Positions 1 to 64,000 of a stretch of DNA of 64,000 nt are shown in pieces. The position numbers were made by a program, and so were the translations under genes. This DNA is from Alphaproteobacteria bacterium (GTDB lineage Bacteria; Pseudomonadota; Alphaproteobacteria; RF32; CAG-239): assembly GCA_017484225.1 (NCBI GenBank), contig JAFUTN010000024.1, positions 1 through 64,000 of the forward strand, in the 5' to 3' direction. How positions within the stretch are numbered: position 1 is the first letter of the stretch; the number at the start of each line of letters is the position of its first letter. Under the pieces are notes generated by a model that was not told where the DNA came from, searched no databases, and worked only from the letters and a program-made list of their open reading frames with translations.

Positions 1-78
1 GGTTTACACCTCCTTTACTCATTAACAAAACTTCGCCGCTTGCGGTAAAAACAACCGGAGCAGCGGTTGTTTTTATCC
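1..78. repeat. Direct repeat, copy 1 (78 bp)
   Basis: Nucleotides 1-78 are repeated essentially exactly at 225-302 in the same orientation. The repeat covers the coding end of two small minus-strand frames, and copy 1 may extend beyond the window edge. Confidence 0.9.
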
Positions 79-178
79 TTGCGCCACCTTCAGGAGGGAC
101 ATGCCAGTTAAAAATCTTACCTTCTCGCTCGGCGTGTTTCTTCTTGCTCCGTAAATTCTTGCTACACTTCGTTTGCAA
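1..178 (-). CDS. Partial open frame duplicating the C-terminal module of the neighbouring small protein
   Basis: An open frame on the minus strand runs from a stop codon at 179-181 off the left edge of the window. Its last visible 26 residues (RIKTTAAPVV to SKGGVN) are the same as the end of the 115-residue protein at 217-564, because nucleotides 1-78 repeat 225-302. The part before the shared module (NWHVPPEGGA) is different. Only a TTG (176-178) could serve as a start and no ribosome binding site is evident, so this may be a remnant rather than an expressed gene. Function is unknown. Confidence 0.3.
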   Translation of the reverse strand, partial: MQTKCSKNLRSKKKHAEREGKIFNWHVPPEGGARIKTTAAPVVFTASGEVLLMSKGGVN

Positions 179-216
179 TCATTAACTTCGCTTCGGTCAC
201 TCGTTTTGTAAATTCG

Positions 217-564
217 TCACAGTCGGTTTACACCTCCTTTACTCATTAACAAAACTTCGCCGCTTGCGGTAAAAACAACCGGAGCAGCGGTTGTTTTTAT
301 CCTCGCGCGCACTTTATCATCTCCCTTCGTTCGCCAAATATAATAATCTTGCGGATTTTTATCCATATCATCCGCAACAATACCGCTTATGCGCGGATTC
401 GGTGAATTTTCGTTTACCACATCTATTTGATGTAATTCGTTATCATAACGCGGATCTAAGTAATACCATTCGCTTCGGCCTCGTTTTCTTTCTACTCTCC
501 GCACCGGCTTAAATCCGTGCATTCTTTGATACAAATCTTCTCCTATTTCTCTTGTTTTACTCAT
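217..564 (-). CDS. Small hypothetical protein with a duplicated C-terminal module
   Basis: This 115-residue protein is charged and aromatic in its first 80 residues (WYYLDPRYDNE, DYYIWRTKG) and ends with RIKTTAAPVVFTASGE and a short basic tail. An ATG with an AGGAG-like site just upstream makes the start credible. No signal peptide, membrane segment or recognised motif is visible. The last 26 residues lie inside a 78-bp direct repeat whose other copy is at the left window edge, so the gene belongs to a locally duplicated block. I do not recognise the family; plasmid, phage or toxin-associated small proteins are possible but not supported by anything specific. Confidence 0.5.
   Translation of the reverse strand: MSKTREIGEDLYQRMHGFKPVRRVERKRGRSEWYYLDPRYDNELHQIDVVNENSPNPRISGIVADDMDKNPQDYYIWRTKGDDKVRARIKTTAAPVVFTASGEVLLMSKGGVNRL
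225..302. repeat. Direct repeat, copy 2 (78 bp)
   Basis: This is the second copy of the sequence at 1-78. The 146 bp between the copies contain imperfect reiterations (variants of cgaatttac and gaagcgaag on the minus strand), giving the area the look of a locally amplified, decaying sequence. Confidence 0.9.
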
Positions 565-703
565 TTTATTTCTCCTTTTACTTATTAATCACAAGAAAAA
601 TATCATAAATAAAAAGAAAAATCAAGAAAATTATAAGAAAAATATATGAAGTTGTTATATTTATCCTATTTTCTACATATTATAAACATCAGGCATGAAA
701 AAT

Positions 704-732
704 TTGCATTTGCCGAATAACCGGTGTATGCT
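704..732 (+). promoter_or_regulatory. Probable sigma70-type promoter of trpS
   Basis: TTGCAT at 704-709 and TATGCT at 727-732 are separated by 17 nt, which predicts a start of transcription near 739 and a short leader before the trpS ATG at 766. This is a motif match only. Confidence 0.55.
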
Positions 733-765
733 GTCTGCAATGCTAATTTTTTATGAGGAAATTTT

Positions 766-1767
766 ATGTTTGAGGGAAAAAGTATTTTAACCGGTGTAAA
801 ACCAACCGGAAAACCGCATGTAGGCAACTATTTGGGAGCAATAAAGCCTGCCATAGAGCTTGCTCGTCAGGCCGGAAGATTCAGTCTTTTTATTGCTGAT
901 TATCATGCCATAAACGCAGTAAAGGATACCGAGCTTTTGCAAAAAGAAATAAAAGAAATTGCCTGCGTTTATTTGGCTGCCGGTCTGCAACCGGATAAAG
1001 ATTATTTTTATCGTCAGGCGGATATTCCGGAAATTCATGAAATTACCACAATTTTGTATGCCTTTACACCGAAAGGATTTATGAATAAATCACATGCTTA
1101 CAAAGCTTGCGTAGAAAAAAATCTGGCCGAAAATAAACCGGCAGACGACGGTGTGAATATGGGGTTGTTTACCTATCCGACATTGATGGCCGCAGATATT
1201 TTAGCAATGGACACCGACATTGTTCCGGTCGGCAAAGACCAAATTCAGCACGTGGAAATTGCTCGCGATATTGCCGGTGCGATAAATGCTTATTTCGGCA
1301 AAGAACTCCTAAAGCTTCCGCAGTATTATGCCAGAGAGAATATCGCCGTTATTCCGGGAATAGACGGGCGCAAAATGAGTAAATCTTATAACAACGTAAT
1401 TCCTTTGTTTGAAGATGAAAAAACAACAAAAAAAGCTGTTTATGCAACAGTTACGGACAGCAAGTCCATTGAAGAACCTAAAAATCCGGATGATGTAATA
1501 GTTTATCAAATATATAAGTGTGTTGCCGATTCGCAAAAAGCCGAAGAAATGGCCGAAGGATTAAGAAACGGCAAGCTCGGATACGGACATATTAAAGGCA
1601 TGCTGCTTAACGAGATTTTAGAAAAAACAAAAGAAGAAAAAGAAAAATACGATTACTATATGGCACACTACGACGAAGTTAAGGGCTTTTTGGCAGACGG
1701 CGCGGCTAAAGCCAGACCGTATGCGCAGGCAACCTTAAAGCGCTTAAAAGAAACTATTTTCGGGTAG
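766..1767 (+). CDS. trpS: Tryptophanyl-tRNA synthetase
   Basis: This cytoplasmic enzyme charges tRNA-Trp with tryptophan using ATP. The 333-residue length is normal for bacterial TrpRS. The class I signatures are present: the HIGH-type motif occurs as PHVGNYLGA near residue 19 following TGVKPTGK, and the KMSKS loop is intact (GRKMSKSYNN, about residue 202). The region DTDIVPVGKDQIQHVE is the typical tryptophan/adenylate pocket of the family. The start is chosen at the ATG preceded by ATGAGGAAA (AGGAA ribosome binding site). The gene has its own likely promoter (704-732) and is followed by a separate unit beginning at 1845. The assignment is secure. Confidence 0.97.
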   Translation: MFEGKSILTGVKPTGKPHVGNYLGAIKPAIELARQAGRFSLFIADYHAINAVKDTELLQKEIKEIACVYLAAGLQPDKDYFYRQADIPEIHEITTILYAFTPKGFMNKSHAYKACVEKNLAENKPADDGVNMGLFTYPTLMAADILAMDTDIVPVGKDQIQHVEIARDIAGAINAYFGKELLKLPQYYARENIAVIPGIDGRKMSKSYNNVIPLFEDEKTTKKAVYATVTDSKSIEEPKNPDDVIVYQIYKCVADSQKAEEMAEGLRNGKLGYGHIKGMLLNEILEKTKEEKEKYDYYMAHYDEVKGFLADGAAKARPYAQATLKRLKETIFG

Positions 1768-1810
1768 CCTAAATTTCACAATATTGTAACTGTATTTTTC
1801 ATTATTTTTA

Positions 1811-1819
1811 TGTTATACT
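1811..1819 (+). promoter_or_regulatory. Possible extended -10 promoter element
   Basis: TGTTATACT (TG, one base, TATACT) lies 26 nt before the ATG of the gene at 1845, with an AGGAGG ribosome binding site between. No good -35 hexamer is visible 17 nt upstream, so this is proposed as an extended -10 element for the unit 1845-4736. Confidence 0.35.
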
Positions 1820-1844
1820 TGCTTATGATCAGCAGGAGGATGCA

Positions 1845-2435
1845 ATGAATAAATTTATATTACCCCTTTTTGTTGTTGCTTTTTGCATTTTAGCAAACTT
1901 TGCAAATGCGGAAGGATTACCGGCTAATCCGTGGAAAGCACAGCCGCCGTCACCAAACAGCGGTGTCTTCGGAGATGCCCAAATTTCCACCGATACAACA
2001 ACCGCTCCGGTTTATTCCGACAGTGCTATAACACCTGTTGACCCATGGGCGAGAGCTCGCGATAAAAGTAATATTCGCACGTGGCGGGGCAGCGGACAGC
2101 ACGGAAAACTTAATTATATCGGAGAAGGAACTTATTTGGGTTCAAGTGATGCCGGCGAACCTGTGGCTCCGGAAGTTAACCGACACAATATGATTGTGAT
2201 GTTAGATCATTTGCGTAATATGGGATACAAAATTCCGGAAAGCTATAATGAAAAAATTACGGATGTTCCGAAAAAATATCGTGCCGCTTGGGTGCAAAAT
2301 TATAATGCAGTGAAAAACAGTGCCGACCCTATCAGTCGCTCATTCAAAAAAATGATGGGCGGTTTTGAGAGTGTTACCGGTCTTGATATCAGTAATTTAA
2401 TAACCAATACCGTTGATATTTTGGGAACAGATTAG
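1845..2435 (+). CDS. Secreted hypothetical protein
   Basis: This 196-residue protein has a clear signal peptide (basic start, hydrophobic core ILPLFVVAFCILANF, probable cleavage after ANA near residue 22). The mature part begins with a proline-rich, disordered stretch containing two similar NPW/DPW motifs (LPANPWKAQ and PVDPWARAR), followed by a probably helical region (NMIVMLDHLRNMGYKIPESY). The start follows a strong AGGAGG site. The next gene begins 10 nt after its stop and uvrB 2 nt after that one, so the three look co-transcribed. I do not recognise the family. A periplasmic or surface role is inferred only from the signal peptide. Confidence 0.75.
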   Translation: MNKFILPLFVVAFCILANFANAEGLPANPWKAQPPSPNSGVFGDAQISTDTTTAPVYSDSAITPVDPWARARDKSNIRTWRGSGQHGKLNYIGEGTYLGSSDAGEPVAPEVNRHNMIVMLDHLRNMGYKIPESYNEKITDVPKKYRAAWVQNYNAVKNSADPISRSFKKMMGGFESVTGLDISNLITNTVDILGTD

Positions 2436-2445
2436 GAGAATTTTT

Positions 2446-2751
2446 ATGCAGTTATTTGTCAGTATTTTCATAGTTCTTTTATTTGCGACAAGCTCCGGAG
2501 TTTGCCAAGAGATATCCCAATACAAAGAAATGGCCTCTACGGTTCCGCAAAATGAAGCATATATTGACACCTTATTTGAACAATATTCTGAAAATCAGAT
2601 TCGTGATTTAGTAAGACGGCTTAATTTGTCTGATATCAGATATGCCAAAGAAAACGGATTGCCGACACCGGTTATTCTTTCCGAAAAAAGCCTTCAAAAC
2701 AAAGAAGAATTACGTAAATATTTGCGCAATCATTTCGGATACACCTTATAA
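2446..2751 (+). CDS. Small secreted or membrane-anchored hypothetical protein
   Basis: This 101-residue product is read from the ATG at 2446, which has an AGGAGAATTTTT leader; longer in-frame starts would overlap the previous gene and lack a binding site. The N terminus ([18 protein letters not shown]) is a hydrophobic signal or anchor. The remainder is charged and probably helical ([20 protein letters not shown]). It sits between a secreted protein and uvrB with nearly no spacing, so it is probably translated from the same message. No family is recognised and there is no evident functional connection to UvrB. Confidence 0.65.
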
Positions 2752-2753
2752 AA

Positions 2754-4736
2754 ATGAACAAAGAATTTAAAATTGAAAGTCCTTTTCAACCATCGGGAGA
2801 CCAACCGCAGGCCATAAAGGAATTGTGCGAAGGAATTGAACGCGGCGAGCGCAATCAGGTTCTGCTCGGAGTTACCGGTTCCGGCAAAACTTTTACGATG
2901 GCAAAAATCATTGAACAATGCAAACGTCCGGCCCTTATTATGGAACCGAACAAAATTTTGGCAGCACAGCTTTACGCGGAAATGAAAGAATTTTTTCCGA
3001 ACAACTGCGTAGAATATTTTGTTTCTTACTATGATTATTATCAGCCGGAAGCATACATTCCCAAAACCGACACATATATTGAAAAAGATTCTGCCATCAA
3101 TGAACAAATTGACCGTATGCGTCACGGAGCAACACGTAACGTCCTAGAGGAAAGGGATGTAATCATTGTTGCTTCGGTTTCATGTATATATGGTCTGGGG
3201 AGCATGGAATCATATTCATCCATGGTTTTTCAAATTAAAGTCGGTGATATTGTAGATATTCATGAAATAAATCGCCAATTAACCGCCCTGCTTTACGAGC
3301 GTTGCAGTGTGAATTTTGTGCGTTCAACTTTTCGCGTTAACGGTGACACATTAGATATTTTTCCCGCTCACTATGAAGACCGCGCATGGCGTGTTTCTTT
3401 TTTTGGAGATGAAGTGGAAGAAATTTATGAATTTGATGTTTTGACCGGCAAAAAAACTCGCCAACTTGATGAAATTACCGTATATCCGGCAAATCACTAC
3501 GTCACACCGCGTCCGGCGCTTTCTCAAGCCATGACGCATATTAAAGAAGATTTAGCCTTACGTTTAGATGAATTTAAACGTGAAAACAAGTTGCTGGAGG
3601 CTCAACGTCTTGAGCAGCGGACACATTTTGACTTAGAGATGATGGACACTACCGGACACTGCAAGGGCATTGAGAATTATTCTCGTTATTTAACCGGACG
3701 CAATCCCGGAGAACCGCCGCCGACATTGTTTGAATATTTTCCGAAAAATGCTTTGCTGTTTATTGATGAAAGTCACATAGCGGTGCCGCAAATCGGAGCA
3801 ATGTATCGCGGCGATTTCAACCGCAAGTCCACTCTGGCACAATATGGTTTTCGCTTGCCGTCTTGTTTAGATAATCGTCCGCTCAAGTTTGAGGAATGGG
3901 ATAAAATGCGCCCGCAAACAATTTTTGTTTCGGCAACTCCGGGCGATTGGGAATTGGAACAAAGCAAGGGGGTATTTTCCGAACAGGTTATCCGCCCGAC
4001 CGGACTAACCGACCCGTTATGTATTGTTCGTCCGGTAGAAAATCAAATTGACGATTTAATGGAAGAATGCCGTGCCACCGCCAAAAAGGGTGAGCGTGTT
4101 TTAGTGACCACTTTAACAAAAAAAATGGCCGAAGATTTAACCGATTATTTACATGACAACGGCGTTAAAGTTCGTTATATGCACTCTGACATTGATACCT
4201 TGGAGCGCATTGAAATAATACGAGATTTACGCTTAGGCATTTTTGATGTTTTGGTCGGCATTAATCTTTTGCGAGAGGGTTTAGATATTCCGGAATGTTC
4301 GCTGGTGGCTATTTTAGATGCCGATAAAGAAGGATTTTTGCGTTCAACCCGTTCGCTGATACAAACAATCGGCAGAGCTGCGCGCAATGCCGAAGGCCGT
4401 GTTATTCTTTATGCGGATAAAATAACCGATTCCATCAAAACCGCCTTAGATGAAACCAACCGCCGTCGCAAAAAACAAACAGAATACAACATTGCAAACG
4501 GAATAACCCCGCAAACCATAAAAAAGAGTATTTCATCAACTTTAAAAGCCATGACGGAAACAGATTTCGTAAAAGACGATACTCAAGACGTAGAAAAAAT
4601 CAAAAACATTGATAAAAAAATTAAAGAATACACCAAATTGATGAAAGAAGCGGCTCAAAATCTGGAATTTGAGCAAGCTATGGTGTATCGCGATAAACTC
4701 AAAGAATTAGAAATTCTCGCGCTCAAAAACACTTAA
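2754..4736 (+). CDS. uvrB: Excinuclease ABC subunit B
   Basis: UvrB is the damage-verifying helicase-like subunit of nucleotide excision repair; it receives DNA from UvrA and recruits UvrC. The 660-residue protein has the normal length and domain order: Walker A GVTGSGKT at residues 39-46, the aromatic beta-hairpin region near residues 92-115 ([19 protein letters not shown]), helicase motifs including the DES box ([13 protein letters not shown]), the motif VI region ([14 protein letters not shown]), and a C-terminal UVR domain ([21 protein letters not shown]) that contacts UvrC. The ATG is 2 nt after the preceding stop, suggesting translational coupling. The assignment is secure. Confidence 0.97.
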
Positions 4737-4744
4737 TTATCTCC

Positions 4745-4773
4745 TTTACAATCCGCCAAAACTTTGTTAAATT
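4745..4773 (+). promoter_or_regulatory. Promoter of leader RNA A1 / LRR gene 1
   Basis: TTTACA (4745-4750) and TAAATT (4768-4773) are separated by exactly 17 nt. The predicted transcription start (about 4780) coincides with the first hairpin of the structured leader. The second type A leader (49.6 kb) has TTTACA with the same 17-nt spacing in the same relative position. Confidence 0.65.
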
Positions 4774-4779
4774 TAAACC

Positions 4780-4973
4780 GGAGTGCGGGATAAACGCACT
4801 TCAGGGCGTCAGAACCCTATATATCATCAGTCGCATAATATGCGGCTTTATCAGCGCTGGTGTTCGTATATTTTGTGCGGATGTCAGCCAAATAAGGCTA
4901 TGCCAAATAGGCTGAGCCGTTTGATGATATACGGTTTCTGAACATCCGCCCGTCTTTTTAAACGGGTTTTTTT
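4780..4973 (+). ncRNA. Structured leader RNA type A, copy 1, upstream of LRR gene 1
   Basis: A region of about 195 nt between a promoter and an LRR gene folds into defined helices. These are a 5' hairpin (4782-4787 with 4795-4800); an AGGG/CCCT hairpin in the conserved TTCAGGGCGT context; a stem GCGGATGT/ACATCCGC (4877-4884 with 4942-4949); an inner GGCT/AGCC (4896-4899 with 4915-4918); and a 10-bp long-range helix TATATCATCA/TGATGATATA (4820-4829 with 4922-4931) that crosses the stem, forming a pseudoknot. A terminator-like hairpin directly abuts the stem. The copy at 49.4-49.6 kb keeps every one of these helices with different bases in most of them. It could be a riboswitch-like attenuator or a separate small RNA. 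I do not recognise the class. Confidence 0.8.
4949..4973 (+). terminator. Terminator-like hairpin at the end of leader A1
   Basis: CCCGT (4949-4953) pairs with ACGGG (4962-4966) and is followed by seven T residues. It lies only 26 nt before the LRR gene start at 5000, with no room for another promoter, so the gene depends on read-through. Confidence 0.75.
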
Positions 4974-4999
4974 ATTAACGATAACAAAGGATGTTAAAA

Positions 5000-5833
5000 A
5001 TGAAACAACTGCTTAATCTTTTAATATTGACTTTTTGCTTTTCTAATCTTGCCAATGCCGAAATTGTCGGCACATGGACATGCGGTGATGATTGCACCGC
5101 AACTCTTGACGACAAAGGAAATTTTGTCATTTCAGGCAGCGGAAAAATGCGTGATTACACCAGAGAAGAACGAGATACCATTTTGCCTTGGAGAAATTAC
5201 CGCAGCCAGATAAAATCTATTGAAGTTCAGGGAATTTCGTATATAGGTTCCGACTCTTTATCTATGACCGGAGCAACAGAAATTAAAATAGATAACACCG
5301 TAACGGGTATTGGGCGTGCCGCACTGGAATTTAATCATTCTCTTACCTCTATTGAATTACCGGAATCTTTGACCAAACTAAATTATTCCGCTTATGCGTG
5401 GAATGAAAATCTCACCAAAATCATAATTCCCGACTCAATCACGAGTGTAGAATCTTTAAGCGTTGGAAGTTGGCCGGAAAAATTGCAAATAATATGCAAG
5501 GGAAGTAACTGCGATAACGTTAAAAAACTACTTAAAAACTATACCTATCTATCAAGCACTAACTCTGATACCATCCTCACTGCCGACTTGAGCAACAAAG
5601 TAATACTTGCCGAAGAACCCCAATGCACCGGAACAAAATATTACTGGACAGGAAAAAATTGCAACAACCGTCCGACAAACGGTGAAGGCATAGAATGTGC
5701 GGAAGGATACTATGTCGCATACCGCAATTACAATGAAGTATGCGAAAAAATAAAGCTTCGCTACACCATGCAAGAAGCGGATGAGGCTACTTCAGATGAC
5801 TTTGAAAACCGTATTGAGTGGATTTTTGAATAA
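5000..5833 (+). CDS. Secreted BspA-type leucine-rich-repeat protein 1
   Basis: This 277-residue protein starts with a signal peptide (MKQLLNLLILTFCFSNLANA, cleavage near residue 20). Next comes a cysteine-flanked N-terminal module (GTWTCGDDCTATLDD) and BspA-like LRR units of the LRR_5 type (IGSDSLSMTGATEIKIDNTV, LTSIELPESLTKL, LTKIIIPDSITSV). A short cysteine-rich segment follows, and the protein ends in a tail (EADEATSDDFEN, IEWIFE) shared with three other genes in the window. Such proteins are typically surface adhesins. The ATG at 5000 is preferred over the one at 4991 because AAAGGA lies 8 nt before it. It is preceded by leader RNA A1 and converges on virB11, with stops 1 nt apart. Confidence 0.85.
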   Translation: MKQLLNLLILTFCFSNLANAEIVGTWTCGDDCTATLDDKGNFVISGSGKMRDYTREERDTILPWRNYRSQIKSIEVQGISYIGSDSLSMTGATEIKIDNTVTGIGRAALEFNHSLTSIELPESLTKLNYSAYAWNENLTKIIIPDSITSVESLSVGSWPEKLQIICKGSNCDNVKKLLKNYTYLSSTNSDTILTADLSNKVILAEEPQCTGTKYYWTGKNCNNRPTNGEGIECAEGYYVAYRNYNEVCEKIKLRYTMQEADEATSDDFENRIEWIFE

Positions 5834-5834
5834 T

Positions 5835-6809
5835 TTAAACAACCTCAACAATCGCACGAGTATTGCCGACACGGCCAATTTGCACAACATGAAGTTTACG
5901 GCGCATTTCGTCTAAAGTTTGCTCCGTATTTACGGCACCATTGGTAGAAACCATAATACGCTTAATAAATTGCAAATAGGCTTCCTGCGAACTTTCGGCG
6001 TGAATGGTGGCAAAACAGTTATCGTGACCGGAACCCATGAGCTGCCAAATACCGCTGGCATTACTGGTAGAAATTTCGCCGCCGATAATGGCATCAGGTG
6101 TAAAACGCACAACCAAGTCAATGATGTCGGCATAAGTAACATCATTGGTTTGGCTTGTTCTGGACATTACCAAATGCACTCTGTTCGGGTGCGGAACAAT
6201 CAATTCGCGCGTATCTTCCACCGTTATGATGCGTTTATGAATATCCAAAATTTTCAAAAGGTTATTCAAAAACGTTGTTTTACCGGTAGATGTTGCACCG
6301 CTTACCAAAATATGTTCACCGCGTTTAATATAAAGCAGCAAGCGTTCATAAGCATCATCAGGAACTTTAATATCTTTCAGCGGATTAAGCTTTTTCAAGG
6401 CTTGACCTTGTTTCATACCGTAATCTTCCAAGCCGAACGCAACCTCGTCGGCGTGGATTCTGATAGTCAGTGCAATACCGCCTGTCAAATCGTCATTATC
6501 ATACATCACATTTTTACCGCAAACCGCCGAAAAACGGTGCCCTCCCGGTAATGTTGCATAAACAAACGGTGAACCTCCGAGCGGATCAAAATTCATCTCA
6601 TACGTGTTGGCAATAATGTAAAGCATATCCGTCAAATACTCTTTTGACAGTTTTTCATCTTTATACATCACCCAAGGATGTGCTCTTTTTCCACGCATAC
6701 GCAGCCAAATTTGCCCTGAGCGATTTATGGCAACTTCTTCCAAATTATCTTGGGTATACCAATAAGATAATGGTCTTAAAACAGATTCTAATACCGAAAA
6801 ATCACTCAT
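5835..6809 (-). CDS. virB11: VirB11-family secretion ATPase
   Basis: This 324-residue cytoplasmic hexameric ATPase would power pilus assembly or substrate transfer at the inner-membrane base of the T4SS. The Walker A motif GATSTGKT is at residues 171-178, the acidic Walker B-type stretch DAIIGGEIS near residue 243, and the His box GSGHDNCFATIHA near residue 257. The N-terminal domain (VAINRSGQIWLRMRG) is typical of VirB11. The start is the ATG preceded by AGGAGG. It is the last gene of the T4SS operon, 12 nt downstream of the VirB10 gene. Compared with the second ATPase in the window (PilQ at 39.7 kb) it lacks the zinc-binding tetracysteine, supporting VirB11 rather than GspE/PilB. Confidence 0.93.
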   Translation of the reverse strand: MSDFSVLESVLRPLSYWYTQDNLEEVAINRSGQIWLRMRGKRAHPWVMYKDEKLSKEYLTDMLYIIANTYEMNFDPLGGSPFVYATLPGGHRFSAVCGKNVMYDNDDLTGGIALTIRIHADEVAFGLEDYGMKQGQALKKLNPLKDIKVPDDAYERLLLYIKRGEHILVSGATSTGKTTFLNNLLKILDIHKRIITVEDTRELIVPHPNRVHLVMSRTSQTNDVTYADIIDLVVRFTPDAIIGGEISTSNASGIWQLMGSGHDNCFATIHAESSQEAYLQFIKRIMVSTNGAVNTEQTLDEMRRKLHVVQIGRVGNTRAIVEVV

Positions 6810-6821
6810 TTTAACCTCCTG

Positions 6822-9800
6822 CTACAACAAATCCGGAACAGCACTTGTTTCTTGGTTTGAACGATTAACCGGTGCCGTTTGTCTTACGGTAGAAGCCGGA
6901 GCTGTTCCCGTCGGTGCCTGCTGACGCCGTCTGTTGGCATTAGGATTTCCTTCAGTCAAAGAAGTTGCCGGCGCAACACTCTCATCCATTGTGCCATCGT
7001 ATGTCACGGCACCACCGCCGGAAGTCCCTCCGCTGTTAGGATTCTTTTCCGTTAAACCGTTGTTACCGCCGCCACCGTCTTCATCATCTTTGCCCGAAGA
7101 CGACTTTTTCTTTGAGCGTTCTATACTGTTAAGCCACAAATCTTCGTTCGGAAAGATAATAATTCTCGTTCCGGCAGGAATATATGTAACAGCACGAATA
7201 TTTGCTTTTTCACGAACAATATCTTCAAAAATCTGCCCCATTTGATTCAAAAAGTTTTCACGAGCATCATCAGCAGCCTTACTTTTTGAACTGGTTGTGG
7301 TTGTTCCGTCTGTGGTAGATGAACCTTTTCCGGCGGCAATAAAATATGATGTAGCACTCTCAAGCATTGTTGTCATCAAAGGAGTAGAATACTTTTTCAA
7401 CAACTGCTCGTCTAAATATCCGATAGCTCCGGCACGACCTTGAGCATCTGCCGTTTGGGCATTACTAAACAAAAATTGCGAACCGTCCGGACGAATTAAA
7501 CGCCGCCATGTTATACCAATTTTAACAGCTCCTCCGGTGTTACCTCCGGTTGAATTTGTTCCGGCCAAGGCTCCGATTGCCCTACTGCCCGCCGGTATGA
7601 TAATATTACGTCCGTCTTCTGCATATATATTGCGCTCTACAATAGCCGTAATCGGTATATTTTCGCCCATATTATCCGAAGCATAAACCGAACGCGCTAA
7701 TACCGCAGGTATAGGCTTATCCTGTAATATCATTTCGCTCATATCCACACGCCAGCTTGAAATATTTTTATTAGGCCACCAACCGTCTTCTTCATAACCG
7801 GTAAAGCTTGCCATATCTTTCATATCCACCTTGCCCAAAGAACCCACGGCAAAACCGCTACGGCGACGTTGTTGCAACTGCGAAAGAACCTGAACCCGCT
7901 CCGGAGAATATCTTTCACCTTGTCCGTAACCGCCTCCGGGTCCCAAATTTGAAGGATGAGAACCTATACCGTAGGCATTACCGTTACCGAAAGCTCCGGC
8001 CGGAATAAACATTGTGTCGGCAGATGTTTTTTTGATTTCCTCAATTCCGATAGGATTGTAATCCATATCTACGATAACACCGTCGGGAGTGCGGTATCCG
8101 ACTTGTTTTCCGGAAGAATCCAACACCGTATTATCTTCATAAATATCACCCAAAATATCACCGTCCGGACTCAATGCAATACCGATAATTCGGCGGCTCA
8201 TATCACTGATTTTTTCTGTTATTGTTTGTTCCTGCTTTTTTGGCTTATCCGTTGTTATTACTTCTTCCTGAACACCGACTTTACGTCTGTCTGCCCAGTC
8301 TTCTTCTTGAACTGTTTGCTTAATTGTCGGTGTGTAATATTGCAGCAAATATGCTTGAGCAACAGCATCTCCGGCAGAATTTTTTATTACACCGTTTTCG
8401 GCCAGATAACCTACATTTTTACCCTCATAATCAACAACATTACCGTCAAGCGCCAATTCGCCCAAAGTATTCAAACTGGCATCTCTGATTGTGTAATCAC
8501 GATTCCCGCGTGCTACAACTTCACCGTTTCGGTTAACCACAAAACCATGTTCAATTTCTCCCAATTTACTGCCGACACTGCTCAAAACAACGCCATCCTT
8601 GGTCAAATAACCGTATACGGTAAAATTATTGTCATACACATAAAAATCATACAACGCATAACCTATGGTTTCTCCTTTGTCTACAACACTACCGTCAAAA
8701 TTAACCCAACCGGCAACTTCGCCGTTTTGCCCCATAACGGCACCGGAATTTTGCACCATACCGATAAAGCGGTTTTCGTTATTAAAAGCAACTTTATAGC
8801 GCATTGCTTGTCCCAAAGTTTTTTTAGATTTTGACACCACATTGCCGTTTGGTTGAACATAACCGATAATTTTACTTTTTGCGTTAGCAACAGTTCCATC
8901 CGCCAAAATCTGACCAATTATCTGATTTTCGGAATCTATTACCGGAGTCTGACGAATGACACCGTATTTCCAATGTTTATCACCATCAACAATCACACCT
9001 TGTCTGTTGATACAGCCGATATTTCGTCCTTCATAGTCCATACCGCTGCCGTTCACAACAACACCGGAATAATTACCGTCAAAATCTATTAAGCCTTTTT
9101 CCCAAACCGTATAACCGGTGTAGCTTCCGACATCTGATATTACCTGACCGTTTGTAATCATACGCCCGATAATAATTTCACGGCCGTTAACAACATCACC
9201 GTTACCGTTAACCACGCCTATAACATTGCATTTGTCATTAATCACACTGACAAACGGTAACAAACGTCCGGTTACCGAATTTGAATTATCTGCGACATAG
9301 CCGTCATTAATCACTTTTCCATACACATTGCGATTTAAATCAGTTACATTTCCCTGATTATCGGCATATCCCAATAAATCACCGCCGATACTTACGGCAA
9401 CCACATCATTTCCGGAATATCCGACAACCGGCATAACACTTTGATCTTCATCATTAACATACGGAACAACATAATTCTGCGGAATAACTTTATATGTTTT
9501 ATCTCCTTTGTCGTTTAAGATAATATTATCTGCCGTTTCAAATCCCAAAGGAGCCGAAAAACCGACATCAAAGTAAGAAGCGACAGTGCTGCCGGCATAA
9601 CCGTTTTTATTCATTAAAATTCCGTTCATGGTTAATTTAACGTTTTCCAAACCACGATACAAATTTCCATCAGGAGCAATATACGAATATAGACTGCCGG
9701 CCAAACTGTATGTCGGCTGAATATTCATGCACTGACCGGAAATCTTCCCGTCCGAATTATAAATATATCCATACGGAGAAACACTGTTTTTTTCTGCTCC

Positions 9801-11021
9801 GTTACTAATCGTTCCGCTCACACCGACAACACCGAGCGGTGTATTTGTGCTGCTGAATGCAATTTTGTTTTGATTCAAACTGCCAAGCATCAATCCGTTA
9901 GTGTCAAAAGCATACGAACCTATCATATAACCGATATTGCTCCCGCCTAATGATACCACGGTGCCGTTACTCAGGCTTTCTCCTTTTAATTTGCCCAATG
10001 CGTTATAAACAGGTCCGAGAGAAACAATATTTCCTATTTGTTCTCCCTTGTCATTATATACATTTCCTCTGGCTCCTATTTTACCGACAATATCGCTGCC
10101 TTTAACCACATTTCCCGTCGGTAAAACACGACCGAGATATTTTCCGGCCTTATCATTTGCGGTTGCAGCGGCACTGACTACCGTGCCGATAACTTTACCT
10201 TCCGAATCAACAATATTTCCATCCGCACGGTAATGACCTATCTCTTTGTCCCCATCCATAACTGCTCCGTTGTAGGATACAAAGCCAAGGTATTTGCCGT
10301 TCAAATCAAAAGCAAACCCCGAAGCCACGATACGTCCGATTACCTTACCTTCTGCCGAATAAACAAATCCGTTGGCATGAATATTACCGAGTTCCTTACC
10401 TTCAAAATCAATCACCTTACCGGAAGGGGCAATACTTCCCATAAACCTTCCGTCAAGCGAAACAACCATTTTGGATGACATTAAGCGTCCGTCAATCACA
10501 AAATCCGTTCCTTCACGGCGGTAAGCATATCCGTTTGCCGAGACAAATCCGAGTTCTCGTCCGTCCAAATCAGTATATGAACCGGAGCCGGTCATTCGCC
10601 CGACAATAGAGCCTTCATCAGAATAAATCAACCCCGGAAACAAAATCGTTCCGATAATATCAAAATTACCGTTAACAACCAAACCGTTCGGCAATGCCTT
10701 ACCTAAATCTTTTCCGGTAAAGCTGCGCACAACACCGTCGCCGTAAATTTTGCCCAAAAGTTTATTATCATTACCAATCACAATACCTTGAGGGATAACA
10801 CCGCCGATTATTTCACCGGAACTGTTTATCACAAAACTATCTGCCGTAATTGAACCGATATTTTCACCGCTTGGCCCGATAACCATACCGGTAGAAATTA
10901 CTTGTCCCAACACTTTGCCATAAAAATCAACGGCCGTTATTTCGGCTGCACCTGCATTTTGCGAAACTCCGATAATTGCCAATAAACCAAAAAATTTTGC
11001 TATTTTTGTAATTTTATTCAT
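6822..11021 (-). CDS. virB10: Giant VirB10/DotG-like protein with a periplasmic repeat region
   Basis: This 1399-residue protein has a signal peptide (FFGLLAIIGVSQNAGA, cleavage before AEITAV) instead of the usual VirB10 membrane anchor. Residues of about 25-1000 are degenerate repeats of 14-20 residues of the form G-x-V-x-D-x-x-G-x-x-I/L-G (for example GRIVASGFAFDLNGKYLG). Residues of about 1045-1300 form the VirB10/TrbI domain (QLQQRRRSGFAVG, PIPAVLARSVYASDN, IIIPAGSRAIGALAG, TWRRLIRPDGSQF), which in the family makes the outer-membrane channel ring. A low-complexity Gly/Asn/Pro tail follows. It lies 3 nt downstream of a second repeat protein that carries the missing inner-membrane anchor. 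DotG/IcmE and CagY are precedents for repeat-expanded VirB10 proteins, but the repeat sequence here differs. Confidence 0.88.
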   Translation of the reverse strand: MNKITKIAKFFGLLAIIGVSQNAGAAEITAVDFYGKVLGQVISTGMVIGPSGENIGSITADSFVINSSGEIIGGVIPQGIVIGNDNKLLGKIYGDGVVRSFTGKDLGKALPNGLVVNGNFDIIGTILFPGLIYSDEGSIVGRMTGSGSYTDLDGRELGFVSANGYAYRREGTDFVIDGRLMSSKMVVSLDGRFMGSIAPSGKVIDFEGKELGNIHANGFVYSAEGKVIGRIVASGFAFDLNGKYLGFVSYNGAVMDGDKEIGHYRADGNIVDSEGKVIGTVVSAAATANDKAGKYLGRVLPTGNVVKGSDIVGKIGARGNVYNDKGEQIGNIVSLGPVYNALGKLKGESLSNGTVVSLGGSNIGYMIGSYAFDTNGLMLGSLNQNKIAFSSTNTPLGVVGVSGTISNGAEKNSVSPYGYIYNSDGKISGQCMNIQPTYSLAGSLYSYIAPDGNLYRGLENVKLTMNGILMNKNGYAGSTVASYFDVGFSAPLGFETADNIILNDKGDKTYKVIPQNYVVPYVNDEDQSVMPVVGYSGNDVVAVSIGGDLLGYADNQGNVTDLNRNVYGKVINDGYVADNSNSVTGRLLPFVSVINDKCNVIGVVNGNGDVVNGREIIIGRMITNGQVISDVGSYTGYTVWEKGLIDFDGNYSGVVVNGSGMDYEGRNIGCINRQGVIVDGDKHWKYGVIRQTPVIDSENQIIGQILADGTVANAKSKIIGYVQPNGNVVSKSKKTLGQAMRYKVAFNNENRFIGMVQNSGAVMGQNGEVAGWVNFDGSVVDKGETIGYALYDFYVYDNNFTVYGYLTKDGVVLSSVGSKLGEIEHGFVVNRNGEVVARGNRDYTIRDASLNTLGELALDGNVVDYEGKNVGYLAENGVIKNSAGDAVAQAYLLQYYTPTIKQTVQEEDWADRRKVGVQEEVITTDKPKKQEQTITEKISDMSRRIIGIALSPDGDILGDIYEDNTVLDSSGKQVGYRTPDGVIVDMDYNPIGIEEIKKTSADTMFIPAGAFGNGNAYGIGSHPSNLGPGGGYGQGERYSPERVQVLSQLQQRRRSGFAVGSLGKVDMKDMASFTGYEEDGWWPNKNISSWRVDMSEMILQDKPIPAVLARSVYASDNMGENIPITAIVERNIYAEDGRNIIIPAGSRAIGALAGTNSTGGNTGGAVKIGITWRRLIRPDGSQFLFSNAQTADAQGRAGAIGYLDEQLLKKYSTPLMTTMLESATSYFIAAGKGSSTTDGTTTTSSKSKAADDARENFLNQMGQIFEDIVREKANIRAVTYIPAGTRIIIFPNEDLWLNSIERSKKKSSSGKDDEDGGGGNNGLTEKNPNSGGTSGGGAVTYDGTMDESVAPATSLTEGNPNANRRRQQAPTGTAPASTVRQTAPVNRSNQETSAVPDLL

Positions 11022-11024
11022 TCT

Positions 11025-14000
11025 TTAGTTCCTCCGATTCTTGGCAACTTCAGGTAAAATATATCCTGCAACATTCTTATCACCATCAATAAATGAACCG
11101 TTACTTTTAACATAACCAATCTCGTTATTTTGCGCATCCAAAACTTTTCCGGTAGAAGTCAAACGCCCGATATATTCTCCTTTGTTTGAAAGAATTGTAT
11201 TGCCGATATCAAAAGCATGTCCCAACACATTGTTATTATTGTCAACCGCCAAATCATCTGTCAGCATTTTTCCGACTTGCGAACCGTTTTGCATAACTTT
11301 TCCTTCGTAGTCAACAAAACCTTTTACCTTATCGTCATTACCTATAACAATATCACCGCTGATTGTTTCTCCAAGCAACTTACCGTCATTATTAATAACT
11401 TTTCCGTCCGGCAACACATAGCCGCCTATTTCATTATTTCTGGCCAAAAATTGACCGTTAGGCAGCACAATACCGATTATTGAACCGGCATAATCAATAA
11501 CGGCTCCGCGCGGAACAACGCTTACATTGCTGTTGTTAACATCACCCGGTAAAAAGTTTGTTACCCACTGCCCTTTTTTATCCAAAATCTCTCCGAATTG
11601 GTTTGAATAGCCGGCATATTTACCGAATAAATCAATCACTACAGCCGAAGGAACCATTTCTCCGATGAGACTGCCGCTGCGAACAATATGTCCGTCAGGG
11701 ACATAATTACCGGTTATTTCGCCGCGATTAATTACGTTATCCTGCCCGTTTTTAACATTTTGAGTTTCTATCACGTTTCCGTCTGCCGTAATATATCCCA
11801 AAAATACACCGTTATAACCTCTTGCGCCGCCTTGTTTCACAATTCCGCCCGTTTGTCTGTTTTTGGCATCAAACATCTGCCCTTTTCCGTTCACTTTGCC
11901 GACAACAATACCCTTTGTATTGATTACCGACATATCATAGTTCACAAAACCGACAACATTACCGTCCATATCAACAACTTGTTTTAGCGGCACACTGATA
12001 CCAATCTCATCATTATAAATTCCGAAACCGTCACCGCTGATTATGCCGACAGATGCACCGTCTTTATCATAAACACGCCCGTTCGGGAACAAATTTCCGA
12101 CAATTTTACCTTCGGAGTTTGTTATCACATTAATACTCGGAGATGCAAAGCCGATAATATTATTATCTCCATCCGCTATCAAATTATTTACAAATAAATG
12201 CGGTCTGTTTACTCCTTTTATTTTAAGGTTTCCGGCAATATCAAAAACTCCGAGCATATTGCCTTTTAAATCAAACGCATACTTTACGTCAGGAACAAAT
12301 CCCAAATAAGACCTGTCTTTATCAAACACTTCATTATTAGAGTTCATACATCCGACAGGGTTATTTTTATTATCACGCAATATCCCTCTGTTATCAAGTC
12401 TGCCGATTTCGGTATAATTATGAGAAACAACATTTTTATTTGTTACCGTATGCCCAATAACTCTGGCATCCTCCAAATCCAAAACTTTACCGTCCGGATT
12501 AATGCATCCGATAGGTTTGCGGTTTGCATCACGAACAATACCGTCTGCGGCAGCCGCTCCCAAATAATTACATTCATCATCATAAACGTTGCCGGTAATC
12601 ATTGTCCTTCCGGCAAATGTTCCATCCGGACGCCATACCGTTCCGTCGGCATATATACGATAATCAACTTCGGATCCGGCATAACGAACAACACCGTCTT
12701 TGCCTAATTTTCCCTCAAAATCACAACCCCAACCGGCAATAAATCCCGGTAATATACCGACTGCGACAACTTTTTCACCTTTCTTATCATACACCAATCC
12801 GTTCGGACGCATACGGCCGACAACTTTTTTGTCTTTCACTACTTCACCACGATTATTTACCGTTCCGAGAACCATTCCTTCCGGATTTATCGGTATCAAT
12901 TCCTTATTAAGAAGAGAACCTATTTTGGTTGTGCCGAGAGAATAAAGTTTTCCGTTGCCGGTAGAATACCCGATAATATTACCGTTGATATCTCGCAATA
13001 TCCCGTCTTCATCCACATACCCGATAATATTACCGTTTTCATCTAAAGCTAAATTAACAATTTTACCGGCTTTACCGATTACATTACCGTCGGCATCTAT
13101 AATATTACCGTTTTCATCCACTTGTCCGATAAGATTACCGTTAAAATCATATACATTTCCATCAGAATCTATGTATCCGATAACGTTGCCGTTTTCATCA
13201 TAAGCCAATCGCACCAAATCTCCTTTATATCCGAGGAAATCACCTGAATTTTCGTCATCTAAAGGAACAAACATATCATTTTTCTGATATCCTATATGCA
13301 ATTCTCTCCGACCTATTTTAGAAGCTAAATCAACATAATTGCCTCTTAAACCTATTTCTTCTCCGGTTTCATTAAAAACATTACCGTTTTCACGAACATA
13401 ACCCATTATTGCATTATCGGCATCATATACAACATAACTTTTTTGTGTATACGCAATCACTTTACCTTCGTCATTTTTCAAAAGCTGTTCGGTATCAACC
13501 ACCTGAGCAACCATATTGCTGTTATTTTTAACGGTGGAGCCTTCTATTGTTCCCAATAATTTTCCGCTGAAATCAAAAGCTTTATCTTCATAAACATATC
13601 CGACAACTTGTCTTTGCAAAGAAACAATTAATGGGTATTCTCCCATTGATACACCTTTTTCCGCACCGGAAAAATCGCGTAAAACTCCGTTACCGTCAAC
13701 ATATCCGGCAACCTCTTTATTAAGACCGATGGCAACTTTTTCTGTTCCGATATATCCGATTGTTTTATCTTCCTTGTCTTTGGCTAACGAACCATATCCG
13801 CTGATAACACCCAAAACATTACCGTTATCATCAACAACTTCCTTATTTTCGTTTGTCTGCCCGATTAAATTATCAAAAAAGTTATAAACTTTTCCGTCGG
13901 TAGTCATAATGCCTATCAGGTTGCCGTTTTCATCATACACATTTTTATTTTCATCAACATAACCGACAACATTGCCTTTGGAATCTAAAACCAAATCAAC

Positions 14001-15755
14001 CCACTTATCCGGATGACCATTGACAGTGCCGATAATATTGCCGTTTTCATCCACAATATTACCGTTTTCATCCACATGACCAATAATATTGCCGTTGAAA
14101 TCACGGACAACCCCGTTTTCATCTATGTAACCGATTACATTGCCGTCTTTATCATACGCCAAACGTGCCGAATTACCTTTTTTCTGCACATCATATCGGG
14201 AGCCGGATAATGCATTACCGATAATATTACCGTTTTCATCCACATAACCGATAATTTTTCCGTTGGCATCACGAACCAGCCCTTTTTCATCTATATATCC
14301 GATAATATTGCCGTCTTTATCAAGAGCTAAATCCCGCCACATATCACTGGCTTTACCGATAATATTACCGTTTTCATCCACAATATTACCGTTTTCATCC
14401 ACATGACCGATAATATTGCCGTTGAAATCACGGACAACCCCGTTTTCATCTATGTAACCGATTACATTTCCGTCTTTGTCCACTGCCAGTTGAACGGAAG
14501 CACCTTTTTTCCCTATCAGATTCTTTTTGTAGGCATTACCGTCATCTCCCATATACCCGACAACATTGCCGTCCTCATCTAAAATAGAGCCGTCCGGAAC
14601 CACAATACCTATGGCATTTCCTTCGTCATCAAAAACAACTTCTCCGGCTTTTGCCACGTGTCCGATAATGTTGCCGTCAAAATCAACGACATTACCGTTT
14701 TCATCCACTCGTCCGATAACATTTCCGTCTAAATCAACCACCGTTCCGTCTTCCAAAACACGACCGATAATATTACCGTCTTTATCATAAACGTAACCGG
14801 TTGCAATAGCCTTACCTACAGTCTTTCCGTTTTCATCAACCACCGTTCCGTCGGAAAGCACCGTTCCCATAATACTGCCGTCCAAATTATGAGCCACACC
14901 GTCAGCATCAACATAACCGATAACATTACCGTTTTCATCCATAATTAAGCGACCGTTTGATGCCACACCGATAATATTACCGTCTTTATCAACAATCCAG
15001 CCGTCGGAATTTACCTTTCCGATAACATTGCCGTTGAAATCGTGAACAATTCCGTCTTCATCAATATATCCGATGACACTACCGTCAGGACCTATAGCCA
15101 AACGCATATTTTTGCCGGCAGATTGTTCCGCAGCGGCAGACGTTCCGTTATCACAAAAATTACATTCATCTTTTTTTACGGCATTTCCGTAAACAGGAAC
15201 TTCGTCATGCTTGGCATCTTTATCGGCAACATTTGTTTCGTGCCAAATAATTTTAAAATTATTTTGGAAATTAAAAGGCATACTCGGCAACCAATTCATT
15301 GTAACGGTGCAGGTAAGTCCCGCACGTAATTCTTTTCCGTTACAATGGTTTTCAAAGCTGAAACCTTCAGAAGCCGCATCTTCCAAGTCAACCGAAATAA
15401 TTTTAATGGCTGATTTACTGTTTGTTCCGATTGTTAACACATTGTTCGCCGGTGTCCCGATAACAACCTGCCCCATGTTTATGGGATTCGGTTCCAGTGT
15501 TATCGGGCGTTCAATTTCTTCACCGTCATCCAGAATAATTTCATTACTGTTATCCTGATTTGCTCCCACATCAAAACTGGTTTCATCCGTAATGGAATTG
15601 CCCAAATCTACGTGTTTTTCTTCTTCAACATCTTCAGTAGACATCAAAGCCAAACCAAACAAAAACACCAACATACTGATAATACCTACCAGCAAAATAA
15701 TTCTGTTGGTCTTACGAATATATCTGTCCGAATGTGTTAACGCTTCTTTACTCAT
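11025..15755 (-). CDS. Giant inner-membrane-anchored repeat protein of the T4SS
   Basis: This 1576-residue protein has a short cytoplasmic head, one membrane helix (about residues 18-40, IILLVGIISMLVFLFGLAL) and an acidic linker. Residues of about 75-180 form a domain with the pattern of ASH/HYDIN-like (choice-of-anchor D) immunoglobulin folds (NMGQVVIGTPANNVLTI, LRAGLTCTVTMNWLP). From about residue 210 to the end are repeats of roughly 14 residues such as DENGNVIGYVDENG, arranged in super-repeats of about 90-100 residues that begin with (V/A)RLAYDKDGNVIGYID. No VirB10 domain is present. With the following gene it resembles a DotG/VirB10 scaffold divided between two polypeptides. The start has AAGGT upstream. 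A beta-solenoid spanning the periplasm is inference. Confidence 0.8.
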   Translation of the reverse strand: MSKEALTHSDRYIRKTNRIILLVGIISMLVFLFGLALMSTEDVEEEKHVDLGNSITDETSFDVGANQDNSNEIILDDGEEIERPITLEPNPINMGQVVIGTPANNVLTIGTNSKSAIKIISVDLEDAASEGFSFENHCNGKELRAGLTCTVTMNWLPSMPFNFQNNFKIIWHETNVADKDAKHDEVPVYGNAVKKDECNFCDNGTSAAAEQSAGKNMRLAIGPDGSVIGYIDEDGIVHDFNGNVIGKVNSDGWIVDKDGNIIGVASNGRLIMDENGNVIGYVDADGVAHNLDGSIMGTVLSDGTVVDENGKTVGKAIATGYVYDKDGNIIGRVLEDGTVVDLDGNVIGRVDENGNVVDFDGNIIGHVAKAGEVVFDDEGNAIGIVVPDGSILDEDGNVVGYMGDDGNAYKKNLIGKKGASVQLAVDKDGNVIGYIDENGVVRDFNGNIIGHVDENGNIVDENGNIIGKASDMWRDLALDKDGNIIGYIDEKGLVRDANGKIIGYVDENGNIIGNALSGSRYDVQKKGNSARLAYDKDGNVIGYIDENGVVRDFNGNIIGHVDENGNIVDENGNIIGTVNGHPDKWVDLVLDSKGNVVGYVDENKNVYDENGNLIGIMTTDGKVYNFFDNLIGQTNENKEVVDDNGNVLGVISGYGSLAKDKEDKTIGYIGTEKVAIGLNKEVAGYVDGNGVLRDFSGAEKGVSMGEYPLIVSLQRQVVGYVYEDKAFDFSGKLLGTIEGSTVKNNSNMVAQVVDTEQLLKNDEGKVIAYTQKSYVVYDADNAIMGYVRENGNVFNETGEEIGLRGNYVDLASKIGRRELHIGYQKNDMFVPLDDENSGDFLGYKGDLVRLAYDENGNVIGYIDSDGNVYDFNGNLIGQVDENGNIIDADGNVIGKAGKIVNLALDENGNIIGYVDEDGILRDINGNIIGYSTGNGKLYSLGTTKIGSLLNKELIPINPEGMVLGTVNNRGEVVKDKKVVGRMRPNGLVYDKKGEKVVAVGILPGFIAGWGCDFEGKLGKDGVVRYAGSEVDYRIYADGTVWRPDGTFAGRTMITGNVYDDECNYLGAAAADGIVRDANRKPIGCINPDGKVLDLEDARVIGHTVTNKNVVSHNYTEIGRLDNRGILRDNKNNPVGCMNSNNEVFDKDRSYLGFVPDVKYAFDLKGNMLGVFDIAGNLKIKGVNRPHLFVNNLIADGDNNIIGFASPSINVITNSEGKIVGNLFPNGRVYDKDGASVGIISGDGFGIYNDEIGISVPLKQVVDMDGNVVGFVNYDMSVINTKGIVVGKVNGKGQMFDAKNRQTGGIVKQGGARGYNGVFLGYITADGNVIETQNVKNGQDNVINRGEITGNYVPDGHIVRSGSLIGEMVPSAVVIDLFGKYAGYSNQFGEILDKKGQWVTNFLPGDVNNSNVSVVPRGAVIDYAGSIIGIVLPNGQFLARNNEIGGYVLPDGKVINNDGKLLGETISGDIVIGNDDKVKGFVDYEGKVMQNGSQVGKMLTDDLAVDNNNNVLGHAFDIGNTILSNKGEYIGRLTSTGKVLDAQNNEIGYVKSNGSFIDGDKNVAGYILPEVAKNRRN
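14029..14148. repeat. Near-identical internal coding repeat, copy 1 (about 120 bp)
   Basis: This segment, encoding VRDFNGNIIGHVDENG and the following VDENGNIIG, recurs almost exactly at 14356-14475, with only a few single-base differences. It indicates recent duplication inside the giant repeat gene. Confidence 0.85.
14356..14475. repeat. Near-identical internal coding repeat, copy 2 (about 120 bp)
   Basis: This is the second copy of the block at 14029-14148, in the same reading frame and orientation, 327 bp away. Confidence 0.85.
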
Positions 15756-15764
15756 ATTACCTTC

Positions 15765-17429
15765 TTATTGTATTCTGACTACGCTGCAGAAAACTCCGGA
15801 GCGACCGAGTCTGCTACAGATTGAATCACCTCTGTCAAGGCTGTCAATCGGGCCTACACGCAAGTGGAACAACTCCTTTCCTTGTCCGTCTGCCGGAGCA
15901 TCTACCGAATAAAACGGTTCATATCCACCCAGCTGATCCGCATATTTAACCGACAAATCCTTCCACAGATTCTCCAATTTTTTGACATCTCCGTCTGTTC
16001 CGAGTTCTATAGAAAGGCTTTCTTTGCCCTGTCCCTTAAATGCCGAACCGTATTTATACGAAGCATACGGATTTTTCATATCAGAATCAGTTGCGTGACT
16101 TAATGATGTCATTTTTGAATAATCCACATCTAAGCCTGATGCACGATTTGATGCACGATTGCCGGCATTTTTGCCCATACCTGCACCGCTTGAAGACATT
16201 CCGGAACCGGAACCTCCGGCACCGCCGCTTTCGGTATCGGCAAAATTAGGAACATGAATCATTCCGGCCGGAGCGTTACTGTCATCAGATCCGCCTTTTG
16301 AACCATACACATTATTATTTCCGGTAGGTTTGCCGTCATCTTTGGCTTTTGCCTTTTTACCGGCAGGAATTGTCGGCGGAACATCCCAATCATTGCCGTC
16401 ATCGGCATAGCTGACATATTGTAATCCCTCTTCATCAGAACGGCGTAATTTCAAGCACACCATACGCTTACCGCTGCGCATAACCATATCTCCGATACCT
16501 TCTACGATAATCAGACGATTGTTCGGTCCTTTTGTTCTGAAACCGATTGGGGTTTCTACTCTTTCAACAATCAAGGTAACAATCGGACGTTGCACCATAT
16601 TCAAAGCTTTCTCGCCCAAATCAATATAAGTGAAAATATCATCACGCCAAACTCTTTCCGGTGCAATTACCACATCATCCGGATTCGGAACATAAATTTC
16701 TATATCAAAACGGAACTTGCTCGGATCAAGCGGTATACTTTTCAGCCAATCCTCTCGTTGAATACGACGAGTATATCTGGCATCAAGCGACTTGCCGTCA
16801 CCCGGCAGTGCATTAACATTGCTTACTCCGCGTCCGCCGCCGGAACCGCCTAACGAACCTGTCGCACTACTGGGACTTCCTCCATCTTCGCCAAGCACTT
16901 CAATATCAATAATGGCATTGGTCAAACGCTCTGTATTAATTCCTTCACTTTTAACATAAAATACATATTTGTTGCCGGAACGACCTTGAACAAACACGTT
17001 TGTATCCACTCCTACGGAAGTTGACCCCGGTGTCGGATAAAGCATCAGAGTATTAGGCCCGTATATTTGTCCGCTGAAATATTTTTTATCACCGACAAAC
17101 ACCTGATCCAATACTTCCCATTCCGGAAAATTAACAACCGTTATCATACCCTCGCGAATACGAATAGGCAGCACCAAATCCGGAGACCAATAATATTTGG
17201 AATAGGCCGGTTTGCTTTGTCCCTCACCCAAATTCTGCAACGGATCCAGCCATGCTTCCTGAATCATTCCCAAAGATGAATTAAAACCGGCATATCCCAT
17301 ATTCATAGGTTGATAATTACCTTGCGATTGCTCGGCATATTGATCCATTGTCTCGGTTAGTTGGGCAAAAGCCGCAGAACTTATTAACATTACAGTCGTT
17401 ACAACTACTTGATACAAATGTTTTTTCAT
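15765..17429 (-). CDS. virB9: VirB9/DotH-like core-complex protein with C-terminal SPOR domain
   Basis: This 554-residue protein has a signal peptide (VVTTVMLISSAAFA, cleavage before QLTETM). Residues of about 70-370 match the VirB9/TrbG/DotH pattern: an N-terminal beta domain (IREGMITVVNFPEWEVLDQ, NKYVFYVKSEGINTERLTN) and a second beta domain (WRDDIFTYIDLGEKALNMVQ, VIVEGIGDMVMRSGKRMVC) that in this family joins VirB7 and VirB10 in the outer-membrane ring. A Gly/Ser/Asn-rich linker follows. The last 100 residues look like a SPOR domain (SIELGTDGDVKKLENLWKDL, FHLRVGPIDSLDRGDSICSR), a peptidoglycan-binding fold. Fusion of SPOR to VirB9 is unusual and suggests anchoring of the machine to septal or denuded glycan. 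It is placed directly after the VirB8 gene. Confidence 0.85.
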   Translation of the reverse strand: MKKHLYQVVVTTVMLISSAAFAQLTETMDQYAEQSQGNYQPMNMGYAGFNSSLGMIQEAWLDPLQNLGEGQSKPAYSKYYWSPDLVLPIRIREGMITVVNFPEWEVLDQVFVGDKKYFSGQIYGPNTLMLYPTPGSTSVGVDTNVFVQGRSGNKYVFYVKSEGINTERLTNAIIDIEVLGEDGGSPSSATGSLGGSGGGRGVSNVNALPGDGKSLDARYTRRIQREDWLKSIPLDPSKFRFDIEIYVPNPDDVVIAPERVWRDDIFTYIDLGEKALNMVQRPIVTLIVERVETPIGFRTKGPNNRLIIVEGIGDMVMRSGKRMVCLKLRRSDEEGLQYVSYADDGNDWDVPPTIPAGKKAKAKDDGKPTGNNNVYGSKGGSDDSNAPAGMIHVPNFADTESGGAGGSGSGMSSSGAGMGKNAGNRASNRASGLDVDYSKMTSLSHATDSDMKNPYASYKYGSAFKGQGKESLSIELGTDGDVKKLENLWKDLSVKYADQLGGYEPFYSVDAPADGQGKELFHLRVGPIDSLDRGDSICSRLGRSGVFCSVVRIQ

Positions 17430-17440
17430 GTTCTTTTTTC

Positions 17441-18184
17441 CTATTCATTAATCTGCTTGGTTGTATAAGATATAACCTTAAATCCGACCGGATTTTTCAG
17501 TCTTTCCTTATATTTTACCACTCTTCTCTGGTATTGCACTCGCAAACCGGCTCTATATCGCATTTTTTTCGGATTCATCATGTTTGGCAACAAATATTGA
17601 ACCTCGTATTCAACCTGCCACGCTCCGTTTTCCACTTCATTAACACTCAATAACTTAACATTGCTTGTTAATCCGTCATTTTTCATACGTTGCATTTGTT
17701 TTCTGCCGGTTTTGTTAATAAAATCACGATAAACCATATCCGAAGACATTTCTTGCAAATCGCCCCCGCTTTTCCAGCGTGATTCCATTTCCTCCAAGTC
17801 CGGTAGCAAGGTATTTCTCAGCAACACATATTGGCTGACAAATGTCTCGGTAATAACCTTTTGCGTATCCATATTGCGCACATAAGGGACAACGTTATAA
17901 ACTTGATCTTCTTTGCTGGAAAGAGTTAAAAGATAAGGTTCTACACGATACAAAGGCAAAATATTTGAAACCGTGAGCAACAACACCAAATTACAGCACA
18001 AACTTATGGCTGCCACCACCGCAAAAGCACGTGCCGTCCACAAATATCTTCTTTCGCTGGCATTAACAACAATGCTGTCTTCGTTGTGATGAAAATGTTT
18101 TGCACGCTGCTTCGCGGCAGCACTGTTGCCGCTGCCGGTTAACAATCTTTGCTTTACATTATTTGCCCCAAGCTGTTCAGCCAT
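17441..18184 (-). CDS. virB8: VirB8-family inner-membrane protein, paralogue a
   Basis: This 247-residue protein has a cytoplasmic N terminus, a single membrane helix (about residues 50-75, FAVVAAISLCCNLVLLLTV) and a periplasmic NTF2-like VirB8 domain. Family landmarks are PLYRVEPYLLTLSSKEDQVY, ETFVSQYVLLRNTLLPD and the closing KNPVGFKVISYTTKQ. VirB8 is an assembly factor that links the inner-membrane complex with VirB9/VirB10. It has the same architecture as the protein at 18591-19409, and the two align over the periplasmic domain (QYVLLRNT versus QYVIMRNT; NPVGFKVISY versus NPVGFTVIKY). The start follows GAGGAAATGACTA. Confidence 0.9.
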   Translation of the reverse strand: MAEQLGANNVKQRLLTGSGNSAAAKQRAKHFHHNEDSIVVNASERRYLWTARAFAVVAAISLCCNLVLLLTVSNILPLYRVEPYLLTLSSKEDQVYNVVPYVRNMDTQKVITETFVSQYVLLRNTLLPDLEEMESRWKSGGDLQEMSSDMVYRDFINKTGRKQMQRMKNDGLTSNVKLLSVNEVENGAWQVEYEVQYLLPNMMNPKKMRYRAGLRVQYQRRVVKYKERLKNPVGFKVISYTTKQINE

Positions 18185-18201
18185 TAGTCATTTCCTCTGT
18201 C

Positions 18202-18390
18202 TTATATTGTTTCCAAAAACCAATCCGGAACATTTTTGATTGTTTCTATCTGCATACAGGCACAAGGCGACAACTTAAGTTCATTAATATCTTTACCCGG
18301 ACCGACAGCCTCAGGTTCATAATAAGAACCAAACAATCCACATGCCGACACAACAACGGACAAAACTAATATAAGAATTTTTTTACACAT
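18202..18390 (-). CDS. Small VirB7-like lipoprotein
   Basis: This 62-residue lipoprotein precursor is read from the ATG at 18390 (GAGGAA site 5 nt upstream); a longer in-frame version beginning at 18444 lacks a binding site. The signal is MCKKILILVLSVVVSACG, with a lipobox VSAC and lipidated Cys17. The mature part is short and has a CAC motif. Position between two VirB8 genes and VirB9, small size and lipidation fit VirB7, the outer-membrane anchor of VirB9. Sequence alone cannot establish the family because VirB7 proteins are very diverse. Confidence 0.65.
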   Translation of the reverse strand: MCKKILILVLSVVVSACGLFGSYYEPEAVGPGKDINELKLSPCACMQIETIKNVPDWFLETI

Positions 18391-18590
18391 TTTGATTCCT
18401 CGTCTGTTTCTTCCGATTTTAAGCGGAAAAATTGTTATATTCAAGATATATCAATAAGTTATGAGCAGAGTAACCCACAAATAAAGATACACCTTTTTCA
18501 TCATACTAAAATAAAAAGATTAAAATAGATTAAACAAAACAGGCTGTTTTCAAAAAGATATCCCATATAAAAAATATTCTTTTTTGCTGA

Positions 18591-19409
18591 CTATTCTCTT
18601 ATTTCATCCTGACTGTATTTTATCACGGTGAACCCCACCGGATTAATTAAACGCGGAGAAATAAAACGTCTGTTTTCAACAAAGCGAGGTGTTACGGTAG
18701 CTTTATACTTTTTCGTTTTCAGTGTTAATGCACCGTTACTGGCTCTGGAACGCGACAGATTATACGTAGTAAAATTTATAGCCCACGCCGGACCGTCTTC
18801 GGTGACTTTGCCGATAGAATCAATTCTTACCTCACTGGAATAGTCATTATCAAACATTTTTTCAACCGAAGCAGCATTCATTCCGACAAAATCACGATAC
18901 ACATCTCGCGCCGACAGATACGCAACAATTCCTCCCGGCCCCCATCTTGTTCGCATTTCCTGCTCATCATTCACCACAGTATTGCGCATTATCACGTATT
19001 GTTTCAAAAACATTTCCGTAAGCTGACGTTCGGAAGGCATATTTTTGCCCATAGGTTCATACCTGACAACCCCGTCAGAGTCGTGCTGTCCGATAATCAA
19101 AAGCGGTTCCACGACAATTTCCGGTGCCAGCCTGAAAACAACCAAAGACCAGCAAAGCAAAAATCCGAATGAAATTATCGCACAAAGTATTACCAAACGC
19201 GAAAGCCACAGAAAATAAACTTCCTTAGCAGACGTAGTAACAATCTCTTCATCTGTAATGTAATTTTGAGAATAAGTATCATCAACAGAACTTTGATCTG
19301 TTATATATACTTTTTTTATTCCTCCCTGAAGCTCCAACTGACATTCCTCTCTAGTAATACAATTTATATGATTGACAATAAGGCGGCCGCAAACCTTTGA
19401 TACTTTCAT
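18591..19409 (-). CDS. virB8: VirB8-family inner-membrane protein, paralogue b
   Basis: This second VirB8-type protein (up to 272 residues) has a cytoplasmic segment, a membrane helix (LVILCAIISFGFLLCWSLVVF) and the periplasmic VirB8 domain (EPLLIIGQHDSDGVVRYEP, MFLKQYVIMRNTVVND, LINPVGFTVIKYSQDE). The start is doubtful. The only ATG before the membrane helix is at 19409, overlapping the upstream gene by 59 nt with no binding site. A strong GGAGG (19321-19325) sits just after the upstream stop, but no ATG, GTG or TTG in frame follows it. A mutated or rare start codon, or a sequence error near the A7 tract at 19312-19318, is possible. Duplicated VirB8 genes also occur in Rickettsiales rvh systems. 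Confidence 0.85.
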   Translation of the reverse strand: MKVSKVCGRLIVNHINCITREECQLELQGGIKKVYITDQSSVDDTYSQNYITDEEIVTTSAKEVYFLWLSRLVILCAIISFGFLLCWSLVVFRLAPEIVVEPLLIIGQHDSDGVVRYEPMGKNMPSERQLTEMFLKQYVIMRNTVVNDEQEMRTRWGPGGIVAYLSARDVYRDFVGMNAASVEKMFDNDYSSEVRIDSIGKVTEDGPAWAINFTTYNLSRSRASNGALTLKTKKYKATVTPRFVENRRFISPRLINPVGFTVIKYSQDEIRE

Positions 19410-22400
19410 CCAAAGTTTCGTTACGTTTATTGATGTATTTATCTTTTACTGCATTATCTGCTTTATAGTTCTTAATTTTTTCCTTCAATTCTTCTTCCGT
19501 TTCCTCTCCGGAGATATTAACGATTTCATCTTCATCAATTTCCAAAAGTTTTAATTCGGCCTTTGCCCGTTCAATCTTATTTTTTAAGCTGTCCGTAACA
19601 ACGTTCTTAATTTTACCCAACTTTTCTTTTGCTTTATTCATATTTCTCGTTTTTTTATCTTCAAACGCCTTTTCCGTTTGCTGATACAAATCATCATCAG
19701 TCAAGTCAAATTCATCACGATGGTTAATAACCTCCGTGGTTCCGTCCGCCAATACATTATTTTCTATCTGACAAGGTTTAATAACAATATCATCATCTTC
19801 ATCATCAGTAACAACTTCCGTGCTATAGTCTTCATTTATCTTGAGGGCATAACCGGATTTATTAACCGCATTACAAATTTCATTCACCAAAACCTTTGCT
19901 TCAGGATTACCGTATATCTGATTCTTTACATTTTCCATACCTTCACGAGCTTTATTTTCTAATGCAACATTATTCAAAAAGTCACCAAACACATTAGTAT
20001 CAAGCATTGCTCTGCGATATAAATAGTATGGAGTATAATCCGAATTTTCATCCATGCCGGCATACTCGTTTATGATATACACGGCGTGTTGCAGTTCTTG
20101 CCGGAAAGTCAATCGTCCCGTTTTCTTTATAACAGGAATAGGTCCCGGCACAACTTCCGCTTTTTCAATGTAATCCAAAATTTGCCCGAGTTCACTGGCT
20201 CCTTTCAACTCGGCAGACATTGACGATTTTATTTGAATGTTCTGATTAGCCTCAAGATCCTTTTTACCGTCTATATACATACATTCATTAATTGCTTCCT
20301 TACCGCCGGAACTGTAAGCAGCCCACGGATAGCTATCGGTTGAAACAACATCCATGTTTGCACCGCCTGCCTTACAAGGATACATACCGGAGCGCAGGAA
20401 AGTTACACCTTCATTGTTTCCGCTGTTCAAAAACTTATGCAAATCAATTTGTTTTTCCTCAAATGATCTGTTTTTCAAAACATAATACCATATTTCCGGA
20501 AAATCCATTGTCGGTTCAATTTCCACGTCATCCTTGTGCTCATATTTATTCGTAACCGTAACATAATCATCAACCGACGACTGATAACTGTCTATAAATA
20601 TTTGACCGACCAAAAGCACATTTTCATTGGTTTCCGGTATATCTTCTCCGGAATCAAAGTGTTTATCTATAGAATCATAATCTTCTATGTCAAAGTGGAA
20701 TATTTCTCTCACCGGAGCAGAACTGAATTTTACCGGAGCTTTCGGAGCGGCAAAATCCTTTTTCTGCGGAATAATACCGACAAAATATTTGTCATCCGCA
20801 CCCGAATTTTCGGCAACATCGCTGAACATTGATGCTAACAATCCGGACATTTCATCTTGACTGCCGGAATTACCGTTACCGGCAATTTTAGCAATAAACT
20901 CATCATGCAGTCCGACAACTGTTGGGTTGTTTTCCGCATAATAAATCTCTTTACTTTCTTTCATGGCATTTAATTTTTCAATCAATACTTCCAGCTCTTT
21001 CAGAGCGTTTTCTCTGATTTTTTCCATGTTTTCCTGTGCTATCGCCAACACCGGATATTCGCTGATTGCGGCAGCCACTGCTTTTTCGGCGGCGGATAAT
21101 CTGTCCGCACTGATACCATCTATGTCAACATTATCTTTTTGTATTTGCTCATAGTATTTTACAACATATTTGCCACGCAATTCGTCAATCTTTTCCTCAT
21201 CTGCATCTATTGCCGCTCTGATATTTTCACGTTCACTTTCATAAGATTTAATCTGTCCTGTCAAAGCGGCCTTTAAGGCTTCTGCCTTTTTTTTGCTTTC
21301 AGCCTGATTTTTGTTATCTTTATTGTATTCTTTGTATTGAGGATATTCTTCTACCGGCAAATCATGACGGACAAACTTTTCTTTTTCTGCCTTTTTATCT
21401 TTAGGTTTTTGCTTTTTTACATACTCTTCTCCTGCCGTATCTATCGGCATAGCCTCATCTGCCGTAGTAATATCATCATTCGCCTTACTCAAATCATCTC
21501 TGGCCTTATCCAGTTTGATGCTCACACTCTCCAGTTTGGCAAAAAGACTTTTTCTGTGTTCTTCAAGCGAACGTCTCTCAGACAAATAATTGTCTGTAAT
21601 AGACTTTAATTTTGCTTCTTCCTGAGCTATCAATGCTGCAACCTTAGCTACCGCTTTTTCGGAACTGTCCTCCGTTAACCCGTTCAGCAATCCCTGCAGT
21701 TTATTTGTAACTTCCTGCCTTTTTGCCTCTTTACTTTTAACCACAATACCATCGGAATTAACATCATCCGTATATTCGTATGTTTTATTGACAACCAAAC
21801 CGATATTAACCAAAATCTCATACAACGGCTCCGTCTTGATATATTCGCCTATGTTGTTGTATTTTTCGTCAATATACTGATTATAAAAATTCATCTGGTC
21901 AACCCACAAAGGAAACTTATCCTTAGCCTCCCCCAATTTAGGAGTTGCCGAAACAGTGTCCGCGGCAATCTGCTGATTCAGGCTGGCCCCCAAAGACCAT
22001 GTGAGTAAATCTGCAGCTCTGGCCTCACGGTCCAACACATCTTCTAAAATTCCTTCTTCATTGATTTGCAATTTCAATTCGTTGTTTTCGCCTTCGTCTT
22101 CACCTGAAGAAGAATTTTCAATATTATCATTCATAGCCAAAGATGACTTTCCGCCGGCAGGAAAATCACCGTCTTGCGCACTCATGTGCAATATATTTTT
22201 CTGACCGGACTCTTCGGCTGCTTTGCTGTACCTTGCCGACGTCGGATTCAAATCTGCATTTATTTCCTTATACATATTTGCCAGCCATCCTCCGGTTCCT
22301 CCGACTTTATAGTAGTCACCCAAATCCATATAATAGCATTTTTCCGTTCCGCATTTTCCGTCAAACAAACCAAAACTCGGAGTATCATCATCCAACGATT

Positions 22401-23589
22401 TTTCCGGATTATATTTGCACTCAAAATATTGCTCGCCTAAAGAACAATTTCCGAGCCACACTGCTTCTTCGTTTTTATAACTGTCATCCATATATGAAAG
22501 AGCGCAGTAATGTGACTGTATCACGTGCTTCAATGTCTTCTCGTGTTCGGCTTTTACTTTATTATAGGTAACAAAAGAATCTTTCATACTCGGAAGCTGT
22601 TGTTTCAAGTTGTGCATTCTGCGCGCTTCATCTATAGCCGCCAAACTTTCCGCCAATATTGTCTGATTTTTCAAATCCTCTTCTTTTCCGGCTAATGATG
22701 ATACTACTCCCGCCGTTTCAATTTCTTCCAGCTCAAAAGCATTCTCCATAATGCTTTCACCGGAAACAGAGACTATCTGCGTTTTTTGCGGCAATAACAT
22801 ATTATTAGAATGCTTATCCTTTTTATATTCTTTAGGAATAGCATAAAACCCGACATTGTCTGTAGCATTCATTTGTGCCAGCATTGCTGTCAAATATTCG
22901 TTATAGCGCATCAAGCGGTCATAAATACGAACAGCCGTAAGAGCATTTCGCCATAAACAAACCTTATCTTCGGTATCACCTGATTGACAGTTGTATTCCT
23001 GCAATTCTTCTTCCTCACATTTTTCACCGAGTACCAAACATTTTTCAATATTATCCAACTGAGCAAACATAACCTGCAACTCTTTATCCATTTCTGTTGC
23101 CGTAATATACATTTCAACAACCGTATCTTCTTTGAACTGCTCCAATTTATCATGATATGCCGCCATAATTGTCGGATCGTCGGAAGGATATTGCAAAAAC
23201 AATTTTTTAAATGCCGCTTGAACACTTGTCGCATCATCCATATCGGCAATTTTGCATTTTTTAATTGTTCTGGAGTAAGAAATAACCTTTTCTCTTGCTG
23301 TTCCCCTTAAAGCTTCCGAATTAAACAATGAACGTCCGAGAGAAAGCCCGTAACTCTCCAATTTGCGTAAAATATCTTTCACACTGCTTAATTTTTTATA
23401 TTCATCAGACATCTTCTTTGCCATTTCAATAGATGTTGTAACATCAGAAATAGCTGACGGAGTACATTGCCCGCAAAACTGCAGTGATGTTAACATCAAA
23501 GGTGTGTAGTCATAGAAAAGAGCTTCGGCTTTCATAGGCAGAAAACCAACCATTGCTAACATACATAAAATTAATTTTACTTTTTTCAT
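19351..23589 (-). CDS. Very large secreted coiled-coil protein of the T4SS operon
   Basis: This 1412-residue protein is read from the ATG at 23589 (AAGGAG site upstream). A signal peptide (VKLILCMLAMVGFLPMKAEA) is followed by a region resembling VirB5/TrbJ-type proteins in composition (QFCGQCTPSAISDVTTSIEM). Cysteine pairs occur through residues of about 170-450, long charged coiled coils through about 630-860 (SERRSLEEHRKSLFAKLESV), and an acidic C-terminal part ends in a cysteine (YCQSYKLYY). No polytopic membrane region is visible, so it does not look like VirB6 although it occupies the position where virB6 often lies. I do not recognise the family. A periplasmic or pilus-associated structural role is inferred from context. 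Confidence 0.75.
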   Translation of the reverse strand: MKKVKLILCMLAMVGFLPMKAEALFYDYTPLMLTSLQFCGQCTPSAISDVTTSIEMAKKMSDEYKKLSSVKDILRKLESYGLSLGRSLFNSEALRGTAREKVISYSRTIKKCKIADMDDATSVQAAFKKLFLQYPSDDPTIMAAYHDKLEQFKEDTVVEMYITATEMDKELQVMFAQLDNIEKCLVLGEKCEEEELQEYNCQSGDTEDKVCLWRNALTAVRIYDRLMRYNEYLTAMLAQMNATDNVGFYAIPKEYKKDKHSNNMLLPQKTQIVSVSGESIMENAFELEEIETAGVVSSLAGKEEDLKNQTILAESLAAIDEARRMHNLKQQLPSMKDSFVTYNKVKAEHEKTLKHVIQSHYCALSYMDDSYKNEEAVWLGNCSLGEQYFECKYNPEKSLDDDTPSFGLFDGKCGTEKCYYMDLGDYYKVGGTGGWLANMYKEINADLNPTSARYSKAAEESGQKNILHMSAQDGDFPAGGKSSLAMNDNIENSSSGEDEGENNELKLQINEEGILEDVLDREARAADLLTWSLGASLNQQIAADTVSATPKLGEAKDKFPLWVDQMNFYNQYIDEKYNNIGEYIKTEPLYEILVNIGLVVNKTYEYTDDVNSDGIVVKSKEAKRQEVTNKLQGLLNGLTEDSSEKAVAKVAALIAQEEAKLKSITDNYLSERRSLEEHRKSLFAKLESVSIKLDKARDDLSKANDDITTADEAMPIDTAGEEYVKKQKPKDKKAEKEKFVRHDLPVEEYPQYKEYNKDNKNQAESKKKAEALKAALTGQIKSYESERENIRAAIDADEEKIDELRGKYVVKYYEQIQKDNVDIDGISADRLSAAEKAVAAAISEYPVLAIAQENMEKIRENALKELEVLIEKLNAMKESKEIYYAENNPTVVGLHDEFIAKIAGNGNSGSQDEMSGLLASMFSDVAENSGADDKYFVGIIPQKKDFAAPKAPVKFSSAPVREIFHFDIEDYDSIDKHFDSGEDIPETNENVLLVGQIFIDSYQSSVDDYVTVTNKYEHKDDVEIEPTMDFPEIWYYVLKNRSFEEKQIDLHKFLNSGNNEGVTFLRSGMYPCKAGGANMDVVSTDSYPWAAYSSGGKEAINECMYIDGKKDLEANQNIQIKSSMSAELKGASELGQILDYIEKAEVVPGPIPVIKKTGRLTFRQELQHAVYIINEYAGMDENSDYTPYYLYRRAMLDTNVFGDFLNNVALENKAREGMENVKNQIYGNPEAKVLVNEICNAVNKSGYALKINEDYSTEVVTDDEDDDIVIKPCQIENNVLADGTTEVINHRDEFDLTDDDLYQQTEKAFEDKKTRNMNKAKEKLGKIKNVVTDSLKNKIERAKAELKLLEIDEDEIVNISGEETEEELKEKIKNYKADNAVKDKYINKRNETLDESIKGLRPPYCQSYKLYY

Positions 23590-23600
23590 AGCGTTACTCC

Positions 23601-24842
23601 TTAGAAACCGTGCCACATATCTTCAAATCCGGTAGACAAATTTCCCGTTCCTTTTTTAATGTTGTCAACAGACCGCTTAATATTTTGAATTGATGCACCA
23701 ACCAGTTCATAATAATCTAAATCAAGTTCCGTCACATCATGGTCATAATCTACAAGTTTATATTTATTGTTCCAACCCCTCATTTTTGCTAAAGACTTGT
23801 AACGTAGCTCTCCCAGCAACATAGACATCAAATGTGCCGCACTTTTAGCCATTTGCACATCAACACCTATGTGCATTCCTTTAGCTCCGAACAAACCATC
23901 GGCATCCTTCATTGATTTATCCGTCATATCACTGGCTCTCAACTCTGTTTCAACGGTGCGAATATTATTATCCATCGTCGTTTTTAATATATTTTGAACG
24001 GCATAATAAAATTCTCTTTCCCGTTCCAAATTTACCTTTTTCATATTTTCACCGGTTCTTTCCTCGTCTTCTTTTAAGAATAAATCACCCAGTTTTTCTT
24101 CGTAAATGTTTTTTTCATCACCTTCATTAACCTTCTTGTCAAAAAGATTGTTAATCATCTCCTCGCCCTTACCGCGCATAACATCTAACTGCATTGCGGA
24201 TTCTGCCTCACCGACAAGTTTAGATAATTCTATAATTTTTGACTTTTTGGCATGAAGTTCCGGATTATTTGAAACATAATCCGCATTATTTTCTATCCGC
24301 TGACCTTCTAAAATTGCTATTTGTTCTTCCAATTCTTTAATTTCGTCAGGGTCTTTTGTTGCCGCAAGTTTTGTTCTCAATTCTGTTATTTGTGCTATGA
24401 TAGCCTGATTTTTAGAATTTTTTGCCTGTTGCAAAGACAAAATTAAATTATCATAATCCGACTGGGCATTTGCCAATTCAAGTTTATTGTTTGCCAACAA
24501 TTCTTTATATTTTGCATCAACCATAGACATAGAAAAATTTCCGTTCAAAACGGCCATACCCAGCTCTTTTAATAACCCATTCATTTCTTTATTAACATAT
24601 TCGTCACTGACCAAGGCCAGTTCGCGTCCTTCTCCCACTGAGGCCTGCTTTAAGATTTTACTCATATCTTGAAGACTTCCCTGTATTTTTTGATTGGCAA
24701 TCGTTTCCAACTGCTCCAATCTGGAGCTCCAATCTGTCGGACCGATAAAGAAATCAAGTTTGCTGATAGCAAAAGTTTCCTTCGGGAAAGCAAAGATTAC
24801 CGAAAGAACTGTAATAAAGATACTTTTCCATATTTTCGTCAT
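23601..24842 (-). CDS. Secreted coiled-coil protein of the T4SS operon
   Basis: This 413-residue protein is read from the ATG at 24842, which has AAGGAA 5 nt upstream; that site lies inside the previous gene's stop region. It carries a signal peptide (SIFITVLSVIFAFPKETFA). The mature protein is almost wholly helical and charged, with predicted coiled coils at residues of about 120-200 (NSKNQAIIAQITELRTKLAA), and contains no cysteines that I can see. The hydrophilic helical build and location fit a VirB5/TrbJ-like minor pilus or periplasmic component, but there is no diagnostic motif. It is tightly packed between two other secreted helical proteins. Confidence 0.7.
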   Translation of the reverse strand: MTKIWKSIFITVLSVIFAFPKETFAISKLDFFIGPTDWSSRLEQLETIANQKIQGSLQDMSKILKQASVGEGRELALVSDEYVNKEMNGLLKELGMAVLNGNFSMSMVDAKYKELLANNKLELANAQSDYDNLILSLQQAKNSKNQAIIAQITELRTKLAATKDPDEIKELEEQIAILEGQRIENNADYVSNNPELHAKKSKIIELSKLVGEAESAMQLDVMRGKGEEMINNLFDKKVNEGDEKNIYEEKLGDLFLKEDEERTGENMKKVNLEREREFYYAVQNILKTTMDNNIRTVETELRASDMTDKSMKDADGLFGAKGMHIGVDVQMAKSAAHLMSMLLGELRYKSLAKMRGWNNKYKLVDYDHDVTELDLDYYELVGASIQNIKRSVDNIKKGTGNLSTGFEDMWHGF

Positions 24843-24853
24843 ATCGGTTCCTT

Positions 24854-25615
24854 TCATTGTCCTTGATTTTCCGTTGAATTATCGTCTTTTTCTTCGGCAT
24901 TTTTAATTCTTACTTCTTGAATCAATGCATATCCGGATTGGCCATAATAGTTTGCTGTTGCATCAAGTATGGTTTTCCATCTGCTGTTTGCCCGCAAGGT
25001 AGTTTTTTTGTATTCTTCCATTATTTGCGGAAGATTTTCTGTCGGATCATTACTGTTTGCCAAAACCGCTGCTCTGGCTTCATCACTTTCTTTTTCCGCA
25101 TCAGATATTTTTTTATCTTCTGCCATAATTTGCCGACGGCGAACAACCGCTTTAGCATACATGGCAGAAACATTTTGTATTTGCAATTCATTAACTATTT
25201 TTCGCAATTCTGCCATTTTTTCTATATCATTGGAGGTTCTGGCTTTCGGGGCCAACTGGTCTATAATCGCCTTTTCCAATGCCGGATTATTTGTTGTTCC
25301 TTTAACATAATCGCTGATACCTTTCACAGCCACCGGATTAAGATGCAGTTTTTGGTAATTTTTTTCCAACAGCGACAAGCCTCCCATTGCCGCGTAATAC
25401 TCGGCTTCTTTACGCAATTTGTTTATCAACTCTCTGTTATCGGTAAACTCTTGCATCTGCATATTAATTTTTGCTTGAATTTCGGTTACCTTGTCCGAAT
25501 AATATTCCACAGTTGAAAGCAAGTCTTCCATATTTGATAAAAAATCAAAATCCGCCTTTGCCGCACAAGGAAGCATCACTAAACATACCACCAAATATTT
25601 AAGTTTTTTAATCAT
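24854..25615 (-). CDS. VirB5/TrbJ-like secreted helical protein
   Basis: This 253-residue protein is read from the ATG at 25615, preceded by GGAGAGG. The signal peptide is KKLKYLVVCLVMLPCAAKA, with cleavage before DFDFLSN. The mature protein is alpha-helical throughout (VTEIQAKINMQMQEFTDNRE, AELRKIVNELQIQNVSAMYA). That is the general appearance of VirB5/TrbJ proteins, which sit at the tip of T4SS pili and mediate host contact. It lies in the same operon block as VirB4 and VirB8. The family call rests on length, signal peptide, helicity and position rather than on a signature, and the two larger neighbours share this appearance. Confidence 0.65.
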   Translation of the reverse strand: MIKKLKYLVVCLVMLPCAAKADFDFLSNMEDLLSTVEYYSDKVTEIQAKINMQMQEFTDNRELINKLRKEAEYYAAMGGLSLLEKNYQKLHLNPVAVKGISDYVKGTTNNPALEKAIIDQLAPKARTSNDIEKMAELRKIVNELQIQNVSAMYAKAVVRRRQIMAEDKKISDAEKESDEARAAVLANSNDPTENLPQIMEEYKKTTLRANSRWKTILDATANYYGQSGYALIQEVRIKNAEEKDDNSTENQGQ

Positions 25616-25650
25616 GATACCTCTCCATTTGAACAACAGCCTACTTAATT

Positions 25651-27417
25651 CTACTGAGCATTGTCGCCTCCGGCATTACCGGTGCCGCCGGTTTTTCCGA
25701 TATTAATCTTTATCAAATCATTCATATTAACCTGACCGGTTGAACTCCTTATTTTATTCAAATCAGACTCACTGATAGTGGACATACCGCTAGGCAGCTC
25801 CACCGGAACACCGGCTGTTTGGAATAATTTATTTAAATCAACGGATTTACCGTCCGAAGAGCCTGCTATTTTCAGCAAATCATCAATTCCAATATTGCCG
25901 TCTGCAGACATATTGACACCGACACCTGAAAGCAGTGAGCCTACATTTACCGACCCGTCTTCATTTAAGTAATTGTCAAAACCTAAACCGGATACAACGC
26001 TGGATATACTGATTGTTCCGTCCTCATTTGACAAGCCTTCAACACCGGCATCAGCCAATACGTTTTCTATATTAACGGAACCGTTCGGATTAACATAATC
26101 CCCCAAACCGAGATTGTTTAAGAAATCATACGTCGGACTGTTTTTAGGCGCATTTCCTTCTACCACAACATCCTCATCCAATGTTCCGGCACAACTGCCG
26201 CCGACACATTCAACAGAAACACCGGTTGCAGTTTTAAACTTTCCGTCCGGACACGGTTCCTCCGAGGTGTATCCGTCACCTTCACTATATTCTACCTTGC
26301 ATTTTCCGTCACCAAGATATGCCACTACCTTACCGCCATCTGCCGTATCCGGTTTTTCATTTTCATCATACGGTCCCGTGCAGCTTCCTGCCGAACAAAG
26401 AACACTCTGTCCGTCGGATGTTTTGTGTTCTCCGTCCGGACATGCTTCAATATTGGTAACTTCTCCGGCCGGTCCGCTTCTGGTAACCGAACACTTGTTG
26501 GCTCCGGTATATTCAGTCTTTACAACCTCACCATCAACGTGCTTGTCTGCAACCAATGTGCATACTTCGTGTTCACAAACAATGCCTATACTTGCATCTT
26601 GCGGATCAAAATATGTTCCGTCCGGACACACTTTTGTTTCTTTTTGACAGCTATATGCGGAAATATCTTCTCCTTCACCGACACAAACTTTGCGCTCACA
26701 TTGATTGTTTTCAACATACTTCCAATCTGTCACATAAGGAGAATCCGTTGTATACTTTGAGGTCACTTTTGTCATATCGGCATCACTGCCTTCAATATTT
26801 ACCTCAGTCTTAGCTTTTTCTTCCTCTTCTGCTATCTTTTGCTTTTCTTCTTCCGTTAAATAATCTTCTATAACATCTTTGCTGATTGTAGAGATATTTG
26901 AAAGAGCCACATATTTCAGATTTTCGGCATACAAGTCACGCATACTGTTAATTAAGGCCATCAAGGTGGCATTTGTGTTTACTATTGCCGCATTATCATC
27001 ATGTTCTGTCTGCTCATTATCATTTGCATCAGACAATCTTTTAATTATACCGTTTTCCGGATCTTCAAAATCAGCAATGGAAGCACCTTTACTAACCGCC
27101 AATGCCAACATTATTTTAAGCTCTTCCACTCTGATTGACTCAAGGTCTTTAACACCGTCATCACGTGTGGCAGCATTTTTATGCGTAGCTTTTATTATCA
27201 ACTGATTCACACACTTATACAGTTTATTGTTATCTTTAACAGCATCTTCGGCATTCATTTTACACAATGTTGCCATCAAATTAGGGATAATTTGCTTATC
27301 TTTATAAACACCGGTGAACGTTTCTTCCGGATTTTCTTCACCTTCGGCGAATGCCGGACTGACCGAGAACAAAATCACGGCAAATAATACTGCTAACTTT
27401 CCAACAAAATTCATCAT
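25651..27417 (-). CDS. Secreted cysteine-rich protein with EF-hand/dockerin-like repeats
   Basis: This 588-residue product is read from the ATG at 27417 (AAAGGA upstream). A signal peptide (LAVLFAVILFSVSPAFA) precedes a helical region. Residues of about 240-420 are tandem cysteine modules of the form C-PDG-x-x-x-x-x-G-x-x-V-x-C-x-x-G-x-C (CPDGEHKTSDGQSVLC, CPDGKFKTATGVSVEC). From about residue 435 come repeats with calcium-loop-like N/D-x-D-G-x-x spacing followed by a short helix (LNEDGSVNVGSLLSGVGV, MSADGNIGIDDLLKIAG), reminiscent of dockerin/EF-hand repeats. It ends with a Gly/Asn tail. It is unusual inside a T4SS operon; a surface-exposed or tip adhesin role is inference. Confidence 0.7.
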   Translation of the reverse strand: MMNFVGKLAVLFAVILFSVSPAFAEGEENPEETFTGVYKDKQIIPNLMATLCKMNAEDAVKDNNKLYKCVNQLIIKATHKNAATRDDGVKDLESIRVEELKIMLALAVSKGASIADFEDPENGIIKRLSDANDNEQTEHDDNAAIVNTNATLMALINSMRDLYAENLKYVALSNISTISKDVIEDYLTEEEKQKIAEEEEKAKTEVNIEGSDADMTKVTSKYTTDSPYVTDWKYVENNQCERKVCVGEGEDISAYSCQKETKVCPDGTYFDPQDASIGIVCEHEVCTLVADKHVDGEVVKTEYTGANKCSVTRSGPAGEVTNIEACPDGEHKTSDGQSVLCSAGSCTGPYDENEKPDTADGGKVVAYLGDGKCKVEYSEGDGYTSEEPCPDGKFKTATGVSVECVGGSCAGTLDEDVVVEGNAPKNSPTYDFLNNLGLGDYVNPNGSVNIENVLADAGVEGLSNEDGTISISSVVSGLGFDNYLNEDGSVNVGSLLSGVGVNMSADGNIGIDDLLKIAGSSDGKSVDLNKLFQTAGVPVELPSGMSTISESDLNKIRSSTGQVNMNDLIKINIGKTGGTGNAGGDNAQ

Positions 27418-27433
27418 TTGCTTAGTCCTTTCC

Positions 27434-28009
27434 TTAATTTGTTCCCGAACCTTCAGGTGCAACATTTATTGTTCCCGACACAGGATTCTGCCTAGATTGA
27501 TACCAATTATTTACCGAATCCTGTCTGGTTGCTTTAGTGCTTTCTACCGCCTCTTGCAGCGCAGCATCGGCCGCTGCATCCGCAGCAGCTTTTTCTTCTT
27601 GTTTTTTCTTTGCCTGTTCTCTGGCTTCTTTTTTCGCTTTTATTTTATTTTCAACCTTTGTCACATACTGTTGAGCAAACTCTTGACCGTTTTTGGTTAT
27701 GGAGGCTAAAATAGCCTTTTTCATATCTCCGTAACGATTATAGTCATTCATAACATCATCAAGCATTTGCGAATACTTGCTCCACGAATCAAAACCGGTT
27801 CCGATTTCCGTGTTACGCGATAACTGCTGTTGATTGCTGATAACCTTATTTGAATTTATCATTAATTGATTTGCCGTTTTCATAAAAATCTGATAGATAC
27901 GAGACGAATCAAATGTCGGCAAAGGAATCAAAGCATCTGCCCGCATCGGCACGGCCAACACGGAGACGCACAAGATTGCACAGCATAAAATTTTTTTAAA
28001 ATTCATCAT
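27434..28009 (-). CDS. Secreted helical protein downstream of VirB4
   Basis: This 191-residue protein starts at an ATG 5 nt after GGAGG. It has a signal peptide (FKKILCCAILCVSVLAVPMRADA) and a helical mature region with a strongly charged Lys/Glu/Ala coiled coil near residues 115-155 (KIKAKKEAREQAKKKQEEKA) and a flexible tail. It follows virB4 by 73 nt. Its position directly after VirB4 and its helical secreted nature resemble VirB5, as do three other proteins in this block, so the true VirB5 cannot be singled out from sequence reading. There is no recognised catalytic motif. Confidence 0.65.
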   Translation of the reverse strand: MMNFKKILCCAILCVSVLAVPMRADALIPLPTFDSSRIYQIFMKTANQLMINSNKVISNQQQLSRNTEIGTGFDSWSKYSQMLDDVMNDYNRYGDMKKAILASITKNGQEFAQQYVTKVENKIKAKKEAREQAKKKQEEKAAADAAADAALQEAVESTKATRQDSVNNWYQSRQNPVSGTINVAPEGSGTN

Positions 28010-28082
28010 AAGTTCCTCCTCTACGTTGGCCTGCTTTCAGTTTATCATCTTATTGTCTGAAAACAAAACACTTTTTAAAAAC

Positions 28083-30512
28083 TCAGGCAAAATTTAAATA
28101 TTTTGTAACAAACCCGTCTTCCCCATATTCACGGATTAGTTGTTCCACCAACAAAACATTTTTACGACCGGAGTTATAAATACGCAAATACTTACCCAAT
28201 CCGCCTAAATTAACATCCAATATAACCGATTCTTGTGTCATCGGACGAGAAAGCAAAATTGCATAAGGAAAATCACGATAACTCTTACCGAAAATAAAGT
28301 CCATTTCACTTTGCGTCAAATTCCAGTTTTCGTATTCTTCCGGCTGTGCCTGCGGATTTCTGAAAAAGATTACGGTTTGACATTGTCCGCGCACAACTTC
28401 TCCCACACCAAGTTTGTCCACAATATTCGGTTGTTGGAAAGCACACAAATATGCCTGACGTTTTTTACGTCCTTCTTGCAAACCCATAATAAATGAATCC
28501 CTAAACATCGGATGCTTAAGCATTGGCGCCGTTTCATCAATCATAATTAAGGAAGGAACGCCGGTTTCGCCGGTTTCGGTTTGAATACGGTGCATAATAT
28601 AGCTGATAACGGCAGGAGCCAATGTTTCATCTTCAAAAATATGCGTAAAGTCAAATGCCATAAACCTACGGCTTTTCAAATCCAAACTATCCGTCTCACC
28701 GTTAAAAATAGCTCCGTATTGTTCAGGATTTACCCAACGATATAATTCGCGGCGCATATTTCCGGTAGGTGAAAAACAACTCTTGTAGAGGTTCTTCAAT
28801 AATCTCTCTTCAGGACGCAAATAGTCAAAAGCCGTTGTCACCGCACGTGATACCTCACGGTCGGCCAAAGCATCATCCGTCATGGTAATAGCTTTCATCC
28901 AACGTTGCAAAAATGCCCTGTTTGCCGGAGTATTATTACAATCAAACGGATTAAGCGCCACATTTTTCTCATCACCGTCAAAACCGACATACGCCCCCTT
29001 AATGGCTCGTGTAAAAATTTCGGCACCCAAATATCTGTCAAAGAAAAATACTCTCAAATCACCATGGCGCATTGCTTGTCCGGCCAAAAACGTAAGCAAT
29101 GTTGTTTTACCTTGTCCGGTAGGTCCGATAATACAACAGTGAGCCACCGCCGATTCTTCAGATGATACATGAAACTGAAAACGATAAGCCGAACCCGACA
29201 TTGTGCGAAAAACCGTGATAGCTCCTTGTCCCCAGTCGCTTTTTCCAAAACCTTCGGCCGGTTTATCTAAAGTAATACCCATGGCAATAACACGCGACAA
29301 ATAACGATATGTTCTCGGATACGTGTCATAGGTCGGAAATTGCGTAAAGAACACAGCCTGTGCCACCCATCCTTCACGAACCGGTGTCACACCGAACGCA
29401 CGGCAAATACGCTGAACTTCAGATTCGGCAAAATTAATTTCTTCCATGTCCGCGCCTTTTAATACTATCGTCATGGAATATTCACAAAGCGATTGATAAT
29501 TGTTATCGCTGTCATCAATAGAGGCCAATGCCTCGGCATATTGTTCCGCAACGTTGCCGGAAAAGCTGGTAACCATTGCCATTCTTTGTTGCTGAACAAG
29601 CATTAATCTGGCTTCGGAACGAAACAACGGACGAATATTGTGCAAAATAACCAACTCACAATCAATGGCATTAAGAGAGTATATCATACTTTCGTCCATA
29701 GCCTCACCGCTGATACGTATTCCCATTGCAACTTCATACAATTCTTTTTCACCGGAAAAAAATTTAATTATACCGTTTTCGCCGGTAAAATGAATATGAT
29801 CCGATGTCAGCATTTCGCATAATCTGGCACCGTCCGTGTCCCGAACTTTAGGTTCCGGCTTCGTTATCGGGCTGCATAAGCGGGCAAACAAATAAAAAGG
29901 ACTATCCTTCGGGTCGCTTTCCGGTGTTTCATACATCGGACGAACTCCGTATTCACCCAAAGTGGAAATCAAACTTTGTGACGCATAATTCAAATCTTTT
30001 AGGGCATCTTTTCGGTCTATCACGGAAAGAACAACATAGTGTTTGTTACTGTAAACCCTGTTCATATTTTGAAACCAGATATCGGAAATCGTTTCCAACA
30101 GCGGATTATTAAAATCTCTTTTTTCCGCTTCCAACGAAACACGTTCTCTGGTGGTTATGACTCGGCAGATAATCTGCATGTTTGCCATATCGTCAATCCA
30201 CGATTTTCGGGCCTCAACCATAGAAAAAACCTTTTCATTGGTTGCCGAAGATAAATCAACACCATCCAGTTTGAAAACACGGGCATAAGCATTATTACGG
30301 CACTGAATTGTCACACCGTCGGAAAGCAATTTGGCAAACGGTAAAAAGTCGGAAACTCTGGATTCCCGCGGTTGCGGTAAAACGACATTACTGAATCTGG
30401 TTGAAAGCAAAACCGCAAATGATGCTGCCGCTACAATACCGATAAGAGCCACAACAACTTCTATATTGCTGAGGCCTCTGACAAATATACTAAAAAAATC
30501 CGACTCACTCAT
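28083..30512 (-). CDS. virB4: VirB4-family T4SS ATPase
   Basis: VirB4 is the universal, membrane-associated ATPase of type IV secretion, energising pilus biogenesis and transfer. The protein has 809 residues, as expected. An N-terminal hydrophobic segment (VVVALIGIVAAASFAVLL) may anchor it. The Walker A motif GPTGQGKT is at residues 463-470, Walker B PSLIMIDET at about 653-661, and the C-terminal lobe has the family-typical RKKRQAYLCAFQQP. Its ATG overlaps the stop of virB3 as ATGA, so translation is coupled. This is the strongest evidence that the operon encodes a T4SS. Confidence 0.96.
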   Translation of the reverse strand: MSESDFFSIFVRGLSNIEVVVALIGIVAAASFAVLLSTRFSNVVLPQPRESRVSDFLPFAKLLSDGVTIQCRNNAYARVFKLDGVDLSSATNEKVFSMVEARKSWIDDMANMQIICRVITTRERVSLEAEKRDFNNPLLETISDIWFQNMNRVYSNKHYVVLSVIDRKDALKDLNYASQSLISTLGEYGVRPMYETPESDPKDSPFYLFARLCSPITKPEPKVRDTDGARLCEMLTSDHIHFTGENGIIKFFSGEKELYEVAMGIRISGEAMDESMIYSLNAIDCELVILHNIRPLFRSEARLMLVQQQRMAMVTSFSGNVAEQYAEALASIDDSDNNYQSLCEYSMTIVLKGADMEEINFAESEVQRICRAFGVTPVREGWVAQAVFFTQFPTYDTYPRTYRYLSRVIAMGITLDKPAEGFGKSDWGQGAITVFRTMSGSAYRFQFHVSSEESAVAHCCIIGPTGQGKTTLLTFLAGQAMRHGDLRVFFFDRYLGAEIFTRAIKGAYVGFDGDEKNVALNPFDCNNTPANRAFLQRWMKAITMTDDALADREVSRAVTTAFDYLRPEERLLKNLYKSCFSPTGNMRRELYRWVNPEQYGAIFNGETDSLDLKSRRFMAFDFTHIFEDETLAPAVISYIMHRIQTETGETGVPSLIMIDETAPMLKHPMFRDSFIMGLQEGRKKRQAYLCAFQQPNIVDKLGVGEVVRGQCQTVIFFRNPQAQPEEYENWNLTQSEMDFIFGKSYRDFPYAILLSRPMTQESVILDVNLGGLGKYLRIYNSGRKNVLLVEQLIREYGEDGFVTKYLNFA

Positions 30513-30799
30513 GGTGCAAACTTATTCCCCTTTTCAGCATAAAGATTTGTTGTTTTCATATAGGTTCGTCCGTATGCCTGCAACATTGTAGATAAGTGCG
30601 GTTCTTTTTGTCCGGCAAAAATCAAAAAGCCGTGAACGCCTAAAATACTTGCAATAAAACCGAGAGGGTTCATTTCGGCCAACCCGATACCCATAAACAA
30701 CGCCGGAAACTGAACGCCTAAATTTATGATTGCCGGAACAAACGGTGCAAGCAAAAACTTAGGAGGCTGAGCAACTGCTTTGAGTATATATTCGCGCAT
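30509..30799 (-). CDS. virB3: VirB3-like inner-membrane protein
   Basis: This 96-residue protein has two hydrophobic segments (residues of about 18-40 and 44-62) and the VirB3 layout: a short basic N terminus, an early proline pair (AQPPKFLLAPFVPAI) and a C-terminal YGRT stretch. VirB3 works with VirB4 at the inner membrane. Its start overlaps the previous stop (TAATG) and its stop overlaps the virB4 start, so the three neighbouring genes are translationally coupled. Small size limits certainty, but position next to virB4 is characteristic. Confidence 0.85.
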   Translation of the reverse strand: MREYILKAVAQPPKFLLAPFVPAIINLGVQFPALFMGIGLAEMNPLGFIASILGVHGFLIFAGQKEPHLSTMLQAYGRTYMKTTNLYAEKGNKFAP

Positions 30800-31245
30800 T
30801 ATCCTCTCCTCAAACTTTTTTTCAATGTCTTGACAACAGATGTGTCCCTTTTAGGCAATTCTATAACCATATTGGTTAATTGAACGTAAAAATTACCGTC
30901 TTTTCTTTGCACCAGTTTATTTTTATCGGATAAAGTTTTTTTTGTGTCCGCCAATGTTTTTTTCATAAACGCATACCGCTTACCTTCTTCCGTATCGGTA
31001 ACAACCGCATGCTCCAGCTCCACCATACCCATGGTGTTTGCCAAATTAGGATTGCGCACTAACGCATTATTAATTGATTTAAGTTTTTTTACTTGCATAT
31101 CTGTTTTACTGTGCAGCTGATAAAATGATGATGTCTGTTCAATAGACGTAGCCTTGGCATCACCCTCTTCCGCAACCTCCAGATAGGCATGGGCGGAAAT
31201 CAAAGGAAAGAACATCAGTAAAAAAGTTGCGTATAATAATTTCAT
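30799..31245 (-). CDS. Small secreted protein between the pilins and VirB3
   Basis: This 148-residue protein has a signal peptide (LLYATFLLMFFPLISAHA, cleavage before YLEVAEE). The mature protein is hydrophilic and basic, probably helical then beta (KSINNALVRNPNLANTMGMV, GNFYVQLTNMVIELPKRD). The ATG at 31245 is preferred because AAAAGGAT lies at good distance; an ATG 6 nt upstream is the alternative. Its stop overlaps the virB3 start. No family is recognised. Location suggests a periplasmic accessory to pilin assembly. Confidence 0.65.
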   Translation of the reverse strand: MKLLYATFLLMFFPLISAHAYLEVAEEGDAKATSIEQTSSFYQLHSKTDMQVKKLKSINNALVRNPNLANTMGMVELEHAVVTDTEEGKRYAFMKKTLADTKKTLSDKNKLVQRKDGNFYVQLTNMVIELPKRDTSVVKTLKKSLRRG

Positions 31246-31269
31246 GTGCATATCCTTTTTGTTAAATTG

Positions 31270-31665
31270 TCACCTTTTTGTTTTAACCATATCCCCGCCG
31301 GGAACCTCGGCGGATGCACCGGCATTATACGCTCCGGATTCCTCAACTAATGTATTGTTTATATTAGATCCGGATTGCGTCCATGTAATAATCGCCGTAA
31401 TCAGTGTCAGAAAAAACGTGCTCATCATAATGTATGCCAACGTTTTCCACGAAATTTTATTAAACATTGCCGCCACGGCAAAACCGATTAAGCCCAATCC
31501 GGCAATAATATATCCGGCATTTTTCAGTCCGCCGGCAACATTATCGGCTTTGTCGGCAATAGAAGAAAAAATAGATGCACCCTCTGCGGCATACACATTT
31601 GATGCTGTCAAAACAATCGCCACCAAAGTCAAGAAAAATATTTGCCGTATCTTAGTAAAGTTCAT
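31270..31665 (-). CDS. VirB2-like pilin, paralogue 3
   Basis: This 131-residue protein is read from the ATG at 31665, which follows GGAGG by 5 nt. A long signal peptide (IRQIFFLTLVAIVLTASNVYA) is followed by a small mature protein with two hydrophobic helices (AGYIIAGLGLIGFAVAAMF and TLAYIMMSTFFLTLITAII) separated by a short basic loop (NKISWKT). That is the VirB2/TrbC pilin layout. It is the third of three consecutive genes with this design. The C-terminal tail (EVPGGDMVKTKR) is longer than in classical VirB2. Confidence 0.75.
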   Translation of the reverse strand: MNFTKIRQIFFLTLVAIVLTASNVYAAEGASIFSSIADKADNVAGGLKNAGYIIAGLGLIGFAVAAMFNKISWKTLAYIMMSTFFLTLITAIITWTQSGSNINNTLVEESGAYNAGASAEVPGGDMVKTKR

Positions 31666-31685
31666 TTTTACCTCCATTCAAAACC

Positions 31686-32027
31686 TCATAATGTTCCCCA
31701 AAATCTTTCGTCAGCAAACATATCGGCTCCCTGCTCCGGCTTTTGTGCAGCGAAGGCAATAATGAAAACACCGATTAAAATAGCTGCCAGCCATTTCCAG
31801 TTAAAGTTACCGAACATACCGGCAATGCAAACACAGGCAACACCTATTCCCGCAGCCTTAAAAATAATTGCTGACAAACCGGTAAAAATTGTTTTGCCTG
31901 CTTCATTCAACGACTCAAACACCGCATAAGAATCTGATGTGTATAAAAATGAGAAAAGAAGCAAACACAGTGTGTATTTATTTGCCTTTAAAAAACTCCA
32001 AATTCTGTTTCTTATTTTTATAAACAT
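31686..32027 (-). CDS. VirB2-like pilin, paralogue 2
   Basis: This 113-residue protein has a basic N terminus, a signal-type hydrophobic stretch (YTLCLLLFSFLYTSDSYA) and two further hydrophobic helices (IIFKAAGIGVACVCIAGMF, WLAAILIGVFIIAFAA) with the loop GNFNWKW between them. The loop is similar to FGKVKWPW and FNKISWKT in its neighbours, which supports common ancestry. It follows a GGGAGAAATAAG leader. It is probably a pilus subunit or a minor pilin variant. Confidence 0.75.
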   Translation of the reverse strand: MFIKIRNRIWSFLKANKYTLCLLLFSFLYTSDSYAVFESLNEAGKTIFTGLSAIIFKAAGIGVACVCIAGMFGNFNWKWLAAILIGVFIIAFAAQKPEQGADMFADERFWGTL

Positions 32028-32057
32028 CTTATTTCTCCCTGTCAGATTGAAGAAAAA

Positions 32058-32087
32058 GAGAGGGGAAACCGAGTTCCCCTCGTCTCT
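32058..32087 (-). terminator. Hairpin between the first and second pilin genes, probable attenuator
   Basis: Read on the minus strand, an AGGGGAA/TTCCCCT stem with a short loop is followed by TCTCTTTTTCTT. It lies directly after the stop of the first pilin gene (32097) and before the second (32027). As an imperfect intrinsic terminator or 3' stabilising hairpin it would raise the amount of the first pilin relative to the rest of the operon. Confidence 0.55.
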
Positions 32088-32096
32088 GCTTTATAA

Positions 32097-32462
32097 TTAC
32101 ATAGCATAATCCAAACCGGTACCTTGTTCATTACCCAAAGTATCACTGAACTTACCACCGGTAGCAGCATCATTGTTAGCAGCGTAGTTAACAATGGCAC
32201 CGGCTGCGGCAACAACTGCCAAGCCGAAAGCCAAAGCTGCAAACCACGGCCATTTTACTTTTCCGAAAATTGCTTGGAAAGCCAAAGCAATCAAACCGAA
32301 ACCGCCGATTACGAATACAACCATTTTGGCGTTTTTGAACAATTCAACCAACTTATCGCGCGCTGTTCCAAACACTGAAGCATAAGCACCATCCATCATA
32401 ACAACCGTAAACAACAAGGTCATTGTGATAATGCTTAAAATATTATTTTTAATAAATTTCAT
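32097..32462 (-). CDS. VirB2-like major pilin, paralogue 1
   Basis: This 121-residue protein is read from the ATG at 32462 (AGGAG site upstream); a longer in-frame version would lack a binding site. Signal peptide (ILSIITMTLLFTVVMMDGAYA), then a short amphipathic stretch, two hydrophobic helices (MVVFVIGGFGLIALAFQAIF, WFAALAFGLAVVAAAGAIV) joined by GKVKWPW, and a small polar tail. This is the VirB2 design, where the mature pilin packs in the pilus with both helices. It is first in the operon, behind a promoter with near-consensus spacing, and is followed by a terminator-like hairpin, so it is probably the most highly expressed subunit. Confidence 0.78.
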   Translation of the reverse strand: MKFIKNNILSIITMTLLFTVVMMDGAYASVFGTARDKLVELFKNAKMVVFVIGGFGLIALAFQAIFGKVKWPWFAALAFGLAVVAAAGAIVNYAANNDAATGGKFSDTLGNEQGTGLDYAM

Positions 32463-32808
32463 TGTTTTTCTCCTAAGAAAATTTTCTTTTACACTTATAT
32501 AATAGCTCATTTTTTGCAAAACTTCCAGATTTTTTAACTTTGCATAACACATTGTTTATAAAGTAAAAAATGCTGTGTAACAAAAATTTCACATTTATAA
32601 AATGCCTTACACTGCCCGTTTTACTCCCTAAAAGTAAATATTTTGATAATTTTTTGGTTCGGATTCAGAAACGAAAAAACTGCAAAAACTTTAGTTATTC
32701 TATTAACTCTATTTTAACACACTTGGTTGTATGCTTGCCTTCAAAGAGGTGTATTGTGCGCGCCGCAAACGGCGTGTGCGAAAGACTTTATAACAGATAG
32801 GGGATTTA
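32463..32808. promoter_or_regulatory. Divergent intergenic region between the T4SS and pilus operons
   Basis: This 346-bp AT-rich stretch separates the first genes of the two divergent operons and has no credible gene. It contains a promoter for the T4SS side (32555-32583). Toward the pilus side it has a GCCG-CAAA-CGGC hairpin near 32764-32775 and a TATAAC hexamer at 32789-32794 just before the start at 32809. The arrangement would allow joint control; no operator could be identified with confidence. Confidence 0.6.
32555..32583 (-). promoter_or_regulatory. Probable promoter of the T4SS operon
   Basis: On the minus strand TTGTTA (32583-32578) and TATAAA (32560-32555) are separated by 17 nt, predicting a transcript start near 32547 and an untranslated leader of about 85 nt before the first pilin gene. 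Confidence 0.55.
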
Positions 32809-34440
32809 ATGCCGAAATTTGGATTAAAATGTTTTATAGGCAGTTTTGCGGTTTCTTTAGTTGCCGTTTTTGCGGCTACTAAGGGATATTTCATGCTGTC
32901 CGGTGAAGATTCGGCATCATCTGAAAATGAATATTCCCTTGCCGAGCAAAGTTTCACGCCGCAAACCATTGAATTGTATTCGCAGTCAGAAGAAGATCCG
33001 ATTTTGCAAAAATATGCGGCTTTGAGCAACAAAAATACCGTCAATGAAACAAAAGTTACCGAAGACACTGCTGTTTCGGCGGAAAAAAATTCTCTCACGA
33101 CCGAGCAACCTGAACCGGTTCAAGATCCGCTTTATGACAACATTGATGACACATTGTCCGTAGATGTTTCGGAAAAGCCGGCAGATTCAGAGACAATTTT
33201 GTATCAGCCGGAAGAAGATGATGACGATAACGACAATTTGGAAGATACGCAAAAAACAAGCGAAGAAACGGTAATTGCGGAAAATACCGATATTCCGGAG
33301 GTTCCGGCGGAAGAAATTGCCGAAAACGACGAGGACACAGACGAAGAATTGCAGATAGCTGATGCCTCGCTGGCGCCGAAATTCATGATTCCGCTTGAAC
33401 ACGACTTCAGCAATGCCCGAGTTCAAGCTTCCGTATCATCTGCTGCCGGCGAAAATCAAGTAGCAATGGCTTCGCAGAATATTAAGATAGATAATCTCGG
33501 CACAACAAATACTGCTGCCGTCACTTCGGAAACACCTTCTTTGGAAAGTGCTTGGGATGTGGCAGAAGTTTCCAATCGTCATTTAAATAAGAACAGCTTT
33601 AATGAGTTTAACGAAGAACACAAACAAGAAACTTTGGCTCTGGATAAAGAAGCAAACAGCGAAGCTAAATCGGAAAACGAAACTAAAGTCGCTTATAAAA
33701 TGGTTAAAAATATTTTGATTCCGATTCCCGATGAAATTGCCAATGATGAAAATTTGACTCCGCAACTTTCTTATTCGGAAGAAAACAAAAAATTAGATGC
33801 CAAACTTAAGCGCAAAAATGCAGGAAATACATTGGACAACGTCAGAAAAAACACCGAAAAAGCCGTTGCCGAACAAGCACCTAAAAAAACAGCGGAAGAA
33901 AATAAAACCTTAACTGAAAGCATTGTCGCCTATTTTTCCTCTGACAATAAAGATGAAAAGAATAAAAAAGAGGCTGAACAGGCAAAAAGCAACAATGTTA
34001 ATGATGAAAACAAATCTTCCGTATTCAAAAAGCTTTTGGGAAAAGACGAAGCCAAAGGAAAAAGCAAAAATGATGACGTGGATATTATTCCGACCGAATT
34101 GAAATTGTCTTTTCAACCTAATCGTGCAGAAATTTCCGGACAAACTCTTGAATGGCTGCATGCCTTTTCCGAAAACGCCTTAAGCGACGAGGAAGTAAAA
34201 ATAGAAATTCGTATAGACGGTTCTAATTCTTATGAACTGCAACAAAAGAGATTGAACCTTTTATACACAATTTTTGCGAATAATGGTGTTGATTATAACA
34301 AAATTAACATAATTTTTACCGCTAGGGAGCCAAACTCCTTTATTATTAGGAATGTAAAATATTTGCCGGACGGCACGGAAAAAATTGAAGTACCGGCGGT
34401 TGCCGACGAACAACCGAAAGGTGATAATCCGTGGTTCTGA
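32809..34440 (+). CDS. Membrane-anchored acidic protein with OmpA-like C-terminal domain
   Basis: This 543-residue protein has an N-terminal hydrophobic segment (FIGSFAVSLVAVFAATKGYF) that may be a signal anchor, then some 380 residues of acidic, low-complexity, presumably disordered sequence (EEDDDDNDNLED, EVPAEEIAENDEDTDEEL). The C-terminal 110 residues have the beta-alpha pattern of OmpA-like peptidoglycan-binding domains (ELKLSFQPNRAEISGQTLEW, ELQQKRLNLLYTIFANNGVD), though key OmpA residues are weakly kept. It ends in DNPWF. As first gene of the pilus operon, it probably ties the pilus secretin complex to the cell wall; this is inference. Confidence 0.65.
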   Translation: MPKFGLKCFIGSFAVSLVAVFAATKGYFMLSGEDSASSENEYSLAEQSFTPQTIELYSQSEEDPILQKYAALSNKNTVNETKVTEDTAVSAEKNSLTTEQPEPVQDPLYDNIDDTLSVDVSEKPADSETILYQPEEDDDDNDNLEDTQKTSEETVIAENTDIPEVPAEEIAENDEDTDEELQIADASLAPKFMIPLEHDFSNARVQASVSSAAGENQVAMASQNIKIDNLGTTNTAAVTSETPSLESAWDVAEVSNRHLNKNSFNEFNEEHKQETLALDKEANSEAKSENETKVAYKMVKNILIPIPDEIANDENLTPQLSYSEENKKLDAKLKRKNAGNTLDNVRKNTEKAVAEQAPKKTAEENKTLTESIVAYFSSDNKDEKNKKEAEQAKSNNVNDENKSSVFKKLLGKDEAKGKSKNDDVDIIPTELKLSFQPNRAEISGQTLEWLHAFSENALSDEEVKIEIRIDGSNSYELQQKRLNLLYTIFANNGVDYNKINIIFTAREPNSFIIRNVKYLPDGTEKIEVPAVADEQPKGDNPWF

Positions 34441-34479
34441 GGGCAAATAAAAATTCAACATGTATTATAGGAAAATACG

Positions 34480-35316
34480 ATGAGAGAAAACTTTGATATA
34501 GAAAAAACAAAAAACAACCTTGGCGTAATGGGTATGTTGTTTTGCGCGCTCAGCGTTTCGGCCTGCATCAGCAATGTAAGTATCGCTGATGAAGAGTGTG
34601 TAAACGGTATATGCACCAGCGATCAGGAATATACGGCTGTCTGCACAGAAACTCCTGACGGATACAGCGTATGCAGCGAACCCGGACCGAGAGAGGTTAA
34701 TTACACCAGAACACAAGCTGATTTTCGCACTTACGGTGAAAGAACACCGCGAGATTACAGAATCACGCAATCAGGTGCCGGCAACAATATTTCTGCAGTT
34801 GTTCGTCCGAGCATAGATGACGAGGTTGTGGATTATGAAAGCAAAGTTGCCTCTGCTCAAGTTCAATCTCCTGCAGCACAAGGGCAAGCCGCAACTCAGC
34901 TTCCGAACGGACAACCGGTTGCCCAAACTCCGGCACAAATGGCTGCAGAGAGCTTAAATCCGAATCAAAATCCGGTTCCGCAAGAATATAAGGCGGCAAA
35001 CAACGTAAACACAAATAATTCCACACCATCTTCGGAAGAAAGCGACAAAAATAAAGATTGGCTTGCCGAAGAAGGACAAAGCTTAAAAGATTTGTTGTCG
35101 GCATGGAGCGAAGAAGCCGGTTGGAGATTGATTTGGAAAACAAATCGTAATTACACTTTAAATGCCGGAGCAATGTTCAGAGGAAACTTTGCTGATGTTG
35201 CTTCAGCACTTGTAAGAGCATTCGCCAGAGCCCGCCCTGCTCCGATTGCAACATTTTATAAAGGAAACCGCGTTTTGGTAGTTGAAACAATGGAGGACGA
35301 AAATGCGTATGACTAA
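34480..35316 (+). CDS. TcpQ-domain protein of the type IVb pilus (PilL-like)
   Basis: This 278-residue protein has an N-terminal export signal ending in a lipobox-like SVSAC near residue 30, then a Gln/Pro/Asn-rich linker. The C-terminal domain of about 75 residues (WLAEEGQSLKDLLSAWSEEA, GWRLIWKTNRNYTLNAGAM) matches the TcpQ/PilL C-terminal pattern found in toxin-coregulated and IncI thin pili, where the protein stabilises the secretin. It begins 40 nt after the previous gene behind AGGAAAATACG and overlaps the PilN start by 14 nt. Confidence 0.8.
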   Translation: MRENFDIEKTKNNLGVMGMLFCALSVSACISNVSIADEECVNGICTSDQEYTAVCTETPDGYSVCSEPGPREVNYTRTQADFRTYGERTPRDYRITQSGAGNNISAVVRPSIDDEVVDYESKVASAQVQSPAAQGQAATQLPNGQPVAQTPAQMAAESLNPNQNPVPQEYKAANNVNTNNSTPSSEESDKNKDWLAEEGQSLKDLLSAWSEEAGWRLIWKTNRNYTLNAGAMFRGNFADVASALVRAFARARPAPIATFYKGNRVLVVETMEDENAYD

Positions 35317-36940
35317 TTGGTTAAAACTCAGTATTATAGGACTAATCGGCGTTTTGGTCGCATGTTCCGTTTCTCCGGAAATGGATGCGGAAATGGCGCA
35401 AGAAACAAAAAATGCTTTGGATTTAAAGAAAAAAGCATCCCTTCCGGGAGAGCCTATACCTGATGATGTGGTAAGAGTTAAAAATGATATTTGGCTCGGC
35501 GACACAAGTAAAATTGAATTTGAAGGAGAGGCTGTTCCTGCGTATTTGGAAAAAAGTGACGGTATTACTTTAATCAGCAATCGCCCGATTACTCTTTATG
35601 AAATCGGCAGCATGATAAGCAAAATCACATCTCTTGCCGTAAGATACGCACCGGAATTGGAAGAAACAGCAATTTCCAATGCCGACGGAAACCCTCCGGA
35701 AATGAAGGATATCGGTGCGCAATGGACCGATTCTACCAAGATGATTGTAAACTACAAAGGTCCGTTAAGCGGATTATTGGACGAAGTTTCCAACCGTTTC
35801 GGAATTTGGTGGAAATATGAGCATAATGAATTGTATTTTTACAAATACATCACCAAAACATTTATTTTGTATTCATTACCGACAAATCCTACTTTGAGTG
35901 TATCGGTTGGCGGTTCCGGCGGACAAGCCAGCATTTCGCAAAGCAGTTCCGTTGACGGTTTGGATATGTGGAGCAACATAGAAAGCACCATTAACTCTAT
36001 GGTAACATCCGATTCTAATCTTGTTATTGATAAAGGAAACGGAACAATTACTTTAACCTCAACCCCTACGGATATTCGCCGCGTTGCCAAATTCATTAAT
36101 GAACAAAACCAACGCTTGTCTAAACAAATAGCCATCAGTGTTAAGGTTATTCAAGTAAACATTAACAATTCCGACCAATACGGATTGGATTTGGCTGCCG
36201 TATTTAAGGCGAGAGGTTCTTTGAGTGACATCAGTGCTTCCACATCTGCAGCCGTTGAAAGCCCTATCAGCAGCTTAACCATGGGTATCAGTGCAAAACG
36301 TTGGAGTGTAGATGCGGCAATGAGTGCTTTGTCTCAAGAAGGACAAACTCACTTGGTAACCAGCGGAACCGTGACAACTATGAATAACAAACCGGCACCT
36401 ATTCAAGTGGTTAAGACACAAAATTACGTTTCACAAATTACCAAAACAAACAGTGGTGACAGTGACTCTTATGATATTTCCGTTGATACGGAAGAGATTG
36501 AAACCGGTTTTACCATGAGTGTATTGCCGAGAATTTTGGATCATGGTCGTATCATAATGTTCTTTAACCTGACATTGTCAGATTTGCTCTCGCTTGATTC
36601 GGTTAACGTAAGCGGTTCAAAGAAGAAGAGTTCATCAGACAAGAAAGAAGACAGTGATGACGATGATGAAGGCGACGAAGGTGATAGTGAGTTCATTCAA
36701 AATCCGGTTGTGGAAAAACGCGGTTTCACGCAAGAAGTTGCTATGAAATCGGGTGAAACGTTAATTCTTGCCGGTTATGAAAGAGTTGAAAACACTATAG
36801 ATAAAAAAGGTGTGGGAACACCGCAAAACAACTTGCTCGGCGGTTCATCTGTTGCCGGAAAAGACAGAACTGTTCTGGTTATTATGCTGACGCCTGTTGT
36901 TTTGGAATCGCCGTTATCACCGGAATCAAGAATGAACTAA
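35303..36940 (+). CDS. pilN: PilN-family type IVb pilus secretin lipoprotein
   Basis: This 545-residue protein is read from the ATG at 35303 (GGAGG 6 nt upstream). It has a lipoprotein signal with lipobox LVAC (Cys21). N-terminal secretin domains follow (RPITLYEIGSMISKITSLA, LSGLLDEVSNRFGIWWKYE), then an N1-type ring domain (NGTITLTSTPTDIRRVAKF) and the C-terminal beta-barrel secretin domain with the typical VVEKRGFTQEVAMKSGETL and AGYERVENTIDKKG. A Ser/Asp/Glu-rich insertion lies near residues 440-470. It forms the outer-membrane gate for the pilus. R64 PilN and BfpB are the closest known designs. Confidence 0.9.
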   Translation: MRMTNWLKLSIIGLIGVLVACSVSPEMDAEMAQETKNALDLKKKASLPGEPIPDDVVRVKNDIWLGDTSKIEFEGEAVPAYLEKSDGITLISNRPITLYEIGSMISKITSLAVRYAPELEETAISNADGNPPEMKDIGAQWTDSTKMIVNYKGPLSGLLDEVSNRFGIWWKYEHNELYFYKYITKTFILYSLPTNPTLSVSVGGSGGQASISQSSSVDGLDMWSNIESTINSMVTSDSNLVIDKGNGTITLTSTPTDIRRVAKFINEQNQRLSKQIAISVKVIQVNINNSDQYGLDLAAVFKARGSLSDISASTSAAVESPISSLTMGISAKRWSVDAAMSALSQEGQTHLVTSGTVTTMNNKPAPIQVVKTQNYVSQITKTNSGDSDSYDISVDTEEIETGFTMSVLPRILDHGRIIMFFNLTLSDLLSLDSVNVSGSKKKSSSDKKEDSDDDDEGDEGDSEFIQNPVVEKRGFTQEVAMKSGETLILAGYERVENTIDKKGVGTPQNNLLGGSSVAGKDRTVLVIMLTPVVLESPLSPESRMN

Positions 36941-36959
36941 GTCTATTGGGAGAAAAGAA

Positions 36960-38207
36960 GTGGCTGAAGAGCAAGTAGAAGAAAAGGCTTGGAAATCATC
37001 ATTCACCGAAGGTGGCATAACTTATGCAGCCAGTTTGTTCTGGCAACCTTTATTGAATGCCGATAACCCTATGCCCGAAGTAAAAGAGGCAGCCGAAAAC
37101 ATTCTGGAAGGTGCCGACCTTTATGCCATTCGTAAAGGTAAGTCCACACAGTTTGGTTTGGCAGCTTCGTCGCAAGGCTTTACCCGCGGTCTGCCTGCCG
37201 GTGCCATTTCTTTGATTACCGGTTTAGGAAACATCACATCATTTTTAGCCGTATTCAAGGTTGATAACGGGTGGTGGTATGTATGTTTCAGAAACGACGT
37301 TATTCTCTCCGACGGTGATACGCTTTTTGCCAACGAAAAAGATGCAAAAGACCAATTCATATCAATGTTGGCCGTTCCTGACTGGGATGCAATGTATGCT
37401 CCGGCAGAATGGGGTATTGAAGATGCAAAATCGCCGCAATTAAATGCCATCTTAAGCAAAGGTTTAAGCGTTAAGCTTGATAAAATAGGGGCTTCAAACG
37501 ATACGGTAATGCTTGCCGTTATTGTCGTTGGTTTTGCCATTATTCTGTGGTATGGATACACAAGCTTGCAAAGTATGTTCTTTTCCGAGCCGGAAGCACC
37601 TGTTGTTGCTCCGGTGGAACAGGCAGATGCACCGGCAGAACTTCCTCCTGAAGCTAAACCTTGGGAGGAACTTGTTAACCCGATTGACATGATGAATAAC
37701 TGCTACGAAGCAACAAAATCTGCCGTTGAGCTTGTTGCTCCCGGATGGGATATAGAAGGTATAACCTGCAACAGCGGAGGATTGGTTACATCTTGGCGTC
37801 GTCGTGATGAAGGAAGAATCCCGATGATGGATCAAGCACTCAACGTATCCGGAATTAACTTTTTGTCACGCACACTTTCCAGTGACGGTAATACTTTTAT
37901 GGTAACAATACCGGTAAAGGAAATGTCAACCTTAAACTCTCCTCCGGAATACAATAATACAGACTTAACAAATATTATTAATGACTTAAACCATTCCTTG
38001 AGAATAAACATTGCCACCGAATCCAAAACATGGACTTCACCGCGCGGAAGTGTTTATAACATTATGGGATTTTCTATTCAGTCAAATACAGATCCGTTAA
38101 TGTGGAGAGATTTATTAATGCAATTTTCAGGCTTGACAATTAATGAAATAACTTATGATATTAATAACAAGTCTTGGGTATATAAGGGAGAAATCTATGA
38201 GTTATAA
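36960..38207 (+). CDS. PilO-type inner-membrane pilus protein
   Basis: This 415-residue protein starts at GTG 36960 after GGGAGAAAAGAA. The N-terminal cytoplasmic half resembles PilO2 of IncI thin pili (ADLYAIRKGKSTQFGLAASS, GNITSFLAVFKVDNGWWYVC). It is followed by one membrane helix (NDTVMLAVIVVGFAIILWYGY), a Pro/Glu/Ala linker and a periplasmic domain with two cysteines (NNCYEATKSAVELV, GITCNSGGLVTSWRR). In this family it bridges the cytoplasmic ATPase and the periplasmic PilP. Its stop overlaps the PilP start, indicating coupled translation. Confidence 0.8.
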   Translation: MAEEQVEEKAWKSSFTEGGITYAASLFWQPLLNADNPMPEVKEAAENILEGADLYAIRKGKSTQFGLAASSQGFTRGLPAGAISLITGLGNITSFLAVFKVDNGWWYVCFRNDVILSDGDTLFANEKDAKDQFISMLAVPDWDAMYAPAEWGIEDAKSPQLNAILSKGLSVKLDKIGASNDTVMLAVIVVGFAIILWYGYTSLQSMFFSEPEAPVVAPVEQADAPAELPPEAKPWEELVNPIDMMNNCYEATKSAVELVAPGWDIEGITCNSGGLVTSWRRRDEGRIPMMDQALNVSGINFLSRTLSSDGNTFMVTIPVKEMSTLNSPPEYNNTDLTNIINDLNHSLRINIATESKTWTSPRGSVYNIMGFSIQSNTDPLMWRDLLMQFSGLTINEITYDINNKSWVYKGEIYEL

Positions 38208-39732
38208 TCTTAAAAACAAAAGTGTAGTATTGTTTGCTGTTACATTAGCTATGCTGACAATGTCCGGCGGAGTTGCATATTCCGCTGACCAAGCAGTTGC
38301 AAACAACCCGAATGTTGACAACTCCTCAATAATGGAATCTGATGATGTTTTAGGTGACCTCGGTGTTGAAGAAAATGAATCAAATGCACCGGCACAAAAT
38401 GCGGAGCAAGCCGTAACAGCAACGGATGAAGAATTGTTCGGACTGGATGAAGAAGCTCCCGAAGTTGCTCCTCAGAATACGGAGGCGGAAAATCCTGTTG
38501 CAACGGCAGACAATGTATCTGACAACGTTGATGACGGCGCCTTACTGACTCCTCCGGAAAAAATTTCCGATAATGCAAATCCGGATGATTTGACTGCCGA
38601 CCCTATTCAAATAGAAGAGCCGAAATCTCCGTTTGAAAAGTATGGTAATGCGATTCTCTCTAAGGTTGATAATGATTTATTTAACCAAATGTCCAATATT
38701 GAAAAACAGACAACACTCTTGAACTTGGAATTAAGACGTGAACAAGTTCAAAACCAGATTGATGCCTTGAGAGCTCAGCGTGAAAAAGCCAGCCGTGAAG
38801 AACAGCAGCGTATTTTGGAAGAAGAACAGAAAATAAAAGATAATGAAGCCAGAAGAAAAGCCGAATTGCTGGAAGCCGAAGCAAGAGTTAAAGAAAAAGA
38901 AATTGAACTTGAAAAAGTTAAACAGGCGAAAGTTCTTAACGAATATATGAATGAAATGCTTATAATCAATCAACAATGGGTTGAAAATAACGCTATTTTG
39001 ACCAAGCGGGTTGAAACTCTGTTGAAAGAAAAAACAGCTATTGTGGAAGATTTTAATTCTAAAATGGCGAACTTGAAACAACAGGTTATCGGTATTGAAA
39101 GTTTGGCAAACGAAGCAGAAAAAATTCACCGCGCGCAGATTGATTCTTTGAACAAACAAATAACAAAGCTCAGACAATCTTTGGTTGATAATGAAAATAC
39201 CATGAAGCAAATGCAAAGCGGTGACTTGAATAATCCGTTTGCAAACGGATTAGACCCTAATGCTATAGACATGTCAAAAGAATATGCCATTATGGATATA
39301 ACCGGAAAAGGTGATAATATTGTAGCTAAAATCGTAAGCACCGACGGAACAACCTTTATTGTTCGCAAAGGTTCGGTATTAAAAGGAGGAGAGGTTGTTT
39401 CTTCCATCTCCGATAACTATATTGCTTTTGATAAACATGGTATAACCAGCTACTTATACACCGGTGGAACAGTTATGCAATATGAGCCGACAAAATCATT
39501 TAATGATGCCGCCAAAACACCTGAAAAGGCCGAAGCGGTTAAAACCAACCAGCAGACAATCCGCAATGTTCGCGGCGTATCGGCTCCGAGCGGTTCCAAT
39601 CTGAAATCAAATTTGCAGAATAACGAAACCAATTTGTCTAAGCCGGTTCAGCAAAATAACAAAACGCAGGTTCGCCGTTCAACCGGTAATGCCGGACTTG
39701 CATCCTTCAGTCAAGGAATGATGGTAAAGTAA
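38197..39732 (+). CDS. PilP-like periplasmic pilus protein with long coiled coil
   Basis: This 511-residue protein is read from the ATG at 38197 (AGGGAGA upstream). It has a signal peptide (SVVLFAVTLAMLTMSGGVAYS), an acidic disordered region, a coiled coil over residues of about 165-340 (QIDALRAQREKASREEQQRI) and a C-terminal domain (IMDITGKGDNIVAKIVSTDG, FIVRKGSVLKGGEVVSSISD) with the fold pattern of PilP, which connects inner-membrane pilus proteins to the secretin. It is far longer than typical PilP because of the coiled coil. It overlaps the PilO gene by 11 nt. Confidence 0.75.
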   Translation: MSYNLKNKSVVLFAVTLAMLTMSGGVAYSADQAVANNPNVDNSSIMESDDVLGDLGVEENESNAPAQNAEQAVTATDEELFGLDEEAPEVAPQNTEAENPVATADNVSDNVDDGALLTPPEKISDNANPDDLTADPIQIEEPKSPFEKYGNAILSKVDNDLFNQMSNIEKQTTLLNLELRREQVQNQIDALRAQREKASREEQQRILEEEQKIKDNEARRKAELLEAEARVKEKEIELEKVKQAKVLNEYMNEMLIINQQWVENNAILTKRVETLLKEKTAIVEDFNSKMANLKQQVIGIESLANEAEKIHRAQIDSLNKQITKLRQSLVDNENTMKQMQSGDLNNPFANGLDPNAIDMSKEYAIMDITGKGDNIVAKIVSTDGTTFIVRKGSVLKGGEVVSSISDNYIAFDKHGITSYLYTGGTVMQYEPTKSFNDAAKTPEKAEAVKTNQQTIRNVRGVSAPSGSNLKSNLQNNETNLSKPVQQNNKTQVRRSTGNAGLASFSQGMMVK

Positions 39733-39739
39733 TATAACA

Positions 39740-41449
39740 ATGGTTGAAGAAGTTAAAAAATCCGAAAGTTCATCAGCAATCACTCCCGAAAAATATGCAA
39801 ATATTGTCGGGAGCGATTCCGGTGAGCAAAAAAAAGAAACTTCTTCAGATATAGTGGTTGAAACCAATAAACAAGATAAAAAAGAAAACTTTTTTGAAAC
39901 TCTTTTTGCTAACGGTAATGAGCTGGTAACGGCAACAAACGGTTCTCTGCAAGTTGACGGAGAGACAAGACACATGTTGGCCTTGTTTTCTGACGGAACT
40001 TATCTTGTTGATGAATCTCACAAATTTGACGGTAAAGTTCTTAACTTCCAATCCATAGCAAAACGCAGAAAATTTACCATTTTTGCTCCGCAATATGTAA
40101 GCGGACAAGAAATTTCGGCCATCTATGCCTATGCCGAACGCGGAACCGGCGAAATTGAATTAAATGCCGAAGAGTCAATAGATTATCAGATGCAAATTGA
40201 CTTTTTGAGTGTTATCAACCGCGCTGCCTCAAAAAAAGTTTCCGATGTCCACGTTATTGTCAGCGATACAACACTTGTGTTGTTTCGTGTCAGCGGTATG
40301 ATGGAACGTGAATTGGAATATTCTAAAGATTGGGGAGAGGCGTTTGTTCGTGCGGCGTTTGCTTCTGCCGATATTTCTGATGCAAACTATGCTCAAAACG
40401 AGTTTCAGGGCGCTCAAAAACTGGGTTCAACACCTTTGCGGGGAACGGACGGAAAGTTAAAATTACCGCATAATGTGTTAGCTATTCGTTTGCAATTCAA
40501 CCCTGTAGCTTTCGGTTCTCAATATTTGGTTATGCGTTTGCTGTATGCAGATGACAACCCTAACGGAAACAGTGATTTAGCCTCACTTGGTTTGGGAGAA
40601 CGAGAAATTAATCTGTTCTACCGTTTACGCGCAAATGCCGTTGGTTTGAACATTATTGCCGGCCCTACGGGTTCCGGAAAGTCAACAACCCTGCAACGTA
40701 ACATGATAAAGCTTGTGCAGGAACATAATGGTGAAATTAACGTTATTACCGTGGAAGATCCGCCGGAGTATCCGATTCCGGGGGCAAGACAAATGCCGGT
40801 AACCAACGCTAATACCGAAGAAGAAAAAGACGAAGAATTTAATAAAGCCTTGTCTGCCGCTTTGCGTTCCGACCCTGACGTTATGATGGTCGGAGAAATT
40901 CGTTCGCTTTCAGCTGCCGGATTGGTGTTTAAAGGGGCGCTTTCCGGTCACAGTGTATGGTCAACTTTGCACGCAAACTCTGCTCCGGCAATTATTACCC
41001 GTTTGCGTGATATGGGTGTGCAATCTTATATGCTGAGCGATCCTGAAATTATGAAAGGTTTGATTTCTCAGCGTCTGTTCCGTAAAATCTGCCCACACTG
41101 CCGTCTATCCATTAAAACGCGCCAAAATGATCCGTCTTTTAAGCGTTTACAAATAGCTTTAGGTGATTTCGGCGTGGAAAACACTTATATTCGCGGTCCG
41201 GGCTGCAAATTTTGCGGCGGTAAAGGTGTTATCGGCAGAATGAGCGTGCCGGAAATTATTATTCCGGATTCTCGTTTTCTGCAACTTTTGGTAAACGGAG
41301 ACACCAAAAATGCCATTGATTACTGGGTAAGCGAACTTGACGGACGCCCGCTCAGAGATGCCGCCATTGAACGTATGCTCAAAGGTTTGATTGATTTAGA
41401 TGAAGTTGAACGCTGGTGCGGTTTATTAGACCAGAGACCGATTTACTAG
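39740..41449 (+). CDS. pilQ: PilQ/GspE-family pilus assembly ATPase
   Basis: This 569-residue cytoplasmic hexameric ATPase drives pilus extension. Walker A GPTGSGKST is at residues 308-316, with the aspartate-box region VITVEDPPEYPIPGARQMPV, Walker B SDPDVMMVGEIRS and His box GHSVWSTLHANSA. The C-terminal zinc-binding cysteines (CPHC and CKFCGGKG) mark the GspE/PilB branch rather than VirB11. The N-terminal 150 residues are a family-specific extension. The gene begins 7 nt after the PilP stop. The PilQ name follows the IncI thin-pilus nomenclature. Confidence 0.92.
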   Translation: MVEEVKKSESSSAITPEKYANIVGSDSGEQKKETSSDIVVETNKQDKKENFFETLFANGNELVTATNGSLQVDGETRHMLALFSDGTYLVDESHKFDGKVLNFQSIAKRRKFTIFAPQYVSGQEISAIYAYAERGTGEIELNAEESIDYQMQIDFLSVINRAASKKVSDVHVIVSDTTLVLFRVSGMMERELEYSKDWGEAFVRAAFASADISDANYAQNEFQGAQKLGSTPLRGTDGKLKLPHNVLAIRLQFNPVAFGSQYLVMRLLYADDNPNGNSDLASLGLGEREINLFYRLRANAVGLNIIAGPTGSGKSTTLQRNMIKLVQEHNGEINVITVEDPPEYPIPGARQMPVTNANTEEEKDEEFNKALSAALRSDPDVMMVGEIRSLSAAGLVFKGALSGHSVWSTLHANSAPAIITRLRDMGVQSYMLSDPEIMKGLISQRLFRKICPHCRLSIKTRQNDPSFKRLQIALGDFGVENTYIRGPGCKFCGGKGVIGRMSVPEIIIPDSRFLQLLVNGDTKNAIDYWVSELDGRPLRDAAIERMLKGLIDLDEVERWCGLLDQRPIY

Positions 41450-41459
41450 GGAGATAACA

Positions 41460-42581
41460 ATGCCTGAAATACAAAAGCAAAATGCCTTTTCAAAAGCAAT
41501 GAAAACAAGTACTAACAAGTATATTGCCGGATTTGCTAAGATTGTCTGCAGTCTTTCAAACAAGAAAAGACTTAAAATTTATCGTAAATTGGCAGCGTTA
41601 CTCAGAAACCGCTTTTCCTTAATGAATGCTCTGGAAATGGTGTATAACGGTTTATCCGAAGATGGTAAAAGCCCTTATGAACCTTTAGCTATTGCCGTTG
41701 CCGCATGGGGTAAAGCTTTGCAGGAAGGTCATCCTTTTTCCGATTGCTTAAAAGGATGGGCTCCTAACCGTGAACGACTTATGCTTTCGGTCGGTGACGT
41801 GTCAGACTTGGAAAGTGCTTTCATGAACCTTATTAAGGTGGTTGAGGGTTCAACCAGAATGATTCGCCCGATTGTAAGTGCTATTGCCTACCCGTCATTC
41901 TTATTAATGATGTCAGTGCTTATTTTGTATGCTATCGGTGTTTATATGGTTCCGCCAATGCTTGATGCCGCACCTAACACTATATGGACCGGAACGGCAA
42001 AAACCTTAATTGATGTATCCGAGTGGATTCAGGTTAACTGGCTCATGGCCTTTTCGGTTTTTCCGGCAATAGCTTTTGTTATATACATAACAATCGGTGT
42101 TTGGAGCGGCAAAGTTCGTGTCCGTTTTGACCACTTTCCGCCTTGGTCGTTATACAAAATTTTCACGGGTATTACGTGGCTTTTGGCCTTGTCTGCTTTG
42201 GTTAAAGGCGGTGTTCCGGTGTCCATTGCCCTCACCTCTTTGAAAAAGGATTCCAACCGCTACTTAAAAACTCGTATTGACGGTGCTTTGGCTTACATTA
42301 AAAACGGTGAAAACTTAGGTCAGGCATTAGATAAAGCCGGTCAGGAATTTCCGGATAAGCAAATTATTTCAGATTTAAAAATTTATTCCGAACTTGATAA
42401 CTTTGAAGAAGCCTTGGACAAGCTGGCAAACGAGTGGTTGGAAGAATCGGTGTATATTATTGAACAACGTGCCGAAATCATGAACGCTTTTGCTTTGTTG
42501 TCCGTATCCGGTATTATTGCATGGGCCGTATTCGGCACCTTTGATATGCAAGACCAAATTACAAGCTCTATGGGTAAATAA
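41460..42581 (+). CDS. pilR: PilR/GspF-family inner-membrane platform protein
   Basis: This 373-residue polytopic membrane protein has the GspF/PilC layout: two cytoplasmic helical domains separated by membrane helices (SFLLMMSVLILYAIGVYMV, WLMAFSVFPAIAFVIYITIG) and a final helix near the C terminus (FALLSVSGIIAWAVFGTFD). Typical sequences include RKLAALLRNRFSLMNALEMV and GITWLLALSALVKGGVPVSI. It is the membrane platform on which the ATPase acts. It lies 10 nt after pilQ, with a GGGAGA site. Confidence 0.9.
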   Translation: MPEIQKQNAFSKAMKTSTNKYIAGFAKIVCSLSNKKRLKIYRKLAALLRNRFSLMNALEMVYNGLSEDGKSPYEPLAIAVAAWGKALQEGHPFSDCLKGWAPNRERLMLSVGDVSDLESAFMNLIKVVEGSTRMIRPIVSAIAYPSFLLMMSVLILYAIGVYMVPPMLDAAPNTIWTGTAKTLIDVSEWIQVNWLMAFSVFPAIAFVIYITIGVWSGKVRVRFDHFPPWSLYKIFTGITWLLALSALVKGGVPVSIALTSLKKDSNRYLKTRIDGALAYIKNGENLGQALDKAGQEFPDKQIISDLKIYSELDNFEEALDKLANEWLEESVYIIEQRAEIMNAFALLSVSGIIAWAVFGTFDMQDQITSSMGK

Positions 42582-42590
42582 GGGAAAAAG

Positions 42591-43130
42591 ATGCACTTTT
42601 ATATTGATAAAAAAGATTTCACGAAAAACTACGGCTTATTTACCGCTATCGGTATTATTGTCGCAAGTATTGCTTTGTGCTATATTCTTTTTCACAATCC
42701 TTATAAGAAGATTCATCAGCAAATTTTTGAAATTGCCGCCAGAACAACAAACTATTATCGCGAACGCCCCGGATATTGGAATTTATCAACCGATTCCGCA
42801 CGGGAAGACGGATTAATAAAAGAGGCGGAAAACGGCCTTAGCGAATATGATATTACAATCGGACAAGGAGTTGACGGCAATTTGAGTATGCCGAGTTCTC
42901 AATCTTTTGATGTTGCCTTAAAGCATTTAAGTAAATCCGCTTGTATTTCATTACTTGAACAGGAATTGAGTGCCGAGCAAAAGTTATCACTTATACAAAT
43001 CACTGTTATAAACTCCGACGGGCAAACAGATTTTTCGTGGGGTTCGGAACATAAATTGCCGATAGAAAGATACACATCAAGAGATGTTTGCGCAATCAAA
43101 GAAAACACTCTTATGTGGACTTTTCAATAG
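42591..43130 (+). CDS. pilS: PilS-like type IVb pilin with atypical N terminus
   Basis: This 179-residue protein has one N-terminal hydrophobic helix (LFTAIGIIVASIALCYILF) and a C-terminal domain with the PilS pattern: tyrosine-rich start (TTNYYRERPGYWNLST), an acidic loop, and two cysteines (KSACISLLEQE and RDVCAIKENTLMWTF) in the positions that form the pilin disulphide. The N terminus lacks a convincing class III leader: after the only candidate Gly15 the residues LFTAI do not include the Glu5 needed for classical pilin assembly. It may be a minor or initiator pilin, or the major pilin may be elsewhere. No prepilin peptidase gene is in the window. Confidence 0.7.
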   Translation: MHFYIDKKDFTKNYGLFTAIGIIVASIALCYILFHNPYKKIHQQIFEIAARTTNYYRERPGYWNLSTDSAREDGLIKEAENGLSEYDITIGQGVDGNLSMPSSQSFDVALKHLSKSACISLLEQELSAEQKLSLIQITVINSDGQTDFSWGSEHKLPIERYTSRDVCAIKENTLMWTFQ

Positions 43131-43133
43131 CCG

Positions 43134-44042
43134 CTATTTTCCTTTAACTTGTTTATTTTCCAACTTTTGGCTGATATAAGTTTCAAGTTTTTTACTTGTG
43201 TTTTTTGAAGACTTCAGCAGTAATTTTTTTATCAATGTATCGGCAACTTCCTGCTCGTCCTCGGTAACATCAAACAAAATAAAGTGATTTTGCTGGTCTT
43301 CCCACGGCGCAAAATCTGCAAATTTATCAGAAATTATTTGCAAAGACGACTGCATTTGCATTTTGTTGTTATTGACATCAATATCGGATACCTTTGCCTT
43401 TTTCAAACTCGGAACAATAACAAAATCGGCCAAGTTTTCATCTTCGGTAACATAAAAGTAATCACTGTCCGCAAACAAATTTTTTATGTAGTCTGCATAG
43501 TGGTCGGTTTTTGTATTATCCCACATATTCATCTTACCGATAAAAACCAGTTTTTTTTCGTCCGGACTCTGCGGTTTAAATGAAAGAGTATTATTAACGC
43601 TCTCGGCAATTTCGGCAACATCAGCCGCCTCCGTAAGATGCGGAGGTTCAATCGCCTTGTATTCTTCTATCATAGCGTTCATTTCATCTGCGGTAACACT
43701 CACCACCGCATTAACTTTTACACATATACGCTTAATTTCGTTTAATGTTATTTCGTGCGTCACCTCATGCATATAATTATCAATAATTTGATACGAAATA
43801 ACATCCATGGCCGAAGCACCAAGGTCATTGTTATATTTTTGAATGATGCCGGAAAGTTTGACTGCAGCCAAGCTTGCTTTATCTATTGCTCTGTATTCGG
43901 CAGTATCTTTATCATCATCAGCACGCCTGTCATCACAAGCATCTGCACTAACTTTCACCGGTTCGGGAACATCTTCGGCAAAACAAAGAGGTGCATACAT
44001 AATTGCCGCCGAAAGCAACAGCGCATATTTTCTGTTCATCAT
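43134..44042 (-). CDS. Secreted LpoB-like protein
   Basis: This 302-residue protein has a signal peptide (KYALLLSAAIMYAPLCFA, cleavage before EDVPEP). The C-terminal half has a pattern resembling LpoB/CsgG-like penicillin-binding-protein activators (KLVFIGKMNMWDNTKTDHYA, VTEDENLADFVIVPSLKKAK): a strand naming the protein, a helix, then a statement of residue exposure typical of that fold. The start overlaps the stop of the gene before it (TAATG), so both are co-translated. It converges on the pilus operon with stops 3 nt apart. A role in cell-wall or surface assembly is inferred from the weak family resemblance. Confidence 0.55.
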   Translation of the reverse strand: MMNRKYALLLSAAIMYAPLCFAEDVPEPVKVSADACDDRRADDDKDTAEYRAIDKASLAAVKLSGIIQKYNNDLGASAMDVISYQIIDNYMHEVTHEITLNEIKRICVKVNAVVSVTADEMNAMIEEYKAIEPPHLTEAADVAEIAESVNNTLSFKPQSPDEKKLVFIGKMNMWDNTKTDHYADYIKNLFADSDYFYVTEDENLADFVIVPSLKKAKVSDIDVNNNKMQMQSSLQIISDKFADFAPWEDQQNHFILFDVTEDEQEVADTLIKKLLLKSSKNTSKKLETYISQKLENKQVKGK

Positions 44043-44698
44043 TACCACCAGCTTCTGTCCCCTGCGGCCTGATGCACAACTTCATGCCATTCGCCGAGTT
44101 TTTTACCATAAGTATCATACAAACCGATTGAATACTTTATGGCCGGAATCTGTTTTGTCGGTGTATCAAACCAAGCAACTTCGGATGTAACAACATAATC
44201 AGCCTCCGAACGATTATCCGTCACATCAATATTGTCTGTGTTTTTAAGATTACGCTTAATCGCGCTCACACCTTTTTCAATTCCTCCCGGCATATCCGCT
44301 TCGTTATTTACCGTTTCGGCCACATACATTTTCGCTTTTTTATCCGATTTAAACACACCTTCAATATCATTAATCATTGAACGAACCGTGCGATTTGCCG
44401 AAATCACATAAATTTCCGGTGCATTAGGAATAATGGTTTTTTCTTCGGAGTTTTTATCTTCATCCAAACAGCATGGTCTTTTTTTGGAAACAGTCTCGGT
44501 CACCCGAGGTTTAAGCACCATCGGTGCCGGCTGAACATTTTGGCATGGCGCCCCTTGCACACACGAATAAGAACAAGGCACGCTCACATTTGTCTGCAAC
44601 TCTGCCGCAACCGAATCTTCAAGCTTCTGATTTTCCACTTTTCCTGCCGTGCATGCCGATACTGCAACAACCAGAAAGCCGACAAAAATTTTATTCAT
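44042..44698 (-). CDS. LpoB-like outer-membrane lipoprotein
   Basis: This 218-residue lipoprotein precursor has the signal IFVGFLVVAVSAC with lipobox VSAC (Cys16). A linker with several cysteines follows, then a domain resembling LpoB (YVISANRTVRSMINDIEGVF, SEADYVVTSEVAWFDT, GLYDTYGKKLGEWHEVVHQA), the outer-membrane activator of penicillin-binding proteins. The adjacent downstream gene carries a related domain. The two may form a pair acting at the cell wall; this is inference, and the match is by pattern only. Confidence 0.6.
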   Translation of the reverse strand: MNKIFVGFLVVAVSACTAGKVENQKLEDSVAAELQTNVSVPCSYSCVQGAPCQNVQPAPMVLKPRVTETVSKKRPCCLDEDKNSEEKTIIPNAPEIYVISANRTVRSMINDIEGVFKSDKKAKMYVAETVNNEADMPGGIEKGVSAIKRNLKNTDNIDVTDNRSEADYVVTSEVAWFDTPTKQIPAIKYSIGLYDTYGKKLGEWHEVVHQAAGDRSWW

Positions 44699-44782
44699 TT
44701 TTTCACCTCATTAAAAAAGGACACTTACAGATAAGTCTACACCGTTTAGCTTAAAAATAACTTAATATTTGCAAATACGTCC

Positions 44783-44811
44783 TTGCAAAAAAATAAAGCT
44801 CCTTTTATACT
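44783..44811 (+). promoter_or_regulatory. Probable sigma70-type promoter
   Basis: TTGCAA (44783-44788), a 17-nt spacer and TATACT (44806-44811) precede the gene at 44843 by about 30 nt. It serves the DUF1294 and DUF4139 genes. Confidence 0.6.
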
Positions 44812-44842
44812 CTGTGTGACTTATTGTATCGGAGTAAACATA

Positions 44843-45283
44843 ATGTTGCTGATGTTTTTTGCCATTCTCTGCCCGTTTTTGATATTGGTAAGACCTTTAC
44901 AGAGAAATAAATTTTTTATTTTTTACTTTGCATTAATGATTTTGAGTGCCTACATAACCGAAGAATATTATTTTAAGGTAAAACCTTTATCACACAACGC
45001 CGTTATGCTGTTTATCGTTTACCATATCGCCTGCATAAACATTTCCACGTTTTTTGCCTACTGGGCCGACAAGCGTGCCGCGATTAAAGGTGATTGGCGA
45101 ACTCCGGAGGCTCATTTGCATGCTTTAGAATTTTTGGGCGGGTGGATAGGAGCTCTCTTTGCTCAAAAAATTTTTCATCACAAAAACAAGAAACATTCTT
45201 ATCAGATTATGTTCTGGCTGATGCTTGTTTTGGAGTGTGCTGCAGTTTATATCATATTAAAGTATTTGGGATTTATCTATTAA
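44843..45283 (+). CDS. DUF1294 family membrane protein
   Basis: This 146-residue integral membrane protein has four hydrophobic segments. The conserved DUF1294 motif is clear: YWADKRAAIKGDWRTPEAHL, followed by HALEFLGGWIGALFAQKIFHH and KNKKHSYQIMFW. The biochemical role of the family is unknown. The ATG at 44843 is chosen because GGAG lies 9 nt upstream and because a longer version starting at TTG would overlap the promoter. The next gene starts 16 nt after its stop and is probably co-transcribed. Confidence 0.85.
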   Translation: MLLMFFAILCPFLILVRPLQRNKFFIFYFALMILSAYITEEYYFKVKPLSHNAVMLFIVYHIACINISTFFAYWADKRAAIKGDWRTPEAHLHALEFLGGWIGALFAQKIFHHKNKKHSYQIMFWLMLVLECAAVYIILKYLGFIY

Positions 45284-45299
45284 ACTATGGAGGATTTTT

Positions 45300-46766
45300 A
45301 TGCTTAAACTACTTTCTCTTGTTTCTTTATCTGCCGTAATATCTTATACTTGCGAAGCGGCAAACCCGTTAGTTTTACCAAACAACAGCGACAAACTTTC
45401 GCTCAGTATTTATAATGACAATTTGGCACTGGTTAAAGATTCCCGACCGGCTGATTTGGCTAATGGCATAAACGACGTCATATTTGACGGAGTTGCACGC
45501 AATATTCAACCGGAAACAGCCATAATATACGGACAGGACATAAAAGTTTTGGAACAGAATTACAGCTACAACCTCATGAGCGAAGAAAACCTGACCGAAC
45601 ATGCTATCGGCCAAAGGGTAAATACTGTTCGTCAAAATCCGGAAAACGGAAAAAATATTTTTGAAAATGCCGAGTTGCTCGGTGTTGTAAACGGCCGGCC
45701 GATTTTGCGTTTTGACTACGGTATTGATCCTTCGTTCAACGGACGAATTTTGTTTGACAGTATTCCTGCCGACTTGAGCAATAAACCGATTCTCAATGCC
45801 AAAATATTCACCCCGAAATCTGCTGACAAAATGCTTAATTTGGCTTATTTAACTTCCGGATTAAGCTGGAAAACAGATTATGTGGCTAACGTTATTAACG
45901 GCAATACCTTGGATTTAACCGGATGGGTAACCATTAATAATGAATCCGGCGTAGATTACAACAATGCCAAAATCCAACTGATTGCCGGCAATGTCAATAT
46001 TGTTCGCGCCCCGATACGAACCAGAGGTGTTTTAATGACGAAAGCAGCAATGTATGATGCCGGTGCCGCCCTGAATTTTGTAGATTCCATTGAACCGGAA
46101 TCCATTAACAGTTACGAATTATATACCTTGCCGAACACGGCAACAATTAAGGATAAACAAACAAAGCAAATCAGTCTTTTGGAAAAACAGGGAGTTAAAT
46201 ACTCAAAAGAATTTAATTTACATTCGCCTCTTTATCTTTCCGACAGTTATAAATTTGAAAAAAGACATCCGGATATTACATTTGTGATAAAAAATTCCGA
46301 AAGCGAAAATTTAGGAATTTCTTTGCCGGTAGGCACAATCCGCTTTTACGAAAAAGATAAGAACGGTAATTTGCAGTTTATCGGTTCAAACAACATAAAC
46401 AACACGGCAAAAGAAGAAACTTTGCGTCTTAATCTCGGTGAAGCTTTCAATATTTCGGTTGACGGTAAAATAAACAAAGTAAGTTCAAAAGAAGTTTCCC
46501 GCAAACCAAACCAATTTAAATGTATTATTGTCAAAACGCTGACAACTTATGACGCTGAAGTAACCTTTACAAACTCGGAAAAAGAAAAAAACACGGTTAT
46601 CTTTAAGCAAAATGTTGCCGATTCCATGCAGGTGGTAAAGGAAAACATAAAAAGTATATCCGAAAACGCCGTAACGAAAGTGTGGAATGTGGAAATTGCA
46701 CCGGAAAGCAAATCTACCTTAACATTCAGTATTGAAAACACTTCAGAGTCTTCAATTTGCAAATAA
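45300..46766 (+). CDS. Secreted DUF4139 domain protein
   Basis: This 488-residue protein has a signal peptide (KLLSLVSLSAVISYTCEA). The sequence follows the DUF4139 pattern: an N-terminal strand-rich part (SIYNDNLALVKDSRP, VARNIQPETAIIYG), the central conserved LAYLTSGLSWKTDYVANV and LTGWVTINNESGVDYNNAKI, and a C-terminal beta-sandwich region (NFNLHSPLYLSDSYK-like and WNVEIAPESKSTLTFSIEN). The family is of unknown function and occurs as secreted proteins in many Gram-negative bacteria. The start follows GGAGG. A rho-independent terminator (46781-46813) closes the unit. Confidence 0.85.
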   Translation: MLKLLSLVSLSAVISYTCEAANPLVLPNNSDKLSLSIYNDNLALVKDSRPADLANGINDVIFDGVARNIQPETAIIYGQDIKVLEQNYSYNLMSEENLTEHAIGQRVNTVRQNPENGKNIFENAELLGVVNGRPILRFDYGIDPSFNGRILFDSIPADLSNKPILNAKIFTPKSADKMLNLAYLTSGLSWKTDYVANVINGNTLDLTGWVTINNESGVDYNNAKIQLIAGNVNIVRAPIRTRGVLMTKAAMYDAGAALNFVDSIEPESINSYELYTLPNTATIKDKQTKQISLLEKQGVKYSKEFNLHSPLYLSDSYKFEKRHPDITFVIKNSESENLGISLPVGTIRFYEKDKNGNLQFIGSNNINNTAKEETLRLNLGEAFNISVDGKINKVSSKEVSRKPNQFKCIIVKTLTTYDAEVTFTNSEKEKNTVIFKQNVADSMQVVKENIKSISENAVTKVWNVEIAPESKSTLTFSIENTSESSICK

Positions 46767-46780
46767 TTTAATCTTTCACA

Positions 46781-46813
46781 AAAAGCCGTTCCGGAAAGAA
46801 ACGGCTTTTTTTT
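46781..46813 (+). terminator. Rho-independent terminator after the DUF4139 gene
   Basis: AAAGCCGTT pairs with AACGGCTTT across a 10-nt loop and runs into a string of T residues. It lies immediately downstream of the stop at 46766. Confidence 0.85.
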
Positions 46814-46815
46814 AT

Positions 46816-46843
46816 TTGCAATAATCTATAAATTTGTTATCAT
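46816..46843 (+). promoter_or_regulatory. Promoter of leader RNA B1 / LRR-family gene 2
   Basis: TTGCAA (46816-46821), a 16-nt spacer and TATCAT (46838-46843). The predicted start near 46850 coincides with the first hairpin (CGGCAATTTTTGCCG) of leader B1, as also seen for B2. Confidence 0.5.
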
Positions 46844-46849
46844 ACTCTT

Positions 46850-47083
46850 ACGGCAATTTTTGCCGAGAACCTGAAAAAGAGAGGTTCGGAGCTGTAGCAG
46901 GCTCATTATCCAGAGATACCAAACAGGTATCCGCTCAGGGTGCTTTTTTGGTTTTAAAATCCCCGCTTCGGTCGGGGAGATTATGGCGTATGTTCAAGCT
47001 TATTTTTAAGCTAAAGGTCATAATAGTCATTACTCTGGATATGATTTGCTAACTCCCCGCCGCCTTTTTCATGGCGGTTTTTT
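46850..47083 (+). ncRNA. Structured leader RNA type B, copy 1, upstream of LRR-family gene 2
   Basis: This region of about 235 nt has a 5' GGCAA/TTGCC hairpin, AACCT/AGGTT, GAGC/GCTC and GATACC/GGTATC hairpins, a CCCCG/CGGGG hairpin, an ATTATG/CATAAT stem (46980-46985 with 47019-47024), and a 7-bp stem CGGGGAG/CTCCCCG (46973-46979 with 47053-47059). Inside the last stem CTCTGGATA (47033-47041) pairs perfectly with TATCCAGAG (46907-46915) outside it, which makes a pseudoknot. The strand CGGGG can also pair in the upstream CCCCG hairpin, so two exclusive folds exist. All helices recur with changed bases in the copy at 62.3 kb. The RNA ends in a terminator-like hairpin before the gene. Confidence 0.8.
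47060..47083 (+). terminator. Terminator-like hairpin at the end of leader B1
   Basis: CCGCC (47060-47064) pairs with GGCGG (47073-47077), followed by six T residues. It abuts the CTCCCCG strand of the leader pseudoknot and ends 25 nt before the start codon of the next gene. Confidence 0.75.
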
Positions 47084-47107
47084 ATTTGTAATTTTTTAAG
47101 GGGGAAA

Positions 47108-47884
47108 ATGATGATGAAAAAAATTATTTTATTGCCAAGTCTTGTTGTTATTTTCATTTTAAAATTTATTAATACATCAATGGCGGAGTGCCGATTTCCT
47201 CCGTGCAAAAAATTGGAATCGGTCGGCACCTGCGGTGAAGGTTGCACCTACACGTATGACCAATCTACACAAACTGTTTATATTTCTACCGCCGGCAACG
47301 ATTCAAAAATGGCGTATGGTGCTTTTCATCCTCAATACTATGAAAACAACTATTTGCCGTATCTCAACTATATTATTGACGGACCGATAAGTATCGGAGG
47401 AAATGCCTTCACGGCAAATGTTGAAACTATATCAGGAGCAAACGGAACCTTGATTTTAACCGGTATAAACCACCACGGTTTTGGTGATAATGCTACTCTG
47501 TCCGGCAATATTGTGATTCCGGCAAATGCAAGATTTGGTTCCATTGCTTTTCATGGTGTAACGCTGGCAGACGGTGCCAAAATATATTGTGCAGTGGAAA
47601 ACTGTGCGCAAAAAATGATTGATTCATGTAATGCTTATGGTGATGCTGATGGATACAGAACTCGCTACCTCAATGTGGTGCAAACCATTATTTCCGATGA
47701 AGACAAATTTGAACAAGCACCGGAGGGATGTGACTTTTGGTCAAGCGAAGGCTGTTCAAAATGCACAAATTCCAATTATTCATTGGAATACGGCTATTGT
47801 TACCGCAAACGCTACACCATACAGGAAGCGGATGCGGCAACATCTGATGACAATGAAAATATGATTGAGTGGATTTTTGAGTGA
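47108..47884 (+). CDS. Secreted BspA/LRR-family protein 2
   Basis: This 258-residue protein has a signal peptide (IILLPSLVVIFILKFINTSMA). Its N-terminal module (SVGTCGEGCTYTYDQST) parallels GTWTCGDDCTATLDD of LRR protein 1. The repeat region is less regular than in its relatives (SIGGNAFTANVETISGANG, TLSGNIVIPANARFGSIAF). A cysteine-rich stretch and the shared C-terminal tail (QEADAATSDDNEN, IEWIFE) close it. An AAGGGGG site precedes the ATG. It is preceded by leader RNA B1 and terminator-like hairpin. A surface adhesin-like role is inferred from the family. Confidence 0.8.
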   Translation: MMMKKIILLPSLVVIFILKFINTSMAECRFPPCKKLESVGTCGEGCTYTYDQSTQTVYISTAGNDSKMAYGAFHPQYYENNYLPYLNYIIDGPISIGGNAFTANVETISGANGTLILTGINHHGFGDNATLSGNIVIPANARFGSIAFHGVTLADGAKIYCAVENCAQKMIDSCNAYGDADGYRTRYLNVVQTIISDEDKFEQAPEGCDFWSSEGCSKCTNSNYSLEYGYCYRKRYTIQEADAATSDDNENMIEWIFE

Positions 47885-47892
47885 AAAAATAT

Positions 47893-47922
47893 TTGACAAA
47901 AAACACTCTTTTCATGTATACT
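47893..47922 (+). promoter_or_regulatory. Near-consensus sigma70 promoter
   Basis: TTGACA (47893-47898), an 18-nt spacer and TATACT (47917-47922) lie just after the stop of LRR-family gene 2 and about 38 nt before the ATG at 47960. It is the best -35/-10 pair that I found in the window. Confidence 0.75.
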
Positions 47923-47959
47923 GGGCTTTAATGTTGAATATAATTAAAACAATTAGTAT

Positions 47960-48544
47960 ATGGATAAGAGTGTATTTTGGCTGCCGCTTCCTCACGAAAT
48001 GGTTGCTGACAGAAAACCGAAAGCAGAGTTGCTTTCATTATTGGAAAACGGAGCTTTTTTGCTCCCAGAAGATGAACCTTTGCTGTTTCGCAAAGCTTAT
48101 GAAACTCAGCTTTATGCTTTTTTGCAGCATCATTCGTTGGCAGAGAAGAATCACGGCAAACTTTTTGCCAAAGGAAACGAAGAAAAATTGGCGTTCTTTA
48201 TTGAACGCTGGACTCTCGCAACCAGATATGAGGCAAAACTCACTAAACCGGAATACCGCAACTTGTGGCTGAAAAAATACATAAACCTCCACAGATTTGC
48301 TAATGCCGACAACGAGTTTTTGCTTTTTGGCGACGGAATGGAAAAATATCGCCGTTTGTATATCAGCAAATATTGCTTTTACAACCGCGATGCCGAAAAA
48401 ATGCTGTTTGAACCGGAATATACCAAAGAGCTTAAGCTCTACATCAGGCAGCATACCCTGTTCAATGACAACGAAACGTTGTTCTATCAAACTGCCGAGC
48501 CGGAACTGGTTGATGCTTACAAAAAAGTCCACAACAAAGAGTAA
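47960..48544 (+). CDS. Orphan helical-repeat protein
   Basis: This 194-residue protein has no signal peptide or membrane segment and appears built from irregular helical units of about 30 residues with recurring LF, Y and H/HxL patterns (LYAFLQHHSLAEKNHGKLF, LKLYIRQHTLFNDNETLFY, YINLHRFANADNEFLLFGDG). The start is an ATG about 30 nt after the predicted transcript start, with no recognisable Shine-Dalgarno sequence. It has its own strong promoter and a strong terminator (48550-48580), so it is a stand-alone unit between two LRR genes. I do not recognise the family and propose no function. Confidence 0.65.
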   Translation: MDKSVFWLPLPHEMVADRKPKAELLSLLENGAFLLPEDEPLLFRKAYETQLYAFLQHHSLAEKNHGKLFAKGNEEKLAFFIERWTLATRYEAKLTKPEYRNLWLKKYINLHRFANADNEFLLFGDGMEKYRRLYISKYCFYNRDAEKMLFEPEYTKELKLYIRQHTLFNDNETLFYQTAEPELVDAYKKVHNKE

Positions 48545-48549
48545 TTTGC

Positions 48550-48580
48550 GCACCTGCATTTCAAATGCAGGTGCTTTTTT
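48550..48580 (+). terminator. Strong rho-independent terminator
   Basis: GCACCTGCATTT pairs with AAATGCAGGTGC and is followed by six T residues. It ends the unit of the orphan gene at 47960. Being symmetrical, it may also serve opposing transcription from the LRR gene at 48602. Confidence 0.9.
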
Positions 48581-48601
48581 ATTGCAAATCTGTTCTGTTT
48601 A

Positions 48602-49387
48602 TTACTCAAAAATCCACTCAATCATATTTTCATTATCGTTACTTGTCGCAGCATCAGCTTCCGGCAAGGTGTAGCGGGTTTTGATTTCTCTGCAAATACC
48701 GAAATTATCGGCATAAAAATTATCATAGCAGTTTGAAACGCACCCTACTCCGCTTTGCAAATACAAATCTCCGCAACTGCCGCATGAACCTCCGTTACCG
48801 CATGATGAAATTGGAGTATTGTTGAATGCGGAGCCTGATACATTTGTAGAATCTTTTATTCCGGCATAAATTAATCCGGATGCCCCCAAAAAAGCCTGAA
48901 ATCCTATCGTTTCCACTTTCGGCATATCTACTCCGGATAAATTTCTGTCTCCCTGAAAAGCATCATGACCTACTGTTCTGACATTAGGCATTTCTATACT
49001 TTGCAAGCCGTAAGTGTATGCAAATGAACTTACGCCGACAGTTTCAACATCTTTCATTCCGCTGACCGTCTGCATTACATAAGCATTTTGGAAAGCATCT
49101 TGACCGATTTTCACAATATTATCACCTATAACCAAATTCTGAACTTGTCTTATACTGCTTTCCCACGGACGGTTTCCATCCGGACAACTATCATAACAAT
49201 AATAATCATCCATAACTACATTTTTTGCACCTTCTTTGGCATAAACCGTCATTATTCCGTTTTCATCAATTTTCCATAAACAAGTTTCGTCAGCATTACA
49301 AGTTCCTGATGATGGTTCAATGCCGGTTGCCGCATTAATTTGTAAACAAAAAATCATAAAGCATAGTGTAAATTTTTTGCATTTCAT
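48602..49387 (-). CDS. Secreted BspA-type leucine-rich-repeat protein 3
   Basis: This 261-residue protein is read from the ATG at 49387 (AAAGGGTG upstream). Signal peptide (FTLCFMIFCLQINAATG), an N-terminal module with a cysteine pair (SSGTCNADETCLWKIDENGI), then BspA-like repeats (IVKIGQDAFQNAYVMQTVSG, VETVGVSSFAYTYGLQSIEM, VRTVGHDAFQGDRNLSGVDM). A CGNGGSCGSCGD cysteine segment follows, and the protein ends in the shared tail (PEADAATSNDNEN, IEWIFE). It is preceded by leader RNA A2. Surface display and adhesion are typical for BspA-like proteins but are not shown here. Confidence 0.85.
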   Translation of the reverse strand: MKCKKFTLCFMIFCLQINAATGIEPSSGTCNADETCLWKIDENGIMTVYAKEGAKNVVMDDYYCYDSCPDGNRPWESSIRQVQNLVIGDNIVKIGQDAFQNAYVMQTVSGMKDVETVGVSSFAYTYGLQSIEMPNVRTVGHDAFQGDRNLSGVDMPKVETIGFQAFLGASGLIYAGIKDSTNVSGSAFNNTPISSCGNGGSCGSCGDLYLQSGVGCVSNCYDNFYADNFGICREIKTRYTLPEADAATSNDNENMIEWIFE

Positions 49388-49421
49388 CTTTATCACCCTT
49401 TCATAAACTCCAAAAATCAAT

Positions 49422-49447
49422 AAAAAAAACCCGCTCAAAAAGACGGG
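49422..49447 (-). terminator. Terminator-like hairpin at the end of leader A2
   Basis: On the minus strand CCCGTCTTTTTGAGCGGG forms a hairpin followed by eight T residues. As in leader A1 it shares its first base with the 3' end of the ACATCCGC strand and lies about 35 nt before the start codon. Confidence 0.75.
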
Positions 49448-49628
49448 CGGATGTTGACAAACCGTTTAGTAAAAACATAAAAAACACGGCTCGGCGATTT
49501 CGTGCTACAGCCTTATGACACCGACATCCGCACATTTACGAAAATCGGCAAATATCACCATATAAATAGTGATAACGTTTTTACTAAAAAGGGTTGTCAC
49601 GCCCTGAAACGCGTTTTTTCGCGTTCCT
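49422..49628 (-). ncRNA. Structured leader RNA type A, copy 2, upstream of LRR gene 3
   Basis: This is the second copy of the leader at 4780-4973. On the minus strand it has the 5' hairpin AACGCG/CGCGTT (49620-49625 with 49608-49613), the conserved TTTCAGGGCGT segment, the stem GCGGATGT/ACATCCGC (49531-49524 with 49454-49447), and a 12-bp long-range helix TTTAGTAAAAAC/GTTTTTACTAAA (49588-49577 with 49476-49465). Copy A1 pairs TATATCATCA with TGATGATATA at the same place. The helix is preserved while its sequence is almost fully different, which is strong covariation evidence for the pseudoknot. Conserved single-stranded bases include ATAAGGCT and GAGCCGT. Confidence 0.8.
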
Positions 49629-49632
49629 GTTA

Positions 49633-49661
49633 ATTCTAACAAAAAAGATTAATATTGTAAA
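49633..49661 (-). promoter_or_regulatory. Promoter of leader RNA A2 / LRR gene 3
   Basis: On the minus strand TTTACA (49661-49656), a 17-nt spacer and TAGAAT (49638-49633). The -35 hexamer and spacing are the same as those of leader A1, and transcription would begin at the first leader hairpin. Confidence 0.65.
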
Positions 49662-49710
49662 GCTTATAAAAAAAATCCGCCGATTTTTATTCCGGCGGAA
49701 AATATTTTCT

Positions 49711-52179
49711 TTATTTTTTTGCGCTGATAATTTTTATGGCATCTTCCAGCGTTAACTCACTGGGAGCATAACCTTTGGGAATGGCAAAATTTTCCTTTCC
49801 GCATTTCAAATACATTCCGTAGCGCCCTTTATTCACCGAAATATCTTCATTATTTTTCGGATTTTTTCCCAAAACTTTAGGTTCCGGTTTGGCAACAGCA
49901 CCTTTAAGCAATTCTTCGGCTCTTTCTGCAGTAATGTTGAAAATATTGTCTTCTCCCGACAAAGATTTTGATTTTGTTCCCTGTTTAACATACTGCCCGA
50001 ATTTACCGATATTAACCTCTATACCGTTTCCTAAATCACGCGGCAACGAAAGTAAAATTTCGGCCTGTTCAAAACTTAATTCTTCCGGTTTAACAAATTT
50101 CGGCAAAGATGTTCTTTTCGGTTTTTCGGTCGTTGCCGTAGCATCTTCTCCGAGTTGGACGTAAAAACCGTAAGGTCCTTTTTTCAGATAAACGTTTTGT
50201 TCTCCGATTTTGCCCATTACTTTATTTTCGCTGTTGGATACAGAGCTTACCGCAGCGGCATTTTCTGCCTGTTGTTCCTCTTCTTTGGTATCTGTAAGCG
50301 GCTTGGTATATTTACATTCCGGATAATTTGAGCAACCTAAAAAAGCTCCGAATTTACCGAATTTAATGCTCAATCTCCCTTTACCGCACTCCGGACAGCT
50401 GCGCGGATCAGAACCGTCTTCACGCGGAGGAAACAAGTGTGCCGAAAGGGCTTCATCTATCTTGTCAATGACTTCGCTCAGCTGCAAAGGCTTAACACTG
50501 TCAACCGTCTTAATAAATTTTGCCCAAAATCCGGCCAGCAACTTTTTCCATTCCATTGCACCGGAAGAAACATCATCCAAAAATTCTTCCAGCTGTGCCG
50601 TAAAATCATACTCAACATACTTTTTGAAAAAGTTTTCCAAAAATACCGTGACAATACGCCCTCTGTCCTCCGGAATAAAGCGCAATTTTTCAACTTTTAC
50701 ATATTTGCGTTCCTGCAAAACGGCAATAATACTGGCATAGGTTGACGGACGTCCGATTCCGAGTTCTTCCAGTTTTTTAACCAAACTGGCTTCGGTAAAT
50801 CTCGGCGGCGGTGTCGTAAAATGCTGAGCCGGTTTTATTTCTTGCTTTTTAACGGATTCTCCTTTCTCAACATTCGGAAGAATCGCATTTTCATCATCTT
50901 CATCAGAGTCGTCTTTACTCTCCTGATAGAGTTTTAAAAATCCGTCAAACTGAATAACCTGTCCGTTTGCCCGTAACAAAATTTTTCCGTCTGCCGACTT
51001 AACATCCACCGCAACCTTATCCAAAACAGCCGGATTCATCTGACAAGCCACTGTTCTTTTCCAAATCAACTCATAAAGTTTATGGCCGTCACTGTCCAAT
51101 TTCATTTCCATTTTTTTCGGAGTATTCATCACATCAGACGGGCGAATGGCCTCGTGAGCTTCTTGGGCATTTTTTGTTTTGTTTTTATATTCCTTAGCCG
51201 TTTTCGGCAAATAACTTTCACCAAAATACTTAACAATCGCCTCTCGGCAGGCATTAATAGCATCTTTGGAAAGATTTACCGCATCCGTTCTCATATATGT
51301 AATATAACCTGCTTCATAAAGTTTTTGCGCAATGTGCATGGTTTTTTTAGCCGAAAAACGTAACTTGCGGGCAGCTTCCTGTTGCAAAGTAGAAGTCGTA
51401 AACGGCGGAGCCGGATAACGGCTGGCTTTTTTGCGCTCAACATTATCAACGGCAAACTCTTGCGCTTCTATTTTAGCCTTGGCGTCCTCCGCTTTCTCTT
51501 TGGTATTGATGGTAAATTTATCCAGTTTTTTGCCATCCAGATTTATTAAATGTGTAGGCAACAATGCCAATTTTGAAGTGGCAAAATCAACATCAACAGT
51601 CCAATATTCTTCAGGCTTAAACTTATCTATTTCATTTTCTCTCTCGCAAATCAGGCGAAGCGCAACCGATTGCACCCTGCCGGCGGAACGCGAGCCCGGA
51701 AGTTTTCGCCACAAAACCGGAGACAATGTAAATCCCACAAGATAATCCAATGCGCGGCGAGCCATATAAGCACTGACCAAATCCTGATCAATTTCCCGCG
51801 GATTTTCAATACCCTCTTTTACCGCACTTTTGGTAATTTCATGAAATACCACACGTTGAATTTTTTTTCCGGTTAATTTTTTCTTGGATTTAAGTTCTTC
51901 CAAAATATGCCATGCAATAGCCTCTCCCTCTCTATCGGGGTCGGATGCGAGAATCAGGGTATCGCAATCTTTGAGTGCGGCAATAATATCATTAAGGTGT
52001 TTGCGACCGGCAGCACTAAACTCCCATGTCATGGCAAAATCATTATCCGGATCAACCGAACCGTCTTTACTCGGCAAATCACGAATATGCCCGTAACTGG
52101 CAAGTACTTTATAATCCGAACCGAGATATTTGTTAATTGTTTTGGCTTTTGCCGGAGATTCTACAACAACTAATTTCAT
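49711..52179 (-). CDS. topA: DNA topoisomerase I
   Basis: Type IA topoisomerase that removes negative supercoils. The 822-residue protein begins with the TOPRIM domain (KLVVVESPAKAKTINKYLG, LASDPDREGEAIAWH). The catalytic tyrosine lies in YITYMRTDAVNLS near residue 295, and the SAGRVQSVALR and RPSTYASI landmarks are present. A C4 zinc ribbon (CPECGKG and CSNYPEC) and three C-terminal TOPRIM_Crpt-type repeats (KKGPYGFYVQLG, GKFGQYVKQG, GRYGMYLKCG) complete it. The start is the ATG at 52179 (AGGGTG upstream); a GTG 9 nt earlier is possible. It follows dprA closely in one operon, a common arrangement in bacteria. Confidence 0.97.
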   Translation of the reverse strand: MKLVVVESPAKAKTINKYLGSDYKVLASYGHIRDLPSKDGSVDPDNDFAMTWEFSAAGRKHLNDIIAALKDCDTLILASDPDREGEAIAWHILEELKSKKKLTGKKIQRVVFHEITKSAVKEGIENPREIDQDLVSAYMARRALDYLVGFTLSPVLWRKLPGSRSAGRVQSVALRLICERENEIDKFKPEEYWTVDVDFATSKLALLPTHLINLDGKKLDKFTINTKEKAEDAKAKIEAQEFAVDNVERKKASRYPAPPFTTSTLQQEAARKLRFSAKKTMHIAQKLYEAGYITYMRTDAVNLSKDAINACREAIVKYFGESYLPKTAKEYKNKTKNAQEAHEAIRPSDVMNTPKKMEMKLDSDGHKLYELIWKRTVACQMNPAVLDKVAVDVKSADGKILLRANGQVIQFDGFLKLYQESKDDSDEDDENAILPNVEKGESVKKQEIKPAQHFTTPPPRFTEASLVKKLEELGIGRPSTYASIIAVLQERKYVKVEKLRFIPEDRGRIVTVFLENFFKKYVEYDFTAQLEEFLDDVSSGAMEWKKLLAGFWAKFIKTVDSVKPLQLSEVIDKIDEALSAHLFPPREDGSDPRSCPECGKGRLSIKFGKFGAFLGCSNYPECKYTKPLTDTKEEEQQAENAAAVSSVSNSENKVMGKIGEQNVYLKKGPYGFYVQLGEDATATTEKPKRTSLPKFVKPEELSFEQAEILLSLPRDLGNGIEVNIGKFGQYVKQGTKSKSLSGEDNIFNITAERAEELLKGAVAKPEPKVLGKNPKNNEDISVNKGRYGMYLKCGKENFAIPKGYAPSELTLEDAIKIISAKK

Positions 52180-52189
52180 TTTTTTCACC

Positions 52190-53320
52190 CTATTTAACTC
52201 TCACAACTTTATTGCCGGCCGTGCGAACTATCACACCTTCAAACTCAAGTTCCAAAAGTTTTTCAAAAAACTTACTTTGTTCCATATCAACAGAACGCAA
52301 AAGTTCATCTATTTCTACTCCGTCAAAGCCTATATGCTGCAATAAATCCGTATCTTTTGCCGGTTCACAGGCTTCATTCGGAACAAAAACATCCTCATAT
52401 TGTTCTGAAATATTTACATTATTTTCCGCTTTGTCAAGAGGCAATAACATAACATCTTTATTTTTTGCCCTCTCTTTAAGCGGTTTCTTGATTTCATCCA
52501 AAATATCGGCAGCACTTTGAGTTAAAATTGCGCCTTCTTTAATCAATTTATTCGGACCTGCCGAACGAGCATCAGCCGGAGAACCGGGAACGGCAAAAAC
52601 ATCCTTTCCTTGTTCCAAAGCACTTTGCGCGGTTATCAACGAACCGGAATGCTCTGTCGCTTCAACCACCAATGTTCCGTAACTGAGTGCTGAAATAATC
52701 CGATTGCGCCGCGGAAAATTCCCGATTTGCGCCGGCGTTTTAAGCATAAATTCGGAAATAACAACTCCTTGTTTTGCTATATCGGCATACAATTCTCTGT
52801 TTTCTTCCGGATAAATTACATCAACACCCGTCCCCAAAACTGCTATCGTCGGTCCGCTCTTATTTTTAGCATACATAGCGCCTTTGTGAGCAGCCGTATC
52901 TATTCCGCGCGCCATACCGGAAACAACTAATACATTATTTTCCGTTAAATCGTAAGCTATTTTAGAAGCCAATTTCCGCCCGCCGATAGAGGCATTTCTG
53001 GCCCCGACAACGGCAACGCACAAATCATAGTTAAGCAAGTCAATATCGCCCAAAGCGTATAAAATCGGCGGATAATCATAAATTTCAAGTAATTTTTGCG
53101 GATACTTGTTATCTTGATAAGAAATTATCTTTATCCCTTTTTTTTGAGCATCTTCAATTTCTTCACGAGCTTCATTAAGCGACATAATCGTCTTTTTTAT
53201 GCTGACAGCCGACAATGCGGCAGAAACACTGCCGAATTTTTTAACATACTTTGTAAAAGAAACGGCACCAATACCGTCTGAGCCGATTAAACGAACAATG
53301 TCTATCAAATCATCAGTCAT
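52190..53320 (-). CDS. dprA: DNA processing protein DprA
   Basis: DprA protects incoming single-stranded DNA and loads RecA during natural transformation. The 376-residue protein has an N-terminal helical domain (DIVRLIGSDGIGAVSFTKYV), the Rossmann-like core (VAVVGARNASIGGRKLASKI, VVSGMARGIDTAAHKGAM, FPRRNRIISALSYGTLVVEA) and a C-terminal winged-helix domain (GFDGVEIDELLRSVDMEQSK). The start overlaps the plsY stop by one base (TGATG). The presence of DprA together with a type IVb pilus system in the window is compatible with DNA uptake but does not prove it. Confidence 0.95.
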   Translation of the reverse strand: MTDDLIDIVRLIGSDGIGAVSFTKYVKKFGSVSAALSAVSIKKTIMSLNEAREEIEDAQKKGIKIISYQDNKYPQKLLEIYDYPPILYALGDIDLLNYDLCVAVVGARNASIGGRKLASKIAYDLTENNVLVVSGMARGIDTAAHKGAMYAKNKSGPTIAVLGTGVDVIYPEENRELYADIAKQGVVISEFMLKTPAQIGNFPRRNRIISALSYGTLVVEATEHSGSLITAQSALEQGKDVFAVPGSPADARSAGPNKLIKEGAILTQSAADILDEIKKPLKERAKNKDVMLLPLDKAENNVNISEQYEDVFVPNEACEPAKDTDLLQHIGFDGVEIDELLRSVDMEQSKFFEKLLELEFEGVIVRTAGNKVVRVK

Positions 53321-53958
53321 CAGGCTTTTTTCTTCAAATTTATCTTACTTTCCTCGCCTTTAAGCAATCTGGCAATATTGGCATGATGACGAATAATCAC
53401 CAATAACGCAATCGCCGTATAAAAGAAGGCATACACCGGCGGACACAAAAAATAAGCAAAAACCGGAACCGCTGCCGCAGCCGTCAATGCGGAAAGTGAC
53501 GAATAGCGGAAAGTAAATGCCATAACAAGCCAAACAGCTAATGCTATCAATGCTAATTGCCATTGCGTAAACAAAATCATACCGAATGCCGAAGAAACAC
53601 CTTTACCACCCTTAAACTTAAGCCATATCGGGAAATTATGCCCCAAAACACCGCAAGTTCCGGCAAGTAAAGCTCCAAACTGATTTAAGGAAACATCAAA
53701 TCCGCAAACACTGATATTTTCATTCGGTAAAAACTTTGAGGCAATATATGCAGCCAATCCGGCTTTAAAGGCATCCAGCAAAACCGTGAGCAAAGCCAAA
53801 AATTTGTTACCGGTGCGCAAAACATTCGTGGCACCGATATTTCCCGAACCGATTTTGCGTATATCCCCATAACCCCATATATAACACAAAACCAAACCGA
53901 ACGGAACGGAACCGGCAAGATAACCGCCTGTTGCACACCATAGCAAAGATAAATTCAT
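53320..53958 (-). CDS. plsY: Acyl phosphate:glycerol-3-phosphate acyltransferase PlsY
   Basis: Inner-membrane enzyme that makes lysophosphatidic acid, the first step of phospholipid synthesis. The 212-residue protein is polytopic and shows the three PlsY motifs: GSVPFGLVLCYIWGYGDIRK leading to GSGNIGATNVLRTGNK, GHNFPIWLKFKGGKGVSSAF, and the C-terminal RHHANIARLLKGEE. The ATG at 53958 is chosen because GGAGG lies 5 nt upstream. It is the first gene of the plsY-dprA-topA operon and is divergent from pyrH. Confidence 0.95.
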   Translation of the reverse strand: MNLSLLWCATGGYLAGSVPFGLVLCYIWGYGDIRKIGSGNIGATNVLRTGNKFLALLTVLLDAFKAGLAAYIASKFLPNENISVCGFDVSLNQFGALLAGTCGVLGHNFPIWLKFKGGKGVSSAFGMILFTQWQLALIALAVWLVMAFTFRYSSLSALTAAAAVPVFAYFLCPPVYAFFYTAIALLVIIRHHANIARLLKGEESKINLKKKA

Positions 53959-54121
53959 AACAACCTCCGACATATAATTTTGTTTATTAATAAATGAAAT
54001 TGAAAAAATATGCAAGTATTTTAAAAAAATCAAAAAAAATGCTGAAAACCTTTATTTTAATGATGACAAAGAAGATAAAATAAGTAATATAAACTATATT
54101 TTGCAAAATATGGGTAAAAAA

Positions 54122-54832
54122 ATGAAACCTGAATATACAAGAATAATGCTAAAATTATCCGGCGAAGGTTTATCCGGAGAAAAAGGATTCGGTATAGATT
54201 CCGAAACCGTTTCCGAATTAGCAAAAGAGATATCCGACATCAGAAAAAAAGGCGTGCAAATTGCCTTGGTTGTCGGTGGCGGAAACTTTTTTCGCGGTGC
54301 CAAAAACGCTTGTGATAAAATGGACCGCAGTATTGCCGATAACATAGGGATGATGGCAACCGTTATAAATGCTCTTGCCCTGAAATCAGCTCTTGAAGCC
54401 GAACAGACACCTTGTAAAATTTTTTCGGGTATCAGTATTCCGTCTGTTTGCAACGATTTTAATTTTGAAGGAGCCTTGCAATCTTTAGAAGCGGGAAATA
54501 TTACAATATTTGCCGGCGGAACCGGAAATTCTTATTTTACGACAGATACCGGAGCAGCATTGCGTGCGGCCCAAATGCACTGCCAAATAATGATGAAAGC
54601 CACGCAGGTTGACGGTGTTTATGATTCTGATCCGCGACAAAACCCGAATGCACAACGTTTTGATACCGTAACCTATAATGAAATTATGGAAAAACACTTG
54701 AACGTGATAGATATGACTGCGGCATCTTTGTTGCGTGATAACAATATTCCTACCATGATTTTTTTGCAAAAAGGAAAAAATTCTATATCGGATGCGATTT
54801 GCGGTAAAGCAAAGCGCACCATCATCAAGTAA
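54122..54832 (+). CDS. pyrH: UMP kinase
   Basis: UMP kinase phosphorylates UMP to UDP in pyrimidine nucleotide synthesis. The 236 residues from the ATG at 54122 match the normal length; MLKLSGEGLSGEKGFGID is the phosphate-binding start, with VVGGGNFFRGA and FAGGTGNSYFTTDTGAALRA as further landmarks. An alternative ATG at 54110 adds four residues; neither has a strong ribosome binding site. It heads the cell-envelope cluster and is followed 14 nt later by frr, which is the standard bacterial order. Confidence 0.96.
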   Translation: MKPEYTRIMLKLSGEGLSGEKGFGIDSETVSELAKEISDIRKKGVQIALVVGGGNFFRGAKNACDKMDRSIADNIGMMATVINALALKSALEAEQTPCKIFSGISIPSVCNDFNFEGALQSLEAGNITIFAGGTGNSYFTTDTGAALRAAQMHCQIMMKATQVDGVYDSDPRQNPNAQRFDTVTYNEIMEKHLNVIDMTAASLLRDNNIPTMIFLQKGKNSISDAICGKAKRTIIK

Positions 54833-54846
54833 ACGAGAGGTAAAAA

Positions 54847-55410
54847 ATGAGTGATTTTGATTCTATAAAAACATCTACCCTTACAAAAATGGAAAAAAGT
54901 TTGGAATCCTTAAAATCCGATTTCGGCGGATTGCGTGCCGGTCGTGCGCATGCCAGCTTGCTGGACGGAATTTTGGTTGATGCCTACGGAAGCATGACAC
55001 CGCTCAGCCAAGTCGGAACCGTAAGCGTGCCTGATGCCCGAACACTTTCTGTCAGCGTATGGGATAAAAGTTTGGCAAAAAATGTTGAAAAGGCTTTGCG
55101 CGAAAGTGATTTAGGCTTAAATCCGGCATCAGACGGACAGTTGATTCGTATTCCGATTCCGCCGCTCAGCGAAGAACGCCGCAAAGAGTTGGTTAAAATT
55201 GCCGGCAAATACACGGAACAATGCAAAATAGCAATTCGCAACATTCGTCGTGACGCCATGGATGAAATCAAAAAAATGAAAAAAGATTCCGAAATTTCCG
55301 AAGATGAGGAGAAAAAATACAACAACGAAATTCAAAAATGGACAGATGATGCCATCAAAAAGGTTGATGAACAATTATCCTCAAAAGAAAAGGATATTAT
55401 GCAGGTTTAA
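54847..55410 (+). CDS. frr: Ribosome recycling factor
   Basis: RRF splits post-termination ribosomes together with EF-G. The 187-residue length and sequence (SLKSDFGGLRAGRAHASLLD, GLNPASDGQLIRIPIPPLSE, ERRKELVKIAGKYTEQCKIA) are typical of the family. A GAGAGG site precedes the ATG. It lies between pyrH and uppS, as in many proteobacteria. Confidence 0.97.
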   Translation: MSDFDSIKTSTLTKMEKSLESLKSDFGGLRAGRAHASLLDGILVDAYGSMTPLSQVGTVSVPDARTLSVSVWDKSLAKNVEKALRESDLGLNPASDGQLIRIPIPPLSEERRKELVKIAGKYTEQCKIAIRNIRRDAMDEIKKMKKDSEISEDEEKKYNNEIQKWTDDAIKKVDEQLSSKEKDIMQV

Positions 55411-55421
55411 GGACTTTTAAC

Positions 55422-56123
55422 GTGGAAAACACTATTCAACACATAGCTTTCATTATGGACGGCAACAGAAGATGGGCAAAGAAAAATGCCTTGCCGACAA
55501 TAGCCGGACACAAAAAAGGTGCAGAAACTCTGATAAATATCGTAAAAGCAGCCAAAAATGAGGGTATACGTTATGTTACGGTGTATGCGTTTTCAACCGA
55601 AAACTGGAATCGCAGCCAATCAGAAGTGGACGGACTCATGAATTTGTTGCGCAACTATCTTGACAACGGGTTCAAGGAGCTGGAAAAAAATAACGCCCGC
55701 ATCATTTTTATCGGTGAAAGAGATATGTTGGCTGAAGACATTGTTGCAAAAATGCAAATAATGGAGCAACGCACTGCCGAAAACAATGACATTACTTTAT
55801 GTGTTGCTCTGAGTTACGGCAGCCGCCAAGAAATTGTTGCCGCTGCCCGAAAACTTGCCGCGTTAGCACAAAACGGTGGGTTAAATGTCAAAGATATTGA
55901 TGTTGAAATGTTTTCTGATATGCTATACACAAAAGATATTCCTGATCCTGATTTATTAATCAGAACCAGCGGAGAAATGAGGATAAGTAACTATCTGTTA
56001 TGGCAACTGTCATACAGCGAGTTTTATTTTACAGACACTTTATGGCCTGATTTTTCGGAAGAGGAATTAAAAATGATTATAGAAGAATATAAAAAGAGGG
56101 AGAGAAGATATGGTAAGTCGTAA
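55422..56123 (+). CDS. uppS: Undecaprenyl diphosphate synthase
   Basis: Cytoplasmic cis-prenyltransferase that makes the C55 carrier lipid for peptidoglycan and other wall polymers. Motifs are present in order: IAFIMDGNRRWAKK at the substrate-binding Asp, YVTVYAFSTENWNRS, and DPDLLIRTSGEMRISNYLLW. The 233-residue length is normal. The start is a GTG at 55422 after AAGGAC. Its 3' end overlaps the start of cdsA by 14 nt. Confidence 0.96.
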   Translation: MENTIQHIAFIMDGNRRWAKKNALPTIAGHKKGAETLINIVKAAKNEGIRYVTVYAFSTENWNRSQSEVDGLMNLLRNYLDNGFKELEKNNARIIFIGERDMLAEDIVAKMQIMEQRTAENNDITLCVALSYGSRQEIVAAARKLAALAQNGGLNVKDIDVEMFSDMLYTKDIPDPDLLIRTSGEMRISNYLLWQLSYSEFYFTDTLWPDFSEEELKMIIEEYKKRERRYGKS

Positions 56124-57015
56124 ATTTGGAGCAATAGCCAAAAGAGTTTTGGCCGCCATTGTTATGATTCCGATTGCGATAGATGTATTGTATATCGGAA
56201 GTCCGTATGTTGAGGTTTTGGCCATTGTTGTCGGCGGTCTTCTTGCTTGGGAATGGGCCAATATGGTTCCCAACCAAAATCCGTCAACTTATGTAACCGC
56301 TTACATAATGAGCTTGGCTGTTGCCATTTGGGGATACAATTTTGCCGTGGTTATACCCATGATTTGCATCACCACTTTGTTTACATGGATGATTGCCCTC
56401 AAAGAAAAGCGTCGCAAACTGATTACTCTCGGTGTTCCGTATATTTCCGTCGGAATTGCTTCGTTAATCTGGCTGTATCGCTCTTTTGATCCGAGTGAAG
56501 GAAATTCAGATCCGCAATACAATTACAGCTTTGTAATGACCATGTGGTTTTTCCTGATGGTGTGGAGTATGGATATCGGCGGACTTGTTGTCGGTTGCAA
56601 TTTACGCGGCCCGAAATTGGCTCCTAAAATCAGCCCTAACAAAACATGGTCCGGTTTGTTCGGCGGAATTTTGCTCTCGGTTTCCGCCAGCATAATCTAT
56701 ATGTATTTTTGCACTGAAGTAATGGATATTCCGTTTTATGATTTTGAAAACTTCCGCCACATATCATTCACATACCGCCCTTTGCAACTGCGTTTTATCT
56801 GGGATATTGATAATCAGGTATTTTATGCGCTTCTCGCCGTGTGTGTAGCTGTTTTGGCTCAGATTGGTGACTTGATTGAATCGGCAATCAAACGTAAAGT
56901 CGGCGTGAAAGATTCCAGTAAGCTCATTCCGGGACACGGCGGAGTATTTGACCGTGTTGACGGACTGATTTTTGCCGCACCGTTTGTATATTTATTTTTC
57001 ATGAATTTGCGATAG
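56110..57015 (+). CDS. cdsA: Phosphatidate cytidylyltransferase
   Basis: Inner-membrane enzyme making CDP-diacylglycerol from phosphatidate and CTP. The 301-residue polytopic protein carries the CDP-diglyceride synthetase signature near the C terminus (ESAIKRKVGVKDSSKLIPGH, followed by GGVFDRVDGL), together with SPNKTWSGLFGGIL. The start overlaps uppS. The gene dxr, which often follows cdsA in this cluster, is not here; rseP comes next after 9 nt. Confidence 0.95.
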   Translation: MVSRKFGAIAKRVLAAIVMIPIAIDVLYIGSPYVEVLAIVVGGLLAWEWANMVPNQNPSTYVTAYIMSLAVAIWGYNFAVVIPMICITTLFTWMIALKEKRRKLITLGVPYISVGIASLIWLYRSFDPSEGNSDPQYNYSFVMTMWFFLMVWSMDIGGLVVGCNLRGPKLAPKISPNKTWSGLFGGILLSVSASIIYMYFCTEVMDIPFYDFENFRHISFTYRPLQLRFIWDIDNQVFYALLAVCVAVLAQIGDLIESAIKRKVGVKDSSKLIPGHGGVFDRVDGLIFAAPFVYLFFMNLR

Positions 57016-57024
57016 GATAAGTAG

Positions 57025-58443
57025 ATGGATACGATATTAAACATTTTATACTACATAATTCCGTTCATTGTATTGCTCGGAATTTTGGTGTTTGTTCACG
57101 AGTTCGGACACTTTATTATTGCTCGTCTGGTCGGGGTAAAAGTGTCAACATTTTCCATTGGTTTCGGAAAGCAATTATGCAGTCACACGGATAAACACGG
57201 AACAAATTGGAAAATCGGAGCAATTCCTCTCGGAGGGTACTGCCAATTTTTGGGAGATGCCGATGCCGCATCTTCTTCATCGGAAGATGAGGTTTTGGAA
57301 TCATTATCCGAAGAAGATAGAAAACACGCCTTCCAAACACAAAGTTCGTGGAAAAAACTGGCTATTGTATTGGCCGGACCTGCATTCAATTATTTGTTTG
57401 CCATTATAGTATTTTCGGCTCTTTTTTACAGTTACGGAAAAATTGTTTATCCTCCGGTTGTCGGTGCTGTTTTGGAGAATGGTGCTGCCGCAAAGGCCGG
57501 AATTTTAGCCGGTGACAAAATTGTAAAAATCAACGGAAATGATACCATAGATTTTCAAGACATCAGCAATGAAGTAAACTTAGCCGAAAACGACACAGTT
57601 TTGGTAGAGGTTGAGCGTAATGTCACCATGTCGGTTCAGGCAGAAAATATTCAAGTTGACGGTAAAAATTCGCCTTTCAAAATGATTGGTGTCGGTTCTT
57701 GTTCAATCAACGCCTGCAATGGTGTTGCAAAACTTCCTAACTTGGTGCAAATAACCCGTGTTATTGAAGGAAGTCCTGCCGACAGAGCCGGATTTTTGGC
57801 CGGAGATATTTTACTCTCCGTTAACGGTATAGAAATCAATGATTTTGAAATTTTGCGCTCTTATGTGGCCGAACATCAGGACGAAACCTTTGAATTAAAT
57901 ATTCGTCGCCCGCTGACTTTTAATATTTCCTTGGAAAATACTGAATTTGATGCCGGAAACGGAGTGAAACAAAAGCGCAAAATGCTGGGGATTCAGTCCA
58001 CAACCGACATAAACTTTACAAACATAAACACCGGTTTTTGGGAATCCGTAAAGCAAGGAACAAGCGAAGCTTATGATTTAACAGTCGTAACCTTGCGCGC
58101 TGTCGGACAAATGATAACCGGTAAACGCGGAGGGGATGAAGTCGGAGGCATTATTCGTATTGCCGAAATGTCGGGAGATGTCAGCAAGACAGGCGGATTA
58201 ATTGCTTTCATTTATTTCATGGCTATTCTGTCCGTAAATTTGGGACTGATCAACTTGTTGCCGATTCCGCTTTTGGACGGCGGCCATGTTGTTATCTTTT
58301 TAACCGAAATGATTATTCGTAGAGAACTTAAACCAAAAGTTAAAGACTACATTTTCAAATTCGGATTGCTGATTATCTGCGCCATTATGCTACTGGCAAC
58401 ATGGAATGATATCAGACATTTAATTACTCGTATTTTTGATTAA
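57025..58443 (+). CDS. rseP: RseP-type site-2 membrane metalloprotease
   Basis: Intramembrane zinc protease of the M50 family, which cuts anti-sigma factors or leftover signal peptides in the inner membrane. The zinc site HEFGH is at residues 25-29 and the third ligand lies in NLLPIPLLDGGHV near residue 410. Two PDZ domains lie between (VVGAVLENGAAAKAGILAGD and VIEGSPADRAGFLAGDILLS). The 472-residue length is slightly above average, with an acidic Ser-rich insert (ASSSSEDEVLESLSEED) near residue 90. It is placed directly upstream of bamA, as usual. Confidence 0.96.
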   Translation: MDTILNILYYIIPFIVLLGILVFVHEFGHFIIARLVGVKVSTFSIGFGKQLCSHTDKHGTNWKIGAIPLGGYCQFLGDADAASSSSEDEVLESLSEEDRKHAFQTQSSWKKLAIVLAGPAFNYLFAIIVFSALFYSYGKIVYPPVVGAVLENGAAAKAGILAGDKIVKINGNDTIDFQDISNEVNLAENDTVLVEVERNVTMSVQAENIQVDGKNSPFKMIGVGSCSINACNGVAKLPNLVQITRVIEGSPADRAGFLAGDILLSVNGIEINDFEILRSYVAEHQDETFELNIRRPLTFNISLENTEFDAGNGVKQKRKMLGIQSTTDINFTNINTGFWESVKQGTSEAYDLTVVTLRAVGQMITGKRGGDEVGGIIRIAEMSGDVSKTGGLIAFIYFMAILSVNLGLINLLPIPLLDGGHVVIFLTEMIIRRELKPKVKDYIFKFGLLIICAIMLLATWNDIRHLITRIFD

Positions 58444-58460
58444 TTGAGGGAAACAATAAA

Positions 58461-60722
58461 ATGAATAAGTTATTTGCAAGCTCATTAATGGCAACCGGCT
58501 TTTTAGCCTTTGCCGCTAATGCCGAAAATTATTACATCAAAAACATTGATGTAGAAGGATTACAGCGCGTGGAAAAAGAAACCGTGTTGTCTTATTTGAA
58601 TTTAACCAGAAATCAAACTATATCGCAAGATGTTCTTGATGACTCGTTCAAAAGACTGTATAACACCGGATTATTCAGCGACATAAGCTTTGATACTACC
58701 GCTAAGAACACATTAAAGATTAATGTGAAAGAAAATCCGATTATCGGGAAAAGAGCTTTTGACGGCAATGATAAAATCGCCGACAAAATTTTGGAAGGTG
58801 AAGTTCAACTCGGACCGCGTTCCGTTTATGATAAAGCAAAAGTTCAACAAGATGTTCAACGCATATTAGATGTTTATCGCCGCACCGGAAGATATTCGGT
58901 TACGGTTGAGCCGAAAATCATTGAGCGTGAAGAAAACCGCGTTGACTTGATTTATGAAATCAACGAAGGAGCCGCCGCAAAAATTGATAAAATTAACTTT
59001 TTAGGCAATACTCACTACAGTGCATCTGATTTGCAGGATGAGATAATGAGCAAAGAAAGCCGTTGGTATCGTTTCTTTTCTTCCGCCGAAGATTATGATT
59101 CCGAAAAAATGAACTACGATAAAGAATTGTTGCGTCGTTTTTACACAAACCGCGGTTATGCTGATTTCAAAGTTGAATCCGCAGTTGCCGAATTGAGTGA
59201 GGATAACAAATCCTTTATTTTGACTTTTTCCATTTATGAAGGTCCTCGTTACAAAATCAACAACATTTCCATTGTTTCTGACATAAAAGATATTGATACG
59301 GATTCGCTGTATTCCGAATTAGAAATTGAAAACGGAGATTGGTTCAACGCTTCCCTCATTGAAAAATCCGTTTCTCAAATGACCGAGGCTTTGGGGCGCA
59401 AGGGGTTTGCTTTTACTGATGCCGAACCTGAATATATCAGAAACGAAGAAAACAACACCATTGATATAGTATTCCACATCAACGAAAGCGAAAGAATTTT
59501 CGTTGACCGCATTAACATCAGCGGTAATGACCGCACTTTGGACAAAGTTATTCGCCGCGAATTCAGGGTAGATGAAGGAGATGCGCTGAACGTTGCCGCT
59601 TTGCGCGATTCGCGTCGTAATGTAGAAAACTTAAATTATTTCAGCAAAGTGGACATTCAAACAACTCCTACCGGTCCTAATAAAGCCGATATAGATGTAA
59701 ATGTTGAAGAAAAATCCACCGGATACTTTAATGTCGGTGTCGGTTATTCAACAACAAACGGAGCCTTAGTCCGTTTCGGCGTTACCGAAAACAACTTCCG
59801 CGGAAGAGGTGAAGAACTCGGATTTAATGTCGGTATTTCGCAAAGAACTAAAGATTATGATATCAGCTTTACCGAGCCGTATTTCTTAAATCGCCGTTTG
59901 AGTGCCGGTGCCGATTTGTTTATGCAAGATCAAGATTATGAAGACGAAGCATCTTATGATACCAGAACAGTCGGCGGACGTATTCGCTTCGGTTGGAACT
60001 ATACCGACAATTTGTATCACTTCACAAGATACACATTAAGCACAACCGATATTAAAAACGTAAAAGATTACGCTTCCGAATACGTTAAAGCCGAAAAAGG
60101 AAAATCAACAACTTCGGCTGTCGGACAAACTCTTGTTTATGACAAACGCGATAATGCCATAAACACCAAAGAAGGTTACTATTTATCCTTTGGTAACGAT
60201 ATCGCCGGATTGGGTGGTGATGAAAAGTATAACCGCTTTGATGCAAAGGCTTATAAATTCTACACCGTTGCCGACTATTACACATTCAAATTCTTTGCAA
60301 CCGGCGGATATATTGCCGGCTATGACCACAAAAAAGTCAGAATGTCCGACCGTTATTATTTAGGCGGAAACACAATGCGCGGATTTGAATTTGCCGGTAT
60401 CGGCGCCCGAGACAAGCGCACAAAAGATGCATTGGGCGGTAACTGGATGATGTATTCCGGCGTAGAAATGACCTTCCCTATCGGACTTGATGAGCTGGGA
60501 ATCAAAGGAAAGACTTTCTACGATATGGGTGCTTTAGGCAAACCGGATCACTTTAATTCAGAAAAAATTTACTACTCTTCAAAAATAAGAAGTTCTGTCG
60601 GTTTCGGATTTGACTGGATGTCACCGATGGGTAAAATTGATATTGATTTCGGTTTCCCTATCAGCAAAGAGCCGTATGACGAAAAAGAAGTATTCCGTTT
60701 GAACTTCGGCACCAGTCTGTAA
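58461..60722 (+). CDS. bamA: Outer membrane protein assembly factor BamA
   Basis: Essential Omp85 protein that inserts beta-barrel proteins in the outer membrane. The 753-residue protein has a signal peptide (ASSLMATGFLAFAANA), five POTRA domains over residues of about 22-410 (starting YYIKNIDVEGLQRVEKETVL), and a C-terminal 16-strand barrel (GYFNVGVGYSTTNGALVRFG, YYLGGNTMRGFEFAGIGARD with the conserved loop-6 RGF) that ends in FRLNFGTSL. It is preceded by rseP and followed 9 nt later by lpxD; skp, common between them elsewhere, is absent. Confidence 0.97.
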   Translation: MNKLFASSLMATGFLAFAANAENYYIKNIDVEGLQRVEKETVLSYLNLTRNQTISQDVLDDSFKRLYNTGLFSDISFDTTAKNTLKINVKENPIIGKRAFDGNDKIADKILEGEVQLGPRSVYDKAKVQQDVQRILDVYRRTGRYSVTVEPKIIEREENRVDLIYEINEGAAAKIDKINFLGNTHYSASDLQDEIMSKESRWYRFFSSAEDYDSEKMNYDKELLRRFYTNRGYADFKVESAVAELSEDNKSFILTFSIYEGPRYKINNISIVSDIKDIDTDSLYSELEIENGDWFNASLIEKSVSQMTEALGRKGFAFTDAEPEYIRNEENNTIDIVFHINESERIFVDRINISGNDRTLDKVIRREFRVDEGDALNVAALRDSRRNVENLNYFSKVDIQTTPTGPNKADIDVNVEEKSTGYFNVGVGYSTTNGALVRFGVTENNFRGRGEELGFNVGISQRTKDYDISFTEPYFLNRRLSAGADLFMQDQDYEDEASYDTRTVGGRIRFGWNYTDNLYHFTRYTLSTTDIKNVKDYASEYVKAEKGKSTTSAVGQTLVYDKRDNAINTKEGYYLSFGNDIAGLGGDEKYNRFDAKAYKFYTVADYYTFKFFATGGYIAGYDHKKVRMSDRYYLGGNTMRGFEFAGIGARDKRTKDALGGNWMMYSGVEMTFPIGLDELGIKGKTFYDMGALGKPDHFNSEKIYYSSKIRSSVGFGFDWMSPMGKIDIDFGFPISKEPYDEKEVFRLNFGTSL

Positions 60723-60731
60723 GGAGGCCGC

Positions 60732-61748
60732 ATGGTAGATAAAAATTTTTACAACGCAAAAACAGGCGTAACTTTGGCTCAAGCAGCCGAAGTTATGTCT
60801 GCAACTTTGCAAAACCCTGACTGCGGTGCGGAAAAAATTGCCGACATTGCAACCATGAAATCGGCAACACCTTCGGATATTTGCTTTTTTTATGACAGAA
60901 AAGAAAAAAATGCGGCATCGGAAATTAAGGCAAAAGCCTGTGTTACCACGGCAGATTTGCAAGAATTTGTAGCGGCCGGAGTGGCGATAATTGTCAGTGA
61001 CAATCCGAAATTGGCTTTCATTAAACTCAATGAGTTCATGTATGCCGAAAAGAGACCGACACCCCAAATTGATGCCGGTGCAAAAATTTCTCCGAGCGCA
61101 AAAATCGGTAAAAACTGTTTTATCGGAGCTTTTGCCGTTATCGGAGATAACGTTGAAATCGGCGACAGTTGCATAATAGAACCCAATGTTGTTATAGCCC
61201 ACGACTGCAAAATCGGCGAAAACACCAGAATTGGTGCCGGAGCCTCCATTGCTTATGCTGTTATCGGTAAAAACTGTTACATATATACCGGTGCCAGAAT
61301 CGGGCAAGACGGCTTTGGTTTTCAACTCATTAACGGGCAGCATCACCGAATTCCGCAACTCGGACGCGTAATTATCGGCGACGACGTTGAAATCGGTGCT
61401 AACGCTTGTATTGACCGCGGTGCGCTTGATGATACGGTTATCGGTTCCGGCTCTCGCTTAGATAACTTAACACAAATTGCTCACAACGACAAACTCGGAC
61501 ATGGCTGTGTTATTGTTGCCCAAGTCGGTATTGCCGGCAGTTGTGTTCTCGGTGACTATGTAGTTTGCGGAGGACAGGTAGGTATTGCCGACCACCTTAA
61601 TATCGGCAGCGGCGTTCAAATTGCTGCTCAGTCAGGTGTTATGCGCGATATAGAAGCAGGTCAGGTTATGATGGGAAGTCCGTGCGTTCCGTTCAAGGAT
61701 TTTATGCGTCAGGTTGCTTTCTTACAAAAAAATTCAACAAAGAAATAG
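60732..61748 (+). CDS. lpxD: UDP-3-O-acylglucosamine N-acyltransferase
   Basis: LpxD adds the N-linked hydroxyacyl chain in lipid A synthesis. The 338-residue protein has the N-terminal uridine-binding domain, the left-handed beta-helix of hexapeptide repeats ([20 protein letters not shown]), and the conserved His-containing segments [20 protein letters not shown] and [17 protein letters not shown]. An AAGGAGG site precedes the ATG. It is followed 6 nt later by fabZ, which is the standard order. It indicates that the organism makes lipopolysaccharide. Confidence 0.96.
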
Positions 61749-61754
61749 GAAAAT

Positions 61755-62210
61755 ATGATGTCAGAAAATAAGATATATAATATTGATGAAATAATGAAAA
61801 TGTTACCGCACCGGTATCCGTTTTTGCTGGTTGACAGATTGGAAGTGGAAGAGGCCGGCATCAAGGGTATCGGCTTGAAAAATTTGACCATGAACGAGTT
61901 GTTTTTTCAAGGCCATTTTCCAAACAATCCGATTATGCCGGGAGTTTTACAAATTGAGGCAATGGCTCAAACAGCCGGTTGCGTTGTAATGAGTGCAGAT
62001 GAAAATTATGCCGAAAAAAAACGCAGTGTATTATTTATGTCTGTTGACGGTGTAAAATTCAGAAAACCGGTTCGCCCCGGCGACCAGCTGAAAATGCACG
62101 TGGAAAAAATTAAGGAACGCCGCAATATTTTTGTGTTCAAAGGAACAGGAATGGTTGACGGCCAAGTTGTTTCCGAGGCAGAATTAACGGCAATGATTAT
62201 TGATGAATAA
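61755..62210 (+). CDS. fabZ: (3R)-hydroxyacyl-ACP dehydratase FabZ
   Basis: Cytoplasmic hot-dog fold enzyme that dehydrates 3-hydroxyacyl-ACP in fatty acid synthesis. The 151-residue protein has MLPHRYPFLLVDRLEVEEA, the catalytic His in FFQGHFPNNPIMPGVLQIEA and the catalytic Glu in LQIEAMAQTAGC. It ends the cell-envelope cluster: lpxA and lpxB, which often follow, are replaced by a terminator and an LRR cassette. Confidence 0.96.
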   Translation: MMSENKIYNIDEIMKMLPHRYPFLLVDRLEVEEAGIKGIGLKNLTMNELFFQGHFPNNPIMPGVLQIEAMAQTAGCVVMSADENYAEKKRSVLFMSVDGVKFRKPVRPGDQLKMHVEKIKERRNIFVFKGTGMVDGQVVSEAELTAMIIDE

Positions 62211-62236
62211 AAAAACCGTTAAGTTACTTAAAAAAA

Positions 62237-62268
62237 AACCGCTTTAATTTTAAGGCGGTTTTATTTTT
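62237..62268 (+). terminator. Rho-independent terminator after fabZ
   Basis: AACCGC pairs with GCGGTT around an AT-rich loop and is followed by TTATTTTT. It closes the pyrH-fabZ cluster and isolates the LRR cassette downstream. Confidence 0.8.
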
Positions 62269-62283
62269 ATGCTTACTTCTTTC

Positions 62284-62312
62284 TTTACATCCGAATATTG
62301 TTTTGATAACAT
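62284..62312 (+). promoter_or_regulatory. Promoter of leader RNA B2 / LRR gene 4
   Basis: TTTACA (62284-62289), a 17-nt spacer and TAACAT (62307-62312). The -35 hexamer matches both type A leaders, and transcription would start at the first hairpin of the leader. Confidence 0.6.
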
Positions 62313-62318
62313 ATTTTC

Positions 62319-62555
62319 AAGGCAAAATTTTGCCCAGAACCTGTAAAAGAGAGGTTCGGAGCTGTCGAAAGCTCATATCACAAGATACCGAAAGGTATCC
62401 TTTTCAGGATGCTTTTTTGGTATTAACTCTTCCCCACTATGGTGGGGAGCCCAATGTATATGTTCAAGTTTTATAAACTAAAAACATTGGGAGTCATTGC
62501 TTGTGGTATGATTTTCGAACTCCCCGCCGCCTCTTGTAAAGGCGGTTATTTTTTT
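62319..62555 (+). ncRNA. Structured leader RNA type B, copy 2, upstream of LRR gene 4
   Basis: This is the second copy of the leader at 46850-47083. It has the GGCAAAATTTTGCC hairpin, AACCT/AGGTT, GAGCT/AGCTC, GATACC/GGTATC and TCCCCAC/GTGGGGA hairpins, a CCAATGT/ACATTGG stem (62451-62457 with 62484-62490; ATTATG/CATAAT in B1), and GGGGAG/CTCCCC (62444-62449 with 62520-62525). The crossing helix is TCATATCACAAG with CTTGTGGTATGA (62373-62384 with 62500-62511, one G-U pair), where B1 pairs TATCCAGAG with CTCTGGATA. Shared unpaired motifs include CAGGRTGCTTTTTTGG, TATGTTCAAG and GTCATT. Confidence 0.8.
62527..62555 (+). terminator. Terminator-like hairpin at the end of leader B2
   Basis: CCGCC (62527-62531) pairs with GGCGG (62541-62545), followed by TTATTTTTTT. 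The LRR gene starts 22 nt later, with AGGAAGGA between, so there is no space for a separate promoter. Confidence 0.75.
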
Positions 62556-62576
62556 AATTAAGGAAGGAAAAAAGTG

Positions 62577-63428
62577 ATGAAAAATTTTATTTTAGGAATT
62601 GCCGCAACAATTATGTGCTGTGTTTTTGAAGCTAAGGCAGCAAACATCAGTTGCATTAACGGCTTGCGAGAAGACAAAACAACCACTTGCGATAAATGCG
62701 GAGATAATTGTGATTGGGAAATTAAAGACGGTGTTTTGAAAGTAAGCGGGAGCGGAAGTATGTATGATTACGACTACTTAACTTCAAATGATAAACCATG
62801 GAGAGGATATGAAGCAGATGTAAATCACCTTACAATAGAAGGAATCAGCAACATTGGTTCATGTGCCTTTTCATCTATTCGCAATTTATCTTCTGCAGAA
62901 ATGGATAACTCTGTTACAGTAGTTAGAAATGATGCTTTTGCTTGGACAGGACTATCATCCGTAAAAATGTCGGATTCTGTCAGTTCTTTGGGTTATTCGG
63001 CTTTCAGAGGGACACACCTAACAGAAATTGAATTGCCGAGCGGGGTGATTATAGGACAAGATGCTCTCGGCGAACGGCAAATTTCGGTAATTTGCAAAGG
63101 CAGCAGTGAAGACTGCGAACAATTCAGAACAGCTTTGGATGGTTATGTATATACGGCAACAAATGACACTTATGCCGCCACACCGATGAGTCTCGGCGGA
63201 AAAATGAAATTAGCTCAAGAGAGGCAATGTAATTCTGAAATTTTTTACTGGACCGGAGAATTTTGCCATAATCGTCCGACAGACGGCAGCATTATTGATT
63301 GTGCCGAAGGATATTTTGCCAACACCCGAGATTTATGCGAAAAGATAAAACTTCGCTATACTCTGCCGGAAGCAGATGCGGCAACTTCTGATGACTTTGA
63401 AAATATGATTGAGTGGATTTTTGAGTAA
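62577..63428 (+). CDS. Secreted BspA-type leucine-rich-repeat protein 4
   Basis: This 283-residue protein is read from the ATG at 62577 (AGGAAGGA upstream; a GTG codon directly before it is an alternative). Signal peptide (FILGIAATIMCCVFEAKA), an N-terminal cysteine module (TTCDKCGDNCDWEIKDGVL) like those of the other family members, and BspA repeats (SNIGSCAFSSIRNLSSAEM, VTVVRNDAFAWTGLSSVKM, VSSLGYSAFRGTHLTEIEL). A cysteine-rich segment (RQCNSEIFYWTGEFCHNRPT) near-identical in plan to LRR protein 1 and the tail (PEADAATSDDFEN, IEWIFE) follow. Preceded by leader RNA B2. Confidence 0.85.
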   Translation: MKNFILGIAATIMCCVFEAKAANISCINGLREDKTTTCDKCGDNCDWEIKDGVLKVSGSGSMYDYDYLTSNDKPWRGYEADVNHLTIEGISNIGSCAFSSIRNLSSAEMDNSVTVVRNDAFAWTGLSSVKMSDSVSSLGYSAFRGTHLTEIELPSGVIIGQDALGERQISVICKGSSEDCEQFRTALDGYVYTATNDTYAATPMSLGGKMKLAQERQCNSEIFYWTGEFCHNRPTDGSIIDCAEGYFANTRDLCEKIKLRYTLPEADAATSDDFENMIEWIFE

Positions 63429-63565
63429 AAAACAAAGTCATTATCGGGCGCTTTAGCGAACCGATAATCCCAGCCGAATCAAAAAGCAATAGCCGCGATT
63501 CCCGATCAGGTCGGGAATGGCAATAATAAAAGGTCGGGAATTTCGGCTCCTCACCATTATTTATG
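63429..63565. other. Intergenic region with two perfect inverted repeats
   Basis: After LRR gene 4 there are two hairpins: ATTATCGG/CCGATAAT (63440-63447 with 63461-63468, containing an inner GCG/CGC stem) and ATTCCCGA/TCGGGAAT (63498-63505 with 63511-63518, extendable by GCC/GGC). A third TCGGGAA follows near 63533 and could compete for the same partner. Neither hairpin has a T-run, so they are not standard terminators; a REP-like element is possible. Confidence 0.5.
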
Positions 63566-63595
63566 CAAAAAACCGCCGGTTTTGCTTCCGGCAGT
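63566..63595 (-). terminator. Rho-independent terminator of the LolA-like gene
   Basis: On the minus strand GCCGG (63592-63588) pairs with CCGGC (63579-63575), followed by GGTTTTTTG. It lies about 50 nt downstream of the stop at 63646. Confidence 0.75.
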
Positions 63596-63645
63596 CTTCT
63601 TATTACCCGAAAACGGAGAATAACACCGCTTTTATCAAGTTAAAG

Positions 63646-64000
63646 CTATTTTCTGCTACCTGCTTTTTGCGAAGATTTAGAGCTTTTTCTATCAAACTTA
63701 AACAAGGATTCGCTCAACTCTTTATCTTGCTCCTCGTTAAATAAAGAAACGGTAACCTCTATATTCTGCTGGTCTATCACTCTCCATTGTTTCAATCTGA
63801 ACGGATTGTTATCAAAAGTCAGAGTTATGGGTTTTACATTTTTATTTTCCGGCATTTCAACAATAATTGTTGTCTGCCCCGCATCTTTATACAAATCAAC
63901 AATCTTCAGCTTTTTGCCGTCTATCTTAATTTTTTCGGTCAAAATCATGGTAGCCGGAATATCTTTGTAGTCAATATTGGTAATTTGCTCCAACTCTTTA
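63646..64000 (-). CDS. LolA-like outer-membrane lipoprotein carrier protein, C-terminal part
   Basis: The frame is open to the right edge of the window, so the gene is truncated here at its 5' end. The visible 118 residues show the LolA pattern: strands MILTEKIKIDGKKLKIVDLY and TIIVEMPENKNVKPITLTF, then FDNNPFRLKQWRVIDQQNIE leading to VTVSLFN. This FRLKQW..D pattern is typical of alphaproteobacterial LolA. The protein would carry lipoproteins through the periplasm from LolCDE to the outer membrane. A basic Ser/Lys tail follows. The internal TTG near 63993 is not taken as a start because the family is longer and the frame continues. Confidence 0.75.
   Translation of the reverse strand, partial: KELEQITNIDYKDIPATMILTEKIKIDGKKLKIVDLYKDAGQTTIIVEMPENKNVKPITLTFDNNPFRLKQWRVIDQQNIEVTVSLFNEEQDKELSESLFKFDRKSSKSSQKAGSRK

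Follow-up and report, generated by a model that had tools for sequence, protein, structure and literature searches.

The leaders in front of secreted-protein genes in this alphaproteobacterial genome are best read, with a probability of about 0.6, as C4-type antisense modules, each comprising an a1/b1 segment, a C4-like RNA of ~73-85 nt with a′ and b′, a terminator-like hairpin, and a ribosome site. Comparison of the copies shows that the predicted long-range pairings a1:a′ and b1:b′ are conserved as pairings while their sequences change. The window analyzed here, a 64,000-nucleotide stretch of contig JAFUTN010000024.1, contains four such leaders, two of type A and two of type B.

Leader architecture in the window

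A sequence-only reading of the window had described two copies on opposite strands that share TTTACA with a 17-nt spacer, a 5′ hairpin, the conserved segment TTCAGGGCGT, an 8-bp stem GCGGATGT/ACATCCGC, and a terminator-like hairpin. All of these parts are in place in both copies, here called A1 and A2. The tie it drew to secreted LRR genes also holds, as LRR_5 proteins are encoded behind both A copies, and its proposal that the gene is expressed by read-through past the terminator-like hairpin is likewise supported. The features are listed below, with bit scores from covariance models of type A (R1) and type B (R2).

4745-4773, + strand: promoter-like site, as read from the sequence (TTTACA 4745-4750, spacer 17 nt, TAAATT 4768-4773)
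4782-4800, + strand: 5′ hairpin P1 (AGTGCG 4782-4787 / CGCACT 4795-4800)
4804-4817, + strand: a1 hairpin P2 (GGG 4804-4806 / CCC 4815-4817), with a1 as the loop segment TCAGAA 4809-4814
4820-4830, + strand: b1 strand TATATCATCAG, 5′ side of the long-range helix, partner of b′
4829-4847, + strand: hairpin P4, which covaries
4856-4888, + strand: helix P5 (4856-4866 / 4878-4888), which competes with the 8-bp stem
4877-4949, + strand: C4-like RNA, 73 nt (P7 4877-4884/4942-4949, P6 4885-4889/4910-4914, P8 4917-4919/4932-4934)
4921-4931, + strand: b′, inside the P8 loop, partner of b1
4936-4941, + strand: a′ (TTCTGA), partner of a1
4949-4973, + strand: terminator-like hairpin CCCGT/ACGGG with a T run, from sequence
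4989-4995, + strand: Shine-Dalgarno region GGATGTT, complementary to AACATCC 4941-4947
5000-5833, + strand: secreted LRR_5 protein with the common C-terminal tail, ATG at 5000
46875-47062, + strand: type-B C4-like leader, preceding the gene at 47108-47884 (R2, 180.1 bits)
48602-49387, - strand: tail-bearing secreted LRR_5 protein, encoded downstream of copy A2
49446-49632, - strand: type-A leader copy A2 (R1, 134.7 bits), C4-like part 49531-49447
62345-62529, + strand: type-B C4-like leader, preceding an LRR_5 gene ending at 63428 (R2, 169.2 bits)
5756-5830 (+), 48605-48676 (-), 47810-47881 (+), 63351-63425 (+): sites of the tail in the window, with 81 more genome-wide

A second ATG is open to the A1 gene at 4991, within GGATG. 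The crossing helix lies at 4820-4829/4922-4931 in copy A1 and at 49577-49588/49465-49476 in copy A2. Across this genome, TTTACA stands at a constant distance 5′ of 51/56 type-A copies, and other copies also have the terminator-like hairpin at the equivalent position. The type-A a1 corresponds in position to the a1 of phage P1. Type B has a distinct core sequence with the identical a1/b1/a′/b′ order: in the leader at 46875-47062, a1 is GTAGCAG with a′ TGCT, and b1 is TATCCAGAG with b′ CTCTGGATA. Both a1:a′ and b1:b′ are present in 16/16 type-B copies.

Long-range pairings and alternative folds

Our alignment holds 34 copies, 24 from this genome and 10 from relatives. The b1:b′ helix, 11 bp long on average, is present in all 34 in 33 sequence versions, and the pairing of each b1 with its own b′ exceeds all 20,000 permutations. 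This is the crossing helix that the sequence-only reading described as kept despite its replaced sequence. That reading did not include the a1:a′ pairing or helix P5, nor did it note that the Shine-Dalgarno region can pair with the 8-bp stem through the latter's 3′ strand. The a1:a′ pairing joins the NNN of an AGGG..CCCT loop to the NNN before AACATCC; it is strictly Watson-Crick in 34/34 copies, with 10 triplets, and in 97/97 parsed copies of an enlarged set. Both long-range pairings are kept in all 97 type-A copies parsed, with helix sequences that mostly differ. The claimed covariation of the 5′ hairpin is borne out by both-sided changes in 5/6 base pairs of P1, and the claim that RNA structure is under selection agrees with pair counts against shuffles and slides, which support P1, P4, P6, P8, and a1:a′. 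The genome has 21-24 matches to the core pattern, 21 of them in the form TTCAGGGCGTN{2,6}CCCT, and the reversed control has none; recurrence of the type-A element is far above chance.

The crossing helix is real, but a static pseudoknot, as originally proposed, fits less well than two alternative nested folds. P5 and P6/P7 use common bases, and both covary: GCGGATGTC can form P5 with a strand 5′ of it or can join P7/P6, and alignment column 138 partners column 100 (P5) or column 174 (P6), with all three co-varying. At the level of sequence, these patterns show that P5 and P6/P7 are alternative pairings of identical bases. It is also sterically unlikely that an 11-bp b1:b′ helix fills almost the entire loop of the 3-bp hairpin P8; since P8 itself covaries and b1:b′ occupies nearly its whole loop, the two are probably alternatives. 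Given this clash and the competition between P5 and P6/P7, the "pseudoknot" is better read as a closed precursor (a1:a′, b1:b′, P5, Shine-Dalgarno:AACATCC) that alternates with an open C4 fold.

Folding predictions, made with one program that is unable to score pseudoknots, place the closed form (a1:a′, b1:b′, P5) below the P7-forced fold by a mean of 11.8 kcal/mol in this genome and 18.2 kcal/mol in relatives, and it dominates pseudoknot-free folding of the whole leader. For the C4-like fragment in isolation, the prediction is a three-stem fold, with a mean P7 stem probability of 1.0 and values > 0.5 for 86/86 fragments. We rejected a P5-like hairpin as a family-wide trait: 29 gamma loci are no better than shuffled sequences in this respect, and P5 is therefore claimed for type A alone.

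The ribosome site would be drawn into these folds through its complementarity to the C4 stem. GGRTGTT precedes the start codon in 40/54 copies in this genome (39 GGATGTT, 1 GGGTGTT), and GGATGTT is complementary to AACATCC on the 3′ side of the 8-bp (C4) stem; copy A1 is predicted to fold with GGATGT paired to ACATCC. GGATGTT is missing from copy A2 and 13 other copies. The motif was seen in none of 31 other window genes, though the Fisher value for this enrichment is too strong because duplicated leader copies are non-independent. Genus g183 has AACACCC in the stem and GGGTGTT at the ribosome site, a compensatory change found in 7/7 cases. Together, these sequences show that the Shine-Dalgarno region matches the 3′ strand of the predicted C4 stem and that compensatory change preserves the match in a further genus. 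In relatives, the base after the motif also fits a′ in 23/31 cases against 15.9 expected (0/20,000 permutations as high); in this genome, the base following GGATGTT does not fit a′. Address-specific a2/b2 around the ribosome site is weak or absent in the alpha set (P about 0.04-0.05).

These features are consistent with the following scheme. By default, the transcript would fold into the closed precursor (a1:a′, b1:b′, P5), leaving AACATCC free and the Shine-Dalgarno site covered; with AACATCC over that site, the gene would be off. Formation of the C4 stem instead would free the ribosome site. The C4-like RNA might be excised, by RNase P as in phage C4, or terminated, giving an RNA with exposed a′/b′. 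Such a freed RNA would pair best with the a1/b1 segments of transcripts bearing its own address, so that each gene would mainly answer its own antisense RNA. The structural claims come from comparison of the copies; release of the RNA and its action in trans are inferred.

Copy number, downstream proteins and addresses

As the sequence-only reading had suggested, a covariance model was built and related genomes were searched. R1 finds 56 type-A copies in the 1.48-Mb genome (54 above 90 bits and 2 weak) and at least one in 83/101 sampled family genomes. Three genomes of another genus have at least 19-25 type-A copies, and 22/289 genomes sampled across the class carry type A. R2 finds about 28 type-B copies in the genome, bringing types A and B to about 85 related leaders. 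The "type A" of the earlier reading thus has at least one sister type. Relatives that carry the element and have a name are mostly MAGs of uncultured Alphaproteobacteria, and their titles place several in animal guts.

A viral origin, considered through the short core pattern, was rejected: among the matches listed, no IMG/VR locus has the remaining parts of the element. A stricter 3′ pattern gave 0 matches against IMG/VR. Core-pattern matches in Oscillibacter, Clostridiales, Homoserinimonas, and Telluria contigs look like chance.

Several relatives have unusual arrangements. One has tandem leaders at 1564-1737 and 1867-2047 (L308), another a lone C4-like part beside a full leader (L248, 1743-1831), and a third a leader without the entire P8/b′ segment that keeps b1 and the outer stem (L053, 6610-6702). 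On three contigs of one MAG (L054, L060, L064), the leader breaks off identically in the b′ loop, with GAGCCGTTTTAGA followed by CCTAAAATATCC, perhaps through misassembly at a repeat or through an insertion. Two loci (L227, L233) have intact leaders and broken genes, one gene having an early stop and the other continuing, past its first residues, in a short, unrelated-looking frame.

A hydrophobic N-terminus is encoded by 55/56 type-A downstream genes (by simple count, with no signal-peptide program). LRR_5 matches account for 46/95 downstream proteins; lipoprotein-like and pilin-like proteins, an outer-membrane barrel, and envelope-type enzymes are among the others. A C-terminal tail of ~25 residues, like RYTLPEADEATSNDNENMIEWIFE, ends 51/55 complete type-A downstream proteins in this genome and is found in 85 otherwise varied secreted proteins genome-wide. 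A leader stands before 80/85 tail genes (53 type A, 27 type B), most tail genes that lack a type-A leader having one of type B. None of the 37 complete downstream proteins from relatives has the tail, which is possibly a sorting signal.

The combination of b′ and a1 is distinct in all 53 parsed copies. Among 13 copy pairs with a common b helix, 0 also share a1, compared with ~2.1 expected if random, though these pairs are not independent; selection for unique addresses is suggestive only. On a bolder reading, the ~85 leaders would act together as a network of addressed antisense RNAs that chooses which secreted proteins of a large paralogous family are made at any one time, with duplicate addresses selected against; this seems to us unlikely. 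If it were true, the host would have a surface-diversification system made from C4-type antisense RNAs.

Kinship to known RNAs and rival explanations

In a permissive Rfam search, the 3′ half of copy A1 gives a full-length, sub-threshold match to sRNA-Xcc1 (RF02221) at 4875-4959, with 29.4 bits. Sub-threshold matches are also found in three relatives and in type B, including the leader at 62345-62529 (E 0.011). Across the 1.48-Mb genome there are 7 sRNA-Xcc1 matches at E<=0.001, all on type-A leaders, the best with 35.6 bits; the cut-off of 53 bits is reached by neither window nor genome loci. Among Pseudomonadota, 51/299 genomes have sRNA-Xcc1 matches. By this sequence similarity, the 3′ part of type A appears to be a distant relative of sRNA-Xcc1. 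C4, c4-2, and c4-a1b1 have no match at cut-off in the window, and C4 (RF01695) has none listed at 4700-5010 up to E 10, nor at 62250-62600 up to E 1. Copies A1 and A2 match no Rfam family at its cut-off. The Rfam 15 riboswitch/ribozyme classes likewise have no match in the window at curated cut-off, and the sequence-only reading could not match the element to one either; the leaders are nevertheless of a known kind, that of the phage P1/P7 c4 module. A likeness of GAGCCGU..ACGGUUU to group II domain V was dropped, as it is lost in relatives (by eye).

At the best other loci, sRNA-Xcc1 has an a1 hairpin and b1 upstream, and many loci have a third a/b copy at the ribosome site of the next gene, with both pairings exceeding every permutation. 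This a2/b2 copy around the ribosome site is plain in many gamma loci. Genes beside those loci include antirepressor-like and SymE-like proteins (by eye on translations). These data suggest that sRNA-Xcc1, although catalogued as an sRNA in its own right, forms the 3′ end portion of a longer leader of the a1/b1-C4 type, which would make the gene immediately downstream its first suspected target. sRNA-Xcc1 has been reported as an abundant discrete RNA of 88 nt (PMC2996969) and lies upstream of symE in integron cassettes (PMC12444791). C4 is a processed RNA whose 5′ end is made in phage by RNase P and which represses in trans, b′ covering the ribosome site and a′ conferring specificity; read coverage suggests that the C4-like RNAs of A. 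baumannii are processed too (PMC5320573). In the open-access literature, one paper names both C4 and sRNA-Xcc1, and we saw no equating of the two in it. The phage P1 record annotates a1, b1, C4, a2, b2, and icd. By eye, P5-like hairpins can be drawn in type B (TCCCC/GGGGA) and over 10 bp in phage P1, where the upstream CGTTACGCCC could pair with the C4 stem start GGGCGTGATG (L315, AF234172 48080-48900).

The same pairings could instead belong to a purely cis-acting attenuator, whose closed/open switch acts on its own mRNA alone, controlling read-through and the Shine-Dalgarno site there, with no action in trans. A single transcript contains every required pairing, folding strongly favors the precursor form, and the ribosome sites here carry the common GGATGTT instead of address-specific a2/b2. 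Such an attenuator would, however, leave unexplained why b′ should occupy a hairpin loop in a C4 fold that is stable on its own and whose P8 covaries, and why the leaders are akin to RNAs known as discrete species; we regard it as somewhat unlikely. Two exclusive covarying conformations, conserved unpaired positions, an abutting terminator-like hairpin, and many copies in a single genome would also fit a riboswitch, with a small-molecule ligand tipping the balance between the folds on binding to the conserved core (CGT/AA in the a1 loop, AATAAGG in P6). We consider this quite improbable given the kinship to C4/sRNA-Xcc1, the mostly address-like and variable pairing of each copy, and the lack of any match to Rfam riboswitches at cut-off.

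The leaders might also be passengers of a DNA cassette, a 5′ unit of promoter, leader, and signal peptide swapped between paralogues by recombination, with the RNA pairings secondary. A common 5′ end and C-terminal tail do flank varied middles, integron cassettes carry sRNA-Xcc1 (PMC12444791), and in the first hairpin, copies that share b resemble each other no more than copies do on average, which would fit an exchange. Against this, the promoter distance and the orientation before the start codon are constant, P5 contains G-U pairs, and the stem changes together with the ribosome site; these features favor an RNA-level function, and we judge the cassette very improbable.

We thus prefer the C4-type antisense module. 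C4-type antisense RNA is already known from phage immunity and from Acinetobacter, there with targets unassigned; what this genome adds is expansion on a chromosome, an association with genes for secreted proteins, and an anti-Shine-Dalgarno role for a strand of the C4 stem. The putative module is carried by most of one repertoire of secreted proteins, nearly every copy with its own address, offering a testable case of one RNA design giving rise to dozens of insulated regulators in a small genome.

By sequence and predicted pairing, the leaders follow the C4-type antisense design, yet by cut-offs they lie outside Rfam C4 and sRNA-Xcc1. Like phage P1/P7 C4 with c4-a1b1 (RF01695, RF03163; clan CL00128), they begin with a 5′ hairpin, followed by a second hairpin with a1 in its loop, by b1 and then by C4, a three-stem RNA (~77 nt in the phages) whose third loop contains b′ and whose closing strand is preceded by a linker containing a′, and the precursor lies 5′ of the controlled gene. 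In contrast to the phage module, they score below the Rfam cut-off, are chromosomal, occur in dozens of copies, precede secreted-protein genes instead of an antirepressor operon, and have a terminator-like hairpin after the C4 part; address-specific a2/b2 is mostly missing, and the ribosome site pairs with the C4 stem strand. With sRNA-Xcc1 (RF02221), they share the full-length alignment of the 3′ half, in which both the P6 internal loop AATA..GAATAA and the hairpin CCGU..ACGG are included, whereas the P7 sequence and the ribosome-site pairing differ. The Group 1 C4-like sRNAs of Acinetobacter baumannii are similarly numerous within a genome and vary mainly in the specificity loop (PMC5320573), but have no targets assigned, whereas nearly all copies here adjoin one gene family and keep a1/b1.
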